Below are positions 1 to 64,000 of a stretch of 64,000 nucleotides of DNA, piece by piece. Both the position numbers and the translations under genes were made by a program. The DNA is from Advenella incenata (GTDB lineage Bacteria; Pseudomonadota; Gammaproteobacteria; Burkholderiales; Burkholderiaceae_B), in assembly GCF_004217095.1 (NCBI RefSeq), contig NZ_SHKO01000002.1, positions 434,001 to 498,000 of the forward strand, in the 5' to 3' direction. Numbering within the stretch: position 1 is the stretch's first letter; each line of letters starts with the position of its first letter. The notes beneath the pieces were generated by a model, which was given only the letters and a program-made list of their open reading frames with translations, was not told the origin of the DNA and did no database searches.

Positions 1-611
1 TAAAACAGCGCCAGCACAAGATAGGTGCGCAGCGTCCCGGTCAATTCAATACTGTTGATTTGTTGCGCCGAGAAAGCGGCTTCGTTGACGCCGATGATAT
101 AAACGATAGAGGTGGCCTTGATCGTTGAGACAAATTGATTCAAAAGGGATGGGATCATATTGGCCAAGGCCTGCGGCATCTGCACGGTAAATAGGGTCTG
201 AAAATAACCAAGCCCCATGGCTCTTGCTGCCTCTACCTGGCCGGCAGGCAGTGCCTGCAATCCGCCGCGGATGATTTCGGCCAGGAACGCCGATTCATAG
301 ATGACAATGGCCGATACGGCAGTCCAGAACGGAGGGATTTCCGTCTTCATGATGGTGGGCAGCAGAAAATAGGCCCAGAAGATGATCATGATCAGGGGAA
401 TGGAACGAAACACATAGACCCATATCGTGGATAGGGCACGAATAATCTTTATTTCGCAGGTCCTGCCGGTGCCGATCAGCAGCGCGATCGGAAATGCGGC
501 AGCCAGGCTGAGCGCTGCCAGAATGAGCGTTCCGGCAAAGCCACCAATGGGGCCACCTGGCCAGGATCCCACCAGGAACATCATGCCGTAGGTATCAATA
601 AAATCATACAT
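1..611 (-). CDS. Polar amino acid ABC transporter permease (partial, C-terminus off the left edge)
   Basis: Inner-membrane permease of a HisM/GltK-type amino acid importer. The frame is open from an ATG at 611 to the window edge (203 residues, N-terminus MYDFIDTYGMM), and an AGGAG lies about 10 bp upstream. The EAA loop that docks the ATPase reads EAARAMGLGYFQTLFTVQMP, and hydrophobic segments surround it. It starts 12 bp after the preceding permease gene, so the two are translated from one mRNA with the binding protein gene. The cognate ATPase is not in the window and is presumably just outside. The substrate cannot be read from the permease; the sulfur-metabolism neighbours suggest cystine or a related compound (inference). 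Confidence 0.85.
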   Translation of the reverse strand, partial: MYDFIDTYGMMFLVGSWPGGPIGGFAGTLILAALSLAAAFPIALLIGTGRTCEIKIIRALSTIWVYVFRSIPLIMIIFWAYFLLPTIMKTEIPPFWTAVSAIVIYESAFLAEIIRGGLQALPAGQVEAARAMGLGYFQTLFTVQMPQALANMIPSLLNQFVSTIKATSIVYIIGVNEAAFSAQQINSIELTGTLRTYLVLALF

Positions 612-623
612 ATAAACGTGCTC

Positions 624-1319
624 CTATCTTCTGAAATTTGCCGGGTAGCGGCGGGCGATCTGCGCGCCGAGCAGGGCAATCAGCAAGGAAATGGCCAGGT
701 AAAGGACTGTCGAAATCAGAAAGATCTGGAAAGTCTGGAAGGTAATGTTTTCAATGCGCTTGACCTGATACGTCAATTCGGTCACGCCGATGACCATGGC
801 CAGGCTTGTGTCCTTGAACAAAATCAGGGAGCGGTTGATGATGGGGGGCACGGCGATACGTACCGCCTGCGGCAACACGACGCACTGCAGCGCCTGTACC
901 GAACTCAAGCCAACCGCCCTGGCCGCCTCAAGTTGCGTACCGGCGATGGCTTTGATTCCCGAGCGGATGTCCTCGTAATAATAGGCACTTACATTCAGGG
1001 ACAAAGCAATCAGCGCAAAGGAAAATTCTGAATTTCCCTGGTTGATCCATATTTTCAGTGCTTTGGGCAAAACTTCGGGCATACCGAAATACCACACCAT
1101 GATTTGCACGACAGTAGGCACGTTTCTGTGATATTCCACGTACAGGCCGATGATGGCCCGCACGATGCGCAATGGGATCAGGTTGGCTGCGGTCAGCAGC
1201 AAGGCGACACCGAAGCCGCAGACGAGTGCCCCGAAAAAAAGGCGCAACGTCACTGACAGGCCCGTTAACAATAAGTGAACGGTTTCAGGATCGGAGAGCA
1301 AGGAAAGCGAAAAATTCAT
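624..1319 (-). CDS. Polar amino acid ABC transporter permease
   Basis: A 231-residue inner-membrane permease of the HisQ/HisM family, the usual length. It has an N-terminal membrane segment (around residues 10-45), and the EAA loop EAARAVGLSSVQALQCVVLP at roughly residues 130-150 contacts the ATPase. It sits 99 bp after the binding protein gene and 12 bp before a second permease gene, the standard order of a heterodimeric polar amino acid importer. The first residues MNFSLSLLSDPE agree with family N-termini. Substrate is unknown; cystine or another sulfur amino acid is inferred from context. Confidence 0.88.
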   Translation of the reverse strand: MNFSLSLLSDPETVHLLLTGLSVTLRLFFGALVCGFGVALLLTAANLIPLRIVRAIIGLYVEYHRNVPTVVQIMVWYFGMPEVLPKALKIWINQGNSEFSFALIALSLNVSAYYYEDIRSGIKAIAGTQLEAARAVGLSSVQALQCVVLPQAVRIAVPPIINRSLILFKDTSLAMVIGVTELTYQVKRIENITFQTFQIFLISTVLYLAISLLIALLGAQIARRYPANFRR

Positions 1320-1370
1320 GGTAAGCCAGGGAATGGTCGTTCCCGGGTCCTCCTGGTGGGTGTATAGCCT

Positions 1371-1388
1371 GCGTGGACACCGCCACGC
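1371..1388 (-). promoter_or_regulatory. Hairpin between binding protein and permease genes
   Basis: A perfect 6-bp stem GCGTGG/CCACGC with a 6-nt loop lies in the 99-bp gap after the binding protein stop codon. Hairpins at this place in ABC importer operons often protect the upstream mRNA, so that binding protein is made in excess over permease. There is no U-tract, so it is not a classical terminator. The functional role is inferred. Confidence 0.35.
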
Positions 1389-1418
1389 ACCGGTCGTGCG
1401 AATATCATCAGGTTGATG

Positions 1419-2300
1419 CTATTGCTTCGCGCTGCTATCCAGTTGGGCAACGGGCACCACTTTGAACGAACGAGTCAGCTTGTAGATGGAGTCATTGCCG
1501 AGCCATTTATTGAATATGGTGTCCAGCTCGCCAGATTTTTCCATGGCAGCCAGGGCGTTATCCACTGCGGCTTTAAGTTCGGGCTCTCCCTTGTTCATGA
1601 TAATGCCGATATGCTCTGTGGCCGTGGGCTCATCCAGCAGCACGGCTGGGGTATCGGTTTTCTGGGAGTCATTTGCAAACCGCAGTAATACCAGTTCTCC
1701 GGCGCTCATGGCCTGTACTTTGTCATTCTGCAAGCCCAGATAACATTGGGAGATGTTCTGGTAAGTAAGAACGTCTGCCCTGGGCAAGGTTTTTTGCGCA
1801 ATGGCCGCCGAGCTGGAGCCCGATGAAGCGCAGACTTTTTTTCCCGCCAGGTCAGCCAGCGTTTTGATGCCGGATTCTTTCTTGACCAGTACCTTGATAT
1901 TTCCCTGAAGATACTGCAAGCTGAAGTCAACTTCTTCGGCGCGTTTGGGCAGCCAGGCCACTGATCCGGCCACAATGTCTACACGTCCCATCTTTACTTC
2001 GGGGATGCGGGCCTCGGTGGACAATGGCTTATGCTGCAGTTTGACGCCAAGCTCGCTGGCAAGCGCCTGGCAGATATCGACGTCGTACCCGACATACTTA
2101 CGTTGCTTCGGGTCCTGATAGCCGTAGGGAGAACTGGCATTTTGAGTGCCGCAGATCAAGGTGCCACGGTTTTTGATATCGGCAAGGCGGTTTGCAAAGG
2201 CGCCGGTGCTCCATGTTGATGCCAGCAAGGCAATCAGCAGCCATGCGCTCTTGCTGCCTAAAGTGGGGGTTGTCAGGGTGCTGCAGTGTTGTCTCTTCAT
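1419..2300 (-). CDS. Amino acid ABC transporter substrate-binding protein
   Basis: Periplasmic solute-binding protein of family 3 (SBP_bac_3), 293 residues. The ATG at 2300 is preferred because GGAG sits 7 bp upstream and the frame then begins with a basic n-region, a hydrophobic core around residues 15-30 and a cleavage site near TGAFA-N. The mature start ADIKNRGTLICGTQNASSPYG matches the family opening strand, and VGYDVDICQALA is the usual ligand-pocket strand. It follows the rhodanese gene by 19 bp and precedes two permease genes, forming one import operon. A longer frame open to 2462 would overlap the upstream coding region by about 140 bp and is not favoured. The ligand is not readable; a sulfur-containing amino acid is the contextual guess. 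Confidence 0.88.
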   Translation of the reverse strand: MKRQHCSTLTTPTLGSKSAWLLIALLASTWSTGAFANRLADIKNRGTLICGTQNASSPYGYQDPKQRKYVGYDVDICQALASELGVKLQHKPLSTEARIPEVKMGRVDIVAGSVAWLPKRAEEVDFSLQYLQGNIKVLVKKESGIKTLADLAGKKVCASSGSSSAAIAQKTLPRADVLTYQNISQCYLGLQNDKVQAMSAGELVLLRFANDSQKTDTPAVLLDEPTATEHIGIIMNKGEPELKAAVDNALAAMEKSGELDTIFNKWLGNDSIYKLTRSFKVVPVAQLDSSAKQ

Positions 2301-2319
2301 CGTTCGCTCCGGGGGTGTT

Positions 2320-3906
2320 TTAATTAAATGAGAATGTCTGGCGTTCCAGATCGTCGATCTGCGATATGAGATTGGTTTCCCATTCGAGATATTTTCTTGC
2401 TGCTTCCTTGTTTCCCTGATGGCGGTCGTGAACAAAGAATAAAAAATCAATACATTTTTCATCCGGCAGTACGGTCTCGTCGGCGCTCACCGCAAGTCCG
2501 CTGTGTCTGATCTGCTCCGTGTCCATGCAGGCAGAATAAATTTCGGTGTGTCCTGCGCGCTCAAGATCGGCCGCCAGGATTTGCAGTTTTTCAGGTTGCT
2601 CGCCAATCAGCAGGATCGCTGTCTCTTTATCCTTGGGAACAGCTGCGGCCATTGTCGGACGAATTGCCCATGTTGCATCCTGCAGCCGCAGTTTCCGAAA
2701 CTGCATGCTGGGGCGTGTATCGATGATCTTTACCTGCGGATGGGTCTTGATAAACGATGCGATCTGATCGCCGGCAAAAATAGTTGTGTGGCACAGAGCC
2801 GGACGGTGCATTGCAGCTGAACCTACAACCTGCAGGCTTTCCGGATTCTTCAGGAGATAGACTTCCCAGCCCAGTTGCCTGAGCCAGCTTGCAATAACCG
2901 GTGCGCGCACGCCGTCAAAATCCAACAGCACCAGCCGTGATTTTCTTACGCCCACATACTCGTCGGTCGCCTGGATAAGTTGGCCGCCCGGGGTGTGCTG
3001 GACGCAGGCAGGAAGGTTGCCTTGGGCAAACTCTTCGGGTGTTCTGACATCGCACACGAATGTTGTGCGATCCGTTTGAGCCAGCCATTGTTCAACCTGC
3101 GCAGCGTTGATTGTTAGCACGTTGTAGCGAGTGGCAATCGCTGCCGAGCGCTTTTGCAATATCGGCAGATTTTTGTCCTGTATGGATCGTGGGTATATTC
3201 TGTCCGACTGATGCTCCAGCGGAAGGTCGGCCAGGTACCAGCCTTGTGTGCCATTCTCCAGTGCGTATACTTTGTTGGGAATGCCTAAATTAATCAGGGT
3301 CTGTGCGCCCACGATGCTGCGTGTACGGCCCGCACAATTGATGACGATTGTGGTTTCGGGGTCCGGCGCCAGTTCACCTGCACGCAGCGCCAGTTCACCG
3401 TTCGGACAGCATACTGATCCCGGGATATTCATTTTCTTGTATTCGGGTACGGGACGGCCATCGAGCACAATGATTTTATTGCTATCGTCCGTGAGCAATG
3501 CCTGCAATTGCAGTGCAGATATTCTTGGCGTGTCATAAACGCGTTCTGCCAGTTCGCCAAATGTCTTGCTGGGCAGGTTTACGCCCGAGAACGTCGCGTA
3601 TCCTTCGGCTTGCCATCCCTGTACGCCGTCTTGCAGGATGCTGATGTCGGTATAGCCCAGCGCGGTTGCGGCAAGAGACGCGCGTTTGACAACCTCGTCG
3701 TCATGCTTATTGCCATACATCACAATTCGGGTGTTTTTTCTGGGAACCAGCCTTGCGATGTCCAGTTCCAGTGCGCTATAGGGTAAAGAGACCGCAAAGA
3801 AAAGATGGTTCTCTCCATACTGGCCATGCTCACGTATGTCCAGGACTGCGATTTCATCGGCGTCATGGATTTGTTTTTTCAGCGCGTGGGCGTTGATATA
3901 TTTCAT
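2320..3906 (-). CDS. Protein with four tandem rhodanese modules
   Basis: A 528-residue cytoplasmic protein made of four rhodanese-fold modules at about residues 1-105, 125-232, 265-355 and 375-460, plus a helical tail of about 60 residues. Only module 2 has a catalytic cysteine in the active loop (C191 in NCAGRTRS). The equivalent loops of module 1 (MYGNKHDD), 3 (LDFDGVRA) and 4 (IGEQPEK) lack cysteine, so those are probably structural or regulatory. Rhodaneses carry a persulfide and pass sulfane sulfur to cyanide, sulfite or thiols. It lies between a C-S lyase gene and a binding protein gene, and downstream of a cysteine-dioxygenase-like cupin. It could therefore handle the persulfide released when cystine is cleaved (inference). 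No signal peptide is visible. Confidence 0.85.
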   Translation of the reverse strand: MKYINAHALKKQIHDADEIAVLDIREHGQYGENHLFFAVSLPYSALELDIARLVPRKNTRIVMYGNKHDDEVVKRASLAATALGYTDISILQDGVQGWQAEGYATFSGVNLPSKTFGELAERVYDTPRISALQLQALLTDDSNKIIVLDGRPVPEYKKMNIPGSVCCPNGELALRAGELAPDPETTIVINCAGRTRSIVGAQTLINLGIPNKVYALENGTQGWYLADLPLEHQSDRIYPRSIQDKNLPILQKRSAAIATRYNVLTINAAQVEQWLAQTDRTTFVCDVRTPEEFAQGNLPACVQHTPGGQLIQATDEYVGVRKSRLVLLDFDGVRAPVIASWLRQLGWEVYLLKNPESLQVVGSAAMHRPALCHTTIFAGDQIASFIKTHPQVKIIDTRPSMQFRKLRLQDATWAIRPTMAAAVPKDKETAILLIGEQPEKLQILAADLERAGHTEIYSACMDTEQIRHSGLAVSADETVLPDEKCIDFLFFVHDRHQGNKEAARKYLEWETNLISQIDDLERQTFSFN

Positions 3907-3975
3907 TGTCAGTTCTCGTGCCTTGCTCGAAAAGGGTTTATAAGTATTTGGAATTGCGACGGACCACGCGTCAGC

Positions 3976-5133
3976 TTATGTCATGCGGTCGAACATGGTG
4001 TCAAGATCGCGCATGAGGTCTGCGGGATCCTCCAGACCGATGTGCAGGCGCAGGAGGTAGCCATGTTTGCTATTGCGCAGCCTGGTGCGAAGCGGGTCGA
4101 CGGGAAGGACCAGACTTTCATAGCCTCCCCAGGATGAACCGATGCCAAACAGTTGCAGTCCATCTATCGCTTGTTCTATTTTTTCCGATGCCAGGTCAGG
4201 ATTAAACTCAATGGTCAATAACCCATTGGAGCCTGTGGCGTCTCGTTGCCACAGTTCATGGTTTGCATCCCCTTGCAGTGCGGGGTGAAGCACGCTGCGT
4301 ACCGCTTGATGCGTACTCAACCACTGGGCAATGTGCAGGGCGCTGCTGGCATGACGTTGCAGTCGCAGTTCCAGCGTGCGAAGCCCACGCAGCACCAGGA
4401 AGGCATCTTCGGCTGAGACCGTCTGTCCAAGATTGTTGCTGGCCTGTTCTATTTGGGCAAAGCAGGCCTTGCTGGCTGTGACAGAACCCATCATCACATC
4501 TGAATGACCGCTCAGGTATTTGGTTGCTGCCACGATTGAAATATCGCAACCTAAATTGATTGGCTGGTAGTTAATGCCGGAGCCCCATGTGTTGTCTGCG
4601 CAAAGCAGGATATCGCGTTGTTTACACACCTGAGACAATGCCGGTAAATCGAGCATGTCATAAAGCAGCGATCCCGGAGATTCAACATAGACCATTTTTG
4701 TCGCTGGCCGCAACTGGCGATCCCAGTGGGGGTCCGTCGGCGAAAAATCACTGTATGTGACGCCAAACTTGGCCAACTGAGTCTCGCACAGCTGGCGCAT
4801 TGGCTCATAGACGCCGTCTGAAATCAACAGATGATCGCCCGACTTCAGGCATGCAAACAGGGTGGTGGCAATAGCGGCCAGGCCTGTAGGAAAAAGCTTG
4901 CTGCGATACCCGCCTTCAATGGCGGTGATGGCATCTTCCAGCGCATAAACCGTTTCGTTACCGCGGGCGCCGTACGACAGTACCCTTTCGGTGTCGCGTT
5001 GCGCACGAGCGGCGCGCCATTGACCCAGGCTGTCGAAAAGGTAGGTGCTGCCTTTGACAATAGGCGTATTGGCCCATCCAGATTCCGGTCGCCCCAGCGA
5101 GGCCAGTTGGGTTGCTCTGGAGACGGTTGACAT
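3976..5133 (-). CDS. metC: PLP-dependent C-S lyase (cystathionine beta-lyase family)
   Basis: A fold-type I PLP enzyme of the Cys/Met metabolism family, 385 residues, the usual length. The Schiff-base lysine is K205 in ATKYLSGHSD; D180 in CADNTWGS pairs with the pyridine nitrogen; SYGARGNET at about residues 53-61 is the family substrate/phosphate region. Cystathionine beta-lyases split cystathionine to homocysteine, pyruvate and ammonia, and many also split cystine to thiocysteine. The ATG overlaps the stop codon of the upstream dioxygenase gene by one base (TGATG), so the two are translationally coupled. With a dioxygenase, a rhodanese and an amino acid importer beside it, a catabolic role on cystine is at least as likely as methionine synthesis; metC is given as the family name. 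Confidence 0.8.
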   Translation of the reverse strand: MSTVSRATQLASLGRPESGWANTPIVKGSTYLFDSLGQWRAARAQRDTERVLSYGARGNETVYALEDAITAIEGGYRSKLFPTGLAAIATTLFACLKSGDHLLISDGVYEPMRQLCETQLAKFGVTYSDFSPTDPHWDRQLRPATKMVYVESPGSLLYDMLDLPALSQVCKQRDILLCADNTWGSGINYQPINLGCDISIVAATKYLSGHSDVMMGSVTASKACFAQIEQASNNLGQTVSAEDAFLVLRGLRTLELRLQRHASSALHIAQWLSTHQAVRSVLHPALQGDANHELWQRDATGSNGLLTIEFNPDLASEKIEQAIDGLQLFGIGSSWGGYESLVLPVDPLRTRLRNSKHGYLLRLHIGLEDPADLMRDLDTMFDRMT

Positions 5134-5723
5134 CAGCCCTGGCTCCGCTGGGTTTTGACGCCGACGTCCATGATCTTGCAGGTGTTATTTGTGGTGTCGA
5201 AGGCCATTCGCTCGGTCAAGGTTTCCAGCGCTCGCCCATACATATGCAGGTGGCGGATATTGTCGTCTTCTATACGCACGGCATGAATATCGTCGGGCAT
5301 CAAGGCGATGCCATGGCCGGGCTCTACAGCCTGCATGCCCGTTTGTACAACGGTTGCATGGCCCGGCACGCTGCCATCGTCGGTGCGTTCATACAGATAA
5401 TTGCTTTCCACGCCCTCGACTGCAGCAATACAGGCCCAGGTGGTGTGATTATGCGGAACAATTTTTTTCCCCGGCTTCATGACGTTCAGATAAAGCGCAT
5501 AGCTGTTATCTGGCTCCGAATGAATGAGATAGCGCGCTTGCAGATCGTCGCCGGTGGGAGCCGGATAGGTGTCCTGTCCCCACCACTCTTTACGAGCGGC
5601 AATTTCAATCAGCGCATCGCGTATTCTGGCGAGCTTTTCCCGGTCCAGTTGATCCTGGCCGTTGTCTTTGGCGATGTCGATAAATTGCCGGATGGCAACC
5701 TGCTTGTCTTGCTTTGCGTTCAT
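5133..5723 (-). CDS. Cysteine dioxygenase-type cupin (thiol dioxygenase)
   Basis: A 196-residue single-domain cupin of the cysteine dioxygenase family. It has the three-histidine ferrous site: H91 and H93 in [11 protein letters not shown], and H147 in DDIHAV. HLHMYGR near residue 160 carries a tyrosine (Y162) where the family has its active-site tyrosine. R64 in ARYLIH could bind the substrate carboxylate. Members oxidise cysteine to cysteine sulfinate or 3-mercaptopropionate to the sulfinate; the sequence alone does not settle which. It is the first gene of the leftward operon, followed by a C-S lyase, a rhodanese and an amino acid importer, and opposite a LysR gene. A GGAG lies upstream of the ATG at 5723. 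Confidence 0.82.
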
Positions 5724-5865
5724 TTATTTCTCCTGTGATTTTTTCAGAGTATAGATAGTTCAACCTGTATTTACTAATTAGAATTTTTTGAAATCATATA
5801 AGCAGTGCTAATATGTCGTCTATGAGCGGTATGCTTTCAAGGGCTTGTTTTTAAGGGTATTCCCT

Positions 5866-6726
5866 ATGAATAATCTGGATCTCGGCTTGCTGAGAACGCT
5901 GGTAACTGTCGAGAAAACTAATACATTCTCGGGTGCAGCGCAGGTGCTGTTCAAAACGCAGTCGGCCATCAGTCAGCAGATGCAAAAGCTGGAACAGCAA
6001 ATGGGTTATCCCTTGTTCCAGAAAAAAGGCCGGCGGCTGGTGCTGACCATGCAGGGCAAGCAATTGGCCGAATACGGCAGGCGTTTGCTGGCGATCAATG
6101 ATGAAGTGCTGCGTACCGTTGGCCAGCAGCAAATGGAAGGACAAATCCGCCTGGGGGCGACGCTCGATGTGGCTGACACTATTTTGCCGCTCATGCTGAC
6201 TTATATCGCCCGGCAAGCGCCCAGGGTAAAACTGGAGATCCAGGTCGATCGCAGCCCTTCGCTCATGGCTTCGCTGCAGGCCGGTGATATTGATCTGACC
6301 ATTTCAACCCGCGATGATCCGGCCTTAAATGGCTTTGTGTTGCGTACTTCGCCGACAGCCTGGGTGTGTGCTGCAGATTTTCCGTACAACCGCCGGGCGC
6401 CATTGCCCCTGATCCTGGCCGACGAACCCAGTATTTTTCGTCGCCTGGCGCTGTCTGCACTGGAAGGTACACAGATAAAGTGGCATATCAATTACCTGGC
6501 TCCGTCGCTGGTGGGCATCAAGGCGGCGGTGCGTGCCGGGCTGGGGGTAACGGTCCGCAGTGTTGAGTTTCTGGGGCCGGATATGCGTGTGCTCGGCCAG
6601 GCCGAGGGTTTGCCGCCCCTGCCATTTGTGACCTATCGCTTGCTTACTCGCAAGGACACCATCAGTCCGCTGACGCTGCATATCTATGAAATGCTGCGCG
6701 CCCAGTTCGAATATGTAGACGGTTAG
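5866..6726 (+). CDS. LysR-type transcriptional regulator of the sulfur module
   Basis: DNA-binding regulator of 286 residues. The winged helix-turn-helix is at residues 1-65 (TFSGAAQVLFKTQSAISQQM), followed by an effector-binding periplasmic-binding-like domain. The ATG at 5866 has AAGGGT upstream and gives the family start MNNLDLGLLRTLV; an in-frame TTG at 5845 is less likely. It is transcribed away from the dioxygenase operon across a 142-bp AT-rich gap, the classic LysR layout. It therefore probably controls that operon in response to a sulfur amino acid or pathway product (inference). Confidence 0.85.
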   Translation: MNNLDLGLLRTLVTVEKTNTFSGAAQVLFKTQSAISQQMQKLEQQMGYPLFQKKGRRLVLTMQGKQLAEYGRRLLAINDEVLRTVGQQQMEGQIRLGATLDVADTILPLMLTYIARQAPRVKLEIQVDRSPSLMASLQAGDIDLTISTRDDPALNGFVLRTSPTAWVCAADFPYNRRAPLPLILADEPSIFRRLALSALEGTQIKWHINYLAPSLVGIKAAVRAGLGVTVRSVEFLGPDMRVLGQAEGLPPLPFVTYRLLTRKDTISPLTLHIYEMLRAQFEYVDG

Positions 6727-6839
6727 TATTCAAGACCGGCCTATAGCGTGCCGTCTCGTCGCATTGCAGGCTGAAAAAAAATAATTTGAGATATCATGTA
6801 CTGGTTCAAATTTTTTGCGCTGTTTGCATTTGGTGTGTT

Positions 6840-8225
6840 GTGAAAGCTGGTACGACTGTCAAAGAGATTGCTTTTCTTGCCTGGCCTCTGGTCCTGATGC
6901 AACTGGCTTCGATCGCCCTGACCACCACCGACCTGATTATGATGGGTATGCTCGGCCCGACAGAGATTGCGGCCGGAGGCATTGCCATTACGCTGTTCGG
7001 GCTGCTCAGAACGTCCAGTGTTGGGCTGGTCACCCCGGTGGGCAATCTGTTTGCACAGACCTGGGCCAGGGGTGGCATTAGTGTCAGATCCCGGCTGGCT
7101 TCCCAGGTACGCCTGTGCCTGCTGCTGGCAACGGCGTGCGGCGCAGTGATGGTCGCCTTTATGCTGCTCGCCTTTCCTTTATTGCGCTATCTGGGCCAGG
7201 ACCCGCAATTGTTGTCACTGGGATATTCGCTTTTGGTTTTTCTGGCGCCCAGCCTTATTCCGCTGCTGTGGCTGCAGGTGTTGCGCAATGCGGCGGTGGC
7301 GCTCAAGCGTCCAGGTCCTTTATTGCTGATTACGTTGTTCGCTGTTCTGGTCAATATTGGCCTGAATCTGCTGTTTGTGTTTGGCGTTGGCGCCTGGACA
7401 GGACTCGGGTTGCCCGGTGTGGGCCTGGCAACGTTGCTGACTCAAACGCTGATGGCGGTGGGGTTTTACGCCTTGGTTCGTCGCGACAGGCTGCTGGCGC
7501 CCGTGCTGCGGTTGCCTACGCCCGGCACTGTCTCGTTGCGCTCGACCCAATCCCGACTGTTTATTCGTGACACCTTCAGGCTGGGGTTGCCCACCGGTGC
7601 GGCCTATGCCAGCGAAGCGGGGTTTGTTTCGGTGCTGACCCTGGTCGCGGGGACCCTTGGCGCGGCCAGTCTGGCGGCCCATACCCTTGCATTCCAGTAT
7701 GTGAATATTGCATTCATGGTTTCCATCGGCTTGTCCCATGCGGTATCCATTCATATGAGTCATGCTTTGCCACAGCGCGATACATTGCGCTTGCGATTGC
7801 TGGCCAAGGCGATTATCCGGATGGGTTTTGTGGCGATGGGCGTGGTAGCCATTATTTATGTGACCATACCCCAAACCCTGATCGGCCTGTTTCTGCAAGA
7901 GAATACGAAAAATGTCGGCAGTGTTCTGCAGATTGCCGTTCCCCTGCTGGCTCTGGCTGCGCTACTGCAATTTGCCGATTGTCAGCAAAATCTGGCAGTG
8001 GGCGCCATGCGCGGCATTCTCAAGGCCCGTGATACATTCGTGCTGACCATGGTGGGGTATTGGTTGATTGGTGTACCTGTCGTACTGGTATTTACCTTTA
8101 TCTTTCATATGGGCGTCAATGGTATCTGGCTGGGATTTTTCATCGGGCTGAGCGCTACTGCGCTGTTGCTCTGGCGACGGTTTTATTATTATGTACGTCA
8201 GATGGAGCATCAGGCTCAGCGTTAA
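6840..8225 (+). CDS. MATE family multidrug/sodium antiporter
   Basis: Inner-membrane exporter of the MATE (NorM-like) family with about twelve hydrophobic helices, 461 residues. The frame is open further upstream to a TTG at 6786, but that adds residues foreign to the family and has no ribosome binding site. The GTG at 6840 gives MKAGTTVKEIAFLAWPLVLMQ, which fits family N-termini. Conserved MATE features include the first helix with P and Q (WPLVLMQ), the TTDLIMMG segment, and the second-repeat TGAAYASEAGFV. It exports cationic compounds in exchange for Na+ or H+. It lies 113 bp after the LysR gene in the same direction, and nothing ties it to the sulfur module. The start codon is uncertain. 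Confidence 0.8.
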   Translation: MKAGTTVKEIAFLAWPLVLMQLASIALTTTDLIMMGMLGPTEIAAGGIAITLFGLLRTSSVGLVTPVGNLFAQTWARGGISVRSRLASQVRLCLLLATACGAVMVAFMLLAFPLLRYLGQDPQLLSLGYSLLVFLAPSLIPLLWLQVLRNAAVALKRPGPLLLITLFAVLVNIGLNLLFVFGVGAWTGLGLPGVGLATLLTQTLMAVGFYALVRRDRLLAPVLRLPTPGTVSLRSTQSRLFIRDTFRLGLPTGAAYASEAGFVSVLTLVAGTLGAASLAAHTLAFQYVNIAFMVSIGLSHAVSIHMSHALPQRDTLRLRLLAKAIIRMGFVAMGVVAIIYVTIPQTLIGLFLQENTKNVGSVLQIAVPLLALAALLQFADCQQNLAVGAMRGILKARDTFVLTMVGYWLIGVPVVLVFTFIFHMGVNGIWLGFFIGLSATALLLWRRFYYYVRQMEHQAQR

Positions 8226-8309
8226 GACGCAGCAATAGGGCAGGGGGTGGCGGTCATAGACATGCGATGACCGTATCTGAAGCCTTACCTAACATTGGGA
8301 AATGAGATC

Positions 8310-8759
8310 ATGAATCAGACTGTCAGCAACGACGATGTGTTGAAAAGGGTACGGGGCATTCTGGCCCGGCAACCGTTCAGTACGCTATTGAAAACCGAGG
8401 CCACGCAAGCGTCGGCAGATGGCACGTGTGAGTTTCGGATTTCTATTGATGACAATCTCATGCAGCATCTGGGCACGGTGCATGGCGGCGTGCTCGGCTA
8501 TGCCGCCGATACCGCGCTTACCTTTGCTGCTGGCATTGCCTATGGAATTCCAGTGATCACATCTGAATTCAAGATCAATTTCTTGCGACCTGTCGTCGGA
8601 GAGGTACTCGTGGCCAAAGGACACGTCGTCTATAAGGGGCGCACCCAGGCCGTCACACGCTGCGATTTGTTTGTTGTAAAGGAAGGCGAGGAAAAACTGT
8701 GCGCCACAGCCCAGGGCACGATTGTCGTGCTGCCAGAGCCAGCTGGTTCCGGGGCCTAA
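8310..8759 (+). CDS. PaaI-family hotdog thioesterase
   Basis: A 149-residue single hotdog-fold protein. LGTVHGGVLGYAADTALTFAAG carries the HGG and the acidic residue on the long helix that define PaaI/YbgC-type acyl-CoA thioesterases; SEFKINFLRPV is the following strand. Such enzymes hydrolyse aryl- or acyl-CoA. The ATG at 8310 was chosen over a TTG at 8295 because GGGA lies about 10 bp before it. It follows the MATE gene by 84 bp, with a CGGTCAT/ATGACCG hairpin between them, and converges on the VOC gene. The substrate is unknown. Confidence 0.8.
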   Translation: MNQTVSNDDVLKRVRGILARQPFSTLLKTEATQASADGTCEFRISIDDNLMQHLGTVHGGVLGYAADTALTFAAGIAYGIPVITSEFKINFLRPVVGEVLVAKGHVVYKGRTQAVTRCDLFVVKEGEEKLCATAQGTIVVLPEPAGSGA

Positions 8760-8777
8760 CTTCGTTCGCAACGCCGA

Positions 8778-9173
8778 TTATGCCGCTTGCCCGCCGCTAT
8801 CGCGCTGCTCAACGACGTCTATGCAGACACCGGCCGGGTCCAGCAACATGAAATGACGCTGACCCCAGGGTTCATCCTTCAAGGGCAGGAAGATGTCGCA
8901 GTCCCGGCTTTGTGTCAGCCTGCGATATTCCTGTTCGGCATTGTCAACTTCAATACTCAACACCATACCTGCGCCCTGGTAGGCTGCGTGCAATTGCGGC
9001 GGCTGATTGGCGCTGTTCGGAGCCATGAAAGCCAGTTCGGCGCCGCTTGTTTCATGCACAAGATGAACATACCAATCTTCCTGGAAGACGACGCTAAAAG
9101 CAAAATGGCGCGTGTAAAAATCGGCACAAGACTGCAGTTTTTCGGTAATCACAATTGAATAGACTTTTTTCAT
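8778..9173 (-). CDS. VOC-superfamily (glyoxalase-like) protein
   Basis: A 131-residue vicinal-oxygen-chelate protein. KKVYSIVITEKLQSCADFYT is the first beta-alpha unit, and RHFMLLDPAGVCIDVVE is the characteristic last unit with a glutamate near the end. The start at 9173 has AGGAG 8 bp upstream. VOC proteins include glyoxalases, dioxygenases and antibiotic-binding resistance proteins; the metal ligands are not clear enough here to choose. It lies 116 bp downstream of an AraC-type gene on the same strand, so that regulator may control it (inference). Confidence 0.7.
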   Translation of the reverse strand: MKKVYSIVITEKLQSCADFYTRHFAFSVVFQEDWYVHLVHETSGAELAFMAPNSANQPPQLHAAYQGAGMVLSIEVDNAEQEYRRLTQSRDCDIFLPLKDEPWGQRHFMLLDPAGVCIDVVEQRDSGGQAA

Positions 9174-9289
9174 TATGGGCTCCTGGATCGCAGGCCCGAT
9201 CATAGGCCGTCTGGCATCGCCTGTATTGTATATTTCGGCCATAGTTGGTCAGGCGTGCCGGCCTGGCTTTTAGTGAGACTATTCTTTTT

Positions 9290-10030
9290 CTAGCGGTATT
9301 GCTGTCGGAATGCCACGGGTGTAATACCCGTGATGCGCTTGAACTCACGGATGTAATGCGACTGATCGGTATAGGCATCTATGCGCTGGGTGGCTAGTGC
9401 CTGGTGAAAGCGAAGTATCTTCAGAAAATCGTGGGCCGAGAACCCGGTTTTTTCCGGAAAGAGCCGTTGTAACTGCCTGCGGCTGTAGCCGGATATTCGG
9501 GCCAGGTCGTTCACACACGTCAAACGGTCCGCTTGCGCCAGCAATTGTGGCATCCAGGCCGCGTCGTTGAGAACGCCGAGCTCAGTGAGCTGGCGCACGA
9601 AATATTGCAGTTGTTGTTGCTGGTCCGACTGTGAACATGCGCTCAACTGACGGATGAAGGCAGGCATGTCGAGGCCGCCCAGCGAGCAAAAGGTCTGTGG
9701 TTGCGCGATAATAGGCTGCGATCCGCACCAGACACCGGGGTAAAGTCGAATGCCGCAATAATCAAACTGTCGTCCCAGATTCAGATCAAGTGCCCGTATG
9801 CCCGGTGACATGACCAGAACACCTTCTGCCTGCCCGGACAGATCAAAGACCAGATCAATGCACGCGTCTGGTACCACCAGGTAGTGGCAATCGCTGGGTA
9901 GCGTACAGGTGGAACGCAATTGCCAGAGACAATATATCTGGTCTTGGAATACAGAATCAGGATGGTGTTCCTGATAGAAAACACCATCCTGCAGAAAACG
10001 AGGGATACCGGGTTGGACGGGCGTATGCAT
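9290..10030 (-). CDS. AraC-family transcriptional regulator
   Basis: A 246-residue regulator with an N-terminal sensing domain (residues 1-140, similar to the DUF6597 region common in these proteins) and a C-terminal double helix-turn-helix. The first HTH is ISGYSRRQLQRLF. The second carries the AraC signature region DQSHYIREFKRITGITPVAFR at the very end. It is read in the same direction as the VOC gene. The effector is unknown. Confidence 0.85.
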   Translation of the reverse strand: MHTPVQPGIPRFLQDGVFYQEHHPDSVFQDQIYCLWQLRSTCTLPSDCHYLVVPDACIDLVFDLSGQAEGVLVMSPGIRALDLNLGRQFDYCGIRLYPGVWCGSQPIIAQPQTFCSLGGLDMPAFIRQLSACSQSDQQQQLQYFVRQLTELGVLNDAAWMPQLLAQADRLTCVNDLARISGYSRRQLQRLFPEKTGFSAHDFLKILRFHQALATQRIDAYTDQSHYIREFKRITGITPVAFRQQYR

Positions 10031-10079
10031 GAACGCCAGTTTACCGGTCCCCTATACAAAGTGAAATAACAAAGTGAAA

Positions 10080-11606
10080 TTATTTTGCCGTTGGCATTGC
10101 AAATTCCGCGCCTTTGTCAATGCTTTGCGGCCAGCGTTGCATGATGGACTTCTGACGTGTATAAAAGCGCACGCCTTCCTCGCCGTAGGCATGCATATCG
10201 CCGAACAGGCTTTTTTTCCAGCCGCCGAACCCGTGCCATGCCATCGGCACCGGAATAGGCACGTTAATGCCGACCATGCCAACCAGAATGCGGCGTGAAA
10301 ACTCTCGGGCGGTATGCCCGTCGCTGGTAAAGCACGATACGCCATTGCCAAATTCGTGGTCATTGATCAGATTGATCGCTTCGCCCAGGTCTTTGACCCG
10401 GATGCATGCAAGTACAGGGCCAAAGATTTCTTCCCTGTAGATTCGCATGTCCGCCGTCACATTGTCAAACAGCGTGCCGCCGGTGAAAAAGCCTTCCTCA
10501 TTGCCTTGTACTTTATGGCCGCGTCCATCAACGACAAGCTTGGCCCCTTCTTTTACGCCAATCTCAATGTACGATTCGATTTTTTCCAGCGACTGGCGGG
10601 TAACGATGGGGCCCATTTCGGCTTTCGGGTTCATGCCATCTGCAATAACAAGCTGTTTGGCTCTTTCGGCAACTCGTTCGACAATCGTATCGGCAATGTC
10701 GCCAACCAGCACGGCAACCGAAATCGCCATGCAGCGCTCGCCTGCAGATCCGTAAGCGGCGCCGATCAAGGCGTCGACGGTCCGGTCGATATCTGCGTCA
10801 GGCATGACGACCATGTGGTTTTTGGCGCCGCCCAATGCCTGTACCCGTTTGCCAAAATGAGCCGCGCGCTCGCTGATGTAGTGTGCAATCGGCGTGGAGC
10901 CAACAAAACTGACGGCAGAGACGTCCGGGTGCTCCAGAATGGCATCTACTGCTGGTTTGCCGCCCTGGACCACGTTGAAGACCCCGTCGGGCAGGCCGGC
11001 TTCCTTGAACAGGCGCGCCATGAACAGGGAGGCGCTGGGATCACGCTCGCTGGGTTTAAGGATAAAGGTATTGCCGGCGGCGATGGCTACCGGGAACATC
11101 CAGCACGGTACCATGCAGGGAAAGTTAAATGGTGTAATGCCGGCAACGACACCCAGGGGCTGGCGCATGGTCCAGTTGTCGATACCCGTAGATACCTGAT
11201 CCGTGAAGTCGCCTTTGAGCAGTTGAGGAATGCCGCAGGCAAATTCGATGACATCGATACCGCGTGCAACTTCGCCCTGGGCATCGCTGAAAACTTTACC
11301 GTGTTCGGCTGTAATAATGGCTGCCAGCGTGTCGGCGTGTTCATGCATTAAACCGAGAAACCGGTTCATAATGCGCGCCCTGCGAATGGGGGGAACATCG
11401 GCCCATCCTGCGGCCGCTGCCTTGGCTGCGCTGACCGCAAGGTTTACCTCGTTTGCGCCCGAGAGCACAACATGGCGTGCGGTCTGACCGGTGGCCGGAT
11501 TGAACACGGCCTGTTTTTCCGTTGACTGGGGTGTAACGGTGCTGCCATTGATATAGTTGACGACATCGGTGCTATCTGTGAAAGCGGCTGTGGACGGGGA
11601 ATTCAT
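10080..11606 (-). CDS. mmsA: Methylmalonate-semialdehyde dehydrogenase (CoA-acylating)
   Basis: A 508-residue NAD-dependent aldehyde dehydrogenase of the MmsA type, which turns methylmalonate semialdehyde or malonate semialdehyde with CoA into propionyl-CoA or acetyl-CoA in valine, beta-alanine and inositol breakdown. The catalytic cysteine is in [13 protein letters not shown] at about residue 288. The MmsA-specific stretch [14 protein letters not shown] and the C-terminal motif [21 protein letters not shown] are present. The ATG at 11606 has AAGGAG upstream; a longer frame to 11663 lacks a site. A LysR gene starts divergently 88 bp away and probably regulates it. The companion mmsB and a transaminase are not adjacent. 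Confidence 0.93.
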
Positions 11607-11694
11607 ATTTGGCTCCTTGCTGATGATGGCACCAGTATAGACACGGCAAAGCGACGCGATCAATAGGCCAGTTGTGGATTAATTGTTCAAAATA

Positions 11695-12642
11695 ATGGAC
11701 AATGCAGGTATGAAAAATTTGAAAAATGAACCGTTGTGGTCTCATATCTACTGGCTGGGGATGCTGGAGGTTGCCGGCAGCTATACCGCGGCGGCCCAGC
11801 GGCTGGGGGTCAGCAAGGCGGCCATGAGCCAGCGCATACAGGAACTGGAAAGCGCCCTGGGGATTGCGCTGGTCCAGCGCACGACGCGCAGCGTGAGGCT
11901 GACTGAAGCCGGGCGCGAACTGGTTGCCGAAACCAGACCGGCATTCAGCAGCATTGAAACCGGATGCGCCCGCATTCGCGAACTGGCCGATACGCCCCAG
12001 GGCATTATTCGCCTGACTGCACCGGTGGCGCTGGCCCGCCAACAGATTATTCCGCGGCTTCCTGCTTTCATGCGTCAATACCCGAAAATCCGCATCGACA
12101 TTGAGCTGTCCGACCATATCAGCCCGCTGGCGCAGGAAGGTTTTGATCTTGCCATTCGTCATTCTTCCACGGTGCCCGAAACCTATGTTGCCTGGAAGCT
12201 TTGCACCACCAGAACGCTGCTGCTTGCCAGCCGGGAGTATCTGAAAACGCACCCCCGGCCGGTGCGGCCGCAGGATCTGGTTGATCACAACTGTCTTACC
12301 TATTTGCGTTCAGGAGGGCAGCCGGCCTGGCATTTTGAGAGCCGCAGATCATCGTCGCGAAGGGTAAGCGTACAGGTCAACGGTTCATTTGCTGCCAACA
12401 ACAGCGAAACGCTCAGGGAAATGGTGCTGGCACACCAGGGTATTGCGCTGGTGCCCGATTTTTCGGTGGCAAGAGAATTGGACCGGGGCACGCTGGTTGA
12501 ACTGCTGCCGCAATGGCAGTCGGTCAGTGTCTTTGGCGACCATATTTATGCGCTGCGTCCTTACAGCCCGCATGTGCCGGGCATTATCCGCCTGCTGGTG
12601 GATTACCTGAAAGCATCGTTTCGGGAACAATCTTTTCTGTAG
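11695..12642 (+). CDS. LysR-type regulator divergent from mmsA
   Basis: A 315-residue LysR regulator. The N-terminal HTH is SYTAAAQRLGVSKAAMSQRI. The effector domain begins around residue 90 (GIIRLTAPVALARQQIIPRL), typical of the DsdC/TrpI-like subgroup of aromatic and aldehyde metabolism regulators. The start is either 11695 or 11710; neither has a strong ribosome binding site (AGG 4 bp before the second). Divergent placement against mmsA over 88 bp suggests it controls mmsA and itself (inference). Confidence 0.85.
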   Translation: MDNAGMKNLKNEPLWSHIYWLGMLEVAGSYTAAAQRLGVSKAAMSQRIQELESALGIALVQRTTRSVRLTEAGRELVAETRPAFSSIETGCARIRELADTPQGIIRLTAPVALARQQIIPRLPAFMRQYPKIRIDIELSDHISPLAQEGFDLAIRHSSTVPETYVAWKLCTTRTLLLASREYLKTHPRPVRPQDLVDHNCLTYLRSGGQPAWHFESRRSSSRRVSVQVNGSFAANNSETLREMVLAHQGIALVPDFSVARELDRGTLVELLPQWQSVSVFGDHIYALRPYSPHVPGIIRLLVDYLKASFREQSFL

Positions 12643-13038
12643 TCTCTGCATTGGGCGGGCAAGCGCTGCAATCTGCACGGCAGCGGCCCGTCATGCCAGG
12701 TGGCCGTGCTTTTCGGTTATGGCGCCATAGCTGCTGTCTGGTTGAACAGATTGTGCGCTGCCAAAGGCCGGCCCTTATTCCCTGTACTCCTTTTACTCCT
12801 TTTACTCCTTTTACTCGCTTCGCTCCTGTTGTTCCAGCGGCAGTCGCTGCTGCATTTTTCTGCTGCCAGCCTGCGATTGCATGTGTAATCCAGCCGAACA
12901 AGTGATCACGCGTATTGCGATTGCATTGTCCAGTATGCGTTGCATTGTACAAAACGCCATTGCAAACAACGAATCGCATGGATAGGATTCGTTCAGCTTC
13001 AATGCGATCGTAATAATCAGAAAATAACGGAGACAATG
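12643..13038. other. 396-bp intergenic region before the Bug receptor gene
   Basis: No convincing gene is visible. It contains a 9-bp tandem repeat (12785-12820) and two direct copies of TTGCATTGT at 12921-12929 and 12940-12948, 19 bp apart, which is about two helical turns and suits a dimeric regulator. A GGAGA ribosome binding site is at its right end. The promoter for the downstream operon is presumably here. Confidence 0.5.
12785..12820 (+). repeat. 9-bp tandem repeat TACTCCTTT, three perfect copies and one degenerate
   Basis: Three exact head-to-tail copies of TACTCCTTT at 12785-12811 are followed by TACTCGCTT. It lies in noncoding sequence after the LysR gene. It is most likely a slippage-prone simple repeat; its copy number could vary between strains and alter the spacing of nearby signals. 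Confidence 0.8.
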
Positions 13039-14010
13039 ATGAAAACAGGTTCAAAGCTGATCTTGGCACTCGCGTGCCTGCTTGCGGTACCAGCCGCTCA
13101 TGCGCAGGCTTATCCGACCAGAGCGGTCAAGCTTATCGTGCCATTTCCGCCAGGCGGGGGAACGGATTATATTGCCCGCGAGCTGGCCTTGCATATGGGT
13201 AAACAGAAGAACTGGAATGTGGTGGTAGAGAACCGGCCGGGGGCGGGTGGAAGCGTGGGACTGGGATCGGCAGCCAATGCAAAGCCCGATGGATACACCA
13301 TCGTATTGGGGCAGACCAGCAATCTGGCCATTTTGCCTACGCTGCAACCCAAGATCCAGTATGACCCGGTTAGCAGTTTTACTCCAGTTGCGCTGGTCGC
13401 CGAAGCCCCGCTGGTATTTGTCGGCCCCAAACAGGCTACTTATTCGAATGCTCAGCAATTTATCGAACAAGTTAAGGCAGCGCCGCCAAATAGCATGAAT
13501 TTCGGCATCCCGGGCATCGGCACGGTGGCTCATTTGACCTCCGTGCTGTTTCAGCAGAAATCAGGTATCAAGATTGAAAATATTCCCTACAAAGGCGCGG
13601 CCGACGGCATTCCTTCGCTGATCGGCAATCAGATTCAGGCGTATATGTCATCGGCGTCTACCCTGACTGGCGCGATTGAAGATAAGCAGATCAAGCCGCT
13701 GGGTGTCACCTCCCTGATCCGTATGAAGACCTTGCCCGATGTGCCGACACTGGACGAATCCGGCTTCAAGGGGTTTAACGCGACCACCTGGTTTGGCATT
13801 CTGGTTCCCGCGGCAACGCCCCGTGAAATCGTGGATGTATTGGGTGAGGCCATCCGGACCGCGATGGACGATAAAAAATTCCAGGAGCAGATCGAGAACT
13901 CTGGAGCGATGGTTGTCGATGGCGATCAGCGCTCATTTGCTGAAAGAATAAAAACCGATACCGCGATGTGGGCCGATGTCATCAAGACCGCAAATATCTC
14001 GCTCAAATAG
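13039..14010 (+). CDS. Tripartite tricarboxylate transporter receptor (Bug/TctC family)
   Basis: Periplasmic solute receptor, 323 residues. A signal peptide ends near AAHAQA (about residue 21) and is followed by the family opening YPTRAVKLIVPFPPGGGTDYIAR; the RPGAGGSVGL loop is also present. Two ATG codons lie side by side (13036 and 13039), and GGAGA upstream favours 13039. Bug proteins bind carboxylates and deliver them to TctA/TctB permeases; no tctAB is nearby, so this is an orphan receptor. It heads a run with an RraA-like aldolase, a hydroxyacid dehydrogenase and an IclR regulator, so its ligand is probably their substrate (inference). Confidence 0.9.
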   Translation: MKTGSKLILALACLLAVPAAHAQAYPTRAVKLIVPFPPGGGTDYIARELALHMGKQKNWNVVVENRPGAGGSVGLGSAANAKPDGYTIVLGQTSNLAILPTLQPKIQYDPVSSFTPVALVAEAPLVFVGPKQATYSNAQQFIEQVKAAPPNSMNFGIPGIGTVAHLTSVLFQQKSGIKIENIPYKGAADGIPSLIGNQIQAYMSSASTLTGAIEDKQIKPLGVTSLIRMKTLPDVPTLDESGFKGFNATTWFGILVPAATPREIVDVLGEAIRTAMDDKKFQEQIENSGAMVVDGDQRSFAERIKTDTAMWADVIKTANISLK

Positions 14011-14029
14011 ACAGGACCAGGCAAGCGTT

Positions 14030-14716
14030 ATGACGAATTTACCATTTATCCGCAAGGACATTCGACGGCCGGATCCGAATCTGGTTAGGCGTGCTGCCCG
14101 GTTTCAGGCAGCCATACTGGCAGACGTGGGCGGGCGTCGCGGTACACTCGGCGGCAGCATACAGTCGCGGGTCCCGGGAATGAAAGTTGCCGGACCGGCA
14201 TTTACGGTAGAAGTGCGCCCGGGCGATAATCTGATGTTTCATGCAGCACTGGCCATGGCGCAGCCGGGAGATGTCATTGTGGTTGAAGGCAAGGGCGACC
14301 TGACTGCGGCATTGTGTGGAACCATTATGGTTACCCAGGCGCAGGCAGCAGGCCTGGCCGGCTTCGTCGTCGATGGGGCGACCCGCGACACTGAAGAAAT
14401 TGCTGCGGGCAAGTTTGCCGTATTTTCTGCAGGAACCAATCCCAACGGCCCCACCAAATCGCTTGGCGGTCGTATTAACTGGCCGGTTACGCTGGCCGGT
14501 ACGACCGTCAATCCGGGCGATCTGATCGTGGGCGATGATGACGGTGTGGTTGTGGTTCCCCAGGAAAATATCGAAGAAATACTGATTCTGGCAGAACAGA
14601 AAGTGCAAGCCGAAGCCAAAAGGATTGCGCAAATCCTGGACGGGAATCTCGGGGCGCCCTGGCTTGAGAATGCGCTTGTGCAGGCCGGTGTATTGCGCCA
14701 GGGAGAAGCGTTGTGA
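14030..14716 (+). CDS. RraA-like aldolase (HMG/oxaloacetate family)
   Basis: A 228-residue protein of the RraA/4-hydroxy-4-methyl-2-oxoglutarate aldolase family. GDVIVVEGKGDLTAALCGTI and GFVVDGATRDTEEI match the family; the R-D pair in ATRD is the metal/substrate site of the aldolases. These enzymes cleave 4-carboxy-4-hydroxy-2-oxoacids or decarboxylate oxaloacetate; RraA itself instead inhibits RNase E. The catabolic neighbours favour an enzyme. It starts 19 bp after the Bug receptor and its end overlaps the next gene by 4 bp, so it is in one operon. The exact substrate is unknown. Confidence 0.82.
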   Translation: MTNLPFIRKDIRRPDPNLVRRAARFQAAILADVGGRRGTLGGSIQSRVPGMKVAGPAFTVEVRPGDNLMFHAALAMAQPGDVIVVEGKGDLTAALCGTIMVTQAQAAGLAGFVVDGATRDTEEIAAGKFAVFSAGTNPNGPTKSLGGRINWPVTLAGTTVNPGDLIVGDDDGVVVVPQENIEEILILAEQKVQAEAKRIAQILDGNLGAPWLENALVQAGVLRQGEAL

Positions 14717-15666
14717 CTGCGGCCCGCCACAAGATTCTGGTCACGGGCGCCGACCTTGCCGCCCAGGCACTGCAAGCGCTGCAGGACTATGAAGTGATTT
14801 ATACCGGCGCTTTGCCGACCGAGGCGCAACTTATTGCACTTGTGAAAGCGCATGATCCCATCGGTATCATTGTGCGATACGGCAGGATTACCAGAAGCGT
14901 CATAGAGCACGCACGCAGTCTGAAGGTCATCTCCAAGCATGGTAGCGGCATTGATACGATTGACGTGGCCGCGGCCAAAGACAATGGTGTTGTTGTGCGT
15001 GCAGCTGCGGGCGCCAATGCTGCTGCAGTTGCCGAGCATGCACTGGGTCTGCTGCTGGCGTGTGCAAAATCCATTGCGCAACAGAATGCACGCATGCATG
15101 ACGGCCACTGGGATAAAGCCAGGCACAAGAGTATTGAGCTGCGAACCAAAACAATCGGGTTGATCGGGTTGGGCAGCATTGGGCGCAAAATGGCCGCGAT
15201 GTGCCGGGCCATGCAGCTCAATGTGATTGCCTATGACCCCTTTGTGACGCATGACGACAATCTTGCCTTGGTGCCACTGGAGCAAATCTGGTCCGAAGCG
15301 GATTTCATTTCGCTGCACTGTCCGCTGTCCGAAGAGAATCGTCATTTAATCAATGCGGGCACACTGGCCGCATGCCGCAAGGGAGTCATATTGATCAACA
15401 CGGCCCGTGGCGGACTGGTTGATGAAGTGGCACTGCTGGCTGCTGTGCAGTCCGGTCAGGTGTTTGCTGCCGGGCTCGACAGTTTCGCTCAGGAGCCGCC
15501 TGCCAAGGATCATGTCTTCTTTGGCGAGCCGCAAATTATTCTGAGCCCGCATGTAGGCGGGGTGACCGGTCAGGCGTATATCGACATGGGCGTGGCTGCT
15601 GCAGAAAACCTGTTGCGCAGTCTTGTCGATAGTGGCATTCAGAGTCAGAAAGCACAGACTGCCTAG
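14713..15666 (+). CDS. D-isomer-specific 2-hydroxyacid dehydrogenase
   Basis: A 317-residue NAD(P)-dependent dehydrogenase of the phosphoglycerate dehydrogenase/2-hydroxyacid family. The Rossmann motif GLIGLGSIGRKMA is near residue 150; the arginine lies in NTARGGLVDE near residue 235; an SPHVGGVT histidine lies near residue 280. It starts at a GTG overlapping the upstream stop codon (GTGA), so it is translationally coupled to the RraA-like gene. It would oxidise or reduce a 2-hydroxyacid linked to the aldolase product (inference). A serine-pathway SerA is less likely because the C-terminal regulatory domain is absent. Confidence 0.87.
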   Translation: MTAARHKILVTGADLAAQALQALQDYEVIYTGALPTEAQLIALVKAHDPIGIIVRYGRITRSVIEHARSLKVISKHGSGIDTIDVAAAKDNGVVVRAAAGANAAAVAEHALGLLLACAKSIAQQNARMHDGHWDKARHKSIELRTKTIGLIGLGSIGRKMAAMCRAMQLNVIAYDPFVTHDDNLALVPLEQIWSEADFISLHCPLSEENRHLINAGTLAACRKGVILINTARGGLVDEVALLAAVQSGQVFAAGLDSFAQEPPAKDHVFFGEPQIILSPHVGGVTGQAYIDMGVAAAENLLRSLVDSGIQSQKAQTA

Positions 15667-15680
15667 CGTCCCATTCGCAT

Positions 15681-15755
15681 GACACCATCAAATGTATATA
15701 AACTGATGCAGGGATGTACCTGGCGCAAGTCGCAGCTTTTTTTTTGGATGGTGTC
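15681..15755. repeat. 9-bp inverted repeat GACACCATC/GATGGTGTC around a T9 tract
   Basis: GACACCATC at 15681-15689 is exactly complementary to GATGGTGTC at 15747-15755, with a run of nine T just before the right arm. It lies in the 184-bp gap before the IclR gene. It could be an operator pair, part of a terminator for the upstream operon, or chance. Confidence 0.4.
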
Positions 15756-15850
15756 TGTGCGTCCTGGTCACGCAGTAACATTGCATGGGATGAACGGGCA
15801 GCCGGCCGGTGCCTGTATCTGTATAGTTGATTGACACGAGGGTTGGCGAC

Positions 15851-16603
15851 TTGAAGAACAAAAAAGATCAGGAAAAAGATGGCGAGAACGTGATTGCAGT
15901 GTCGCGTGCCATCGGCCTGCTTGAAAGTTTCCTACCGGATGACGAGTATCTTTCACTGCTGCAACTGAGCACCAGAACTCAGTTGCACAAGTCCACAGTG
16001 TTGCGCATTGCGCGCACTCTGGCGCATCACCGCTATCTTGTGCAGCGCGAGGATGGCGCATGGCGCCTTGGGCCGGCGGCTGGCTGGCTTGGTGCCAGAT
16101 ACCGCTCGTCGTTTGATGTTTCGGCCGCCGTAGAGCCGGTCTTGCAGGAGTTGTCGGCCTTGTCCTCGGAGAGTTCCACCTTTTTTGTGCAGGAAGGTGA
16201 GGCACGAATTTGCCTGTATCGCATCGAAGGTCCCCAGGCGATACGGTTTCATATCAGCGTCGGTCAGGTGCTGCCACTGGACAAGGGGTCTCCTGGCAAG
16301 GTCATTCTTGCCTTTTCCGGCAAGCCTGGCCGACAATACGATGCCATTCGCCGCCAGGGTTACTATATTTCCATTGGCGAGCGAGATCAGGATGTGGCCA
16401 GCATTTCTGCTCCGGTTTACGGCGTCAATTGGAAACTGCTGGGGGCGATCAGTATTTCCGGACCTTCCAGCAGATTGTCCCGTGTCATTCTCAAGGGGTA
16501 TGCCGAAACCCTGATCACCAAGGCCAACCGATTGTCCCTGGCCCTGGGCGGCAAGCACAAGGGCCTGCCACCCAACCCACAGCGGACCACCTGGCACCCG
16601 TAA
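15851..16603 (+). CDS. IclR-family transcriptional regulator
   Basis: A 250-residue IclR regulator: an N-terminal winged HTH (LSTRTQLHKSTVLRIARTL, residues about 30-60) and a C-terminal GAF-like ligand domain with the family stretches RFHISVGQVLPLDKGSPGKV and ISAPVYGVNWKLLGAISISG. The start is probably the TTG at 15851, which has GAGGG about 9 bp upstream; no ATG lies near the domain start. It sits 184 bp after the dehydrogenase gene in the same direction and likely controls the Bug-RraA-dehydrogenase operon (inference). Confidence 0.85.
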   Translation: MKNKKDQEKDGENVIAVSRAIGLLESFLPDDEYLSLLQLSTRTQLHKSTVLRIARTLAHHRYLVQREDGAWRLGPAAGWLGARYRSSFDVSAAVEPVLQELSALSSESSTFFVQEGEARICLYRIEGPQAIRFHISVGQVLPLDKGSPGKVILAFSGKPGRQYDAIRRQGYYISIGERDQDVASISAPVYGVNWKLLGAISISGPSSRLSRVILKGYAETLITKANRLSLALGGKHKGLPPNPQRTTWHP

Positions 16604-16745
16604 CAGCAACCAGTTTGCCCATTCCCGCTATGACAATTGTGAAGCCCTTGCTGGCAATCGTCGTCGCCAGCGATGGTGCAGCGGCAAATACTTGTTAAAA
16701 TCACTGCAATAGAACCCGTAATGACATTGAAACCGGCAGGTGCAA

Positions 16746-17696
16746 ATGAAATACGTTGATTATTACAAAACCCTTGGTGTAGAGCGCAATGCGACCGAGG
16801 CACAGATCAAGAAGGCCTATCGCAGCCTGGCTCACAAATATCATCCCGATATATCCAAGGAGCCCGATGCCGAGACTAAATTCAAGGAAGTGGCCGAAGC
16901 CTACGCTACGCTGAAAGACCCGGAAAAACGTGCAGCCTATGATAATCTTGGTCAGCACCGGCCGGGCGACGATTTTGTACCACCGCATCAATGGCAACAG
17001 CATTTTCATGAATCATCAGAAGACTTTTCGGATGTGGACCTGTCCGATCTGCTAAAGGCGTTTGCCGAGGCGCAGCGCGAAGGGGCGACCAAATATGCCA
17101 ATCGTGCGCGCCACGGAGAAACTTTTGAATTCACCATGCCGGTTACGCTGGAGCAAATTTATAACGGCGCTGAAACCGAGATTTCCGTTGCGGTCCCCGA
17201 TTATGACAGCCAGGGCCTGCTGCATCGTGTGCCGAAAACCTTTCGCATTCGCATTCCCAAGGGCGCGGCCGATGGTCAGCGTTTGCGGCTGGCGGGCAAA
17301 GGTGGGCAGGGCATGAATGGCGGCTCGCCTGGAGACTTGTTCGTCGTCATGAAGTTGCAGCCGCATAAGTATTTTCAGGTGAACGGCAATGATCTGACGC
17401 TTGAGGTGCCGTTGGCTCCATGGGAGGCGGTGCTGGGGGCGAGCGTGGAAATTCCCACGCTGGGCGGTCCGGTGGCGCTGACCATCCCGCCCGGTACGGT
17501 CGCTGGCCGCAAAATGCGCCTTTCCAAAAGAGGTCTGCCGGGCAATGGCAACGTACAGGGCGACTTGTATGCCATTATCACAATTGAAGTACCCAGTTCG
17601 GTGAGCGAACGTGAGAAGGCGTTGTACACCGAATTGGCTGCTGCGTCATCGGGCTTTGAGCCACGCAGGCAGCGTTTTGCAGGAGGTCAATCATGA
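16746..17696 (+). CDS. cbpA: Curved DNA-binding protein / DnaJ-class co-chaperone
   Basis: A 316-residue J-domain protein. J-domain at residues 1-70 with the DnaK-stimulating HPD motif in [11 protein letters not shown]; a short linker; then two DnaJ C-terminal beta domains (from about residue 125). It lacks the zinc-finger cysteines of DnaJ, which identifies CbpA. It acts as a DnaK co-chaperone and nucleoid-binding protein in stationary phase. The ATG at 16746 has an AGG site upstream; a GTG two codons earlier is possible. Its stop overlaps the start of cbpM by 4 bp, the usual arrangement with its inhibitor. Confidence 0.92.
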
Positions 17697-18025
17697 GCGT
17701 GCAGATTACTGAAACCATCTGGCTGAACCAGGACGAAGTGTGTTCGCTGCAGCATGTGGCGGCCGTTTCTGGCTTGAGCGAAGCCGACATAATGGATCTG
17801 GTCGAGACCGGCGTGCTCTCGCCTGTGAGCGAGCATACCGGCTCTGGCATGTTTTATTCTGAATGTATTGTGGTGGCGCGCAAGGCGCGACGGCTGCGCG
17901 ATGACTTTGATCTGAATGCCGACGCTGTCGCGCTGGTGCTCAATTTGCTGCGTCGGGTGGATGCGCTGGAATCCGAATTGCAGGCGTTGCAGCCGGCTGC
18001 CAGACGCAGTCGCCAGCCAAAGTAA
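17693..18025 (+). CDS. cbpM: Chaperone modulator protein
   Basis: A 110-residue CbpM-like protein with a MerR-like helical fold ([34 protein letters not shown]). CbpM binds the CbpA J-domain and blocks both its co-chaperone and DNA-binding activities. Start and upstream stop overlap (ATGA), so the two proteins are made in step. A C-terminal helix with several leucines ([17 protein letters not shown]) is likely a short coiled coil. Confidence 0.9.
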
Positions 18026-18048
18026 CCACAACTGCAATGTGAACAAGA

Positions 18049-18076
18049 CGCGGCGATGGTCGGGCCGCGCTGTGTT
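18049..18076. terminator. Possible terminator hairpin between cbpM and a convergent LysR gene
   Basis: CGCGGC at 18049-18054 pairs with GCCGCG at 18064-18069 around a 9-nt loop, followed by a weak T-rich stretch. It lies between two convergent genes, where a shared terminator is expected. The short U-tract keeps confidence low. Confidence 0.35.
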
Positions 18077-19062
18077 TAGTATTGATACCGCTCCTGGGAA
18101 TAGGCGGAGCGATGTTTTACGCAATAGTCCTTGAGCGATTGGATAAATCTCGTATCTACATCACGTTTGTGCCTGTCCTTCAGGCTGAACAGGGCAATGG
18201 GCGACAGTGTCCACTGCAGCGACCAGGGAACCACGGCCACGCCGGCAATGCGCACTAGCTCTTCTGCAATATCATTGGGTACGATAGAGACCACATGATC
18301 TCGCGCAGCAATGATTTCACCGGTCAGTTTTGCAGACAGGCTTTCGATGAGCGGCTGCGGGGGTACTACGCCGGCGCTCAGAAACATATCGGCCACCTGC
18401 TCGCGCAAGGGCGCCGGGGCCGGTTCAAGAATCCAGTCCAGTTCTGCCAGATGTCGCCAGTCGGCACGACGCTGGCCGAGTCGCGCTGCCAGTTCCCGGT
18501 TGGTAATCAGGCGCGGTGACTGGTAATAGAGCACTTCCTGCTGCAGTCCGGTCATGTCCAGGGATGCCGAAGCCCGGCCAATGACAAAATCCAGTGCGTG
18601 CTCCCTGAGCATCGTCATCAGGCTGCGGCTGGTGCCGTCGTGTATGGTAACGGTCATCCGCTGGCGATCGGGCAGGGTGCGCTCGAGCGCTGCAGACAGC
18701 ATTTGCCCGGGAATGAACGGGATGGCGCCCACATGCAGATGGGCAACGCGGCCGGCATTGACCGCTGTCATTTCACGCGAGAGCGCGCTGACATCGTGCA
18801 ACATGCTGCGGGCACGCGTCAGCAGAACCTTGCCTGCCGCTGTCGGTGTCATGCCGCGTCCGGTGCGCTCAAACAGGGGCACGCCGAACATATCTTCCAG
18901 CTCAGCCAATGCGTGGGTGACGGCAGGCTGGCTGGTGCCCATTTGCTGGGCAACACGGGTCAGCGCACCCAGTTCGCCAATGTGAAGCAGCAAGGTGAGA
19001 TGGCGCATTTTCAGGCGACCTGCGAGTCTGTGTTCAAGCGTGTCGGCAGTAGGGGTGTTCAA
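18076..19062 (-). CDS. LysR-type regulator divergent from maeB
   Basis: A 328-residue LysR regulator. The HTH is GALTRVAQQMGTSQPAVTHAL near residues 32-50, then a full effector domain. It has an N-terminal extension of about 18 residues (MNTPTADTLEHRLAGRLK) typical of the subgroup with R-x-K-x-R-H-L starts. It is read away from the malic enzyme gene across a 112-bp AT-rich gap, so it is a candidate regulator of maeB (inference). Confidence 0.85.
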   Translation of the reverse strand: MNTPTADTLEHRLAGRLKMRHLTLLLHIGELGALTRVAQQMGTSQPAVTHALAELEDMFGVPLFERTGRGMTPTAAGKVLLTRARSMLHDVSALSREMTAVNAGRVAHLHVGAIPFIPGQMLSAALERTLPDRQRMTVTIHDGTSRSLMTMLREHALDFVIGRASASLDMTGLQQEVLYYQSPRLITNRELAARLGQRRADWRHLAELDWILEPAPAPLREQVADMFLSAGVVPPQPLIESLSAKLTGEIIAARDHVVSIVPNDIAEELVRIAGVAVVPWSLQWTLSPIALFSLKDRHKRDVDTRFIQSLKDYCVKHRSAYSQERYQY

Positions 19063-19174
19063 TTTTTAAGCAGCTATAAGGTAATTGATATATCATTATC
19101 ATAATTGAAAATAATTTGCTTATGAAGAAAGCATAAACTGGATTCAAAATCAATTCTTCAGGAGGCTACCGCCC

Positions 19175-21466
19175 ATGAGTACCATCGATCGTCAATCAGC
19201 GCTGGATTATCACGAATTTCCCGTGCCTGGCAAAATTTCCGTTACCGCTACCAAGCCGCTGGTCACCCAGCGGGATCTGGGGCTGGCGTATACGCCCGGT
19301 GTCGCGGCTGCCTGTGAAGAAATCGTGGCTGACCCGCTTAATGCATTTCGCTACACCGCACGAGGCAACCTGGTGGGCGTTATCAGTAACGGCACTGCTG
19401 TGCTTGGCCTGGGAAATATTGGTGCGCTGGCCTCCAAGCCGGTCATGGAAGGCAAGGCCGTCCTGTTCAAGAAATTTGCCGGTCTGGATGTTTTTGATAT
19501 CGAGATCAATGAAACGGATCCGGACAAGCTGGTAGAGATTATTGCCGGGCTCGAGGCCACCTTTGGCGGTATCAACCTGGAAGACATCAAGGCGCCCGAG
19601 TGTTTCGAAGTGGAACGCAAACTGCGCGAGCGCATGAGTATTCCTGTTTTCCATGACGATCAGCATGGCACCGCGATTACCGTTGCGGCTGCCTTTATCA
19701 ATGGCCTGATCGTGGTCGGCAAAGATATTACAAACGTGAAGGTGGTGTCGTCCGGGGCCGGCGCAGCAGCGCTGGCGTGTCTGGATCTGATGGTGGATCT
19801 GGGCCTGCCGCTGGAAAATGTATTCGTGACGGACATCGACGGCGTGGTCTATGAGGGGCGCAATACGCCCATGGGACCTGAAATGCTGCGCTTCGCGCAG
19901 AAAACCGAGCACCGCACGCTGGCTGATGTAATCGATGGCGCCGATGTATTCCTGGGCCTGTCCGCCGGTGGCGTCCTTAAGCCCGAGATGGTCAAATCCA
20001 TGGCAGCACGCCCGCTGATCCTGGCGCTGGCCAATCCGAACCCGGAAATCATGCCGGAAGTGGCATTGGCTGTGCGCGACGACGTGGTCATGGCAACTGG
20101 CCGTTCTGATTTCCCGAATCAGGTCAATAACGTACTGTGCTTCCCGTATATTTTTCGCGGCGCACTGGATGTGGGCGCCACCACGATCACACGTGAAATG
20201 GAAAAAGCCGCGGTCTACGCGATCGCCGGGCTGGCCAAAGAGGAAATCAGCGATGTGGTCGCAACCGCCTATGGTGGCTATGACCTGTCATTTGGACCAG
20301 AGTATCTGATCCCCAAGCCTTTCGATCCTCGCCTGATTGTCCGGGTGGCGCCTGCTGTGGCCAAGGCGGCCATGGAAAGCGGCGTGGCAACGCGCCCGCT
20401 GGATGATCTGGAGGCCTATGCCGCAAAACTGCAGCAGTTCGTGTATCACTCAGGCGCTTTCATGAAGCCGCTGTTTGCTTCGGCCAAACAGATTGTTCGC
20501 GACGGCGGCAAGGCACGCATTGTCTTTACCGAAGGTGAAGACGAGCGCGTATTGCGCGCGGTGCAGGTCGTGGTTGATGAAAAGCTGGCGCGTCCGATCC
20601 TGGTGGGGCGTCCTTCTGTGTTGTTGGCGCGTATTGAAAAATATGGGCTGCGTCTGAAACTGGGCGAGGACGTGGAAGTGACCAACCCGGAATTTGACTC
20701 GCGTTTTCATCAGTACTGGACCAATTACTGGGAAGTGATGTGCCGTCGCGGTATCACAAAGGAAATGGCGCGCGTGGAAATGCGTCGCCGCCTGACGCTG
20801 ATCGGCGCCATGATGGTTCATGTCGGCGATGCCGATGGCATGATCTGCGGCACGGTGGGGGCCTATCACGAGCATTTGCGTTTCGTTGACCAGATGATCG
20901 GTAAAAAACCAGGCACAACGTCGTATGCAGCCATGAATATTCTGCTGCTGGATCAGCGCATGGTGGCGCTGGTCGATACCCACATCAATGATGATCCTAC
21001 CGCCGAACAGATTGCCGAGTATACCCTGGCTGCGGCGAAGGTGCTGGCACAGATGGACGTTGTGCCCAAGGTGGCATTGCTGTCGCGTTCCAATTTCGGC
21101 TCGGGCAGTTCAGCTTCTGGCGACAAGATGCGGCGTGCACTGGAGCTGGTGCGGGCACAGGATCCGGACCTGGAAATCGATGGTGAAATGCATGGCGACT
21201 GCGCATTGAATGAAGTGCTGCGCGAGCGCATTCTGCCTTCATCGACATTGAAGGGACCAGCCAACCTGCTGGTCTGCCCCAATGTCGACTCAGGCAATAT
21301 TGCCTATAACCTGCTCAAAACCGTGGCTGGGGGCAACGTGGCGGTCGGGCCGTTCCTGCTGGGTGTGAACGCACCTGTGCATATCCTGACCTCAAGTTCT
21401 ACTGTACGGCGCATCGTCAATATGGCTGCGCTGACCGTTATTGACGCGAATCGCGTCGAGAGTTGA
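19175..21466 (+). CDS. maeB: NADP-dependent malic enzyme with C-terminal phosphotransacetylase-like domain
   Basis: A 763-residue two-domain enzyme converting malate to pyruvate, CO2 and NADPH. The N-terminal malic domain has [14 protein letters not shown], the metal/substrate stretch [14 protein letters not shown] and the nucleotide-binding [13 protein letters not shown]. The second half (from about residue 440) resembles phosphate acetyltransferase and in MaeB is a regulatory module that senses acetyl-CoA. AGGAGG lies upstream of the ATG. Its last 29 bp overlap the end of the convergent CoA transferase gene. Confidence 0.95.
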
Positions 21467-22685
21467 TCGCCCTGGCCGTCTCCTGCAATATTTCATCTGT
21501 GTGTTCCCCCAGATTGGGGGCATGCCGGTAAATGGAAGGCTGAGTGCGCGAATAGGTGCCCAATGGTGCAACCGTTCGCAAGCGGCCTTCCGTGGGATGG
21601 TCAAGCTCGACAATCTGCTGTACGGCCTTCAGGTGCGGGTCGTCCAGCAGATCGCCAACTGCGTATAGCGGCGCCACCGGAATATCAGCCTGTCCCAGCG
21701 CTTCAAGCCAGTGGGCCGAACTGCGGGTGCGCAAGGTGTCTTCAATAAAGCCGTATACCTGATTGACATGCACGCCGCGTGAGGCGATGGTGGCAAAGGG
21801 CGAGTCTGCCTGCAGCAGGTCCTGGCGGTTGAGCAGGCCCAGAAAATTCTGCCAGTGCCTATCGGTATGGATCACGGTGCAGATATAGCCGTCAAGTGTC
21901 ATATAGGGTTTGCGCGATTCGGTCAGAAGCCGCGTGTATCCCATGTCGCCTTTTGGCGGCACGAAAGTGGCGCCGCCGAAATGGTCGCCCAATACGAATT
22001 GGGCCATCCCCTCGAACATGGGGATTTCTATCGATTGTCCTTGCCCGGAGTGTCTGCTTTCCAGGACACCGGCCAGGCAGGCAATTGCCACCTGCATGCC
22101 GATAATTTTGTCGGCCATCGTCAGCGGTACATAGCGTGGCGGCTGGCCGGTGTGTTGCTGGTATAGTGCCGCAATGCCCGTCATTCCCTGGATCAGGTCG
22201 TCGTATGCCGGTTTGCCGGCATAGGGACCGGCGTTGCCAAAACCATAGGTTCCTGCGTAGACTATTTGCGGATTGACGGCGCGGACCGCGTCGTATGACA
22301 GGCCCAGCCTGGCCATTGCCTGCGGACGAACGTTATACAGGAAAACGTCTGCAGTGGCGGCAATGTCCAGGCATGCCTGACGGCCGTCATCGGTTTTCAG
22401 GTCCAGTACGATCGAGCGCTTGTTCCGGTTCAACTGCAGGAAATTGGCGCCCATGCCTTTATTGTTTCTGTGACCCATGTTCCGGGTGGTGTCGCCCGCT
22501 GGGGATTCTATCTTGATGACATCCGCTCCCAGGTCTGCCAGCAATTGGGTGGCAAAGGGACCCATGACAACGGAAGTCAGGTCGGCAATGCGAATACCCT
22601 TGAGCGGGCCGTTGGGTGTGTGGTTGTCCAATTGATTGTCCAATATGGGCTCTAAGCTGGCCGTGACGCTTTGACTGTCGCTCAT
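21438..22685 (-). CDS. CaiB/BaiF family CoA transferase
   Basis: A 415-residue family III CoA transferase moving CoA between carboxylic acids. Family motifs are GIRIADLTSVVMGPFATQLLADLGADVIKIE, the NKRSIVLDLK strand and KPAYDDLIQGMTG, whose aspartate (D162) is the likely nucleophile. The ATG at 22685 overlaps the stop of the upstream MmgE/PrpD gene by 4 bp. A frame open upstream to 22949 is antisense-free but runs through that gene and is not used. With an enoyl-CoA hydratase two genes away, it probably activates an imported acid (inference). Confidence 0.88.
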   Translation of the reverse strand: MSDSQSVTASLEPILDNQLDNHTPNGPLKGIRIADLTSVVMGPFATQLLADLGADVIKIESPAGDTTRNMGHRNNKGMGANFLQLNRNKRSIVLDLKTDDGRQACLDIAATADVFLYNVRPQAMARLGLSYDAVRAVNPQIVYAGTYGFGNAGPYAGKPAYDDLIQGMTGIAALYQQHTGQPPRYVPLTMADKIIGMQVAIACLAGVLESRHSGQGQSIEIPMFEGMAQFVLGDHFGGATFVPPKGDMGYTRLLTESRKPYMTLDGYICTVIHTDRHWQNFLGLLNRQDLLQADSPFATIASRGVHVNQVYGFIEDTLRTRSSAHWLEALGQADIPVAPLYAVGDLLDDPHLKAVQQIVELDHPTEGRLRTVAPLGTYSRTQPSIYRHAPNLGEHTDEILQETARAINSRRDSRQ

Positions 22686-24097
22686 GGCGTAAACAATGTT
22701 CTGATATTGGCAACGTCCGGCAGGCGATCCAGTGCCTGGTAAAGTTGCCCGGCACGATGCGGGTCCAGGCCTGCCTGCTGCGCTGTTGACGCCGCGTTGC
22801 CGTGTGCGTGTCCATCTGCGAGCCCACTTGCCACGCAATCCATGAATTTTTCTTGTAACTGCTGTTGCGTCAAAGGCAGACGTGCATGGCCGCTTGGATA
22901 ACGTATCTGCCCGGAATCCAGAACAGTGCCGTTTCTCAATGTCACGCAAAGCCGATCCGTCATGGAGAAGGCGGGATCTGCAGGATCCGGGTCATCAATG
23001 GCATGGACCTGGATTTTCGGATAGATAGTCTGCAATTGTGTACGATTCACAAATGCGTCCGACAGTTCAGCCAGGCCCACTTTGCCCGCCAGCAGCGCGG
23101 CGGCAATCGCAAATTCCAGGCTGAACTTGGCTTCCAGTTTGGTCTCCGGCCGCCGGTTGCGCAACATGGATGCTTGTGGGCGTCCGATAGTGGCATCGAT
23201 CGACGCGATGGTGTCCGGTGTCAGGTCGTGCTGCTGCGCCAGTGCGAGCATGCCGTCGATAATGCGATGGCTGGAATAGCAAACGGGATAGCGCTTGATA
23301 TTGACGCCGGACTCGGTAATGTATAACGCCCGGCCCAGCTTAACCGCTTCGTTTACATCAACGCGGCCGCCAGGCGATATGGCGTTCAGAAACCCCGCTT
23401 TGTGCTCAAAAACGTCTGCGCAGGCGGTCATGCCCAGCCTGGCCAGTTGCACTGCCTCCACCGCATTGGCAGCGGCGCGGCCTGCGTGATAAGGCTTGGT
23501 CATGGTGCCGAAATTGGCAACCAGACCACTGGCCATGCTGGCGGCAAGGCCCAGCGCCATGGTCGTGGTGTGCTGATCCAGTCGGTACAAATAGGACAGC
23601 GCGCCAGCGGCGGCGACGGTCCCGAAAACGGCGGTGGGGTGCCAGCCTTTGAGGTGATAAGGATCAGCCTCACGGCCAAACAGTTCTGCCCAGATCTCGT
23701 AACCGATAATATAGGCGTTGAGCACCTCTTTGCCGCTGCTGGACAATTCCCAGGCAGCGGTAATGACACTTGGCATAAGTACGGTGCTTGGGTGAGCCGA
23801 CATGGCCACGTCATCATAATCGAGGGCATGGCTGGCTGCAGCCCAAAGACAGGCGGCATCAGTATGTCGAAAATAGGCGCCTAGAAATGGGACCGGAATC
23901 GGCGAGTCGACCTGCGCACTCGTGGTTCCTGTAAAGTGCCGACCCAGAATATCTACCAGCGGCTCATGGGCGCCGGCAAACATGCAGCCCATGCAATCAA
24001 TGATCCCCGTCGTTGCCAGCTGATAGGCATGCTCCGGTACCGTGCTTTGGTCAAAAGTGTGAATGAAGCGAGCGATGTCGTGCGTCAGCGTGTTCAA
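22682..24097 (-). CDS. MmgE/PrpD family protein
   Basis: A 471-residue member of the MmgE/PrpD family, which includes 2-methylcitrate dehydratase, cis-aconitate decarboxylase and iminodisuccinate epimerase. Conserved features are the helical ASHALDYDDVAM stretch, GWHPTAVFGTVAAA and GYEIWAELFGREA. It starts with TTG directly after the TAA of the enoyl-CoA hydratase gene; AGGGGA 7 bp upstream supports this. Prp partners (prpB, prpC, acnM) are absent, so propionate breakdown is unlikely. A role on an unsaturated or branched dicarboxylate in the same pathway as the CoA transferase and hydratase is inferred. Confidence 0.85.
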   Translation of the reverse strand: MNTLTHDIARFIHTFDQSTVPEHAYQLATTGIIDCMGCMFAGAHEPLVDILGRHFTGTTSAQVDSPIPVPFLGAYFRHTDAACLWAAASHALDYDDVAMSAHPSTVLMPSVITAAWELSSSGKEVLNAYIIGYEIWAELFGREADPYHLKGWHPTAVFGTVAAAGALSYLYRLDQHTTTMALGLAASMASGLVANFGTMTKPYHAGRAAANAVEAVQLARLGMTACADVFEHKAGFLNAISPGGRVDVNEAVKLGRALYITESGVNIKRYPVCYSSHRIIDGMLALAQQHDLTPDTIASIDATIGRPQASMLRNRRPETKLEAKFSLEFAIAAALLAGKVGLAELSDAFVNRTQLQTIYPKIQVHAIDDPDPADPAFSMTDRLCVTLRNGTVLDSGQIRYPSGHARLPLTQQQLQEKFMDCVASGLADGHAHGNAASTAQQAGLDPHRAGQLYQALDRLPDVANIRTLFTP

Positions 24098-24898
24098 TTA
24101 TTTTCCCCTGAAAACGGGCTTGCGTTTCTCATTGAATGCCTTGACCCCTTCATGCCGGTCTTCGGTGTCGATAAGGTGATTATAGGCTTCGACTTCAAAA
24201 CGATATGCCGTACGCAATTCCATTTGCCCGCCGTAACGGACCGATTTTTTGATCTGGCGTACCGAAAGCGGTGCATTGCCGGCTATGCATGCGGCGGTTT
24301 CCAGGGCTTGCTCCAGCGTTTGCTCCGACTCGCATACTTTATTGACCAGCCCCCACTGCAGCGCATCATTGCAATCAAAAGGGCGGCCGGTCATCAGGAT
24401 CTCTTTGGCTCTGCGATCGCCCACGGCACGAGGCAGATTCTGGGTGCCGCCGGCGCCAGGCATGATGCCAAGCGTGACTTCGGTCAGGGCAAAGCGCGCC
24501 GTCTTGCTGGCATAGATGAAGTCGCAGCACATGGCCATTTCCAGGCCACCGGCATACGCATGACCATTGACCGCGGCAATCACCGGATAGGGAAGGTCAA
24601 CCAGGGTCCAGTACATGCGCTCGAACAACTCATGCTGTTGTTGCCATTGCGCCTTGCTCATGCCATTGCGCTCCTTCAGATCTCCGCCCGCGCAGAAAAT
24701 CTTGTCTCCCGCTCCGGTGAGGACGACACAGCGTACAGGCCCCGGATCTGCGATCAGGCGATTCCAAAGATCAAGCAGTTCTTCTCCCATTTGGGTATTC
24801 AGGGCATTGGCCACCTCGGGCCGGTTCAGTGTGATTAGCAGAATGTGATCAGATTTGATTGCGGTCGTGATCGTGGCATATTCGGGCAGCGCGAACAT
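24098..24898 (-). CDS. Enoyl-CoA hydratase/isomerase family protein
   Basis: A 266-residue crotonase-fold enzyme. The oxyanion-hole [11 protein letters not shown] is near residue 65. Both catalytic glutamates of true hydratases appear present, in [11 protein letters not shown] and [16 protein letters not shown]. It would hydrate a 2-enoyl-CoA to a 3-hydroxyacyl-CoA. The ATG at 24898 has AGGAG 8 bp upstream. It is the first gene of a three-gene leftward operon with an MmgE/PrpD protein and a CoA transferase, behind two TGTACGTACA operators and opposite a GntR gene. Confidence 0.88.
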
Positions 24899-24946
24899 CG
24901 GGTTATCTCCTGTTGGTCGGCTTGTTATCAATAAAATAGAAATAGT

Positions 24947-25026
24947 AATTGTACGTACATTGTAAATAATCCAATTTCAATTGCAATAGACAATTCTGAT
25001 ATTAAAGATATAATTGTACGTACATT
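24947..25026. promoter_or_regulatory. Two copies of a palindromic operator, AATTGTACGTACATT
   Basis: The 15-mer AATTGTACGTACATT occurs exactly twice, at 24947-24961 and 25012-25026, 65 bp apart (about six helical turns). The core TGTACGTACA is a perfect palindrome (24950-24959 and 25015-25024). The sites lie in the AT-rich 241-bp gap between the divergent enoyl-CoA hydratase and GntR genes, the expected place for an autoregulated GntR operator, possibly with looping. The same core occurs twice before the permease operon at 39138. Confidence 0.75.
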
Positions 25027-25139
25027 AAATTTGCGCGTTGCCTGCTCAATGCAGGCACGGCTGTGCTGTATCGGGAGATAGATTTCTTCCATGTAGCGGC
25101 AGCCGTGCGGGGCAGGAACGTCAACCCAGACAGGATCCG

Positions 25140-25874
25140 ATGACAAAACGCCTTCCGCGCTATGCCTGGCTTCATCAGACGTTGCTCAATGATATTGAGA
25201 GCGGGCGGTATGGCGTGGGCACGCAGTTGCCAACGGAACATCAGCTTTGTCATATTTATGGCGTGAGCCGGCATACGGTGCGCGAGGCAACCCGCCGTCT
25301 GGCGCAGGCCGGGCTGATCACGCGAACTGCAGGTTCCGGTACTGTGGTCATTGCCAGTAGCCCCGTTGCTGTAGAGCCTGTCTTTGTATCTGCCTTTGGC
25401 TCTTTGCAAGACTTGATGCGATATACACAACAGACCCGACTGGAAGTTTTGGGTGAACAGTTTATTACGCTGGATCCGTGCGAAGCGGCGAGGTTGCACG
25501 TGCCCGCTGGGGTGGAACTGCTCATGCTGCATACCAATCGCCGTCTGGTACGGGATGGCACCGTAATTTCGTATACCCGCGTCTATTTGCCACCGGAGTT
25601 TGCCGGCGTGCGGGACAAGCTAACAGGCAATCATCCCAGCGTGTTCAGTATTCTGCAGTCCGAATATGGTCAGCAAATACATAAAGTGAGCCAGCAAGTG
25701 GTTGCCGAAAGGGTGCCGGAGTCAGCGACAGGTCTGGTCGATTGCAAGCCGGGAGATATGGCGCTTGGAATACTAAGAGTATATTTTGATAATGCCGGCC
25801 GGCTTTTGACTGCTTCAGATAATTTTTATATACCAGACCGGTTCAGCTTGATGGCCACCTGGGAGCGGCCTTGA
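25140..25874 (+). CDS. GntR-family (HutC/UTRA type) transcriptional regulator
   Basis: A 244-residue regulator with an N-terminal GntR winged HTH (residues 1-75; QLPTEHQLCHIYGVSRHTVREATRRL) and a C-terminal UTRA ligand domain (from about residue 90; VEPVFVSAFGSLQDLMRY). The ATG at 25140 has AGGA 7 bp upstream. It faces the CoA transferase/hydratase operon across two TGTACGTACA palindromes and precedes a Bug receptor gene. It likely represses both in the absence of the pathway acid or its CoA ester (inference). Confidence 0.88.
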   Translation: MTKRLPRYAWLHQTLLNDIESGRYGVGTQLPTEHQLCHIYGVSRHTVREATRRLAQAGLITRTAGSGTVVIASSPVAVEPVFVSAFGSLQDLMRYTQQTRLEVLGEQFITLDPCEAARLHVPAGVELLMLHTNRRLVRDGTVISYTRVYLPPEFAGVRDKLTGNHPSVFSILQSEYGQQIHKVSQQVVAERVPESATGLVDCKPGDMALGILRVYFDNAGRLLTASDNFYIPDRFSLMATWERP

Positions 25875-25954
25875 AGCAGGATGCCTTACCTGACGCTTTT
25901 GAAGTGCTAAGACAATAAGCACCTGAGACAACAATATTATAAACGGAGACACAA

Positions 25955-26923
25955 ATGAGAAAACTGCCCGCGCTGTTCCTGATCCTGCTTGCCTTGTCGC
26001 CCCTGGCTGCTTATGCGGCGTACCCGGAAAAAAGCGTGCATATCACGATTCCCTATCCGAGTGGCCAGACGACGGATATTATTGGGCGACTGCTGGCCGA
26101 GCAGCTATCGAAGCATCTGAAGCAGCCGTTTGTGGTGGAAAACAAAGGTGGTGCGGGTGGCATCATCGGTCTGGAGGCGGCCAAACGCGAAAAGCCGGAC
26201 GGCTATCGTTTGCTGGTGGGGGCCTCCGGGCCGCTGGCCATCAACCCCTCGTTGTACACCAACCTGCCGTACGACACGCTAAAAGACTTCAAAGCGGTGG
26301 GGCTGGTTTCCAAAGTGCCGCTCTTTCTGGTGGCGCGCAAGGATTTCCCGGCCGATACGGTACCGGAATTGATCAGTTATCTGAAGCAAAATGACGGCAA
26401 GATCAATTATGGTTCCGGGGGCGTTGGCTTGACCAATCATCTGACAATGGAAATGTTCAAGCACCAGACTGCATTGAACCTGTTGCATGTGCCTTATCGC
26501 GGCGCGACCGCAGCCGTTGCTGGTCTGGTCGGGGGCGACACCTCGGTCATGTTTGAAGCGGCGCCAGCGATCAAGCCCCTGGTCCAGGATGGCCGTCTGA
26601 AGGTATTTGGCGTAGCCAATAAAAGCGGGTCCCAGGCATTTGCCGGCGTAAAGCCGCTGGCGGAATTGGGCGTGCCTGGTTTTGATGCAACGGCCTGGAT
26701 CGCGCTGCTTGCTCCTGCCGGTACCCCGGACGATACGGTGCGGGTTCTGAACGACGCCATGCAAAAAATCCTGCAGGATCCGCAATTGAAGAGCAAACTG
26801 GCGACAATAGGCAATGAAGTATTCATTGCCTCGCCGCAAGACAGTCAGGCATTTATTGAAAAAGAAATTAAATTCTGGGGTGAGGCAGCAAAGGCATCCG
26901 GCGTCAAACCCAGTAAACTATAA
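25955..26923 (+). CDS. Tripartite tricarboxylate transporter receptor (Bug/TctC family)
   Basis: A 322-residue periplasmic receptor. The signal peptide ends near AAYAAYP (about residue 22), then VHITIPYPSGQTTDIIGRLLAE replaces the usual PFPPGG with PYPSGQ. The ENKGGAGGIIGLEAAKREKPDGY loop is typical. GGAGA precedes the ATG. It lies 80 bp after the GntR gene in the same direction and across from the CoA-linked operon, so it probably binds the acid those enzymes use. No TctA/TctB partners are in the window. Confidence 0.9.
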   Translation: MRKLPALFLILLALSPLAAYAAYPEKSVHITIPYPSGQTTDIIGRLLAEQLSKHLKQPFVVENKGGAGGIIGLEAAKREKPDGYRLLVGASGPLAINPSLYTNLPYDTLKDFKAVGLVSKVPLFLVARKDFPADTVPELISYLKQNDGKINYGSGGVGLTNHLTMEMFKHQTALNLLHVPYRGATAAVAGLVGGDTSVMFEAAPAIKPLVQDGRLKVFGVANKSGSQAFAGVKPLAELGVPGFDATAWIALLAPAGTPDDTVRVLNDAMQKILQDPQLKSKLATIGNEVFIASPQDSQAFIEKEIKFWGEAAKASGVKPSKL

Positions 26924-27221
26924 AGCACCAATGACCGTATAGCGTTGTTGCCGTCGGTTTTGATCAGATGACGTTCACTGGTCTGCTGTTGGTATGCTGG
27001 CTGTGATTTTTGTCTGCGGTGGGCCAGTAATAGCAATTGAAACGGCGCCAAGGTCATGGCGTGCGTGTGCGCATCGTGCACAGGCACCATGCCGCAAATA
27101 GACTATTTAGGTAACGGGCAATCCGGGCCGGACAACGTACGCGTTTGCTGGTTTTGCGTGTTCAGACACAAATGCAGATGCCGATTGCTCTTGCCGTTCT
27201 GACTGGATCAGGAGAATCATC

Positions 27222-27650
27222 ATGTTGGAAAAAAGCGCAATTATTCCCTGTCTGCGTTACAAGGATGCGCCCGCAGCGATTCGTTTTCTGTGCGAGGCAT
27301 TTGGATTTACCCACCACGCAATCTACGCGGACGAAAAAGACCCGAATATTATTCATCATGCCCAACTGGTTATTGGTAACAATATGATCATGCTGGGCAG
27401 CGATCGGGAGTCGCCGGCCAAGGATTTGTACCACTGGCTGACCCCCGACGAGGCCCGCGGAATCACCATGTGCATTTGCATGCACGTTGATGACCCCGAT
27501 GCCCACGCTGAGCATGCAGCCAAGTGCGGCGCCATTATTATCCAGCCGCCTTATGATAACCAGGGCTATCCGGGGCGTTCTTATGATGCCAAAGACATGG
27601 AAGGAAATATCTGGAATTTCACCAGTTATGATCCGTGGCAGACGCCGTGA
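27222..27650 (+). CDS. VOC-superfamily protein (PhnB-like)
   Basis: A 142-residue glyoxalase/VOC protein. It starts IIPCLRYKDAPAAIRFLCEAFGF, a typical first unit, and ends RSYDAKDMEGNIWNFTSYDPW, which matches the PhnB-like group where the D-x-x-G-x-x-W segment closes the metal site. AGGAG precedes the ATG. It lies alone: 298 bp after the Bug receptor and 140 bp before the TIR gene. Substrate and function are unknown. Confidence 0.8.
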   Translation: MLEKSAIIPCLRYKDAPAAIRFLCEAFGFTHHAIYADEKDPNIIHHAQLVIGNNMIMLGSDRESPAKDLYHWLTPDEARGITMCICMHVDDPDAHAEHAAKCGAIIIQPPYDNQGYPGRSYDAKDMEGNIWNFTSYDPWQTP

Positions 27651-27668
27651 CTGTGCAGCACTAACACA

Positions 27669-27742
27669 AGCGCCATAAGGAACTCACAATCCGATACATC
27701 ATTTTCCGATAAACCGGGTGGCCGGCTATTGTCTATGGCGCT
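27669..27742. repeat. 9-bp inverted repeat AGCGCCATA/TATGGCGCT before the TIR gene
   Basis: AGCGCCATA at 27669-27677 is exactly complementary to TATGGCGCT at 27734-27742; centres are 65 bp apart. Both arms are in the noncoding gap just upstream of the TIR gene. It may be an operator pair for that unit or a chance match. Confidence 0.45.
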
Positions 27743-27790
27743 GATCTACAGTAAAACCATGGCTTGGGAGCCTGTCAGCATAAAGATAAT

Positions 27791-30700
27791 ATGACCGAAG
27801 AAACGGCAGACAACCGGCTGACCTATGCGGCGTTTATCAGTTACAGCCACGCTGATAACCGACAGGAGGGGCGCAAATGGGCAGACTGGCTGCATCACGA
27901 ACTGGAAACCTACGAGGTGCCTGCCGATCTGGTGGGCAGACCCAATCGTGCCGGCAAGCCAATTGCGGCACAAATCTACCCTGTTTTTCAGGATGAAAAG
28001 GAGCTATCGGCCAGCGCCAGCTTGACTTCTGCTCTGACCGCAGCACTTGACGCTTCTGCTTACCTTGTCTACCTGAGCTCGCCGCAATCGGCCCGATCTG
28101 TCTATGTAAGCGAAGAATTGCGCCGCTTTAAGCAGACCGGCAAGGGTGATCGGATTATCGCGTTGATTCTAGCCGGCGAACCGGAATACGGTGCCGAGTC
28201 GTCCGCGCAGCAGTGTTTTCCCGAGGTGCTGCGTTTTCGTGTGGACGAGTCGGGCAATATCGATCACAGCGTGAGCCAGGAGCCCATTGCTGCAGACGTC
28301 CGTCTGCCCGGCACGCAAGAACAGGGCTTTACGACACCAGAGGCGTACCGACAATCTTTACAGGGCGATCGCACACTTTCCCGAAAGGAGGTGGAGCGGC
28401 GCGTTCAGTCCTACAAAGATCGGCTTGATCTGGCCAAACTCAAGATTATTGCAGGTGTGCTTGATGTGCCGCTGGGTGACCTGACGCAGCGTGATCAGGC
28501 CTATCAACTGGCCAAGGCCAGGCAGCGCACGAAGATCGTCAAGCGGATTGCGGTTGTGATCGGGGTACTGGCTGTGATGGCGATGGCGCTGGGTGTATAT
28601 GCCTGGACAGAGCGCAATACTGCGCAAACCATGCTGTCACGTTCATTGTTTCTGTCTGGGCTCAATAAGATTGATCAGCGTGAAGAGGGAGAAGGCGCGG
28701 CCTATATGGCAGCTGCTGCCCGCTACGGCAACGAACGGACTGCGTTATACCTGCAATCGATGCTGATGCGCCAGAACGGGATGACGCCGATGCCCAGGCT
28801 GGATTCAACACCCGAGTTCAGCCCCGACGGGCATTGGATTGCCGCGCTCAATGCGACATCTAACGAGCAGCGGGGCCTGCAAATATGGGATGCATACACG
28901 CAGAAGGTGCATACCCTATTGACCGATGCCAAGGCCAACACTTTTTCGAAGCTGGCTTTTGATGGTCAGAACGCGCTGTATTTTATGACGGCCGACAACA
29001 CGATAGAAAAGTGGCAGGACGGCAAGCCGCAAGAGACGGTTTATGAGGCGCCCGACGATTTGCGTATCGTCTCTTTTGCGCCGGGTGCAGATGGCAGATG
29101 GCTAGTTATACAGGGCTGGCATGTCGCCGACGGCAAGATGCAGTACATCAAATCACTGCTGTTCAATATGCACGACGGGCAGACGGTGATTGACCAGGTA
29201 CCGGTGCGACAACGCGAAGGCGGTAATACCCAACGCTACCTGTTCGCAGCGCAGGGCAACGCCATTGCATTTCACGAGACCGAGGACAATGACAACCGTG
29301 TGCGCGTATATCCCATGGATGCTGACGGAAAACTGCAGCAGGCAAGGGATTATGTGGTGCCGGGCGGGATTATCTGGGCAAGGTTCAGTCCTGATGCACG
29401 CCATTTGTTTGTTCGTGCGAACAACGGTTTGTATCACATTGACTTGCGGCGCAACGATAGTCAGATTGCCAAAGTTGCTGGCCAACTGAGTGCCGAAGAA
29501 ATTTACTTTAACGATGATGGCAAGACTTTTGTCCTGGTCTGGCAAAGTAATTATGCTGTATACGATATGGACAGCAATACGCCGGTTTCCTCTGGTAACG
29601 CCGAAGTCAGTATTTCAGCCATGCTGCGTGATGACGTGGCCAATGTGTCTCCCGATCTCACACAACGAGTGGAGAACCAGGAAGGGATGTTTTTTCTGGT
29701 CACTGATCTGGCACCGCCATTATTGCGCTCGCAATTGAATCTGGGGCCGGATCTGGTGTCGTTTCGCGCCATGCCAGATGGTAAAGGTGTTGCGCTTTTG
29801 AAAAAAAATAGCCATAGCCTGCAGTACGCAGCGCTGGCTGGCAACGGCAAACTCACCGACTTTATACGCACCCCGGAGCAAATGGACCGCTTTGGCGTTG
29901 CCAACGAACAGGACTATATCTACACCATTTCTGTTCCCAAGCAGGATATGAGTACATTGCGATTTTATCGTGCCACAACAGGTAAACCGCTGGGAAAGCC
30001 TTTATCAGTCAGAGGTGTAATATCGTTCAGCCATGATGGCCGCACGGTATCCTCCAGAATCGATGACAATAAGATGGCGATCTGGGAAATAGAGACGGGT
30101 AAACGTTCGCAGACTTTTGGATTGCGTAAAAACGAGAAATATAAACTGTCGGCCGACTTGTCGACCATCCTGGTTCTTGAATCGCCAAACAAGTGGCGGG
30201 TGCAGCATGTTGCCACCGGCCAGGTGCTGCACCAGGAACAGACCGAACTCAAGGGTGCCTATTTCACGCCAGACAATAAATACCTGCTGGCTTTTTTCAA
30301 CAGCAAAGCCCAGCTGTATGATATGAAAGATTTTGTCAGCCGGCTCACGCTGCCTACTGCAGGCGATACGCCGAAGGCGGAATTGAGTCCGGACGGAAAT
30401 ATGCTTGCCATGGCCGAAGACAATAAATATATCCGCTTGTGGAACCTGGAGCGCAAACAGGCTGTCGGGCAGAAAATCAGAAATGATGCAGCGGGCGGCT
30501 ATTTGAAATTTTCCAGGGACGGCCAGGTGCTTTTCGCGTCCGATCCGCTTGACCTGCGCAATGTCAAAGGCATTGCCATGTATGACACCAAATCCGGGAT
30601 GCCGGTTGTGATGCCATTTGCGATCAGTCGAATAGACGACGTGGTGTTGTTGCCAAACGGCAAGGACATCCTCACGCTGGATACGCGCAGCAGACAGTCA

Positions 30701-31162
30701 ATACTGAATGTGTGGGCGGTGCCCGATGCGTTGCTTGGCCCGGTTCAGGAGCTGGCCGATCAAAGTGAAATCTACTTTGGCAAGAAGTATGACAACGACG
30801 CAGCGGCGGTGGTCGATGCGCCCAGGGTGGCGCAGCGCCCTGAATCATGGTTCTTTCAGGACCCGTACATTCGTCCTTTAGTGCCCGATTCCACGGTGCC
30901 GTTGACGGCTTATATCGAAAAACAACTTCCCATACGCAATGCGGACCAGTTGCGCCTGATCTACAACTATTGGCGCTTTCATCCGCTGGCGCGGGCTGCG
31001 CTTGCCGTGTATTTCAGTCAGAATAAGGACACCGCATTTGTAGCCAATAGCCTGATACGCATGACCAAATTACAACTGTTCAGGGTAAAGGATGAAAGTG
31101 TCAGGCAGAAAACCATGGCGCTACTTGGACAGGCGCAGGAAAATGTGCAGGAGCATCCATAA
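27791..31162 (+). CDS. Membrane-anchored TIR-domain protein with a large WD40-like beta-propeller
   Basis: A 1123-residue protein in three parts. Residues 1-150 form a TIR domain: TYAAFISYSHADNRQ opens it, YLVYLSSPQSARSVYVSEEL is the region where NADase TIR domains hold the catalytic glutamate (E109 here, possibly E108), and RIIALILAGEPE follows. A single membrane helix is at about 252-272 (IAVVIGVLAVMAMALGVYAW), after basic residues RQRTKIVKR. From about 300 to 1010 there are roughly ten or more WD40-like strands (FSPDGHWIAAL, FSPDARHLFVR, FTPDNKYLLAF, LSPDGNMLAM), enough for one or two propellers. The charge pattern puts TIR inside and the propeller in the periplasm (inference). Bacterial TIR domains often degrade NAD or make cyclic ADP-ribose signals in anti-phage defence. 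It abuts the TrkA-N/RyR gene with no gap. The ATG at 27791 lacks a strong ribosome binding site; a TTG at 27764 is an alternative. Confidence 0.85.
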   Translation: MTEETADNRLTYAAFISYSHADNRQEGRKWADWLHHELETYEVPADLVGRPNRAGKPIAAQIYPVFQDEKELSASASLTSALTAALDASAYLVYLSSPQSARSVYVSEELRRFKQTGKGDRIIALILAGEPEYGAESSAQQCFPEVLRFRVDESGNIDHSVSQEPIAADVRLPGTQEQGFTTPEAYRQSLQGDRTLSRKEVERRVQSYKDRLDLAKLKIIAGVLDVPLGDLTQRDQAYQLAKARQRTKIVKRIAVVIGVLAVMAMALGVYAWTERNTAQTMLSRSLFLSGLNKIDQREEGEGAAYMAAAARYGNERTALYLQSMLMRQNGMTPMPRLDSTPEFSPDGHWIAALNATSNEQRGLQIWDAYTQKVHTLLTDAKANTFSKLAFDGQNALYFMTADNTIEKWQDGKPQETVYEAPDDLRIVSFAPGADGRWLVIQGWHVADGKMQYIKSLLFNMHDGQTVIDQVPVRQREGGNTQRYLFAAQGNAIAFHETEDNDNRVRVYPMDADGKLQQARDYVVPGGIIWARFSPDARHLFVRANNGLYHIDLRRNDSQIAKVAGQLSAEEIYFNDDGKTFVLVWQSNYAVYDMDSNTPVSSGNAEVSISAMLRDDVANVSPDLTQRVENQEGMFFLVTDLAPPLLRSQLNLGPDLVSFRAMPDGKGVALLKKNSHSLQYAALAGNGKLTDFIRTPEQMDRFGVANEQDYIYTISVPKQDMSTLRFYRATTGKPLGKPLSVRGVISFSHDGRTVSSRIDDNKMAIWEIETGKRSQTFGLRKNEKYKLSADLSTILVLESPNKWRVQHVATGQVLHQEQTELKGAYFTPDNKYLLAFFNSKAQLYDMKDFVSRLTLPTAGDTPKAELSPDGNMLAMAEDNKYIRLWNLERKQAVGQKIRNDAAGGYLKFSRDGQVLFASDPLDLRNVKGIAMYDTKSGMPVVMPFAISRIDDVVLLPNGKDILTLDTRSRQSILNVWAVPDALLGPVQELADQSEIYFGKKYDNDAAAVVDAPRVAQRPESWFFQDPYIRPLVPDSTVPLTAYIEKQLPIRNADQLRLIYNYWRFHPLARAALAVYFSQNKDTAFVANSLIRMTKLQLFRVKDESVRQKTMALLGQAQENVQEHP

Positions 31163-32905
31163 ATGAAACTATCGCGCCGTACAAAAAGCATTCTGGTCAT
31201 ACTGGGTGGGCTCGCTGTCATCGTGCTGACCTGGAACGGCCTGGGGCAGCATTACCCACAGATCAATGAGTGGCTCTATCTGCCCGAAAGGCTGTATCGT
31301 ACCTTGCGAACGTTGATGGGGTCGGACCCGGTGTCGTCGTCATTGCCGCCGGAAAATCTGCCATGGCAACTGACATTGGTCAAAATTGTGGTGACGCTGG
31401 CGCTGCTGGCCGGGATGTATCGGATCGCCCAGAAGCTCTTTGTTGAGTACTACACCCAATTTCGACTGCTGTTCAGGCGCAACCAGATACTGGTCATTGG
31501 CATTAATCAAAAGGGTCAGGCATTGCTGGGCGATCTGAAGCGCACTCACGATACAACGGGGGTGGCCATCGAGCTGGACGCTGATCACAGTAATGCAGGG
31601 GCGTTGCGGCGTGAAGGTCATCTGGTTTATTTTGGTGATGGTACGCAAAGCGCGGTGCTTCAGGATGCAGGTATTCGCAGTGCGCGATTCATGATTTGTT
31701 TTCTGGATAAAGAGCAGACCACCATCAATGTGGTGCGGGCGCTGCACCAGATCACGCAAAAGCATCCGGAGAAATACCAGGTACGCTGTTTTCTGCATAT
31801 AGGCAACGCAAAGGTAAGCGCCATGCTGCAGCAATCGGACTATTTCGAAGATGAAAAGAAAAACGGCATTGACCTGCGCTTTTTCAATCACCATCAGATG
31901 ATTGCAAGGCAGTTCTTTGCACGGATCCCTTATGATTATGCACAGCAGATGCGCGATCCCGATGCAGCGTTCCGGCTGGTTGTCTTTGGCTCGGGAGAAA
32001 CCGCCAAAGCCTTGCTGGTGCAGGCGCTGCAGGTGATGCATACAATCAACCCAGCCTCGCCCGACATAATCGTGTGTGGCGCCGATGCTGAGCTGGCTGG
32101 CAGGCAACTGGCTGCCGAGTATCCTGGGGCCGCAATGGTGGCGTCCATCAAATATATGACATTCGATGGCGCCTATGATCATATTTTGAATGAGTTTGTT
32201 ATTGATCCACCGGCCCATCTTGTTCCTGTGGTGATTGTTGCATTTGATGACGATTCGGCCAATTTGAAACTGTCGCTTGAAATATTGCATGCGACACCCG
32301 CCGCCGCGTTTCGCGTGTACGCCTTGAACTATCACAATGATGGTCTGAATGCGCTGCTCAAGTCCCGGCAGCGTCGATTGAACCGCCTGACCTTTTTTGG
32401 CAGTCTGGAGTCGGTGTGTCAGGTGGAACTGATTACTCAGGAGCGCCTGGATATGACGGCGCGCAGCATTCACGAAGACTATCTGCAGCAACTTGCGCCG
32501 CAGCAAGGTTCGGTCAGCGAGAGTGACGCCTACAAGCAATCATGGGATCGGTTGAATGAACAGGCCAAGGACGCGAACCGTGCGCAGGCGGATCATATTG
32601 CCTACAAACTGGCTATGTGCGGGAAACTGGTGGAGACACAGGAGCAGGATGCCGGCGTGCAGGAGGCGCTGTCATTTACTGCCGAGGAGGTAGAGATGCT
32701 GGCGCAGGTGGAGCATACGCGCTGGATGGCCCAACGCTACCTTGCGGGCTGGCGCTACGGTGCCCAGCGTGATGACCAGCGGCGTTTGCATCCTTCGCTG
32801 GTGGACTGGGTGATGCTTCCCGAGGCCGAAAAACAAAAGGATCGAGACGTTGTATTGCGCATTCCCCATCTTGCGCGACGCAATGGCAACAAACCGTCTG
32901 TCTGA
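31163..32905 (+). CDS. Membrane protein with TrkA-N-like nucleotide-binding modules and a C-terminal RyR domain
   Basis: A 580-residue protein. Two membrane helices lie near residues 10-28 and 71-88, followed by a TrkA-N/RCK-like Rossmann module (ILVIGINQKGQALLGDL, from about 106) and a second Rossmann-like module (LVVFGSGETAKALLVQA, about 272-390). A C-terminal ryanodine-receptor-type (RyR) domain at about 513-570 reads HTRWMAQRYLAGWRYG, then HPSLVDW and the EKQKDRD stretch. The 45-residue loop between the helices has no TVGYG-like filter, so it is not an ordinary K+ channel. RyR and TIR domains recur together in predicted nucleotide-signalling conflict systems. The ATG follows the TIR gene stop codon directly (TAAATG), so the proteins are co-expressed. 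Function is unproven; a role as ligand-gated effector or sensor is inferred. Confidence 0.82.
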   Translation: MKLSRRTKSILVILGGLAVIVLTWNGLGQHYPQINEWLYLPERLYRTLRTLMGSDPVSSSLPPENLPWQLTLVKIVVTLALLAGMYRIAQKLFVEYYTQFRLLFRRNQILVIGINQKGQALLGDLKRTHDTTGVAIELDADHSNAGALRREGHLVYFGDGTQSAVLQDAGIRSARFMICFLDKEQTTINVVRALHQITQKHPEKYQVRCFLHIGNAKVSAMLQQSDYFEDEKKNGIDLRFFNHHQMIARQFFARIPYDYAQQMRDPDAAFRLVVFGSGETAKALLVQALQVMHTINPASPDIIVCGADAELAGRQLAAEYPGAAMVASIKYMTFDGAYDHILNEFVIDPPAHLVPVVIVAFDDDSANLKLSLEILHATPAAAFRVYALNYHNDGLNALLKSRQRRLNRLTFFGSLESVCQVELITQERLDMTARSIHEDYLQQLAPQQGSVSESDAYKQSWDRLNEQAKDANRAQADHIAYKLAMCGKLVETQEQDAGVQEALSFTAEEVEMLAQVEHTRWMAQRYLAGWRYGAQRDDQRRLHPSLVDWVMLPEAEKQKDRDVVLRIPHLARRNGNKPSV

Positions 32906-33070
32906 GCGTGTTTTTGGCGCGCCCGGGCCGCGCTTTCGGTGTATATTGTGCGAGTTCCCAGTGAGGGGCGCAGTGCCTGCCCTACTGTGGCCCGACCGTG
33001 CCGCTGCGTGGTCAGCAGCCTTTTGACGGTTGTCCTGCGACGCCGTCGTCAACGATGGTAAGCATAAGTT

Positions 33071-33790
33071 GTGGTAACCGATAATTCAGAAGTAGAAACG
33101 CCCGCGCTGCTGCAGGCAAGAAATCTCAGTCGCAAAGACCCTTTAAATGGTCATATATTGCTGCATCCGGCAGACTGCACCGTTAAGCGTGGTGACCGCA
33201 TCGTGCTGTCCGGCGCTTCGGGGTCTGGCAAAAGTGTATTCGTACGAACCCTGGCCCTGCTGGACAAGCCCGATGCCGGCCAACTGTTCCTGCACGGCAA
33301 GCCGGTGCAACCGGGCGACGCTTGTCGCTACCGGGCCCAGGTCGCCTATATCCGGCAAAGCCCGGTGTTATTGCATACCAGCGTCCAAGGCAATCTGACC
33401 TTTCCTTTCGGACTTGCCGTGAACCGGGATAAAAAGTACGACAGGCAAAAAATTGAACGGTTTTTGCAAGCCATTGACCGCCCCAGCGCTTTTCTGGACA
33501 AGGATTCGGGCACGCTGTCCGGCGGCGAGAAACAATTGGTCTGCCTGTTGCGCGTATTGCAGCTGGATCCCTGTCTTTTGCTGCTGGACGAGCCTACCTC
33601 GGCGCTGGATGAGTCTACGGCGCAACTGGTTGAAAAGCTGATTGAGCACTGGATGCACGTGAACAAACAGCAGACGGCCACGCTATGGATCAGCCACGAT
33701 GAACAGCAAAAGGCCCGTGTGGGCAATCGTTTATGGCAAATGAAAAGTGGTCGCCTCACGACCGATGAAATAGCGGGAAGGCAAGCATGA
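33071..33790 (+). CDS. fetA: Iron efflux ABC transporter ATP-binding protein
   Basis: A 239-residue ABC ATPase of the FetA (YbbL) type. Walker A is GASGSGKS at 48-55; Q-loop near AYIRQSPVLL; signature LSGGEKQLV; Walker B LLLLDEPTSALDE; switch histidine in ISHDEQ. Family members pair with UPF0014 permeases and export iron or help under oxidative stress. It starts at a GTG (33071) without a strong site. Its stop overlaps the fetB start by 4 bp. Confidence 0.87.
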   Translation: MVTDNSEVETPALLQARNLSRKDPLNGHILLHPADCTVKRGDRIVLSGASGSGKSVFVRTLALLDKPDAGQLFLHGKPVQPGDACRYRAQVAYIRQSPVLLHTSVQGNLTFPFGLAVNRDKKYDRQKIERFLQAIDRPSAFLDKDSGTLSGGEKQLVCLLRVLQLDPCLLLLDEPTSALDESTAQLVEKLIEHWMHVNKQQTATLWISHDEQQKARVGNRLWQMKSGRLTTDEIAGRQA

Positions 33791-34587
33791 ACCTTGAATA
33801 TATGGAAATATCGATTGGGGAAATCGGCCTGGCTGCGTTGCTGATCCTGGCCAATGGGCTGATTTCAGTGCTGCTGCGGCTAAAGCTGGAAAGACAATTG
33901 CTGATTGCCTCTGTGAGGATGGTGGTGCAGTTGTTTGCCATCGGCCTGATTCTCAAATGGGTATTTGCTGCTGATAAATGGTATATCGTGCTGGCGATCA
34001 TGACTATCATGACTATCATTGCCGGGCTTGCCGCCAGAAACCGCAGCCGCATTCGTTACCGGGGCATGCAGTTCGATGCACTGTTTTCGATCTGGATACC
34101 ATCGTGGTTGACCATGGCTATTGGTCTGGTATTGATCATGCGTATACAGCCTTGGTATTCCCCTCAATATGTGATTCCGGTGCTGGGTATGATCATGGGC
34201 AATACCCTGACCGGCGTGTCACTGGGGCTCGATCGCATTACCAGCGAACTGACCCAGCGGCGTGATCACGTCGAGATGATGCTCTCGCTCGGCGCCAGCG
34301 GCTGGGAAGCCTATCGCGAAGCGGCGCAGACGGCAGTGCGGGCCGGGATGATGCCGACCATCAACAGCATGATGGTTATCGGTCTGGTCAGCCTGCCGGG
34401 CATGATGACCGGTCAGATCCTGGCGGGCCAGGACCCCGAGCAGGCCATCCGTTATCAGATTCTGCTGATGTTCCTGCTGACCGCTTCTTCGGCTATTGCA
34501 TGCGTGCTGGCTATTTTGCTGGTCTATCGGCGTGTGTTCAGCCCGCAGCATAATTTCCTGTACTGGAAGTTGCACGAGTCTGCCTAG
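33787..34587 (+). CDS. fetB: Iron efflux ABC transporter permease (UPF0014 family)
   Basis: A 266-residue inner-membrane protein with about six to seven helices, of the FetB (YbbM/UPF0014) family. Diagnostic stretches are PVLGMIMGNTLTGVSLGLDRI and MMPTINSMMVIGLVSLPGMMTGQILAG. It is coupled to fetA by an ATGA overlap. A strong hairpin terminator follows. FetAB exports iron and protects against peroxide stress in E. coli; the role here is by homology. Confidence 0.9.
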   Translation: MNLEYMEISIGEIGLAALLILANGLISVLLRLKLERQLLIASVRMVVQLFAIGLILKWVFAADKWYIVLAIMTIMTIIAGLAARNRSRIRYRGMQFDALFSIWIPSWLTMAIGLVLIMRIQPWYSPQYVIPVLGMIMGNTLTGVSLGLDRITSELTQRRDHVEMMLSLGASGWEAYREAAQTAVRAGMMPTINSMMVIGLVSLPGMMTGQILAGQDPEQAIRYQILLMFLLTASSAIACVLAILLVYRRVFSPQHNFLYWKLHESA

Positions 34588-34624
34588 ACTACTGCATAAG
34601 CGTTCAGCGGTAGCGGCATCGGAT

Positions 34625-34690
34625 AAAGACATAAGCTCCGGCTGTAAGTTTCCACCAAGGAAACCTGCAGCCGGATTTTTTATGTCTTTC
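34625..34690 (+). terminator. Strong rho-independent terminator after fetAB
   Basis: CCGGCTG at 34638-34644 pairs with CAGCCGG at 34668-34674; an inner stem GTTTCC/GGAAAC extends it, and a run ATTTTTT follows. Outer flanks AAAGACATAA and TTATGTCTTT pair as well, so it could work in both directions. It closes the fetAB unit. Confidence 0.9.
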
Positions 34691-34802
34691 CACAATGTCT
34701 GGCCAGGCGGGCCGGGAGGCAGTCGTAACTCATTTGTGATCATTTCACCCGTGATTAAGGGTTTTCCCCAGATGGCTGGTGAACACAAGTTCTATACACT
34801 GT

Positions 34803-34840
34803 ATCCATAATATAGAAATAAATCCATATTATGGATTTAT
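34803..34840. promoter_or_regulatory. 23-bp perfect palindrome with an extra half-site (operator)
   Basis: Positions 34818-34840 form a perfect palindrome with 11-bp arms (ATAAATCCATA and its complement around one central T). A further copy of the half-site, ATCCATAATAT, lies at 34803-34813. It lies 88 bp before the Bug receptor gene. A regulator dimer or tetramer is expected to bind; the IclR gene at 37966, at the end of the same run of genes, is the best candidate (inference). Confidence 0.75.
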
Positions 34841-34927
34841 GGGTACAACAAAGCGCTCTGGCCGGTTTCGTGGCCGAGCGCGCCAAGCCAATTTCCCTTA
34901 TTGAATATCTTCGGAGACAAATCTGTC

Positions 34928-35896
34928 ATGATCTACCATCGTCGTGCCTTGCTGGCCTCACTGATTGCCTGTGCCGGCCTGGCCACCGTTCCTGCCCTGG
35001 CCCTTGCGGCAGATGCCTATCCTGCCCAGCCCATTACACTTGTGGTTCCGTTTCAGCCTGGCGGCGGCACCGATGCCGTTGCCCGCAGTTTTGCCAAGGC
35101 CGCGGAAAAGCACTTTCCCAAAGGCATGATCGTACTTAACAAGTCTGGCGCGGGCGGTGCGGTGGGGTGGAAGTATGTGCTCAATCAGAAGCCGGATGGC
35201 TATACCCTGGCCGTGGTGACCGGTGAGTTTGTGACATTGCCCCTGCTCAATCTGTTTGACCGTTCTTACAAGGATTTCACGCCGCTGGTTCAGTTGAATG
35301 CCGATCCGACAACACTGGTGGTGCACAATGATTCGCCCTATAAATCTGTAGAGGATTTTCTGGCTGCCGCCAAAAAAAATCCTGATGGCATGAATGTGGG
35401 TACGCCGGGCACGGGTGCCGTTTACGATGTCGCGCTCAGTGCGTTCGAGGTCAAGTCAGGCACCAAGGTGACGCATGTTCCCTATCCCGGATCGGGGCCG
35501 TCTCTGCTGGCTTTGCTGGGTAAACAGGTAGACGCGGTGGCCACCAGTCCCGCCGAGGCGGCTGAATATGTGCGCAGCGGCAAAATGCGCCTGCTGGTCG
35601 TCATGAATGAGGAGCGCGTGCCAGAGTTCAAGGACGTACCGACAGCAAAAGAAAAGGGTATTGATGTCTCTTATGGCACCTGGCGCGGGGTTGCCGGCCC
35701 AAAAAATATGCCGGCCGAAGCGGTCAGGGTGCTCAAGGCGGCATTTGAGAAAGTGGCGCAGGATCCTGAATTGATCAAATCGATCAAACAGCAGAACCTG
35801 GGCTATGTGTATGCTGATGGTGAGGCATTTGCACAGAAGATGGCTCTGGAAACAGAAGGATACAGCAAGGTTCTCAAAGAACTGGATATCAAGTAA
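34928..35896 (+). CDS. Tripartite tricarboxylate transporter receptor (Bug/TctC family)
   Basis: A 322-residue periplasmic receptor. The signal peptide ends near LALAADA (about residue 28), then YPAQPITLVVPFQPGGGTDAVARSF, the family start with PFQPGGG. NKSGAGGAVGWKYVLNQKPDGY is the conserved loop. The ATG at 34928 has CGGAGA upstream; a TTG at 34901 is less likely. It starts an operon with a cupin, two SDRs and an IclR regulator, so it probably binds their substrate. No permease partners are nearby. Confidence 0.9.
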   Translation: MIYHRRALLASLIACAGLATVPALALAADAYPAQPITLVVPFQPGGGTDAVARSFAKAAEKHFPKGMIVLNKSGAGGAVGWKYVLNQKPDGYTLAVVTGEFVTLPLLNLFDRSYKDFTPLVQLNADPTTLVVHNDSPYKSVEDFLAAAKKNPDGMNVGTPGTGAVYDVALSAFEVKSGTKVTHVPYPGSGPSLLALLGKQVDAVATSPAEAAEYVRSGKMRLLVVMNEERVPEFKDVPTAKEKGIDVSYGTWRGVAGPKNMPAEAVRVLKAAFEKVAQDPELIKSIKQQNLGYVYADGEAFAQKMALETEGYSKVLKELDIK

Positions 35897-35961
35897 TCAA
35901 GCCCGTTTTCAGAACTCACATTTGACATATTGCCCCATATGGACGGGGCCAAGGAATTGTT

Positions 35962-36468
35962 ATGACCGAACCCACCCCCTATCGTTACCCCAATCCGAAA
36001 GAAGCGTTGAAAGACATTGTCGTGCCCAACGCCGTGCCCGAAGACGAACGCATCTGGGTCCCGCAGGCGCCCAATGTATGGTTTCGTCCACTCTGCCTGA
36101 ACGTCTCGCAGGGATACTGGATGAACCTTTTGCGTGTTAGAAAATCCGGCGTACTCAGCTGTCATCGGCATCCCCAGCCAGTACACGGTTATGTGATCAA
36201 AGGCACCTGGCGTTATCTGGAGCATGACTGGGTGGCTACCGAAGGCAGTTATGTTTTTGAACCGCCCGGTGAAACCCATACGCTGTATGTGCCCGAAGAC
36301 GTGGAAGAGATGATTACCATGTTCCAGGTCAATGGCATTATGTACTACGTGGACAGCGAAGGCAATCACACCGGCTACGAGGATGTCTTCACCAAGCTGG
36401 ACATGTGTCGCAAGCATTATGAAAGCGTCGGCCTGGGCGTCGACTATGTTGACCAGTTCGTACGCTGA
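35962..36468 (+). CDS. Cupin of the 2,4'-dihydroxyacetophenone dioxygenase family
   Basis: A 168-residue cupin. The metal motif is CHRHPQPVHGYVIKGTW with histidines near residues 69, 71 and 75, and FEPPGETHTLYVPED supplies the later histidine. It resembles the dioxygenase that cleaves 2,4'-dihydroxyacetophenone to 4-hydroxybenzoate and formate, but that family name covers many proteins of unknown substrate. It lies 65 bp after the Bug receptor and 2 bp before an SDR gene, in one operon. Whether it is a dioxygenase or an isomerase of a keto-acid is open. Confidence 0.72.
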   Translation: MTEPTPYRYPNPKEALKDIVVPNAVPEDERIWVPQAPNVWFRPLCLNVSQGYWMNLLRVRKSGVLSCHRHPQPVHGYVIKGTWRYLEHDWVATEGSYVFEPPGETHTLYVPEDVEEMITMFQVNGIMYYVDSEGNHTGYEDVFTKLDMCRKHYESVGLGVDYVDQFVR

Positions 36469-36470
36469 TC

Positions 36471-37214
36471 ATGAGCAGCAAAGCCAATTATGATTTTTCG
36501 CACCGCACTGCCGTGGTGACCGGTGCCAGTAGCGGGATCGGCCTGGATATTGCGCAGCGCCTGCTGGCTGCCGGGGCCAATGTGACAGTCTGGGACTTGA
36601 AGGCGCCGCCGCAGGCGTTGCAGCAGCAGGGTGTGCGGTTTGATCCGGTTGACGTTTGTGATGACCGCTCTGTACAAGCCGCTTGCAATGCCGTCGTAGC
36701 CAATTGCGGGCAGATCGATATGCTGGTCAATTGTGCTGGCTTCGCCGGTTCTACATTGCCGCTGGAAGAGAGCGATCCGCAGGAATGGCAGCGAGTGATT
36801 GCCGTCAATCTGCTGGGGGTATACAACACCTGTCGGGCGGCTGTTCCTGTGATGAAGCAGGCACAGGCAGCGCGTATCGTCAATATCGCTTCGCTGGCAG
36901 GCAAGGAAGGCACGCCAAACGCCTCGGCCTATAGCGCGGCCAAAGCGGCGGTGCTGGCGCTGACCAAATCACTGGGCAAGGAACTGGCGCAAACCCAGGT
37001 CCGTGTGAATGCCATTGCGCCTGCCGCGATTAACACGACGCTGTTGCAGCAGATGTCGCCGGCACATGTGCAGACGATGATAGACAAAAGCCCGATGAAG
37101 CGGCTGGGCGAATGTGAAGAAGTGTCCGAACTAACTCTATGGCTGCTGTCCGCCTCATGCTCGTTCAGCACGGGCGCGGTGTTTGACCTTTCCGGCGGTC
37201 GCGCCACCTATTGA
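36471..37214 (+). CDS. Short-chain dehydrogenase/reductase (first of a pair)
   Basis: A 247-residue classical SDR. The cofactor motif is VTGASSGIGLDIAQRL at residues 14-29; NCAGFAGS is the second motif; the catalytic YSAAK is near residue 157; C-terminal FDLSGGRATY is family-typical. An acidic residue (D in VWDLKAPP) after strand 2 favours NAD(H). It starts 2 bp after the cupin stop. It probably oxidises a hydroxyl group of a sugar acid or hydroxyacid, but the substrate is unknown. Confidence 0.85.
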   Translation: MSSKANYDFSHRTAVVTGASSGIGLDIAQRLLAAGANVTVWDLKAPPQALQQQGVRFDPVDVCDDRSVQAACNAVVANCGQIDMLVNCAGFAGSTLPLEESDPQEWQRVIAVNLLGVYNTCRAAVPVMKQAQAARIVNIASLAGKEGTPNASAYSAAKAAVLALTKSLGKELAQTQVRVNAIAPAAINTTLLQQMSPAHVQTMIDKSPMKRLGECEEVSELTLWLLSASCSFSTGAVFDLSGGRATY

Positions 37215-37230
37215 TCATATTGGAAAACTC

Positions 37231-37956
37231 ATGAGTTTCAGACAAGATTTGCTTGAAGGAAAAACCGCGGTGGTTACCGGCGGCACCCAGGGTATAGGAC
37301 GCGCCATCACAGAGGAACTGGCCGCGTTGGGCGCGCGGGTTTATGCCGCCGGCCTGCCATCTGCCAGCCAGGAATCGTACCGCCACGCGACAGTGACAGA
37401 GGTCATCGTTGACGTGACCAGTGACAAGGACGTGGCGGCGTTCGCAGCGTCCCTGGACAAAGTGGATGTGTTGATCAATTGCGCGGGCATCATCGCCCGA
37501 GTCGAGGAGTTCAAACTACCCGTGTTCGAGCGGGTGATTGATGTCAATCTGGTGGGTACCATGCGTTTGTGCGAGGCCTTGCGTCCCTTGCTTGCTGCAT
37601 CTACCGGTTGTATTGTGAACATGGCCTCCATGCTCAGCTTTTTTGGGGGCGGACTGGTGCCTGGTTACAGCGCCAGCAAGGGAGGCATTGCGCAACTGAC
37701 CAAATCGCTGGCCATTGCTTACGCGGCAGACGGCATTCGCGTCAATGCAGTCGCTCCGGGCTGGATCGCCACACCCCTGACTGAAGCGCTGCAGAAGGAT
37801 GAGAGCCGGGCCCGGCCCATTCTGGACCGCACGCCCCTCAAGCGCTGGGGAACCCCCGAAGACGTGGCGCGTGCAGTCATCTTTCTGTGTTCGGATGCGT
37901 CTTCATTCATGACGGGTGTTATCATGCCGGTTGATGGTGGCTATATGGTAACTTGA
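37231..37956 (+). CDS. Short-chain dehydrogenase/reductase (second of a pair)
   Basis: A 241-residue SDR. The cofactor motif is VTGGTQGIGRAITEEL near residues 14-29, NCAG is near residue 81, and the catalytic YSASKGGIAQL is near 145; it ends VIMPVDGGYMVT. The ATG at 37231 is preferred to an in-frame TTG inside the upstream gene. It lies 16 bp after the first SDR. It resembles KduD/gluconate 5-dehydrogenase types, which suits a sugar-acid pathway (inference). Confidence 0.84.
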   Translation: MSFRQDLLEGKTAVVTGGTQGIGRAITEELAALGARVYAAGLPSASQESYRHATVTEVIVDVTSDKDVAAFAASLDKVDVLINCAGIIARVEEFKLPVFERVIDVNLVGTMRLCEALRPLLAASTGCIVNMASMLSFFGGGLVPGYSASKGGIAQLTKSLAIAYAADGIRVNAVAPGWIATPLTEALQKDESRARPILDRTPLKRWGTPEDVARAVIFLCSDASSFMTGVIMPVDGGYMVT

Positions 37957-37965
37957 ATTTTCATC

Positions 37966-38778
37966 ATGACAATATCGACTTTCCCGCAGGACAAGACTGG
38001 TCAGCCGGTGGCCGGCACCGCTTCCTTCTCCAAATTCATGCGCGTACTGGATGCGATCGCTGGCAACGCAGGGCCGGGCGTCACGATCCAGGATCTGAGC
38101 GTGTCGGTGGGCTATCCCAAACCGACGCTATACCGGATCGTGGATGCCTTGCTGGCCGAAGGCCTGATCATCAATAAAGGCGGACAGTTGTTTGGTCTGG
38201 GACCGCGCCTGATCAGTCTGGCCAGCCAGGCGCTGGAGACCTCCGATCTTCGCAAGGTGTGCCGGGAGCAGTTGATGGCGCTGCGCGATCTGACCAGTGA
38301 GACCGTTCATCTGGCCGTACCGGTCAATGGCGCGATGACCTACATCGATAAACTGGAAAGCCCGCAGGCGGTGCGCATGAACTCGCGGCTGGGCAGCCAG
38401 GTCACCTTCTATTCAAGTTCAGTCGGCAAGGCGTATCTTGCTGCGCTCAAGGATGATGCGCACCGGCGCAGGCTTGTCGGCGCGATCACATTTGAAAAAT
38501 TCACAGACAATACATTGTCTGGCCCCGATGCGCTGTATCAGGAAATTCGCGATATCGAACAACAGGGGTATTCAGAAGATCGTGAAGAGAACGAGCTCGA
38601 TATTTTTTGTTATGGCTGCGCCATTGTAGATCAGCATGCCCGTCCGGTAGCATGTATCAGCATCAGTATCCCTCTGTTTCGCATTGCTGCCGATCGTCGC
38701 AAAACATATATTGAACCGCTCATGGATGCGTGTAAAGTCCTGTCCCAGAAGCTGCGCTTGCTCGATATTGACGCCTGA
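37966..38778 (+). CDS. IclR-family transcriptional regulator
   Basis: A 270-residue IclR regulator. The winged HTH is VTIQDLSVSVGYPKPTLYRIVDALLAEG near residues 40-65; the ligand domain has VRMNSRLGSQVTFYSSSVGKAYLAAL and the conserved C-terminal GCAIVDQHARPVACISISIP. It starts 9 bp after the second SDR, so it is in the operon it probably controls. The 23-bp palindrome at 34818-34840 is its likely operator (inference). Confidence 0.87.
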   Translation: MTISTFPQDKTGQPVAGTASFSKFMRVLDAIAGNAGPGVTIQDLSVSVGYPKPTLYRIVDALLAEGLIINKGGQLFGLGPRLISLASQALETSDLRKVCREQLMALRDLTSETVHLAVPVNGAMTYIDKLESPQAVRMNSRLGSQVTFYSSSVGKAYLAALKDDAHRRRLVGAITFEKFTDNTLSGPDALYQEIRDIEQQGYSEDREENELDIFCYGCAIVDQHARPVACISISIPLFRIAADRRKTYIEPLMDACKVLSQKLRLLDIDA

Positions 38779-39137
38779 GCGAGTGCTCGCGCCCGGCCCA
38801 ACCCGGGTCAAGCCATGAACCGATTCCAAGTTCAGTTCTGTGGCCATCTTCCGGCAAACGGTGATCGAGCCGGCCACGGTCGGGGTCACGACCGCGGTCC
38901 GCACCTTGCAAACTATTTCACTTGCATTAAGCACAAAAAACGGCGATCTGCGTACGAAAAAAATTACCCCAGAGATACGCATTGGATTGACAAGAAGATT
39001 TGAAAAGACAATAATCGCACCTGTACGTACAGGTTGTACGTACAGAGTCATGGCAAAGATAAGAAGCACGATCCACAGCCATGCACCAGACTATTCATTT
39101 TCTTTAATACTTCCCCTTTGACAAAAGGCTGGGTCGG
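38779..39137. other. 359-bp intergenic region with two TGTACGTACA operators
   Basis: Short frames occur here on both strands, but none has a recognisable domain or ribosome binding site. A CGGTCG/CGACCG hairpin lies near 38875-38893 without a U-tract. The right part is AT-rich and holds the paired TGTACGTACA palindromes, so it is read as the promoter of the permease operon. Confidence 0.6.
39021..39046. promoter_or_regulatory. Paired palindromic operators TGTACGTACA before the permease operon
   Basis: TGTACGTACA occurs at 39022-39031 and again at 39035-39044, 13 bp centre to centre; the first is extended to CTGTACGTACAG. It lies about 95-115 bp before the permease start. The same core is present twice at 24950 and 25015. 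The GntR/UTRA gene at the end of this operon (42436) or its paralogue at 25140 is the likely binder (inference). Confidence 0.75.
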
Positions 39138-40163
39138 ATGATGACACAAGAGCGTTCAATATTTCCCATGTTCCAAACCATGCAGAAAATCCCTGGTGGA
39201 TTGATGCTTATTCCCCTGATTCTGGGCTCGATACTGGGGACATTCGCCCCCGAAGCCCTTGGAATTGGCAGCTTTACTACAGCGCTGTTTCAAAACAGTG
39301 CCATGCCGCTAATTGCATTGCTGATTTTCGCTACCGGTACGCAGGTCAATATGCGCACCGGCGGCCCGATCCTGGCAACGGCAGGCACCATTCTTCTCTG
39401 TAAAACGATTATTCCGGCCAGCCTGATTGTGCTGCTGGGCAGCTTTGTTGGTATTGACGGCGTATGGGGTGTCTCTATCCTGGCGCTGCTGGCTGCATTC
39501 GACAACAGTAACGGCGGTCTGTGGCTCGCTTTTACCGGCCAGTATGGCGACGCCCGGGACCGGGGCGCTTATGTGGCCAGCGCCGTGAATGACGGACCAT
39601 TTTTCAGTCTGCTGTTTCTGGGCGCTTCGGGCCTGGGTGATATTCCGTTAATCGCGCTTGTCGCGGCATTGGTGCCTTTCCTGCTGGGCGTCCTGGTTGG
39701 TAATCTGGACCTGCAATGGCGCAAGGTGCTCGATCCCGTGCCCAATATCGTGATTCCATTTTTTGCATTTGCGCTGGGTACCGGCATCAATCTGTCGGCG
39801 ATCGTCAGTGGTGGCACGACCGGCATCATCCTGGGCTTTCTGATTAGCCCCATTACCGGTTTCCTGGTTTATATGGGGTACAAAATCATCCTGCGGCGCG
39901 GCGGTAAAAGCGGCATCGGCTTTGCCGCTGGTACGACCGCAGGCAATGCCATTGCGACACCGGCCATTGTGGCTGCTGCCGATCCACGCTTTCAGGTCTA
40001 TGTTGAAACTGCGACCGCGCAGGTCGCGGCATGCGTGCTGATCAGTTCAATCATGGCGCCGCTGCTGGCTTCTTATTTCCTGAAAAAATCTGGTGAATTA
40101 AAACCGGTAGATGACGGTATCTCGGGCGTTGCTGCGACTGCCGGGGAACCGGCGAAGTTATGA
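39138..40163 (+). CDS. 2-keto-3-deoxygluconate permease family transporter
   Basis: A 341-residue inner-membrane protein of the KdgT family, with about ten helices. Family stretches are PGGLMLIPLILGSILGTFAPEAL near the start, AAFDNSNGGLWLAFTGQYGD and GTTAGNAIATPAIVAAADP. KdgT is a proton symporter for 2-keto-3-deoxygluconate; relatives accompany four-carbon acid-sugar genes. Here it overlaps the DUF1537 kinase gene by 4 bp, so it likely imports that kinase's substrate, such as D-threonate or D-erythronate (inference). Two adjacent ATGs (39138, 39141) could serve as start. Confidence 0.87.
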   Translation: MMTQERSIFPMFQTMQKIPGGLMLIPLILGSILGTFAPEALGIGSFTTALFQNSAMPLIALLIFATGTQVNMRTGGPILATAGTILLCKTIIPASLIVLLGSFVGIDGVWGVSILALLAAFDNSNGGLWLAFTGQYGDARDRGAYVASAVNDGPFFSLLFLGASGLGDIPLIALVAALVPFLLGVLVGNLDLQWRKVLDPVPNIVIPFFAFALGTGINLSAIVSGGTTGIILGFLISPITGFLVYMGYKIILRRGGKSGIGFAAGTTAGNAIATPAIVAAADPRFQVYVETATAQVAACVLISSIMAPLLASYFLKKSGELKPVDDGISGVAATAGEPAKL

Positions 40164-41374
40164 AGCCGCAGATAGCAATCATTGCGGATGATCTGACTGG
40201 CGCCGGAGATTCGGCCGTGCAGTTCGTTCGCTGTGGCTGGGAAACACAGTTGTATGTGGGTGGTTCCGAAGAGGCTTTTGCGTTGGGCGATATGCAGGCG
40301 CAAGTGGTTTCGGTCAACAGCAACAGCCGGGCCATGGCACCGCAGGCGGCAGCCCAGGCGGTTGCCCGCGAAATGCAGACTTTTCGCCAGCATGACGTGC
40401 GCCATGTATTCAAGAAGGTAGATTCCACCTTGCGTGGGGCATTCGCAGCGGAGATTGAAGCGGCCCGCCAGCAATGGCATGAGAATGCGATCGCCGTGGT
40501 ATGCCCGGCCTATCCCGCCACCGGCAGAACATTGGAAAATGGCGTGTTGTTGGTCAATGGCATTCCGGTGACAGAAACCTCGGCGGGGACCGATCCGGTC
40601 ACTCCCGTCACGGAAAGTTCCGTGCCGGTAATGCTCGACTGCAATCTGGTCAGCCCGACGCTAGAGGATACGCCAGCCACGCTTGCGCAGAAAATCGGCA
40701 GTGGCGGACCGATCGTGGTGGTGGATGCCCGTACAGACGCCGATCTGAAACGGCTGGCACAGGCCATTGTGATGCTTGGCGAGCGTGCGTTGCCGGTGGG
40801 CGCTGGCGGACTGGCAATGGCGATGGCTGCCGCGTGGGCCAGTGACCCTGATTCAGGTGACATCGTTTTGGCCGTGGTGACCTCGCAGCACAGTGCCACG
40901 CGTGCGCAGGTGACTGCGCTGCAAGAGCACGGTGCGACGATATTGACTGCCGAGCCGCAAGTGCTGGGTGATGATGCCCTGTGGCAGTCATGGCAGCAGC
41001 AGATGCTTGCACGTGTCGCCGGCGGCGACGATGCCAGCCGGATTCTGGTGCTGCTGGCGCCTGCCCGCCAGGTGCCCGGGCTGACCTCGGCTCTGGTTGC
41101 CCGTCGTCTTGGCCAACTGGCGCTGGCGATTGTGCGTGCCGGCAAGGTCCGCGGCCTGATCGCTACCGGCGGCGACGGTGCCGAGCAGGTGATGTCGGCT
41201 TTGCAGGCGACCGGTATCCGCCTGATAGATGAAGTGTCCGGAGGGGTTCCTTTGGGCACGCTGATTGGCGGCGAATATGCCGGTATGCCGATTGTGACCA
41301 AGGCAGGTGGCTTTGGTTCGGAAAATGTTTTGATTCAGGCTGCAGAAACCCTGACGGAAAGGAAATTCAAATGA
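40160..41374 (+). CDS. dtnK: Four-carbon acid sugar kinase (DUF1537 family)
   Basis: A 404-residue kinase of the DUF1537/OtnK family. The N-terminal domain starts IAIIADDLTGAGDSAVQF, the acid-sugar binding site. The C-terminal nucleotide domain has ATGGDGAEQVMSAL and GVPLGTLIGGEYAGMPIVTKAGGFG. Family members phosphorylate D-threonate, D-erythronate or similar acids. Coupled by ATGA overlaps to a permease upstream and PdxA2 downstream, the pair typical of D-threonate/D-erythronate breakdown to dihydroxyacetone phosphate. The symbol follows that context; the true substrate is not proven. Confidence 0.85.
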   Translation: MKPQIAIIADDLTGAGDSAVQFVRCGWETQLYVGGSEEAFALGDMQAQVVSVNSNSRAMAPQAAAQAVAREMQTFRQHDVRHVFKKVDSTLRGAFAAEIEAARQQWHENAIAVVCPAYPATGRTLENGVLLVNGIPVTETSAGTDPVTPVTESSVPVMLDCNLVSPTLEDTPATLAQKIGSGGPIVVVDARTDADLKRLAQAIVMLGERALPVGAGGLAMAMAAAWASDPDSGDIVLAVVTSQHSATRAQVTALQEHGATILTAEPQVLGDDALWQSWQQQMLARVAGGDDASRILVLLAPARQVPGLTSALVARRLGQLALAIVRAGKVRGLIATGGDGAEQVMSALQATGIRLIDEVSGGVPLGTLIGGEYAGMPIVTKAGGFGSENVLIQAAETLTERKFK

Positions 41375-42414
41375 GCACGAAAAAATTGCCCGTATTGGCG
41401 GTAACCGTTGGCGACGTCGCCGGCATTGGTCCTGAAATTACAGCCAAAATGCTGTTGAACCATCCTGGCCTGCGCGATATTGCCAAATTTGTCGTCATCG
41501 GTGATGTGGCTGCACTGCGCAAGGCGGTGTTGAACCTGAACGGAGACGTGAGCAAGGTGCGGGAAATTTCGGCACCGGGGCAAGCGACCAACGAAGCGGG
41601 CACCATCGAGATCATCCAGGTGGGACCGTCTCTTGAGGACGTCGAGCTGGGCAAGCTGGACGCACGTGCCGGCGCCGGCTCTGCGCTGTTTGTCATGAAA
41701 GCCTGTGATCTGGCCCGCAAGGGTGAGGTTGACGGCATCGTCACCGCGCCGTTGAACAAAGCAGCCATGCATCTGGGTGGGCATAAGTGGCCCGGTCATA
41801 CCGAACTGCTGGCCCATGAATTCGGTGTCAAAAATTATTCTCTGGTGCTCTCGGCCGGTGATCTGTATGTATTTCACGCGACCACGCATGTGTCGTTGCG
41901 CCAGGCCATCGACGATGTGAACCCCAAGCGCATGGACGATATTTTGCAGCTGGTTCATGCTTTTTCCAAAGCCCTTAATCGCCAGGACGAGCCGATTGCC
42001 GTTTCTGGCCTGAATCCGCACGCTGGCGAGAACAATATCTTCGGTACGGAAGACAGTGCTATATTAACGCCTGCCATCGAACGGGCCAAAGCGGCGGGTA
42101 TCAATGCTGTGGGACCCATTCCGGCAGATGCCCTCTGGCCGCAGGCTGTGCGAGGCAAATGGAAATTTCTGGTTGCGTGCTATCACGATCAGGGACATGC
42201 GCCATTTAAGGCAGTATACGGCGATGATGGTGTAAATATCACAGTTGGCTTGCCGGTTGTGCGCGTCTCTGTGGATCATGGCACCGCGTTTGATATTGCT
42301 GGTCAGAACATCGCACGTGAAGAAAGCCTGATTCTGGCTGCCGAGCGTGCAGCCAGCCTCTCCCTTGGCTGGTCTTCAGTATGGGAAGCAGCTTCAAAAT
42401 CGGAAGGGGTATAG
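41371..42414 (+). CDS. pdxA2: 4-phosphoerythronate/4-phospho-D-threonate dehydrogenase
   Basis: A 347-residue PdxA-family dehydrogenase. VGDVAGIGPEITAKML opens it. Metal ligands are in GHTELLAHEFG, ATTHVSLRQAI and CYHDQGHAPFK; NHE-like PHAGENNIFGTED also matches. PdxA2 oxidises and decarboxylates the 4-phospho acid to dihydroxyacetone phosphate, rather than serving vitamin B6 synthesis; the operon with a DUF1537 kinase makes PdxA2 more likely than PdxA. Its start overlaps the kinase stop codon by 4 bp. Confidence 0.9.
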   Translation: MSTKKLPVLAVTVGDVAGIGPEITAKMLLNHPGLRDIAKFVVIGDVAALRKAVLNLNGDVSKVREISAPGQATNEAGTIEIIQVGPSLEDVELGKLDARAGAGSALFVMKACDLARKGEVDGIVTAPLNKAAMHLGGHKWPGHTELLAHEFGVKNYSLVLSAGDLYVFHATTHVSLRQAIDDVNPKRMDDILQLVHAFSKALNRQDEPIAVSGLNPHAGENNIFGTEDSAILTPAIERAKAAGINAVGPIPADALWPQAVRGKWKFLVACYHDQGHAPFKAVYGDDGVNITVGLPVVRVSVDHGTAFDIAGQNIAREESLILAAERAASLSLGWSSVWEAASKSEGV

Positions 42415-42435
42415 TTTTATTTTGGCGGGGATATC

Positions 42436-43221
42436 GTGCTTTATCTGAAAAAAATCGACGTAAAAAACAAAGGTAAAGAGGCGTTGTACAGGCAGGTTGC
42501 CGACAGCCTGAAAACCGCCATCTCTGAAAATCGGCTGCCTCCGGGCAGTCCGATTCCAAGCGAGAACGCGCTGTGCGGACACTTCAATGTGGCACGCAGC
42601 GTCGTGCGCCAGGCCCTGGCGCTGCTGGTTGACGATGGATATATTCTGAAACAGGCTGGCCGCTCTTCCGTGGTTGCTCCCCGCATGAAACACCGGCGCA
42701 ATCTGCAAAACTCGCTCAGCTTGCATGCGCAGCTCGAACGCGAGGGAACGCACCTGCAGACGTCGGTGATCCGACTGGAAGAGGCCGCCTTTCCCGCAGA
42801 GGTTGCGGCGTTCTATGGCGACGTCGATGGTCTGCTGCTGGAACGCGTGCGGTATATTGACGATGAGCCTATTTCGTATGTGAAGACCTGGCTGCCCAAG
42901 GAATTTGCCTCCCTGAATAGCGAGGATCTGATCGATAAATCGCTACACCGTCAGTTGCTGGAGCGCTTTAATCGTGAGCCGCAGCAGGGGCGCAATCAGA
43001 TTCAGACGGTTCCCAGCGACAAGATGCTGGCCAACTATCTTAAAGTGAAAAAAAGCGATGCGCTGCTGCAATTGCAGGCGTGTTATTACGATCAGCATGG
43101 ATTGCCGCTGGAGTGGTTCACTGCCTGGCATCGGGCCGACCGTGTCGTCTTTGATATCGCGGTGGACGCCTCGCTGGACAATAATATCCAGGTCAAGGAT
43201 TTTCAGCGATCAATCAAGTAG
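42436..43221 (+). CDS. GntR-family (UTRA type) regulator of the acid-sugar operon
   Basis: A 261-residue GntR regulator: winged HTH at about 15-80 (PIPSENALCGHFNVARSVVRQAL) and UTRA domain from about 100 (EREGTHLQTSVIRLEEAAFP). It starts at a GTG with GGGGA 6 bp upstream, 21 bp after pdxA2, so it is the last gene of the operon. It probably senses the acid sugar or its phosphate and binds the TGTACGTACA pair at 39022-39044. Its recognition helix differs from the GntR protein at 25140, although similar palindromes precede both loci. Confidence 0.87.
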   Translation: MLYLKKIDVKNKGKEALYRQVADSLKTAISENRLPPGSPIPSENALCGHFNVARSVVRQALALLVDDGYILKQAGRSSVVAPRMKHRRNLQNSLSLHAQLEREGTHLQTSVIRLEEAAFPAEVAAFYGDVDGLLLERVRYIDDEPISYVKTWLPKEFASLNSEDLIDKSLHRQLLERFNREPQQGRNQIQTVPSDKMLANYLKVKKSDALLQLQACYYDQHGLPLEWFTAWHRADRVVFDIAVDASLDNNIQVKDFQRSIK

Positions 43222-43255
43222 TTCAGATGCGTGGCGTGCTCACTGGCACGCCTAC

Positions 43256-43798
43256 TTATTGCGAGTCAATACAGTTGCTCTCAATATCACGCACTGCAAA
43301 CTTTGCTGCACGCTGCCAGGCCTGATCATTATCGCCGCGATAAGATAGCGTGCGCTCGCATACAGAGGCGTTTTGGTTCAGATCTACCATGGCATATTTG
43401 ATCCAGCCCACCAGCGTACTCATCTTGTGCACTTCGCCAAAAAGCAGGTGACTTGCCCCGGCCTTTTTCGCGTCGGCTGCCAATGCTTCAAGTCCCGGTT
43501 CCGCGGCATTACATGTGTCATTTTGACAGGCTAGCGGCACTGTTTTTATCTTTGTGTTTTGCGCCAGGCCATGGCCAATTGCCTTGCTCAGTGCCTGTAA
43601 ACGCCGGGCATGGTCGGCTGTCTGGTCTTTGACTTCGCCGGAGGTATCTTTAAAGGCGAAGTTCGCAGCGGCCAGTGTTAGCGGCGGTTTGGCTTGGGCG
43701 GTCACATTGAACGTGGCAGCAGCCAAACCGGTAAGCAGCAGCGACAATGGGCGCTGTCTGCAAGTAAAGCGATATAACGGCTGGTAAGCAAATGGCAT
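43256..43798 (-). CDS. DUF2380-type exported protein
   Basis: A 180-residue protein. A signal peptide covers about residues 1-37 (basic RFTCRQRPLSLLLTGLAAATFNVTAQA). The mature part LAAANFAFKDTSGEV and AGASHLLFGEVHKMSTLVGWIKYAMVDL resembles the DUF2380 family, whose function is unknown and which recalls TolB-like assembly proteins. The ATG at 43798 has AGGAGG upstream; longer frames lack a site. Five cysteines remain in the mature half. It is convergent with the GntR gene and follows the sirtuin gene by 165 bp in the same direction. Confidence 0.72.
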   Translation of the reverse strand: MPFAYQPLYRFTCRQRPLSLLLTGLAAATFNVTAQAKPPLTLAAANFAFKDTSGEVKDQTADHARRLQALSKAIGHGLAQNTKIKTVPLACQNDTCNAAEPGLEALAADAKKAGASHLLFGEVHKMSTLVGWIKYAMVDLNQNASVCERTLSYRGDNDQAWQRAAKFAVRDIESNCIDSQ

Positions 43799-43963
43799 GG
43801 CGGCCTCCTGTGATGGGGGAAGACGGACGCAGGGCGGGTCGTTTAAAGGCATTTCAACCATGAATGTAACGCAGGTTGAGCGGCAAGTCACGCGCGCAAA
43901 CCAGCAGGGGTGCGGCGCGTGCAGATAGGTGCAATGCCAGCCTGGCTATGGGCTCAAGACAAA

Positions 43964-44824
43964 TCAGTGCTGTGGTTTGCCGAAATAACCCATTTGGTCT
44001 AAAGTGCTTTGGATTTGGGATAAGGCCTGCTGCGCGCCCATGGCCAGTGAAACACTCTTTGTTGTTCTTTTTATATCTGCTTCGTGCATATTGATGCGAA
44101 CAATCGGTGCCTTCTGGCGCTCGCCAAAGTAGCGTACGGTGGCAATGGCGGTGCCCGCACCCAGTTCGACAATAACGGGGCGCCGGGTCTTTTTCAGCCA
44201 GGCCTGCAGATACTGGTGCTGCTGGCGGCTACGGGTGTCCACCCAATGCCAGTCGTTGAACATCATGATGTTGGGTCGGGCAAGTGAGCCACAGTGCGGG
44301 CAGCGCGGGGGCAGATTCAGCAACTGGCACCGTTGGGTATCTACTTGCGGCTCAAAGCCGTCAGCTGGCCAGATGTCCTGTTCGCAAACGTCTATGCATT
44401 GCAAATAGTGAATTGAGCCGTGGCATTCAACGATCTGCTCTGGTGCAAAGCCTGCTTTCTGGAACTGGCCGTCGACATTGCTGGTAAACACAAATGCATT
44501 ATTTGGCATTTGTGATGCTATTTGCCGCAGGATCTGAAATCCCGCGTGAGGGGTTGTCTCCCGATATAGGGCCAGGCGATGTCCATAAAACCCCCAGGCA
44601 AGCTCGGGGTGCTCGGGAAAATAAACGGGAGAGGCGATATCCTCGAAACAAATACCCGAGGCGCGCAGTGCCGGATAATGTTGCCAGAAGCCTTCAGCGC
44701 CGCGAAAATCGGGCAGCCCGGAATCCACACCCATACCGGCACCGGCAGTCACAAGCAGCCCGTCGGCTTCACTGATCAGCGTGGCCGCCTTTTTTATAAA
44801 GGCTTGTTGTGATGATGAGTTCAT
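43964..44824 (-). CDS. SIR2-family NAD-dependent protein deacylase
   Basis: A 286-residue sirtuin. The NAD site is GAGMGVDSGLPDFRG near residues 28-42 and TSNVDGQF near 114-121; the catalytic histidine is H135 in ECHGSIH. Zinc ligands are C143, C147, C175 and C178. It removes acyl groups from lysines using NAD. The domain is free-standing and full length, unlike the short SIR2 fused to defence effectors, so metabolic regulation is more likely than phage defence. The next gene downstream is a DUF2380 protein of unknown role. Confidence 0.9.
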   Translation of the reverse strand: MNSSSQQAFIKKAATLISEADGLLVTAGAGMGVDSGLPDFRGAEGFWQHYPALRASGICFEDIASPVYFPEHPELAWGFYGHRLALYRETTPHAGFQILRQIASQMPNNAFVFTSNVDGQFQKAGFAPEQIVECHGSIHYLQCIDVCEQDIWPADGFEPQVDTQRCQLLNLPPRCPHCGSLARPNIMMFNDWHWVDTRSRQQHQYLQAWLKKTRRPVIVELGAGTAIATVRYFGERQKAPIVRINMHEADIKRTTKSVSLAMGAQQALSQIQSTLDQMGYFGKPQH

Positions 44825-45379
44825 GAGAGGGCCGGCAGAGTTAATTTAATTTTTAATTGACGCAACAGGTAACGACCTATCTTCCCATATTTTCGGCACA
44901 GGCGCGAATTTTGGTCGCAGCTTGCAGGCAGAAAATCGTAAATGAATATCTATTTGCTCAGAATCATAATCTTATGTGGCAGATCGGCGATTTAAATGCA
45001 AGCCTGGATCGCCGATTGTCCGCCGCGCATACCGGACTTCAGATCACGGAGCGTTTTTCGCACCGATGCACTCAATTGGGGTAACGTTGAGGTTTGTGTC
45101 GCTTTCAAAAAGTGACGTGACAGTGTCAATATGCGCCCAACTAATAATGGAATAGGGCGAACGCTTAATTTATATTCGATCGTTTTTTGCGTTGTTTGTG
45201 GTTAAGTTATTAGATCACGATCCTGGAACTTTTACCTCAAATGTAATGGTTTTTTTATTCCGGGAGGCAAGCACCAAGCAGGGGGTGCGCCAACAGATTC
45301 GGCTGCGGCTTTGTTGCCAAAAACGCGAATCAGACACGGAGTCGCGAACTAAAAACGAAATTGCGAACCAAAAGCGCCA
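44825..45379. other. Intergenic region between the sirtuin gene and the tRNA terminator
   Basis: About 550 bp, AT-rich in the left and middle parts. Short frames occur but show no domain, no ribosome binding site and, for the one reaching 45497, antisense overlap with tRNA-Phe. The last 80 bp are rich in repeated CCAAAAA-like runs. Confidence 0.5.
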
Positions 45380-45415
45380 GCCAAAAACAAAAACGCCAAC
45401 CGATAACGGCTGGCG
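45380..45415 (-). terminator. Rho-independent terminator of tRNA-Phe
   Basis: Read on the minus strand, CGCCAGCCG, a 4-nt loop and CGGTTGGCG form a stem (45394-45415, one mismatch) followed by TTTTTGTTTTT. It lies 17 bp past the tRNA 3' end. Confidence 0.85.
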
Positions 45416-45432
45416 TAAGTGCTTGATCTTGA

Positions 45433-45508
45433 TGGTGGCCTGGGGCAGAATCGAACTGCCGACACAAGGATTTTCAATCCTCTGCTCTACCGACTGAGCT
45501 ACCTGGCC
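45433..45508 (-). tRNA. tRNA-Phe (GAA)
   Basis: A 76-nt tRNA with an encoded CCA end. The anticodon GAA lies in the loop UUGAAAA; the D-stem GCUC/GAGC and T-stem GGCAG/CUGCC are perfect. The acceptor stem GGCCAGG/CCAGGCC has an A5-A68 mismatch, which is unusual. The minus-strand promoter has TATTAT about 13 bp before the mature 5' end. It faces away from hemA and has a terminator behind it. Confidence 0.96.
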
Positions 45509-45652
45509 AACAAAGAACGAAATAATACACTAGTTTTTGGCTTGTGTATATATTTTGCAGCCTGCGTGGCATAAATATTTAAAAAGAGCCGCCGGAAGGT
45601 CTATAATCAACCTAATACCAGATCATAAAAGAAAATTCAAGATATTACGGCC

Positions 45653-46927
45653 ATGTCACTTGACGTTCTTACCTTCGGTTTGAATCATCATTCGGCGCCG
45701 GTGTCAGTGCGCGAACGGGTTTCCATGCCCGAACAGCTGCTGCGCCCGGCGCTTGACGGCTTGCGCTCGGCGTTTGGCGCCAGGGTGCAGGAAGCCACGA
45801 TTCTGTCTACCTGTAATCGCACCGAGATCTACTGTGCAGCCCAGCCTGAAGTGGCTGAGCACATCCCCTCATGGTTGGCCGAGTTCAATTCGCTTGAAGC
45901 CAACGAGCTGCGTCCGCACCTGTATCAGTACAACAAGGATCTGGCCGTACGCCACGCCTTTCGTGTTGCCAGCGGGCTCGATTCCATGGTGCTGGGTGAG
46001 CCGCAGATTCTGGGCCAAATGAAAACCGCCGTACGCGCGGCCAGCGACGCCGGGTCCCTGGGCACCTTGCTGCATCAGCTGTTTCAGAAAACCTTTTCGG
46101 TGGCCAAGGAAGTTCGCACGCAAACGGCTATCGGTGCGCAGTCTGTGTCCATGGCTGCGGCCTCGGTTCGGCTGGCCCAGCGGGTGTTTGGTGATCTGTC
46201 CAAAACCAGGGTGTTATTTATTGGTGCCGGTGAGATGATTGAGCTGTGCTCTACCCATTTTGCTGCGCAAAAGCCCTCCTGTATGGTCGTGGCCAACCGC
46301 ACGCGCGAGCGTGCTGAAACGCTTGCTTCGCAGTTTGATGGCAAAACCATGAAACTGGCAGACCTGCCCGAGCGTTTGGCTGAATTTGACATAGTGGTGT
46401 CCTGTACGGCCAGTTCCCTGCCCATATTGGGTCTTGGGCTGGTGCAAAAAGCTTCCAAGGCGCGTCGCCATATGCCCATGGTCATGATCGATCTGGCCGT
46501 GCCGCGCGATATCGAGCCCGAAGTGTCGCAGCTGGATGACGTCTATCTGTACTCGGTCGATGATCTGGGCCGTTATGTGCAACTGGCTAGTGATTCGCGC
46601 CAGGCTGCTGTGGTTCAGGCAGAGGCCATTATCGACAGCCGTGTCCAGAATTTCATGCATTGGATGGACTCGCGCGCGGTGGTGCCGGTTATTCGCAACC
46701 TGAACCAGGGCGCCGATGCCATCGTGCAGGCCGAATTGGACCGGGCTCGCCGCCTGCTGGCCAAGGGTGAAAACGCCGACCAGGTTCTTGAACAGTTTGC
46801 CCGCAGTCTTACCCAGAAGTATCTGCATGCCCCTATGGTCGCGCTCAACCGTAGCCAGGGCGACGATCGTGCTGCGCTCATGGATATGCTGCCTCGTCTC
46901 TTTCCGTATCAGGATTCCAGCCATTAG
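45653..46927 (+). CDS. hemA: Glutamyl-tRNA reductase
   Basis: A 424-residue enzyme reducing glutamyl-tRNA to glutamate-1-semialdehyde with NADPH, the first step of C5 heme synthesis. [15 protein letters not shown] opens it; the catalytic cysteine is C54 in STCNRTEIY; the NADPH fold includes [13 protein letters not shown]; the C-terminal dimerisation helices are present. It heads hemA-prfA-prmC-grxD, a common betaproteobacterial order. HemA is often feedback-regulated by heme through its N-terminus. Confidence 0.97.
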
Positions 46928-47013
46928 CGGTGCTCTGGCCCGCTATCATTGGCGGCGGCGCTAAGCTGGCGTCGCCCTTTTCCTGAACACGCCGTTTTCT
47001 TCCAATATTCGTT

Positions 47014-48099
47014 ATGAAATCATCAATGCGCTCCCGTCTGGAGCAAATCTCGCATCGCCTGATTGAGGTGGACGCACTGCTTGCCGAACCCGATGCCGCC
47101 AACGATATGGACCGGTTTCGCAAGTTGTCGCGTGAGCGCGCGGAAATTGATCCGGTGGTAATGCTGTTTCGCAGCTACGAGTCAACCGAAGCCGATCTGC
47201 AGGCCGCGATGGACATGTCCTCGGATCCGGAACTGCGCGAAATGGCCGAGGAAGAGCTGAAACTGGCCAAAGCGCGCCTGGAAGAGCTGCAAGAGCAATT
47301 GCAGGTGCAATTGCTGCCGCGGGATCCCGACGATGGCCGCAGCGTTTTTCTGGAAGTGCGGGCCGGTACCGGCGGCGATGAAAGCGCTATTTTCAGCGGC
47401 GACCTGTTTCGCATGTACAGCCGCTATGCCGAGCAGAAAGGCTGGAAAGTAGAAGTGATTTCCGAGAACGAATCGGAAATGGGCGGTTATCGCGAGATTA
47501 TTGCGCGGGTCGATGGCGATGGGGTGTATGGAAGACTGAAGTACGAGTCCGGCGCGCATCGTGTGCAACGGGTGCCCGAAACCGAATCGCAGGGCCGGGT
47601 GCATACCTCGGCCTGCACGGTCGCCGTTTTGCCCGAGGCCGATGAAATATCGGAAGTGGCGCTGAACCCGGCCGATCTGCGCATCGACACGTACCGGGCC
47701 AGCGGTGCGGGCGGTCAGCATATCAATAAAACCGATTCGGCTGTGCGCATTACGCATATTCCAACCGGCATCGTTGCCGAGTGTCAGGACGACCGTTCAC
47801 AACACAAGAACAAAGCGCGTGCCATGAGTGTGCTGGCGGCCCGCATCAATGATATTGAACGCCAGAAGCAGCAGCAGAAAGAAGCGGCTGAACGCAAGAG
47901 CCTGGTGGGAACGGGTGACCGTTCCGAGCGCATCCGCACTTACAATTATCCCCAGGGCCGGGTCACGGATCACCGAATCAACCTGACTTTGTATAAACTG
48001 GCACAAATCATGGAAGGCTCGCTGGACGAGCTGACGGGTGCACTCATTGCAGAAAGACAGGCCGAGCTGCTGGCAGCCCTGGGTGACGACTCTCTGTAA
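47014..48099 (+). CDS. prfA: Peptide chain release factor 1
   Basis: A 361-residue RF1 that terminates at UAG and UAA. The stop-codon tripeptide is P-E-T in RVPETESQG (PxT), and the catalytic GGQ is in [12 protein letters not shown] coiled-coil domain 1 covers about residues 1-100. The start [11 protein letters not shown] matches family N-termini although no strong ribosome binding site precedes it. It lies 86 bp after hemA; the next gene encodes the methylase of its GGQ glutamine. Confidence 0.97.
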
Positions 48100-48171
48100 G
48101 CATCTTGCAATATTGAATATCGATTACATCATTCGGCCGGCGCGATACCGGCAGTAGTAGAAGGAGCAGGA

Positions 48172-48999
48172 ATGGCGCTGGCCATCACGATTGAATCTTT
48201 GACGCGAACCAGTGGCCTTCCGCCACTTGAGACCCGGATGCTGATTGGTCGCACGCTGGGCGTCTCGCGTTCCTGGATGATTGCACACGACCGTGATCCC
48301 TTGAGCAATGAGCAGGTTGTACAGATTCGCGCCCTGATCGAACGGCGCGTAAGCGGAGAGCCCATGGCCTATATCATGGGCGAGCGCGAATTCATGGGCC
48401 TGACATTTGAGACGTCTGCTGCGGCGCTCATTCCCCGTCCGGAAACGGAGCTGCTGGTAGAAACCGCGATCGATTATGTGCGCGAACACCCCAGGGCCAA
48501 TGTGCTGGACCTGGGCACCGGAACAGGCGTCATTGCCGTATCCATCGCTCGGTTCTGCCCTGGCGCGTTGGTGCTGGCAACAGATAAGAGCCCCGATGCC
48601 CTGGCGCTGGCGCGACGCAATGCGGAAAAACATCGTACCGCGCACGTGCGTTTTCTGGAAAGCGACTGGTTTGATGGTATTCCACAACAGGCTTTCGATC
48701 TGATCGTGTCCAACCCGCCTTATATACGGCGTCATGATCCCCATTTGCAGCAGGGTGATCTGCGTTTTGAGCCGCCCATGGCGCTGACTGATTACTCCGA
48801 CGGGTTTGCTGCCATCCGGCGCATTATCGCCGGCGCCCGGGCTTACCTGTCAAATGGAGGCTGGATGTGGATTGAGCACGGATGGGATCAGGCCGAGCAC
48901 GTTCGCTATATGCTGGGCAAGGTTGGCTTCAAAAATATTGAATCTCGCAATGATTTATCCGGTATTGAGCGCATTTCCGGTGGTTGCTTTACTATTTAG
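48172..48999 (+). CDS. prmC: Release factor glutamine methyltransferase
   Basis: A 275-residue SAM-dependent enzyme that methylates the GGQ glutamine of release factors. An N-terminal helical domain (1-75) binds the factor; the SAM site is VLDLGTGTGVIAVS; the catalytic NPPY is in IVSNPPYIRRHDPHL near 181-184. AAGGAG lies upstream. It follows prfA by 72 bp, and grxD follows. Confidence 0.96.
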   Translation: MALAITIESLTRTSGLPPLETRMLIGRTLGVSRSWMIAHDRDPLSNEQVVQIRALIERRVSGEPMAYIMGEREFMGLTFETSAAALIPRPETELLVETAIDYVREHPRANVLDLGTGTGVIAVSIARFCPGALVLATDKSPDALALARRNAEKHRTAHVRFLESDWFDGIPQQAFDLIVSNPPYIRRHDPHLQQGDLRFEPPMALTDYSDGFAAIRRIIAGARAYLSNGGWMWIEHGWDQAEHVRYMLGKVGFKNIESRNDLSGIERISGGCFTI

Positions 49000-49069
49000 C
49001 GTTAAACTCTTTTGAGAGATGGCCAGATGATGGAACTGGTTTCTTTCAATGCTGACACAGGTGAATACA

Positions 49070-49393
49070 ATGAGCGAAGTAGAGAATTTTATCCGAGAGA
49101 CCGTTAAAGAACACCCCGTTGTGTTGTTTATGAAGGGCACGGCTCAGTTTCCACAATGCGGCTTCTCTGGCAAGACCATCCAGATTCTGCGTGAATCAGG
49201 TGTAAAAAAACTGGTTACTATTAATGTGCTGGACGACCAGGAAGTGCGTGAAGGCATCAAGCGGTTTTCGAACTGGCCTACTATCCCTCAGCTTTATGTT
49301 AAGGGTGAGTTCATTGGCGGTTCGGATATCGTGAGCGAAATGCACGCAAGCGGCGAGCTCAAATCTGTGCTGCAGCAGGCTGGCGCGTTCTAA
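49070..49393 (+). CDS. grxD: Monothiol glutaredoxin 4
   Basis: A 107-residue CGFS-type glutaredoxin; the active cysteine is C30 in FPQCGFSGK. It carries [2Fe-2S] clusters and trafficks them with BolA-like proteins. [18 protein letters not shown] supplies the glutathione site. The ATG at 49070 has AGGTGA upstream; an in-frame ATG at 49049 would add seven residues. Confidence 0.96.
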
Positions 49394-49411
49394 TCCTGAA
49401 TGCGGACGCAG

Positions 49412-50206
49412 TCAGGGCAGGCGTTTTGCCTGCGCAGGGCTGTTCTCTACCGGCGCCACGAGCTGTTGCGCCCGTACCGCTTTGACTGCCATCAATCCAT
49501 AATGGGTGCATACCAGGATTGAAAATACGGGCATGACAAAGCCGGCAAACGGGATCAGGGCAATGGCTGCGCAGATCAGCCCGATCAGCCAGAAACCACG
49601 ACTGTAATGGCGGAGCACATAGACCCGTTCTTCAAGGGTCGCATGTTCGACAATGGCGTCAAGCCGGGTCATGTGCGAGAACGCATACGCGCCCCAGAAT
49701 AACGATAGCGCGATCCCCGCAAAGGGAATCAGCCAGAGCGGCAATGTAATTAGCCAGCCGACCACGAAAATCGTACTCACCTTGACCGTATTGGCCAGGC
49801 TGGTTACCGTGGCATTTTCGCCTTTTTTCTGGACATCCGGGTAGCTTCCATCGCCGATCACTTTCAATGCCAACGGCATGACCAGAATGGCTGCGGCCGC
49901 CAGTCCCGCGATGCCGCTGACCGCGAGCAGGGCGACAAAGGTCAGCACACCGGTGAGCCAGTCGCTCATGGTGACAAATCCCCAGCCAGACAGTCGCGTT
50001 GATACTGACTGGAACCAGCCCCAGTGCATGGCGGTATTGTCCAGCCAGTTATCCAGGGGCCCCCAGGCGAACACCAGCAGTATCACAGCTGTGATCAGGG
50101 CGATGACAAACGGCAATACAACAGCAAACAGCATGGAAGGGCGCATTTGCGTGGCGAGTCCTTTGCTGAACGCGGCGGCGACACTGACATAGGGCGGTTG
50201 TTTCAT
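49412..50206 (-). CDS. EI24-domain membrane protein
   Basis: A 264-residue inner-membrane protein of the EI24/CysZ-like family with about six hydrophobic segments (first at about 22-48, VLPFVIALITAVILLVFAWG). The stretch WLITLPLWLIPFAGIALSLFWGAYAF is family-typical. CysZ transports sulfate, but CysZ-specific context (cysK) is absent, so the substrate is open. It converges on grxD with an 18-bp gap and lies downstream of queF (30 bp). Confidence 0.82.
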   Translation of the reverse strand: MKQPPYVSVAAAFSKGLATQMRPSMLFAVVLPFVIALITAVILLVFAWGPLDNWLDNTAMHWGWFQSVSTRLSGWGFVTMSDWLTGVLTFVALLAVSGIAGLAAAAILVMPLALKVIGDGSYPDVQKKGENATVTSLANTVKVSTIFVVGWLITLPLWLIPFAGIALSLFWGAYAFSHMTRLDAIVEHATLEERVYVLRHYSRGFWLIGLICAAIALIPFAGFVMPVFSILVCTHYGLMAVKAVRAQQLVAPVENSPAQAKRLP

Positions 50207-50236
50207 GGGTACGACCAGCTTTTGTGAGAACTGAGA

Positions 50237-51067
50237 TTATTGACGCGCATTGCGGGCATCAGCCGGGATGAAATCCGGCTGCGTACTGCGCCAGGGGTTG
50301 ATATCCAGGCCGCCACGCCGAGTATAGCGGGCATAGACGGTCAGGGCCTCTGGCGCGCAGGTATGCATGATATCGCAAAAAATCTGCTCTGCGCATTGTT
50401 CATGAAACCCGTTATGTCCCCGATAGGAAACAATATACTTCAGGAGCGAGGCATGATCGATGGCAGCGCCGGTATATTCGATTTGCAGACTGCCCCAGTC
50501 CGGCTGACCGGTGACGGGACAGTTGGATTTGAGCAGATTCGTGCGCAGCGTCTCGTGTCTGGATTGCGTGGCATCAGCCTGCAGCAATCCGGCGTCAGGC
50601 ATGTAAGCCGAGACGTCGATGTCCAGGGTGTCAAGCAGGGTCCCTTCAAGCTCGCCCAGTGTCTGGATCGCAAAATCTGCCGGAGTAAACAGCGTGACGC
50701 CGACCGGGGCGCCGGCGGCGGCGCTCAGATCCTGCTGCATGCGGGCAAGGACGGCATCGCCGTCGGGCATGGCGGTCTGGTTGAATGAGTTCAGATACAG
50801 CTTGAACGACTTGGATTCGATAATGTGCGTACTGCTGGCAGGAAAGAAAAAACGCGCGAGGGCCACTTGCGGTTTGCCTTTGGGATCCAGCCAGGACAGT
50901 TCGTAGGCATTCCAGATATCGGCGCCGTGCCAGGCCGGGTGCGGCTGCAGGCTAAGGTGCGCACGCCCGGCATCACGGGCAATGGGAAACAGCAACGACG
51001 GATCATAGTGTTCGGGATACTGGGTTTCTTTTCCCAGCGGTGCATGCAGCAAAGTGGAGTCTGACAT
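50237..51067 (-). CDS. queF: NADPH-dependent 7-cyano-7-deazaguanine reductase
   Basis: A 276-residue QueF of the long two-domain type, reducing preQ0 to preQ1 for queuosine. The catalytic cysteine is C183 in LKSNCPVTGQPDW, with D190 nearby; the QueF motif ESKSFKLYLNSFNQT is at about 84-98. The start at 51067 has TGAGG upstream. It lies 8 bp after ttcA, so two tRNA modification genes share an operon. Confidence 0.95.
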   Translation of the reverse strand: MSDSTLLHAPLGKETQYPEHYDPSLLFPIARDAGRAHLSLQPHPAWHGADIWNAYELSWLDPKGKPQVALARFFFPASSTHIIESKSFKLYLNSFNQTAMPDGDAVLARMQQDLSAAAGAPVGVTLFTPADFAIQTLGELEGTLLDTLDIDVSAYMPDAGLLQADATQSRHETLRTNLLKSNCPVTGQPDWGSLQIEYTGAAIDHASLLKYIVSYRGHNGFHEQCAEQIFCDIMHTCAPEALTVYARYTRRGGLDINPWRSTQPDFIPADARNARQ

Positions 51068-51075
51068 GGAATGCC

Positions 51076-52107
51076 TCACAGTGATTGAATGCGGATCGTG
51101 CGTGCGCGCGCTGGATTCCCGGAAGTGAGCTTGCCTGCCGCCTGTGTGTTGGCGCTGTGGGTGGATGGCTGGCGATGACGATTGTCATGATCGTCATCCG
51201 CTTGCGCAAAGCCAGTGTCCACGGTTGTGTCGGCGGCATCGGCAAAGGTGTCGGCGTCGAAGGCTTTGTCGCCGTTTTCGTCGGCAACACCGGTCGGTCG
51301 CAGGCCGGCAAAGTCAAACAGATTGCGGTCCATCAGGTGCGATGGCGTAATTGCCGACAGAGCCTTGAAGGTGTTCCATACTTTCTTGGGGCTTTCCTTT
51401 TCCCATGCGGCAATCATGCGACCCACTTCCTGGCGTTTCAGGTTTTCCTGGGAACCACAAAGATTACAGGGAATGATGGGGAACTGCTTGAGTTCGGAGT
51501 AGGCGATCAGGTCCTTTTCCGCGATATAGGCCAGCGGACGGATCACGGTATGCCGGCCGTCATCGGAAACCAGCTTCGGCGGCATGGACTTGAGTTTTGC
51601 CGCATAAAACAGGTTCAGGAAAAAGGTTGCCAGAATATCATCGCGGTGGTGGCCTAGCGCAATCTTGGTGGCGCCCAGTTCGGCGGCGACACGATACAGA
51701 ATGCCGCGGCGCAGGCGGGAGCACAGCGAACAGGTTGTCTTGCCTTCCGGAATCAGGCGTTTGACAATCGAATAGGTATCCTGATTTTCGATATGAAACG
51801 GTACACCCAGTTCGGTGAGATAGTCGGGCAGGACATGTGCAGGAAAGCCGGGCTGCTTCTGGTCCAGATTCACCGCGATAATATCGAAATGAATGGGCGC
51901 GCGTTTTTGCAGGGCCAGCAGGATATCCAGCATGCTGTACGAGTCTTTGCCGCCTGAGAGGCAGACCATCACTTTGTCGCCGTCTTCTATCATGTTGTAG
52001 TCGACGATAGCGGTGCCGGCCTCACGCATGATGCGTTTGGTCAGCTTGTTGTCGTGCTGGCGCTGTTTCTGGGCAGCCTGATGGCTGGAAGGGGCAACAG
52101 AAGTCAT
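51076..52107 (-). CDS. ttcA: tRNA-cytidine(32) 2-sulfurtransferase
   Basis: A 343-residue TtcA that thiolates C32 of some tRNAs. The PP-loop is SGGKDS at 51-56. Cysteine pairs C126/C129 (CSLC) and C214/C217 (CNLC) match the cluster-binding pattern. The core ends near residue 272; a further tail of about 70 residues, acidic then Ser/Thr/His rich, has no domain and is longer than in E. coli TtcA. It lies between folB (45 bp upstream) and queF. Confidence 0.95.
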
Positions 52108-52152
52108 GATGGTGACGTATTCATGTCCAAAATAGGAAAGGTCCGCGCGTCG

Positions 52153-52512
52153 CTAGCGGGTCGCTTCAACTTCAATGCCAACGGCGGCGCAATCGGAGAA
52201 AGCCAGGGGCTTGCCGATACGCAGGCGTACGCGGAAAACCTCGGGAAAATCATTCAAAATGCGCTGTATAACCATGTCGCCCAGCGTTTCCACCAGATGA
52301 ACATGCGCGCGCGTGCATTCTTCAATAATCGCTTCGCGCAGCTTGCGGTAGTCCAGCACGCTGCGAATATCATGATCATTGACCTGCTGGTTAACTTGCA
52401 TGTCGATATCGGCATCAATATGCAGGGGTTGGGTGGCGCGCAGTTCGTGCTCCAGGATGCCAATGCGGGCATCCAGCGCGAGCCGGGTGAAAAAAATACG
52501 GCGAGTGGTCAT
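52153..52512 (-). CDS. folB: Dihydroneopterin aldolase
   Basis: A 119-residue FolB-fold protein cleaving 7,8-dihydroneopterin to 6-hydroxymethyl-dihydropterin in folate synthesis. LDARIGILEHELRATQPLHIDADI holds the conserved glutamate; ETLGDMVIQRIL and RVRLRIGKP are typical. It is the first gene of folB-ttcA-queF-EI24 on the minus strand and is divergent from an FAD reductase gene. Confidence 0.9.
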   Translation of the reverse strand: MTTRRIFFTRLALDARIGILEHELRATQPLHIDADIDMQVNQQVNDHDIRSVLDYRKLREAIIEECTRAHVHLVETLGDMVIQRILNDFPEVFRVRLRIGKPLAFSDCAAVGIEVEATR

Positions 52513-52621
52513 GTGAAATCGGTCAAAGAGGCACCGGAAAAGTCCGGTTTTTATTCAGGATGCTATTGTAGTGTTTTAGGGTAGCAGCCGGGGGTACAAT
52601 ACGCTTTGTTTAGATAAATTC

Positions 52622-53557
52622 ATGATTAAACGAGGATTTTTCCTAAAAATGCAGCAGGCTGTCTATGATGCCATTGTGATTGGCGCAGGCCCGGCGGGTG
52701 CGTCCTGTGCGGTGTGGCTGGCCCATATGGGGTTTTCTCCCCTGATTATCGAGTCCAACGGACGCGCCGGCGGTTTAAGCGCCAGCAATCCGTTCGAGGA
52801 TACCTGGAATGTGACGGCGCCCGGATTGACCGGCGAAGAGGTGGCCGCCAGAATCAAACTGAGCCTGGATAGCGCCCGCGTGCCGGTGCTGCTCAATTCA
52901 CACGTTACCCGTATCGAACGCGAGCAGGCGGGCCAGGGCGGCCAGGCGCATTTCAAGGTGTACTTCGGTGCAGACCTGCCGTTGCTCGCACGCTTTGTCG
53001 TTATTGCAAGTGGGGTAGAGCCCAGGAAGCCGCCGGAGTGGGAGCGTGAGCACTATGATGACGTTCTTGTTGGCCCCGGCAAGCATGTGGCCAATTATGA
53101 ATTTGCCCTCAAGGATGTGGCCATTCTGGGCGGGGGCGATAATGCCTTTGAAAACGCCCTGTTTCTGAAAGAACGAGGCGCCAAGTCTGTGCATATCTAT
53201 GCGCGTACGCTACGGTGCCAGCGCCACTGGATGAAGTTTCTCAATGAATCGGACATCACCACCGGCGCCTACACCTTTGACCCGGCCACCCGTCAGGTTA
53301 ATGACCGAACCTACGATGCTGTGCTGGTGCTTTACGGTTTTCGCGCCCGCTTGCAGGGCATGCAGGATCTTGGGCTCGATTGTGATGAACTCGGTTATGT
53401 GCGTACCGATTTTAAAACGACGCAAACCAATCTGCCGGGCATTTACGCGATTGGCGAAGTCACGCACCGGCAGCATCCTTGCGTGGTGACATCGATGGCA
53501 GATGGCGTGGTGGCGGCAAAGGCGATTCAGAAGCAGCTGGAGCAAGGCGTCGCCTGA
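52622..53557 (+). CDS. FAD/NAD(P)H-dependent oxidoreductase (thioredoxin-reductase-like fold)
   Basis: A 311-residue two-dinucleotide-domain flavoprotein. FAD site IVIGAGPAGASCAVWL; NAD(P) site VAILGGGDNAFENALFL at about residues 163-180; the C-terminal GIYAIGEVTHRQHPCVVTSMADG is the second FAD motif. It lacks the CxxC of thioredoxin reductase, so it resembles ferredoxin/flavodoxin-NADP reductases of this fold. An ATG at 52649 is an alternative start. Its last 98 bp overlap the convergent btuF gene. Confidence 0.84.
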   Translation: MIKRGFFLKMQQAVYDAIVIGAGPAGASCAVWLAHMGFSPLIIESNGRAGGLSASNPFEDTWNVTAPGLTGEEVAARIKLSLDSARVPVLLNSHVTRIEREQAGQGGQAHFKVYFGADLPLLARFVVIASGVEPRKPPEWEREHYDDVLVGPGKHVANYEFALKDVAILGGGDNAFENALFLKERGAKSVHIYARTLRCQRHWMKFLNESDITTGAYTFDPATRQVNDRTYDAVLVLYGFRARLQGMQDLGLDCDELGYVRTDFKTTQTNLPGIYAIGEVTHRQHPCVVTSMADGVVAAKAIQKQLEQGVA

Positions 53558-54422
53558 TCCGGTCAATATCGCCGCACAACTCGGGCAGTTTGCGGATCAG
53601 CCTTTCGGCAGGGCGAAAGACAATATCCGGATCCATGCCCAACAGTTGATCGGGCTGTAGCGGCAAGCCCATTGAAGAAAAATAGCGGCCAAGGATGTTG
53701 CTTTGCCTGCTGATGTTTTTTGCGCCAAAGAGCACCGCCTGCGGCTGCGCAAATAGCAGTTGTTCCTTGCTGACAATCGGCGCAGGCGCTGACAAGGTTG
53801 CAAAGGCCGATTCGGCGCCGCAGGCGTGCAGGGCATCAATAACGAATGAACCCGCGCCCAGCGTATAGAGCGGCTCCTGGCTGACCAGAATGAAGGTTTT
53901 GATCTTCGCCGCGTTTTGGTAGCGCTGGCGCGTGGATCTCAGGATTTCCCGCAGTTCCCGCGCAGTGGCGTCGGCAGCGGCCTGGGTGCCGAACAGCGCG
54001 CCCAGTTCCCCAATATCGTCAATGATACGATCCAGGCTCGCAGGCGCCTGATAATGCACGGGTATATTCAGTTTGCGCAGGGCCGGGTACAGGTCCTTGC
54101 TATTCTTATAACCCCAGGCCAGAATCATATCCGGCCCAAGAAGCGCGATCCGTTCTACGTTGGGGGTAACGCCACTACCCACTTTCGGCAAGGTGCCGAC
54201 AGCGGGCGGGTAGTTGCTGTGTTCGGACACGCCCAGCAAATGGTCGCCGGCACCCGCAGCATAGACAAGTTCTGTCAGGTGTGGCGATAAGCTGACGGCT
54301 TTTTTTTCTGTTGCCTTTATCGCAGGCGCTGCAAGCACGAACGAGCATGAGAGTGCCGCAAGCATTGTTCCTTTTATTGCAACTGTCATGGACAGAAAAG
54401 AGGGGTGCTTGCGGCAGGGCAT
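53460..54422 (-). CDS. btuF: Cobalamin-binding periplasmic protein
   Basis: A 320-residue periplasmic binding protein of the BtuF type, carrying B12 to BtuCD. A signal peptide ends near AAPAIKA (about residue 36). VSLSPHLTELVYAAGAGDHLLGVSE and GWGYKN-like AWGYKNSKD follow, with a C-terminal helical tail. It starts 3 bp after btuB (or at an ATG at 54389) and shares its riboswitch-controlled transcript. The last about 32 codons overlap the convergent FAD reductase gene; that tail (Pro/Ser/Arg-rich) is beyond the conserved domain. Confidence 0.85.
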   Translation of the reverse strand: MPCRKHPSFLSMTVAIKGTMLAALSCSFVLAAPAIKATEKKAVSLSPHLTELVYAAGAGDHLLGVSEHSNYPPAVGTLPKVGSGVTPNVERIALLGPDMILAWGYKNSKDLYPALRKLNIPVHYQAPASLDRIIDDIGELGALFGTQAAADATARELREILRSTRQRYQNAAKIKTFILVSQEPLYTLGAGSFVIDALHACGAESAFATLSAPAPIVSKEQLLFAQPQAVLFGAKNISRQSNILGRYFSSMGLPLQPDQLLGMDPDIVFRPAERLIRKLPELCGDIDRIRRRLAPAASESPLPPPRHLPSMSPRKDAAGA

Positions 54423-54425
54423 GGT

Positions 54426-56300
54426 TTACATCCGGAATGCAAGATTCAGAAAGACATTGGAACCGGCGGAGTTATAGCCATATGAAGTCTCATATTTCTT
54501 GTTCAACGCGTTGTTCCAGTACACCTGGGCTTCCAGGTTCTTGCTGAAGGCGTAGCTGGCATGCAGGTTCAGCACGCCATAGCTGCCCAGCCGTTTGGCC
54601 TCTGTATTTTGCTTGTCGTCATAGCGTGCGCTGGTGTGGGTGAAGTCTGCACCCACTGTCGCCTGTCCGAAAGTATGGCTCGCCCCGATTCGATAGACTT
54701 GTTTGGCACGACGGATCAGCCGTTTGCCGCTTTCATCATCTTTCGGGTTCATGAAATCTGCGCCGGCGTAGATGCGCGTATTGTCAAAACGGTGTTCGGC
54801 ATTGACGGAAATGCCGCGAACCGTGGCCCTGTCGACGTTTTCGGCGGTGCAGTTGAATGTCTCGTCACAGACGTAGCCATTGATCAGATCGCGATACCGG
54901 GTCTGCCAGGCGTTGATCGACAACGAGCTGGACTCTGTTCGCCACGCGGTGCGCAATTCAATGTTGCGTGAGGTTTCCGGTTTCAGATTTGGATTACCCT
55001 GATAGCCAAAGCTCAGCGGGGTGTACAGATCGGCAAAGGTGGGCACGCGATAGCCGGTATTGCCCGCCAGCCCGACGGACCATTCTGGCGTGATATCGAA
55101 ATCGTAGCCCAGGCTACCGGTTGTTTTGCTGTTATAGCCGGAGACATTGTCGTTGCGCAGGCTGGCCTGGATGTGATGACGATTAAAGTCGCCACGGTAA
55201 ATCAGCCCGACGGCATTGGTATGACGCTTGTCCTGTTCGTAGGTGGTGGTGCCAAAGATGCTTTCGTCTTTGCGCTCCAGCACCAGTGACAGCTTGTTCT
55301 GACGGTTGAGGGAGAAATTGTTCTGCCAGGAGTAGGTGCGCTGTATGCTGCCAAGCACTGAGTCGCCATATGAGGCGCGCGAGTCATACAGATTGCGGTT
55401 GACGCTGACCTGCAGCACGCTTTCCCACCAGTCGGTCAACTGGTTATTGCTGGTAACGGCGACCGATTGCTGGCGCATGATGCCAAAGGTATTGGTGTCG
55501 TAGGCGCCGCTATCGAAGTCGCCATGGGTGTAGCCGTTATAGAAAGAAATACCCAGGCGGTTGCCAGGTTTCCAGGTGTAGCCCAGTGCACCGGATAACG
55601 AGGCCTGCTCGTAGCCGTCCCGATCCCGGTTGTAGGTTATTGCGCCCAGTTTTTCACGGGTGGCATTAAAGCCATCGCTGCTGGCATAGCTGCCTGCCAG
55701 GCGATAGTCCCAGCCGTTGCTGGCGCCGGAGACACCCACGCTGGCTTTGAACAGGCTATGGGTACCCACGCCAATGTTGCCGAACACGCTTAGTGGTTTG
55801 TCCTGGCCATCGCTGCGCGTAATAATATTGATGACCCCGCCCATGGCATCAGAACCATACAGGCTGCTGGCTGCTCCGCGCACAATTTCTACACGTTCGA
55901 TGGTGGCAGGATCCATGGCGCTCAGGTAGGTACTGCCGGTTGCCGGGTCATTGATGCGCTGGCCATCAACCATCACCAGCGTCTGCTGGGGGCCGGCGCC
56001 ACGCACGAACAGCCCGGACAGCGTTTGCGGGCCACCGAGTTGATAGGTTTGAATTTGCGGCTGGCGGGCAAGCAGTTCGGTCAGGGATGTGGCGCCTGCA
56101 TTGCGCAACGTTTCGCTTGTGATGACGCTGACATCGCCGTACACGTCGGAAAGCGCCTGGTTGGCGCGTGCAGGCGTGGCAACAATGGTTTCAAGACGGG
56201 TGACCGAGGCGTCAGGGGAGACGGCTGTGGAGGTTTGCGCCACGACGGCTGCAGGCAGAACCGCCAGGGCAAGCGCCATGGGGGTAAGGGAGAACTTCAT
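54426..56300 (-). CDS. btuB: TonB-dependent vitamin B12 receptor
   Basis: A 624-residue outer-membrane receptor. The signal peptide ends near VVAQ (about 21); the TonB box is ETIVATPAR; the plug has MVDGQRINDPATGSTYLSAMDP and SLYGSDAMGGVINIITR; the barrel ends with a terminal aromatic-rich strand (VFLNLAFRM). It imports cobalamin across the outer membrane. The start at 56300 agrees with the signal peptide; a frame open to 56336 is not needed. It lies behind a cobalamin riboswitch and before btuF. Confidence 0.93.
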   Translation of the reverse strand: MKFSLTPMALALAVLPAAVVAQTSTAVSPDASVTRLETIVATPARANQALSDVYGDVSVITSETLRNAGATSLTELLARQPQIQTYQLGGPQTLSGLFVRGAGPQQTLVMVDGQRINDPATGSTYLSAMDPATIERVEIVRGAASSLYGSDAMGGVINIITRSDGQDKPLSVFGNIGVGTHSLFKASVGVSGASNGWDYRLAGSYASSDGFNATREKLGAITYNRDRDGYEQASLSGALGYTWKPGNRLGISFYNGYTHGDFDSGAYDTNTFGIMRQQSVAVTSNNQLTDWWESVLQVSVNRNLYDSRASYGDSVLGSIQRTYSWQNNFSLNRQNKLSLVLERKDESIFGTTTYEQDKRHTNAVGLIYRGDFNRHHIQASLRNDNVSGYNSKTTGSLGYDFDITPEWSVGLAGNTGYRVPTFADLYTPLSFGYQGNPNLKPETSRNIELRTAWRTESSSLSINAWQTRYRDLINGYVCDETFNCTAENVDRATVRGISVNAEHRFDNTRIYAGADFMNPKDDESGKRLIRRAKQVYRIGASHTFGQATVGADFTHTSARYDDKQNTEAKRLGSYGVLNLHASYAFSKNLEAQVYWNNALNKKYETSYGYNSAGSNVFLNLAFRM

Positions 56301-56374
56301 ATGGGTATACCGGTAAAGATGCGCGACCCCGCACATCAGGTTCGAATAAATGCTGTCTGGATAAACAGAGCAGC

Positions 56375-56500
56375 GGCAGTTTCAGGGCCGATGTCGGGCT
56401 GCAGGCCGAAGGCCTGATTACCGTTGCGGGGGCAGCACAGGTTGGCACGCCATATGGCGTGTTCTGTTTCCCGTTTACCATTCACTCCATGCACTGCACG
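56375..56500 (-). promoter_or_regulatory. Cobalamin riboswitch upstream of btuB
   Basis: Read on the minus strand, ATGGTAAACGGGAAACAG (a P3-like element) is followed by a hairpin, then the conserved B12 box GCTGCCCCCGCAACGGTAA (56418-56436) and further helices. Binding of cobalamin is expected to lower expression of btuB and btuF. Its limits are approximate. Confidence 0.85.
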
Positions 56501-56677
56501 GTGAATGCACCCTGAATGCGCGATTGTAATTGATTGGTACAGATCATGACAGTTGTCAGGCCATTTGGACGGCCTGCAGCTGCTATTTGCCTGCCGTTTG
56601 CAGGGGTTTGCCGGTGCAACGGTTGCAAATCCGCTACAATTTTGTATTAAATTCAACTAATTAGATCGAGCCTGAAC

Positions 56678-60454
<3,777 letters not shown>

Positions 60455-60489
60455 GCGTAGCGCTGAACGCATCACCGGGCAGGAGTGGT

Positions 60490-61305
60490 ATGGCCGACAA
60501 ACACGGAGCATTTCGCAAGCAGGCACTGGGTGCATTTGTACGCAGCGTTCGTGATCGCGTAACTCCGCAACAGGCTGGTATTGCCGGTGGACAGCGTCGC
60601 CGCACCCCAGGCCTGCGGCGCGAAGAAGTGGCCCAGCTTTGTGACATTAGCGTTACCTGGTACACCTGGATTGAACAGGGGCGCGATGTGTCTGTGTCGG
60701 CCACCGTATGGGCGCGGCTGGCTACCGTATTGCAAATGACCAGGGCAGAGCGTGCCTATCTGTTTGAACTGGCCGATGTCAGTGATCCGGATCACGACAG
60801 CGCTGTTGTCTCGGCACCGACGGCTTCGCTGCAGGCCTGCGTCGATAGTATCAATGCGCCAGCGTACATTCTGGACCGGCACTGGGACGTGTTGGCTTTT
60901 AACGCTGCGCTGGATCAGGTGTTTGCCGGATGGATGAGTGCACAGGCGCAGCCCAATCTATTACGTTTTATTTTCCTGGATGCACAGGCGCCAGACATTG
61001 TCGTGGACTGGGAAACGCGCGCCAATCGGGTGGTAGCGGAGTTTCGCGCAGATATCGGCGCTTATCTGGATGACGGGGAGACCTCCAGCCTGATTGATGA
61101 TCTGCTGGCCGGCAGTTCTGTGTTCAGCCATTGGTGGGCGCGCCAGGTGGTTGTCGAGCGCGAAGGCGGCTTAAGGGAATTTAATCACCCGCAATTGGGT
61201 ATCCGGCAATTCGAACAGATCACATTTCGCCTGGCCACCCAACCCGATTGCAAGCTGGTAATGCTGCTGCGTCAAGGGGTTTGCCCGGATATAACAACGC
61301 TCTGA
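60490..61305 (+). CDS. HTH regulator with MmyB-like ligand domain
   Basis: A 271-residue regulator. The Cro/C1-type HTH is RRRTPGLRREEVAQLCDISVTWYTWIEQG at about 37-65; the MmyB-like domain starts near residue 115 (YILDRHWDVLAFNAAL). The C-terminal FNHPQLGIRQFEQITFRLA is typical. AGGAG lies 6 bp before the ATG. Ligand and targets are unknown; neighbours give no lead. Confidence 0.85.
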   Translation: MADKHGAFRKQALGAFVRSVRDRVTPQQAGIAGGQRRRTPGLRREEVAQLCDISVTWYTWIEQGRDVSVSATVWARLATVLQMTRAERAYLFELADVSDPDHDSAVVSAPTASLQACVDSINAPAYILDRHWDVLAFNAALDQVFAGWMSAQAQPNLLRFIFLDAQAPDIVVDWETRANRVVAEFRADIGAYLDDGETSSLIDDLLAGSSVFSHWWARQVVVEREGGLREFNHPQLGIRQFEQITFRLATQPDCKLVMLLRQGVCPDITTL

Positions 61306-61538
61306 TGATTACTTGCGCTTTGGCGATTGCTCGGTTATTGTATTGACACCATCAAGGTTGTTACGGTTTTTCAGCCCCGCTTCAGGGGCAGATCGTGATA
61401 ATCGCGGCTGTCCTTGGACAGAATTCGCCCGGGCTGCGGTCCGCTCTGAATGTGGCGCAGGATATGTGGTGTGGCTGATTTTCAACCTGGTTATTCAGAT
61501 TTTTTAGTACAGCAAACAAATCCAACAAGGAGAAGTCA

Positions 61539-62177
61539 ATGATTATTCGTCAAACTCGAATCGCGGCAGTGCTGGTAGCTGGCGCAATGCTGGCCGGATG
61601 TGCTACGCAAGGCGGCAATACGGCAGCAGGCACTGGCGTTGGCGCAGCATTGGGTGCCGGTCTGGGCGCGCTGATAGGGGATTCTTCCAAAAGCGCGGGT
61701 ATCGGCGCCGGTATTGGTGCTATCGGTGGCGCCATTGTTGGCTATAACTGGGACCGCATCGTAGGTCGCGTAAATGACGCCGGCGGCAAAGAGCTGGGCA
61801 TTTCCACCACCAAAATGCCCGACGGCAGCCTCAAAGTTAATATTCCTGAAGGGGCAACCTTCGATACGGCGAAGTACGATCTGAAACCTGCGCTGTTCCC
61901 TGTGCTTGATGCCCTGGCCCAATCAATGAATGAAAGCCAGCAACTGCGTCTTAAATCTGTCGGCCATACCGACAGCACCGGCAAAATGGCATTCAATCAA
62001 CAGCTTTCTGTGAATCGCGCGCAAAGCGTGGTCAATTATCTGGGTGGCAAAGGCGTCAATACCAGCCGCATGAGCATTGAAGGTCGTGGTCCCAACGATC
62101 CGATCGCAGACAATGCGACCGCGCAGGGCCGGGCCCAGAACCGTCGCGTAGAGCTGTACCTGTACGCGGTTAAATAA
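61539..62177 (+). CDS. OmpA-family outer membrane lipoprotein
   Basis: A 212-residue lipoprotein. The lipobox is LAGC with C21 as lipidated residue. A glycine-zipper region (about 25-70, GVGAALGAGLGALIGD) is followed by an OmpA-like peptidoglycan-binding domain (about 100-212) with KSVGHTDSTGKMAFNQQLS and GRAQNRRVELYLY. It anchors the outer membrane to peptidoglycan; a YfiB/Pal-like role is possible. AGGAG precedes the ATG. It is followed by a hairpin and a terminator. Confidence 0.9.
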   Translation: MIIRQTRIAAVLVAGAMLAGCATQGGNTAAGTGVGAALGAGLGALIGDSSKSAGIGAGIGAIGGAIVGYNWDRIVGRVNDAGGKELGISTTKMPDGSLKVNIPEGATFDTAKYDLKPALFPVLDALAQSMNESQQLRLKSVGHTDSTGKMAFNQQLSVNRAQSVVNYLGGKGVNTSRMSIEGRGPNDPIADNATAQGRAQNRRVELYLYAVK

Positions 62178-62207
62178 GTCTTGTTGCCGTAAAGACGGCA
62201 GTTCTTA

Positions 62208-62249
62208 AAAAAACCCGCTGTCCGGTTTTATTACCGGAAGCGGGTTTTG
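62208..62249. terminator. Bidirectional terminator after the OmpA-like lipoprotein
   Basis: AACCCGCT at 62212-62219 pairs with AGCGGGTT at 62239-62246, with an inner CCGG/CCGG stem, followed by TTTT and preceded by an A-run. It lies between convergent genes, so it can stop both. A TGCCGT/ACGGCA hairpin sits just upstream. Confidence 0.88.
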
Positions 62250-62296
62250 AGTTTCAGATCAACTGCTGGCGCCGTGTTGGGCGGCAGCCGCAGAGA

Positions 62297-62452
62297 TTAT
62301 TTTTCAGAGTGCATGCGAAATTGCGACTGGTTCATTGCCATACCCAGCTTAAAGCCGGTGGGTTTAACCGGTGTGTTGACAGCAGGGTGTTGCTGATTGT
62401 TGTTATTGTTCTGTGTGCCAAATTCCTGGCGGAAGCGTGTTAGTAATTTCAT
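62297..62452 (-). CDS. Small 51-residue protein
   Basis: A short frame MKLLTRFRQEF... of 51 residues with a good AAGGAAA ribosome binding site 8 bp before its ATG. It starts basic, contains a run of five asparagines and two glutamines, and ends FRMHSEK, with no membrane segment or domain. The strong site, terminator behind it and separate promoter space suggest a real gene. Function unknown. Confidence 0.5.
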   Translation of the reverse strand: MKLLTRFRQEFGTQNNNNNQQHPAVNTPVKPTGFKLGMAMNQSQFRMHSEK

Positions 62453-63062
62453 TGTAGTTTCCTTTATTATGAGATTATTGTTTTTAATTTTCTGCGCCGG
62501 AGACAATCCGGTTCAGCTATGCATAGCGTAGCCGAAATTTATTGCAGAATCATGATTGCGCCGGCGTTTCGTTGTAAGTATGAGAATGCAGGCGCATCAA
62601 TTTGTTAAGGGTGTGCATGTGGCGGCAGCCGCAATTGGTATGGCGAGGCCGATGACACAAGCAATTTAACAATGACGATATGGAGTTCTGTCTCGCGTTG
62701 CGGTGTCGTGAGAAAGACCCGCAAACTTAGTAAGAATAATTATTCAGTATGAATCTGGCATCAGGATTACGGGTCGCGTGAATGTCGCTAGTGAAATTGC
62801 GGTACCGGTGGGGGTTCCGGCCTGCTGAGTTATGCCCGGTTTTTTTATACGCGGGTTATTGTTTGCAGGCCGCCAGAATTTCAAACGACTGATATTTCAA
62901 ATGACGAGTAACAGAATGATTGCCAAAAATAATTTGCAAAAAATGCTTCTGTTCAAATACTACTGTTCAAATTACCAATACAAATACGTCATGGTAGCCT
63001 GCTATATTAGCAGTGCTTTCTGAGCGTGTCAAGCTAAATTGTTGATATATTTCATTATTTTA
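62453..63062. other. 610-bp AT-rich region without a recognisable gene
   Basis: Short frames only; none combines a ribosome binding site with a domain. It presumably holds the promoter for the small protein and the terminator of the thioesterase gene, and is clearly more AT-rich than the surrounding genes. Confidence 0.45.
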
Positions 63063-63551
63063 TCAGGCGCCGGCGGTAGCCCGGATTTCCCCATAGCGCG
63101 CTTCGAGTTCCTGGCGCAGCGAACGCCGCATTTTTGCCGCTTCATAACGACAACGATCCAGGTCATTGTCGGGGGTCAGCGCCGGAATCTGCACGGGATT
63201 GCCGTTGTCATCAACGGCGACCATGGTAAAAAAACAGCTATTGGCGTGGCGAATCTGCTTGCTGCGAATATTTTCGGTCACCACCTTGATGCCGATTTCC
63301 ATTGAGGTGTTGCCAGTATAGTTCACTGAAGCCAGAAAAGTGACCAGTTCCCCAACGTGGATAGGCTGGCGGAACATGACCTGATCGACTGACAGCGTGA
63401 CGACATAGCGGCCGGCATACCGGCTGGCACAGGCATACGCGGCCTGGTCAAGCAGCTTCAGAATGGTACCGCCGTGGACATTGCCCGAGAAATTGGCCAT
63501 GTCAGGTGTCATCAATACTGTCATGGTAAGTTGGTGATTAGGCAGATCCAT
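63063..63551 (-). CDS. Acyl-CoA thioesterase (YciA/BACH type)
   Basis: A 162-residue hotdog thioesterase with MTVLMTPDMANFSGNVHGGTILKLLDQAAYACASRYAG, which carries the N-x-x-G-x-x-H-G-G-x-x-L-x-x-x-D pattern of this family, and MEIGIKVVTEN. The start at 63551 gives MDLPNHQLTMTVLM, like family members; an in-frame extension to 63806 is open but has no conserved part and would run over the copA promoter. It hydrolyses acyl-CoAs; the exact chain length is unknown. Confidence 0.85.
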   Translation of the reverse strand: MDLPNHQLTMTVLMTPDMANFSGNVHGGTILKLLDQAAYACASRYAGRYVVTLSVDQVMFRQPIHVGELVTFLASVNYTGNTSMEIGIKVVTENIRSKQIRHANSCFFTMVAVDDNGNPVQIPALTPDNDLDRCRYEAAKMRRSLRQELEARYGEIRATAGA

Positions 63552-63690
63552 GGCGGTGAGGTCCGGTAAAAGTAGGGAAGGCGTCAGTTTACCCATATTG
63601 CCGGGCCGGCGCCATATGGACGTGATGATTGTCTGCTCAGACTGCGCTGGTACTGGATTTGACCCTGGGACCGACATGATCATCAGGCGC

Positions 63691-63721
63691 TTGACCTTCT
63701 CATCATGGTAAGCTTTACATT
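63691..63721 (+). promoter_or_regulatory. MerR-type (CueR-like) promoter of copA
   Basis: TTGACC (63691-63696) and TACATT (63716-63721) are separated by 19 bp, the long spacer used by MerR-family activators. The spacer holds a dyad ACCTT...AAGCT. It lies about 140 bp before the copA start and is on the same strand. CueR binds ACCTTNNNN-type sites before copper exporters, so this is the likely control. The CueR gene is not in the window. Confidence 0.72.
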
Positions 63722-63859
63722 GAAGAATATAAACTGTTTGCGCCGTCATCCTTGTGTGGCCGACCGCGTTGACAGACCCGTGCCGCGCTGGCCTGGTCGA
63801 TGCCACTATCGGCCTGAATGCACCAAAAGCGGCGGTTTTTCTTCGAAAGGACGCAAATC

Positions 63860-64000
63860 ATGAACTCTACAACCCTATCGCGCAGTGTGGTGGGCCAGCC
63901 TGCCCCCAGGGCAGATAAAGAAAGTCGGCTGATAGAATTGTCGGTGGCCGGCATGACCTGCGCTTCCTGCGTACGGCATGTTGAGAACGCCCTGTCCTCC
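63860..64000 (+). CDS. copA: Copper-translocating P-type ATPase (partial, C-terminus off the right edge)
   Basis: The first 47 residues of a heavy-metal P-type ATPase. Residues 26-47 open a heavy-metal-associated domain with GMTCASC (C34 and C37 bind Cu(I)). AAAGGA lies 10 bp before the ATG. CopA exports copper from the cytosol. The metal identity is from the domain start and the MerR-type promoter; the catalytic region is outside the window. Confidence 0.8.
   Translation, partial: MNSTTLSRSVVGQPAPRADKESRLIELSVAGMTCASCVRHVENALSS

What the first reader, a model, noticed from the sequence alone, without database searches (positions are those of the whole stretch)
27791..32905. Two-gene unit of a TIR/beta-propeller protein and a TrkA-N/RyR membrane protein
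Two large adjacent genes, joined as TAAATG, encode a membrane-anchored TIR protein with a long WD40-like propeller and a membrane protein with TrkA-N-like modules and a RyR domain. TIR domains often act in NAD-based anti-phage signalling, and RyR domains occur in predicted nucleotide-linked conflict systems. A TIR enzyme making a nucleotide that a RyR/TrkA membrane protein binds is a coherent model. This exact pairing is, as far as I can judge, not an established system. It sits between metabolic genes with no visible defence neighbours, so a stress-signalling role is equally open.
Basis: partly seen in the sequence, partly recalled or inferred. Interest (0 to 1): 0.85.

Follow-up and report, generated by a model that had tools for sequence, protein, structure and literature searches.

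The report
TIR enzyme paired with RyR membrane protein
Two linked bacterial genes look like a two-part alarm: one protein that probably turns NAD+ into a small signal molecule when the cell envelope is disturbed, and a membrane protein carrying the same ligand-binding domain as animal calcium-release channels that probably reads that signal.

Summary
Window 27791-31162 encodes a TIR - one-TM - propeller-like protein (1123 aa); 31163-32905, joined as TAAATG, encodes a 2-TM - TrkA_N/RCK - RyR protein (580 aa). The two adjoin in 6 of 10 Advenella genomes; the other 4 have no RyR gene. The RyR domain keeps four residues (H518, W521, H543, D560) at exactly the spacing of the cADPR-contacting residues of phage RyDEP (H75, W78, H100, D117). 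TrkA-RyR proteins form a rare, defined family. A Pfam TIR gene lies within 10 kb in 4 of 9 genomes carrying one (0.06 expected, P about 2e-7); on a Sinorhizobium and an Arcobacter plasmid the neighbour carries DUF4062, a TIR-like NADase domain. Other copies sit with patatin, caspase, STAND or SLATT genes. Best reading: a Thoeris-like module in which an envelope-sensing TIR makes an ADP-ribose-type signal that gates an RCK-RyR membrane effector. Activity, ligand, ion flux and phage protection are untested. Against a fixed pair: the closest TIR relatives showed no RyR neighbour in 8 of 8 loci. I call it a new variant of a known kind; a relevant preprint (Yirmiya 2025) could not be read.

The parts
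27791..31162 (+). Gene 1: TIR - TM - propeller-like protein, 1123 aa
27833..28177 (+). TIR_2 domain, residues 15-129
   Evidence: Pfam 36.8 bits, cut-off 28
28115..28117 (+). Putative catalytic glutamate E109
   Evidence: conserved glutamate column in an 8-row TIR alignment; its role is inferred from known TIR NADases
28547..28603 (+). Single predicted TM helix, residues 253-271; 7 K/R in the 20 residues before it, 2 in the 20 after it, so the propeller is predicted periplasmic
   Evidence: hydropathy; charges
28718..30760 (+). WD40-like propeller region (about residues 310-990, limits approximate), diverging faster than the TIR
   Evidence: Pfam models (below curated cut-offs); divergence
31149..31153 (+). 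AGGAG, likely ribosome-binding site of gene 2, inside the end of gene 1
   Evidence: sequence
31163..32905 (+). Gene 2: 2TM - TrkA_N - Rossmann-like - RyR protein, 580 aa
31190..31246 (+). TM1, residues 10-28
   Evidence: hydropathy
31358..31414 (+). TM2, residues 66-84
   Evidence: hydropathy
31487..31759 (+). TrkA_N / RCK domain, residues 109-199
   Evidence: Pfam 52.1 bits; family profile matches TrkA, KefC, MthK and 4gx0/4gx5 structures
31946..32458 (+). Second Rossmann-like module, residues 262-432
   Evidence: family alignment; no PDB match, motif only
32468..32608 (+). Conserved segment before the RyR domain (residues 436-482; N472, R473, H478, K482 invariant)
   Evidence: 16 of 16 rows
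32690..32854 (+). RyR domain, residues 510-564; H518, W521, H543, D560
   Evidence: Pfam 47.1 bits; PDB RyR chain E 4.8e-18; residue positions

Best explanation
A two-gene nucleotide-signalling module of the Thoeris type with an unusual effector. The TIR-TM-propeller protein sits in the inner membrane with its propeller predicted in the periplasm. When the propeller meets its trigger (a phage or envelope disturbance), the cytosolic TIR domains cluster and convert NAD+ into an ADP-ribose-type signal, most likely a cyclic ADPR isomer. The partner is a 2-TM RCK (TrkA_N) membrane protein whose cytosolic RyR domain binds that signal and, through the RCK ring, changes membrane permeability, stopping growth or phage production. 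Shown: anatomy, neighbourhood, conservation of the RyR ligand residues, recurrent linkage of TrkA-RyR to TIR-type genes. Inferred: enzyme activity, signal identity, periplasmic sensing, ion flux, anti-phage role.
For: (1) One TIR_2 and one RyR match in the 4.9 Mb genome, adjacent; the two genes adjoin in the other 5 Advenella genomes with RyR, of 10 searched (in G265 the first gene is cut by contig ends and only its 3' part adjoins). (2) H518, W521, H543, D560 minus 443 = 75, 78, 100, 117, the ligand and catalytic residues of RyDEP in PMC13232231 (parts 1-2 read; positions); E517, H518, W521, W530, H543 are invariant in 16 of 16 family rows (6 of them Advenella) and D560 is kept in 14 of 16. 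(3) TIR_2 within 10 kb in 4 of 9 genomes with TrkA-RyR, 0.06 expected, P 1.7e-7; without Advenella and with one of the two congeners dropped, 3 of 7, P 1.6e-5 (from Pfam matches). In G1173 the neighbour is again TIR-WD40, in G465 TIR-nSTAND1-WD40 one gene away, in G939 TIR-TM-peptidoglycan-binding on the same strand. (4) On a Sinorhizobium medicae plasmid the gene before TrkA-RyR starts with DUF4062 (24.0 bits, just under the 24.7 cut-off), the two ORFs overlapping by 4 bases; on an Arcobacter plasmid DUF4062 follows separate TrkA_N and RyR genes. DUF4062 is reported as a TIR-like NADase with an anti-phage role (PMC13174449, part 1 of 6 read). (5) The family profile matches 4gx0/4gx5 (E 4.2e-17 and 6.5e-18, stretch 9-188 or 10-188 of the profile, which spans both TMs), which I take, from memory, to be GsuK, a 2-TM dual-RCK K+ channel activated by ADP and NAD+ (PMC3510474 passages). 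(6) Between Advenella species the propeller region is 55-90% identical, the TIR 86-98%.
Against: No activity, ligand or phage data. The closest TIR relatives of protein 1 had no RyR neighbour in 8 of 8 loci (motif screen; one lies on a 4.1 kb contig). Five of 9 TrkA-RyR genomes have no TIR_2 within 10 kb; G348 and G1244 have none at all, and G412's RyR lies at a contig end. No GYG or GFG in protein 2, and in the N-terminal profile only the RCK part, not the TMs, aligns to the same channel, so conduction is unproven. The RCK glycine motif of protein 2 is degenerate (GINQKG). GC is ordinary (0.535 and 0.543 against 0.552 for the window) and no defence gene was found around it. Advenella genomes without RyR can have TIR_2 genes (G234 and G344, 2 each). 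RyDEP hydrolyses its ligand with H75 and D117, both kept here, so protein 2 could be a brake rather than an effector.
Confidence: 0.55

Rival explanations
1. Envelope or ion-homeostasis signalling that is not immune: the periplasmic propeller senses an envelope state, the TIR adjusts NAD+ or a nucleotide, and the RCK-RyR protein adjusts ion flux as housekeeping stress control.
For: The same FetAB-like genes follow the pair in all 6 Advenella genomes that carry it, so it is a long-standing resident (the upstream side varies), with normal GC, purifying selection and no defence neighbour found; RCK proteins are classic K+ regulators.
Against: Rare family (RyR in 8 of 398 Pseudomonadota genomes), plasmid carriage in Sinorhizobium and Arcobacter, and partners typical of conflict systems such as caspase, STAND, patatin, SLATT, DUF4062.
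Confidence: 0.2
2. Brake model: the TIR itself is the toxic NADase or signal source and the TrkA-RyR protein destroys or soaks up the signal at the membrane, as phage RyDEP glycosidase or sponge proteins do.
For: Both RyDEP catalytic residues (H75, D117) have counterparts H518 and D560; phage RyR proteins either cleave or sequester 2'/3'cADPR (PMC13232231).
Against: The same residues are kept in animal RyR R12 domains, part of a calcium channel, and the other RyDEP homologues tested in that paper did not cleave. A membrane RCK protein is an odd place for a sponge. D560 is lost in 2 of 16 family rows while H518, W521, H543 are never lost, which fits binding better than catalysis.
Confidence: 0.13
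3. Unrelated neighbours: the TIR-propeller protein works alone by NAD+ depletion and the TrkA-RyR gene is a separate sensor that happens to be co-transcribed in Advenella.
For: No RyR neighbour at 8 of 8 loci of the closest TIR relatives; a TIR-like NADase can act as a single gene, as Swarozyc does (PMC13174449).
Against: Adjacency in 6 of 6 Advenella genomes that have RyR (of 10), and independent TIR linkage in other genera (3 of 7, P 1.6e-5 without Advenella).
Confidence: 0.08

Closest known systems
Thoeris (ThsB TIR + nucleotide-gated effector)
   Same: A TIR gene beside a gene whose product has a domain able to read ADPR-type signals
   Different: Effector is a TrkA_N/RCK-RyR membrane protein, not a SIR2-SLOG or macro-domain ThsA; the TIR is fused to a TM and a large propeller-like region; the ThsB_TIR model scores below its cut-off (15.8 against 21.2)
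RyDEP, phage RyR-domain protein (PMC13232231)
   Same: RyR domain with H, W, H, D at identical spacing
   Different: RyDEP is a small phage counter-defence protein; here the domain ends a host membrane protein
GsuK / MthK, 2-TM RCK K+ channels
   Same: Two TMs followed by an RCK domain; GsuK is activated by ADP and NAD+ (PMC3510474 passages)
   Different: No GYG or GFG filter, RyR domain added; alignment over the TMs in one profile but not the other
Swarozyc and other DUF4062 TIR-like NADases (PMC13174449)
   Same: TIR-fold NADase with a sensor region; relatives of protein 2 sit next to DUF4062 genes
   Different: Swarozyc defence was shown with the single DUF4062 gene, without a RyR partner
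TIR protein + DUF4231 on Caballeronia plasmid pNK84
   Same: A TIR protein whose later part resembles the propeller of protein 1 (25% identity), followed by a DUF4231 gene on the same strand
   Different: Partner is DUF4231, not TrkA-RyR
Animal ryanodine receptor R12 repeat
   Same: RyR domain of protein 2 matches RyR1-3 chains (best E 4.8e-18)
   Different: No shared pore or size

Membership tests
Thoeris | TIR gene next to an effector gene | tested here: met
   Adjacent, TAAATG; TIR_2 over cut-off; that the neighbour is an effector is inferred
Thoeris | Effector of a known ThsA type (SIR2-SLOG, macro domain) | tested here: not met
   Protein 2 has only TrkA_N and RyR in Pfam and no PADLOC match
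Thoeris | TIR makes a cADPR or ADPR-conjugate signal that activates the effector | not testable with these tools
   Needs biochemistry
Thoeris | Protects against phage | not testable with these tools
   No assay
Enzymatic TIR NADase | Catalytic glutamate at the conserved position | tested here: met
   E109 on the conserved column; that this is the catalytic column is recalled, activity not tested
R12/RyR domain proteins (PF02026) | Pfam match over the curated cut-off | tested here: met
   47.1 bits against 27.4; 12 of 12 family members match at E 0.01
R12/RyR domain proteins (PF02026) | H, W, H, D ligand residues | tested here: met
   H518, W521, H543, D560, same spacing as RyDEP
R12/RyR domain proteins (PF02026) | Binds cADPR isomers | not testable with these tools
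   Shown for 6 of 8 phage homologues in PMC13232231, not for this protein
RCK-gated 2-TM K+ channel (MthK/GsuK type) | TrkA_N/RCK domain after two TMs | tested here: met
RCK-gated 2-TM K+ channel (MthK/GsuK type) | Selectivity filter of the GYG/GFG kind | tested here: not met
   No GYG or GFG in protein 2; the only glycine between the TMs is G53
RCK-gated 2-TM K+ channel (MthK/GsuK type) | TM region homologous to the channel pore | tested here: inconclusive
   Stretch over both TMs aligned to 4gx5, RCK part only; no structure model
RCK-gated 2-TM K+ channel (MthK/GsuK type) | Second RCK domain (GsuK) | tested here: inconclusive
   Second Rossmann-like module seen, no PDB match

The most novel reading that the evidence does not exclude
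Bacteria possess a complete ADP-ribose-to-RyR relay: a TIR enzyme makes a cADPR isomer and a membrane RCK-RyR protein is its direct receptor and permeability effector. It would be a prokaryotic counterpart of the cADPR-ryanodine receptor coupling of animals and a new class of TIR effector used with several sensors (propeller, peptidoglycan-binding, STAND-TPR).
Probability: 0.42. Interest if true: 0.9.

Novelty: new variant of a known kind. Interest (0 to 1): 0.74.

Why it matters
Whether cADPR acts directly on ryanodine receptors is a long-standing question in animal physiology (background knowledge; PMC13232231 raises it in its discussion). A bacterial operon that seems to hold the enzyme and a RyR-domain membrane receptor side by side would make the question testable in a small system. 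It would also give TIR signalling an ion-channel-like effector class, and add a host-side reason why phages carry RyR-domain proteins that remove cADPR.

Tried and rejected
Rejected: 'TrkA_N genes in general sit near such genes'. In 20 TrkA_N-only loci (from 19 genomes of the same family, probably Kef-type; two cut short by contig or region ends) none had a TIR, DUF4062, patatin, caspase, STAND or SLATT match, against 15 of 19 RyR loci. The HMMs in that call were built mostly from the RyR loci themselves, so the comparison is partly circular; the Advenella window was not scanned in it; the Pfam-based count is the independent one.

Rejected: recent mobile island in Advenella. GC is ordinary, the only tRNA in the window is at 45433, and FetAB-like genes follow the pair in all 6 genomes. 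A clean empty site could not be shown: in the 4 genomes without RyR the FetAB genes lie in another context.

Rejected: standard K+ channel, for lack of a GYG/GFG filter.

Literature searches for a prior description of a TIR + TrkA-RyR system. None of the listed papers shows one, but several lists were capped (for example 15 of 2,819, 40 of 6,762) and only open-licence PMC papers are covered. I recall without checking that Burroughs et al. 2015 predicted nucleotide-linked roles for prokaryotic RyR domains.

Corrected on checking: 'TIR-propeller relatives' became 'closest TIR relatives', since Pfam found at most weak propeller matches in the 4 of 8 scanned; the alignment over the TMs was added; 'none of the other RyDEP homologues tested cleaved' replaces a wrong count.
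Full report
What is there. The window lies in a genome whose closest named relatives are Advenella (protein 2 is 80-92% identical to three Advenella records; genus membership is my inference). Two intact genes run on the + strand at exactly the stated coordinates, 27791-31162 and 31163-32905, joined as TAAATG with an AGGAG nine bases before the second start. Protein 1 is TIR_2 (15-129), one TM (253-271) and a propeller-like region; protein 2 is two TMs (10-28, 66-84), TrkA_N (109-199), a second Rossmann-like module and RyR (510-564). The propeller models all score below their curated cut-offs, and only one TrkA_N is recognised. By the positive-inside rule (7 K/R before the TM, 2 after) the propeller faces the periplasm. 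The nearest neighbours are metabolic or transport genes: TctC-type binding proteins, a GntR regulator, a glyoxalase-like gene, a FetAB-like ABC system. PADLOC gives nothing for protein 2 and a weak SAVED_TIR match (12.2 bits, E 0.018) for protein 1, and nothing for 10 further window ORFs.

Is the pairing real? The genome has one TIR_2 match and one RyR match, and they are neighbours. RyR is present in 6 of 10 Advenella genomes. In all 6 the TIR gene directly precedes it (window; in G265 the TIR gene is cut by contig ends, and only its 3' part adjoins RyR). The 4 genomes without RyR are smaller (2.6-3.3 Mb, against 4.3-4.9), two of them have other TIR_2 genes, and their FetAB genes lie in another context, so no empty site was shown. 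G309 has a second TIR_2 gene elsewhere. Both genes of the pair are under purifying selection (dN/dS 0.07-0.16). The TIR is conserved (86-98% identity) while the propeller region runs at 55-90%, as expected of a sensor under looser constraint. The RyR part is the least conserved part of protein 2 (70-89%).

The TrkA-RyR family. RyR is rare: 3 of 200 genomes of the order, 8 of 398 of the phylum, 7 of 385 and 3 of 339 in two classes; the draws overlap and the own genome is counted. Relatives outside Advenella at 18-25% identity share 2TM - TrkA_N - Rossmann-like - RyR. RyR was recognised in 12 of 12 and TrkA_N in 10 of 12 aligned members. E517, H518, W521, W530 and H543 are invariant in 16 of 16 rows (6 of them Advenella), and D560 in 14 of 16. 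Profile search places the RCK part with TrkA, KefC, MthK and 4gx0/4gx5 (which I take, from memory, to be GsuK) and the RyR part with animal ryanodine receptors. With the full-length profile the match to 4gx5 runs over profile positions 9-188, both TMs included; with the N-terminal profile it is the RCK part alone. Pore homology is therefore open, and there is no GYG/GFG filter.

Ligand. A 2026 preprint (PMC13232231; [quoted passage not shown] Protein 2 has H518, W521, H543 and D560: the same four residues at the same spacing (offset 443). PDB entry 35tm_A, probably that phage protein, is matched from P0002 residue 516 (46 against 46 residues; 48 against 47); the alignment itself was not printed and its identity is my inference, so the argument rests on the paper's numbering. 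The same residues are kept in animal RyR R12 domains, so conservation argues for binding and says little about cleavage.

Partners elsewhere. In G939 the gene upstream of TrkA-RyR on the same strand is a 290-aa TIR with a TM and a PG_binding_1 domain; in G1173 a TIR-WD40 gene converges on it; in G465 a TIR-nSTAND1-WD40 gene lies one gene away, with caspase genes on both sides of TrkA-RyR. On a Sinorhizobium medicae plasmid the upstream gene is DUF4062-NB-ARC-TPR and its ORF overlaps TrkA-RyR by 4 bases (DUF4062 24.0 bits, cut-off 24.7). On an Arcobacter plasmid TrkA_N, RyR and DUF4062-TPR are three consecutive genes. DUF4062 is reported as a TIR-like NADase (PMC13174449, part 1 of 6 read). Other TrkA-RyR genes sit with patatin plus a SLATT-like gene (G402, G348, G601), DUF4231/SLATT (G1244) or nSTAND1-FGE (G412). 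Stand-alone RyR genes were next to TIR genes in G067 and G187 and about 3 kb from one in G793, near DUF4062-NB-ARC in G1234 and next to patatin in G1153. Four RyR loci had no hit in the scan: G523, G383, G1253 and Sinorhizobium pEm1132b (the last has an annotated patatin-like gene at the edge of the stretch).

Statistics. With Pfam TIR_2 counts per genome, a TIR lies within 10 kb of the RyR gene in 6 of 11 genomes (0.08 expected, P 3.6e-11). Restricted to TrkA-RyR genomes it is 4 of 9 (P 1.7e-7); without Advenella and with one of two congeners dropped, 3 of 7 (P 1.6e-5). These P values assume uniform placement, use rounded genome sizes, and ignore contig ends (G412's RyR lies at one) and defence-island clustering, so they show linkage, not function. 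They leave out G523, G383, G1253, G1153, G1234 and G793 (RyR without TrkA_N), for which TIR counts were not made.

Results against. In 8 of 8 neighbourhoods (7 genomes) of TIR proteins 41-47% identical to the TIR of protein 1, no RyR gene was seen (motif screen only, one contig of 4.1 kb). Of 4 of these scanned with Pfam, none has a propeller match over its cut-off. Five of 9 TrkA-RyR genomes have no TIR_2 nearby. There is no K+ filter. The RCK glycine motif of protein 2 is degenerate. No structure model was obtained. No defence gene was found around the locus.

Mechanism and verdict. I commit to a TIR-made ADPR-type signal read by the RyR domain of an RCK membrane effector, triggered from the periplasmic side (0.55). 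Shown: anatomy, linkage, ligand residues. Inferred: everything biochemical. The main rivals are non-immune envelope/ion signalling (0.2) and a brake (0.13). It works like Thoeris, but it is not a Thoeris member by known effector type. No description of a TIR + TrkA-RyR system was seen in the listings, several of them capped; the preprint most likely to contain one (Yirmiya 2025) was not held. I therefore call it a new variant of a known kind.

Noticed in passing
L150 (Priestia aryabhattai plasmid NZ_CP128553.1) 1599-9808: A 94-aa RyR gene directly follows a gene annotated as cyclase (TPR-S by Pfam, cyclase match below cut-off) in a cluster with a Pycsar effector (PycTM); a TIR gene lies beyond two further genes on the other strand.
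   Followed up: partly
L149 (Methylobacterium plasmid NZ_CP107533.1) 1-8636: A 910-aa protein with RyR and a weak AAA/MoxR match lies near a large SIR2 family protein, with transposase and helix-turn-helix genes between.
   Followed up: partly
L041 7041-9563: One protein carries a RelA_SpoT domain, a TPR and a C-terminal RyR domain; a SLOG-like stretch was read by eye only.
   Followed up: no
L122 7967-14536: Two RyR genes (one with a TPR-S domain), a TPR gene and a DUF4062-NB-ARC gene stand together.
   Followed up: partly
L030 6986-13215 (Rhizobium leguminosarum plasmid CP050566.1): Two tandem units of a TIR gene (the first 40% identical to protein 1 over residues 12-274) each followed by a 244-262 aa protein without Pfam match at E 0.01.
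   Followed up: no
L050 15117-15515: In one Advenella genome (G328) a PIN-domain gene lies between the TIR gene and the glyoxalase-like gene; protein 1 is only 67% identical to the window's there while protein 2 is 87%.
   Followed up: partly
L092 3628-4850 and 10319-10906: In G722 the FetB and glyoxalase-like matches come in two pieces each, as if frame-shifted or misassembled.
   Followed up: no
Pseudomonas phages of the F116/H66 group, e.g. NC_006552.1 31901-32122: Many Pseudomonas phage records carry a RyR-domain gene, often annotated hypothetical, once as anti-CRISPR protein.
   Followed up: no
window 56678-60454 + and 57488-60097 -: Two very long overlapping ORFs on opposite strands (1258 and 869 aa).
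   Followed up: no
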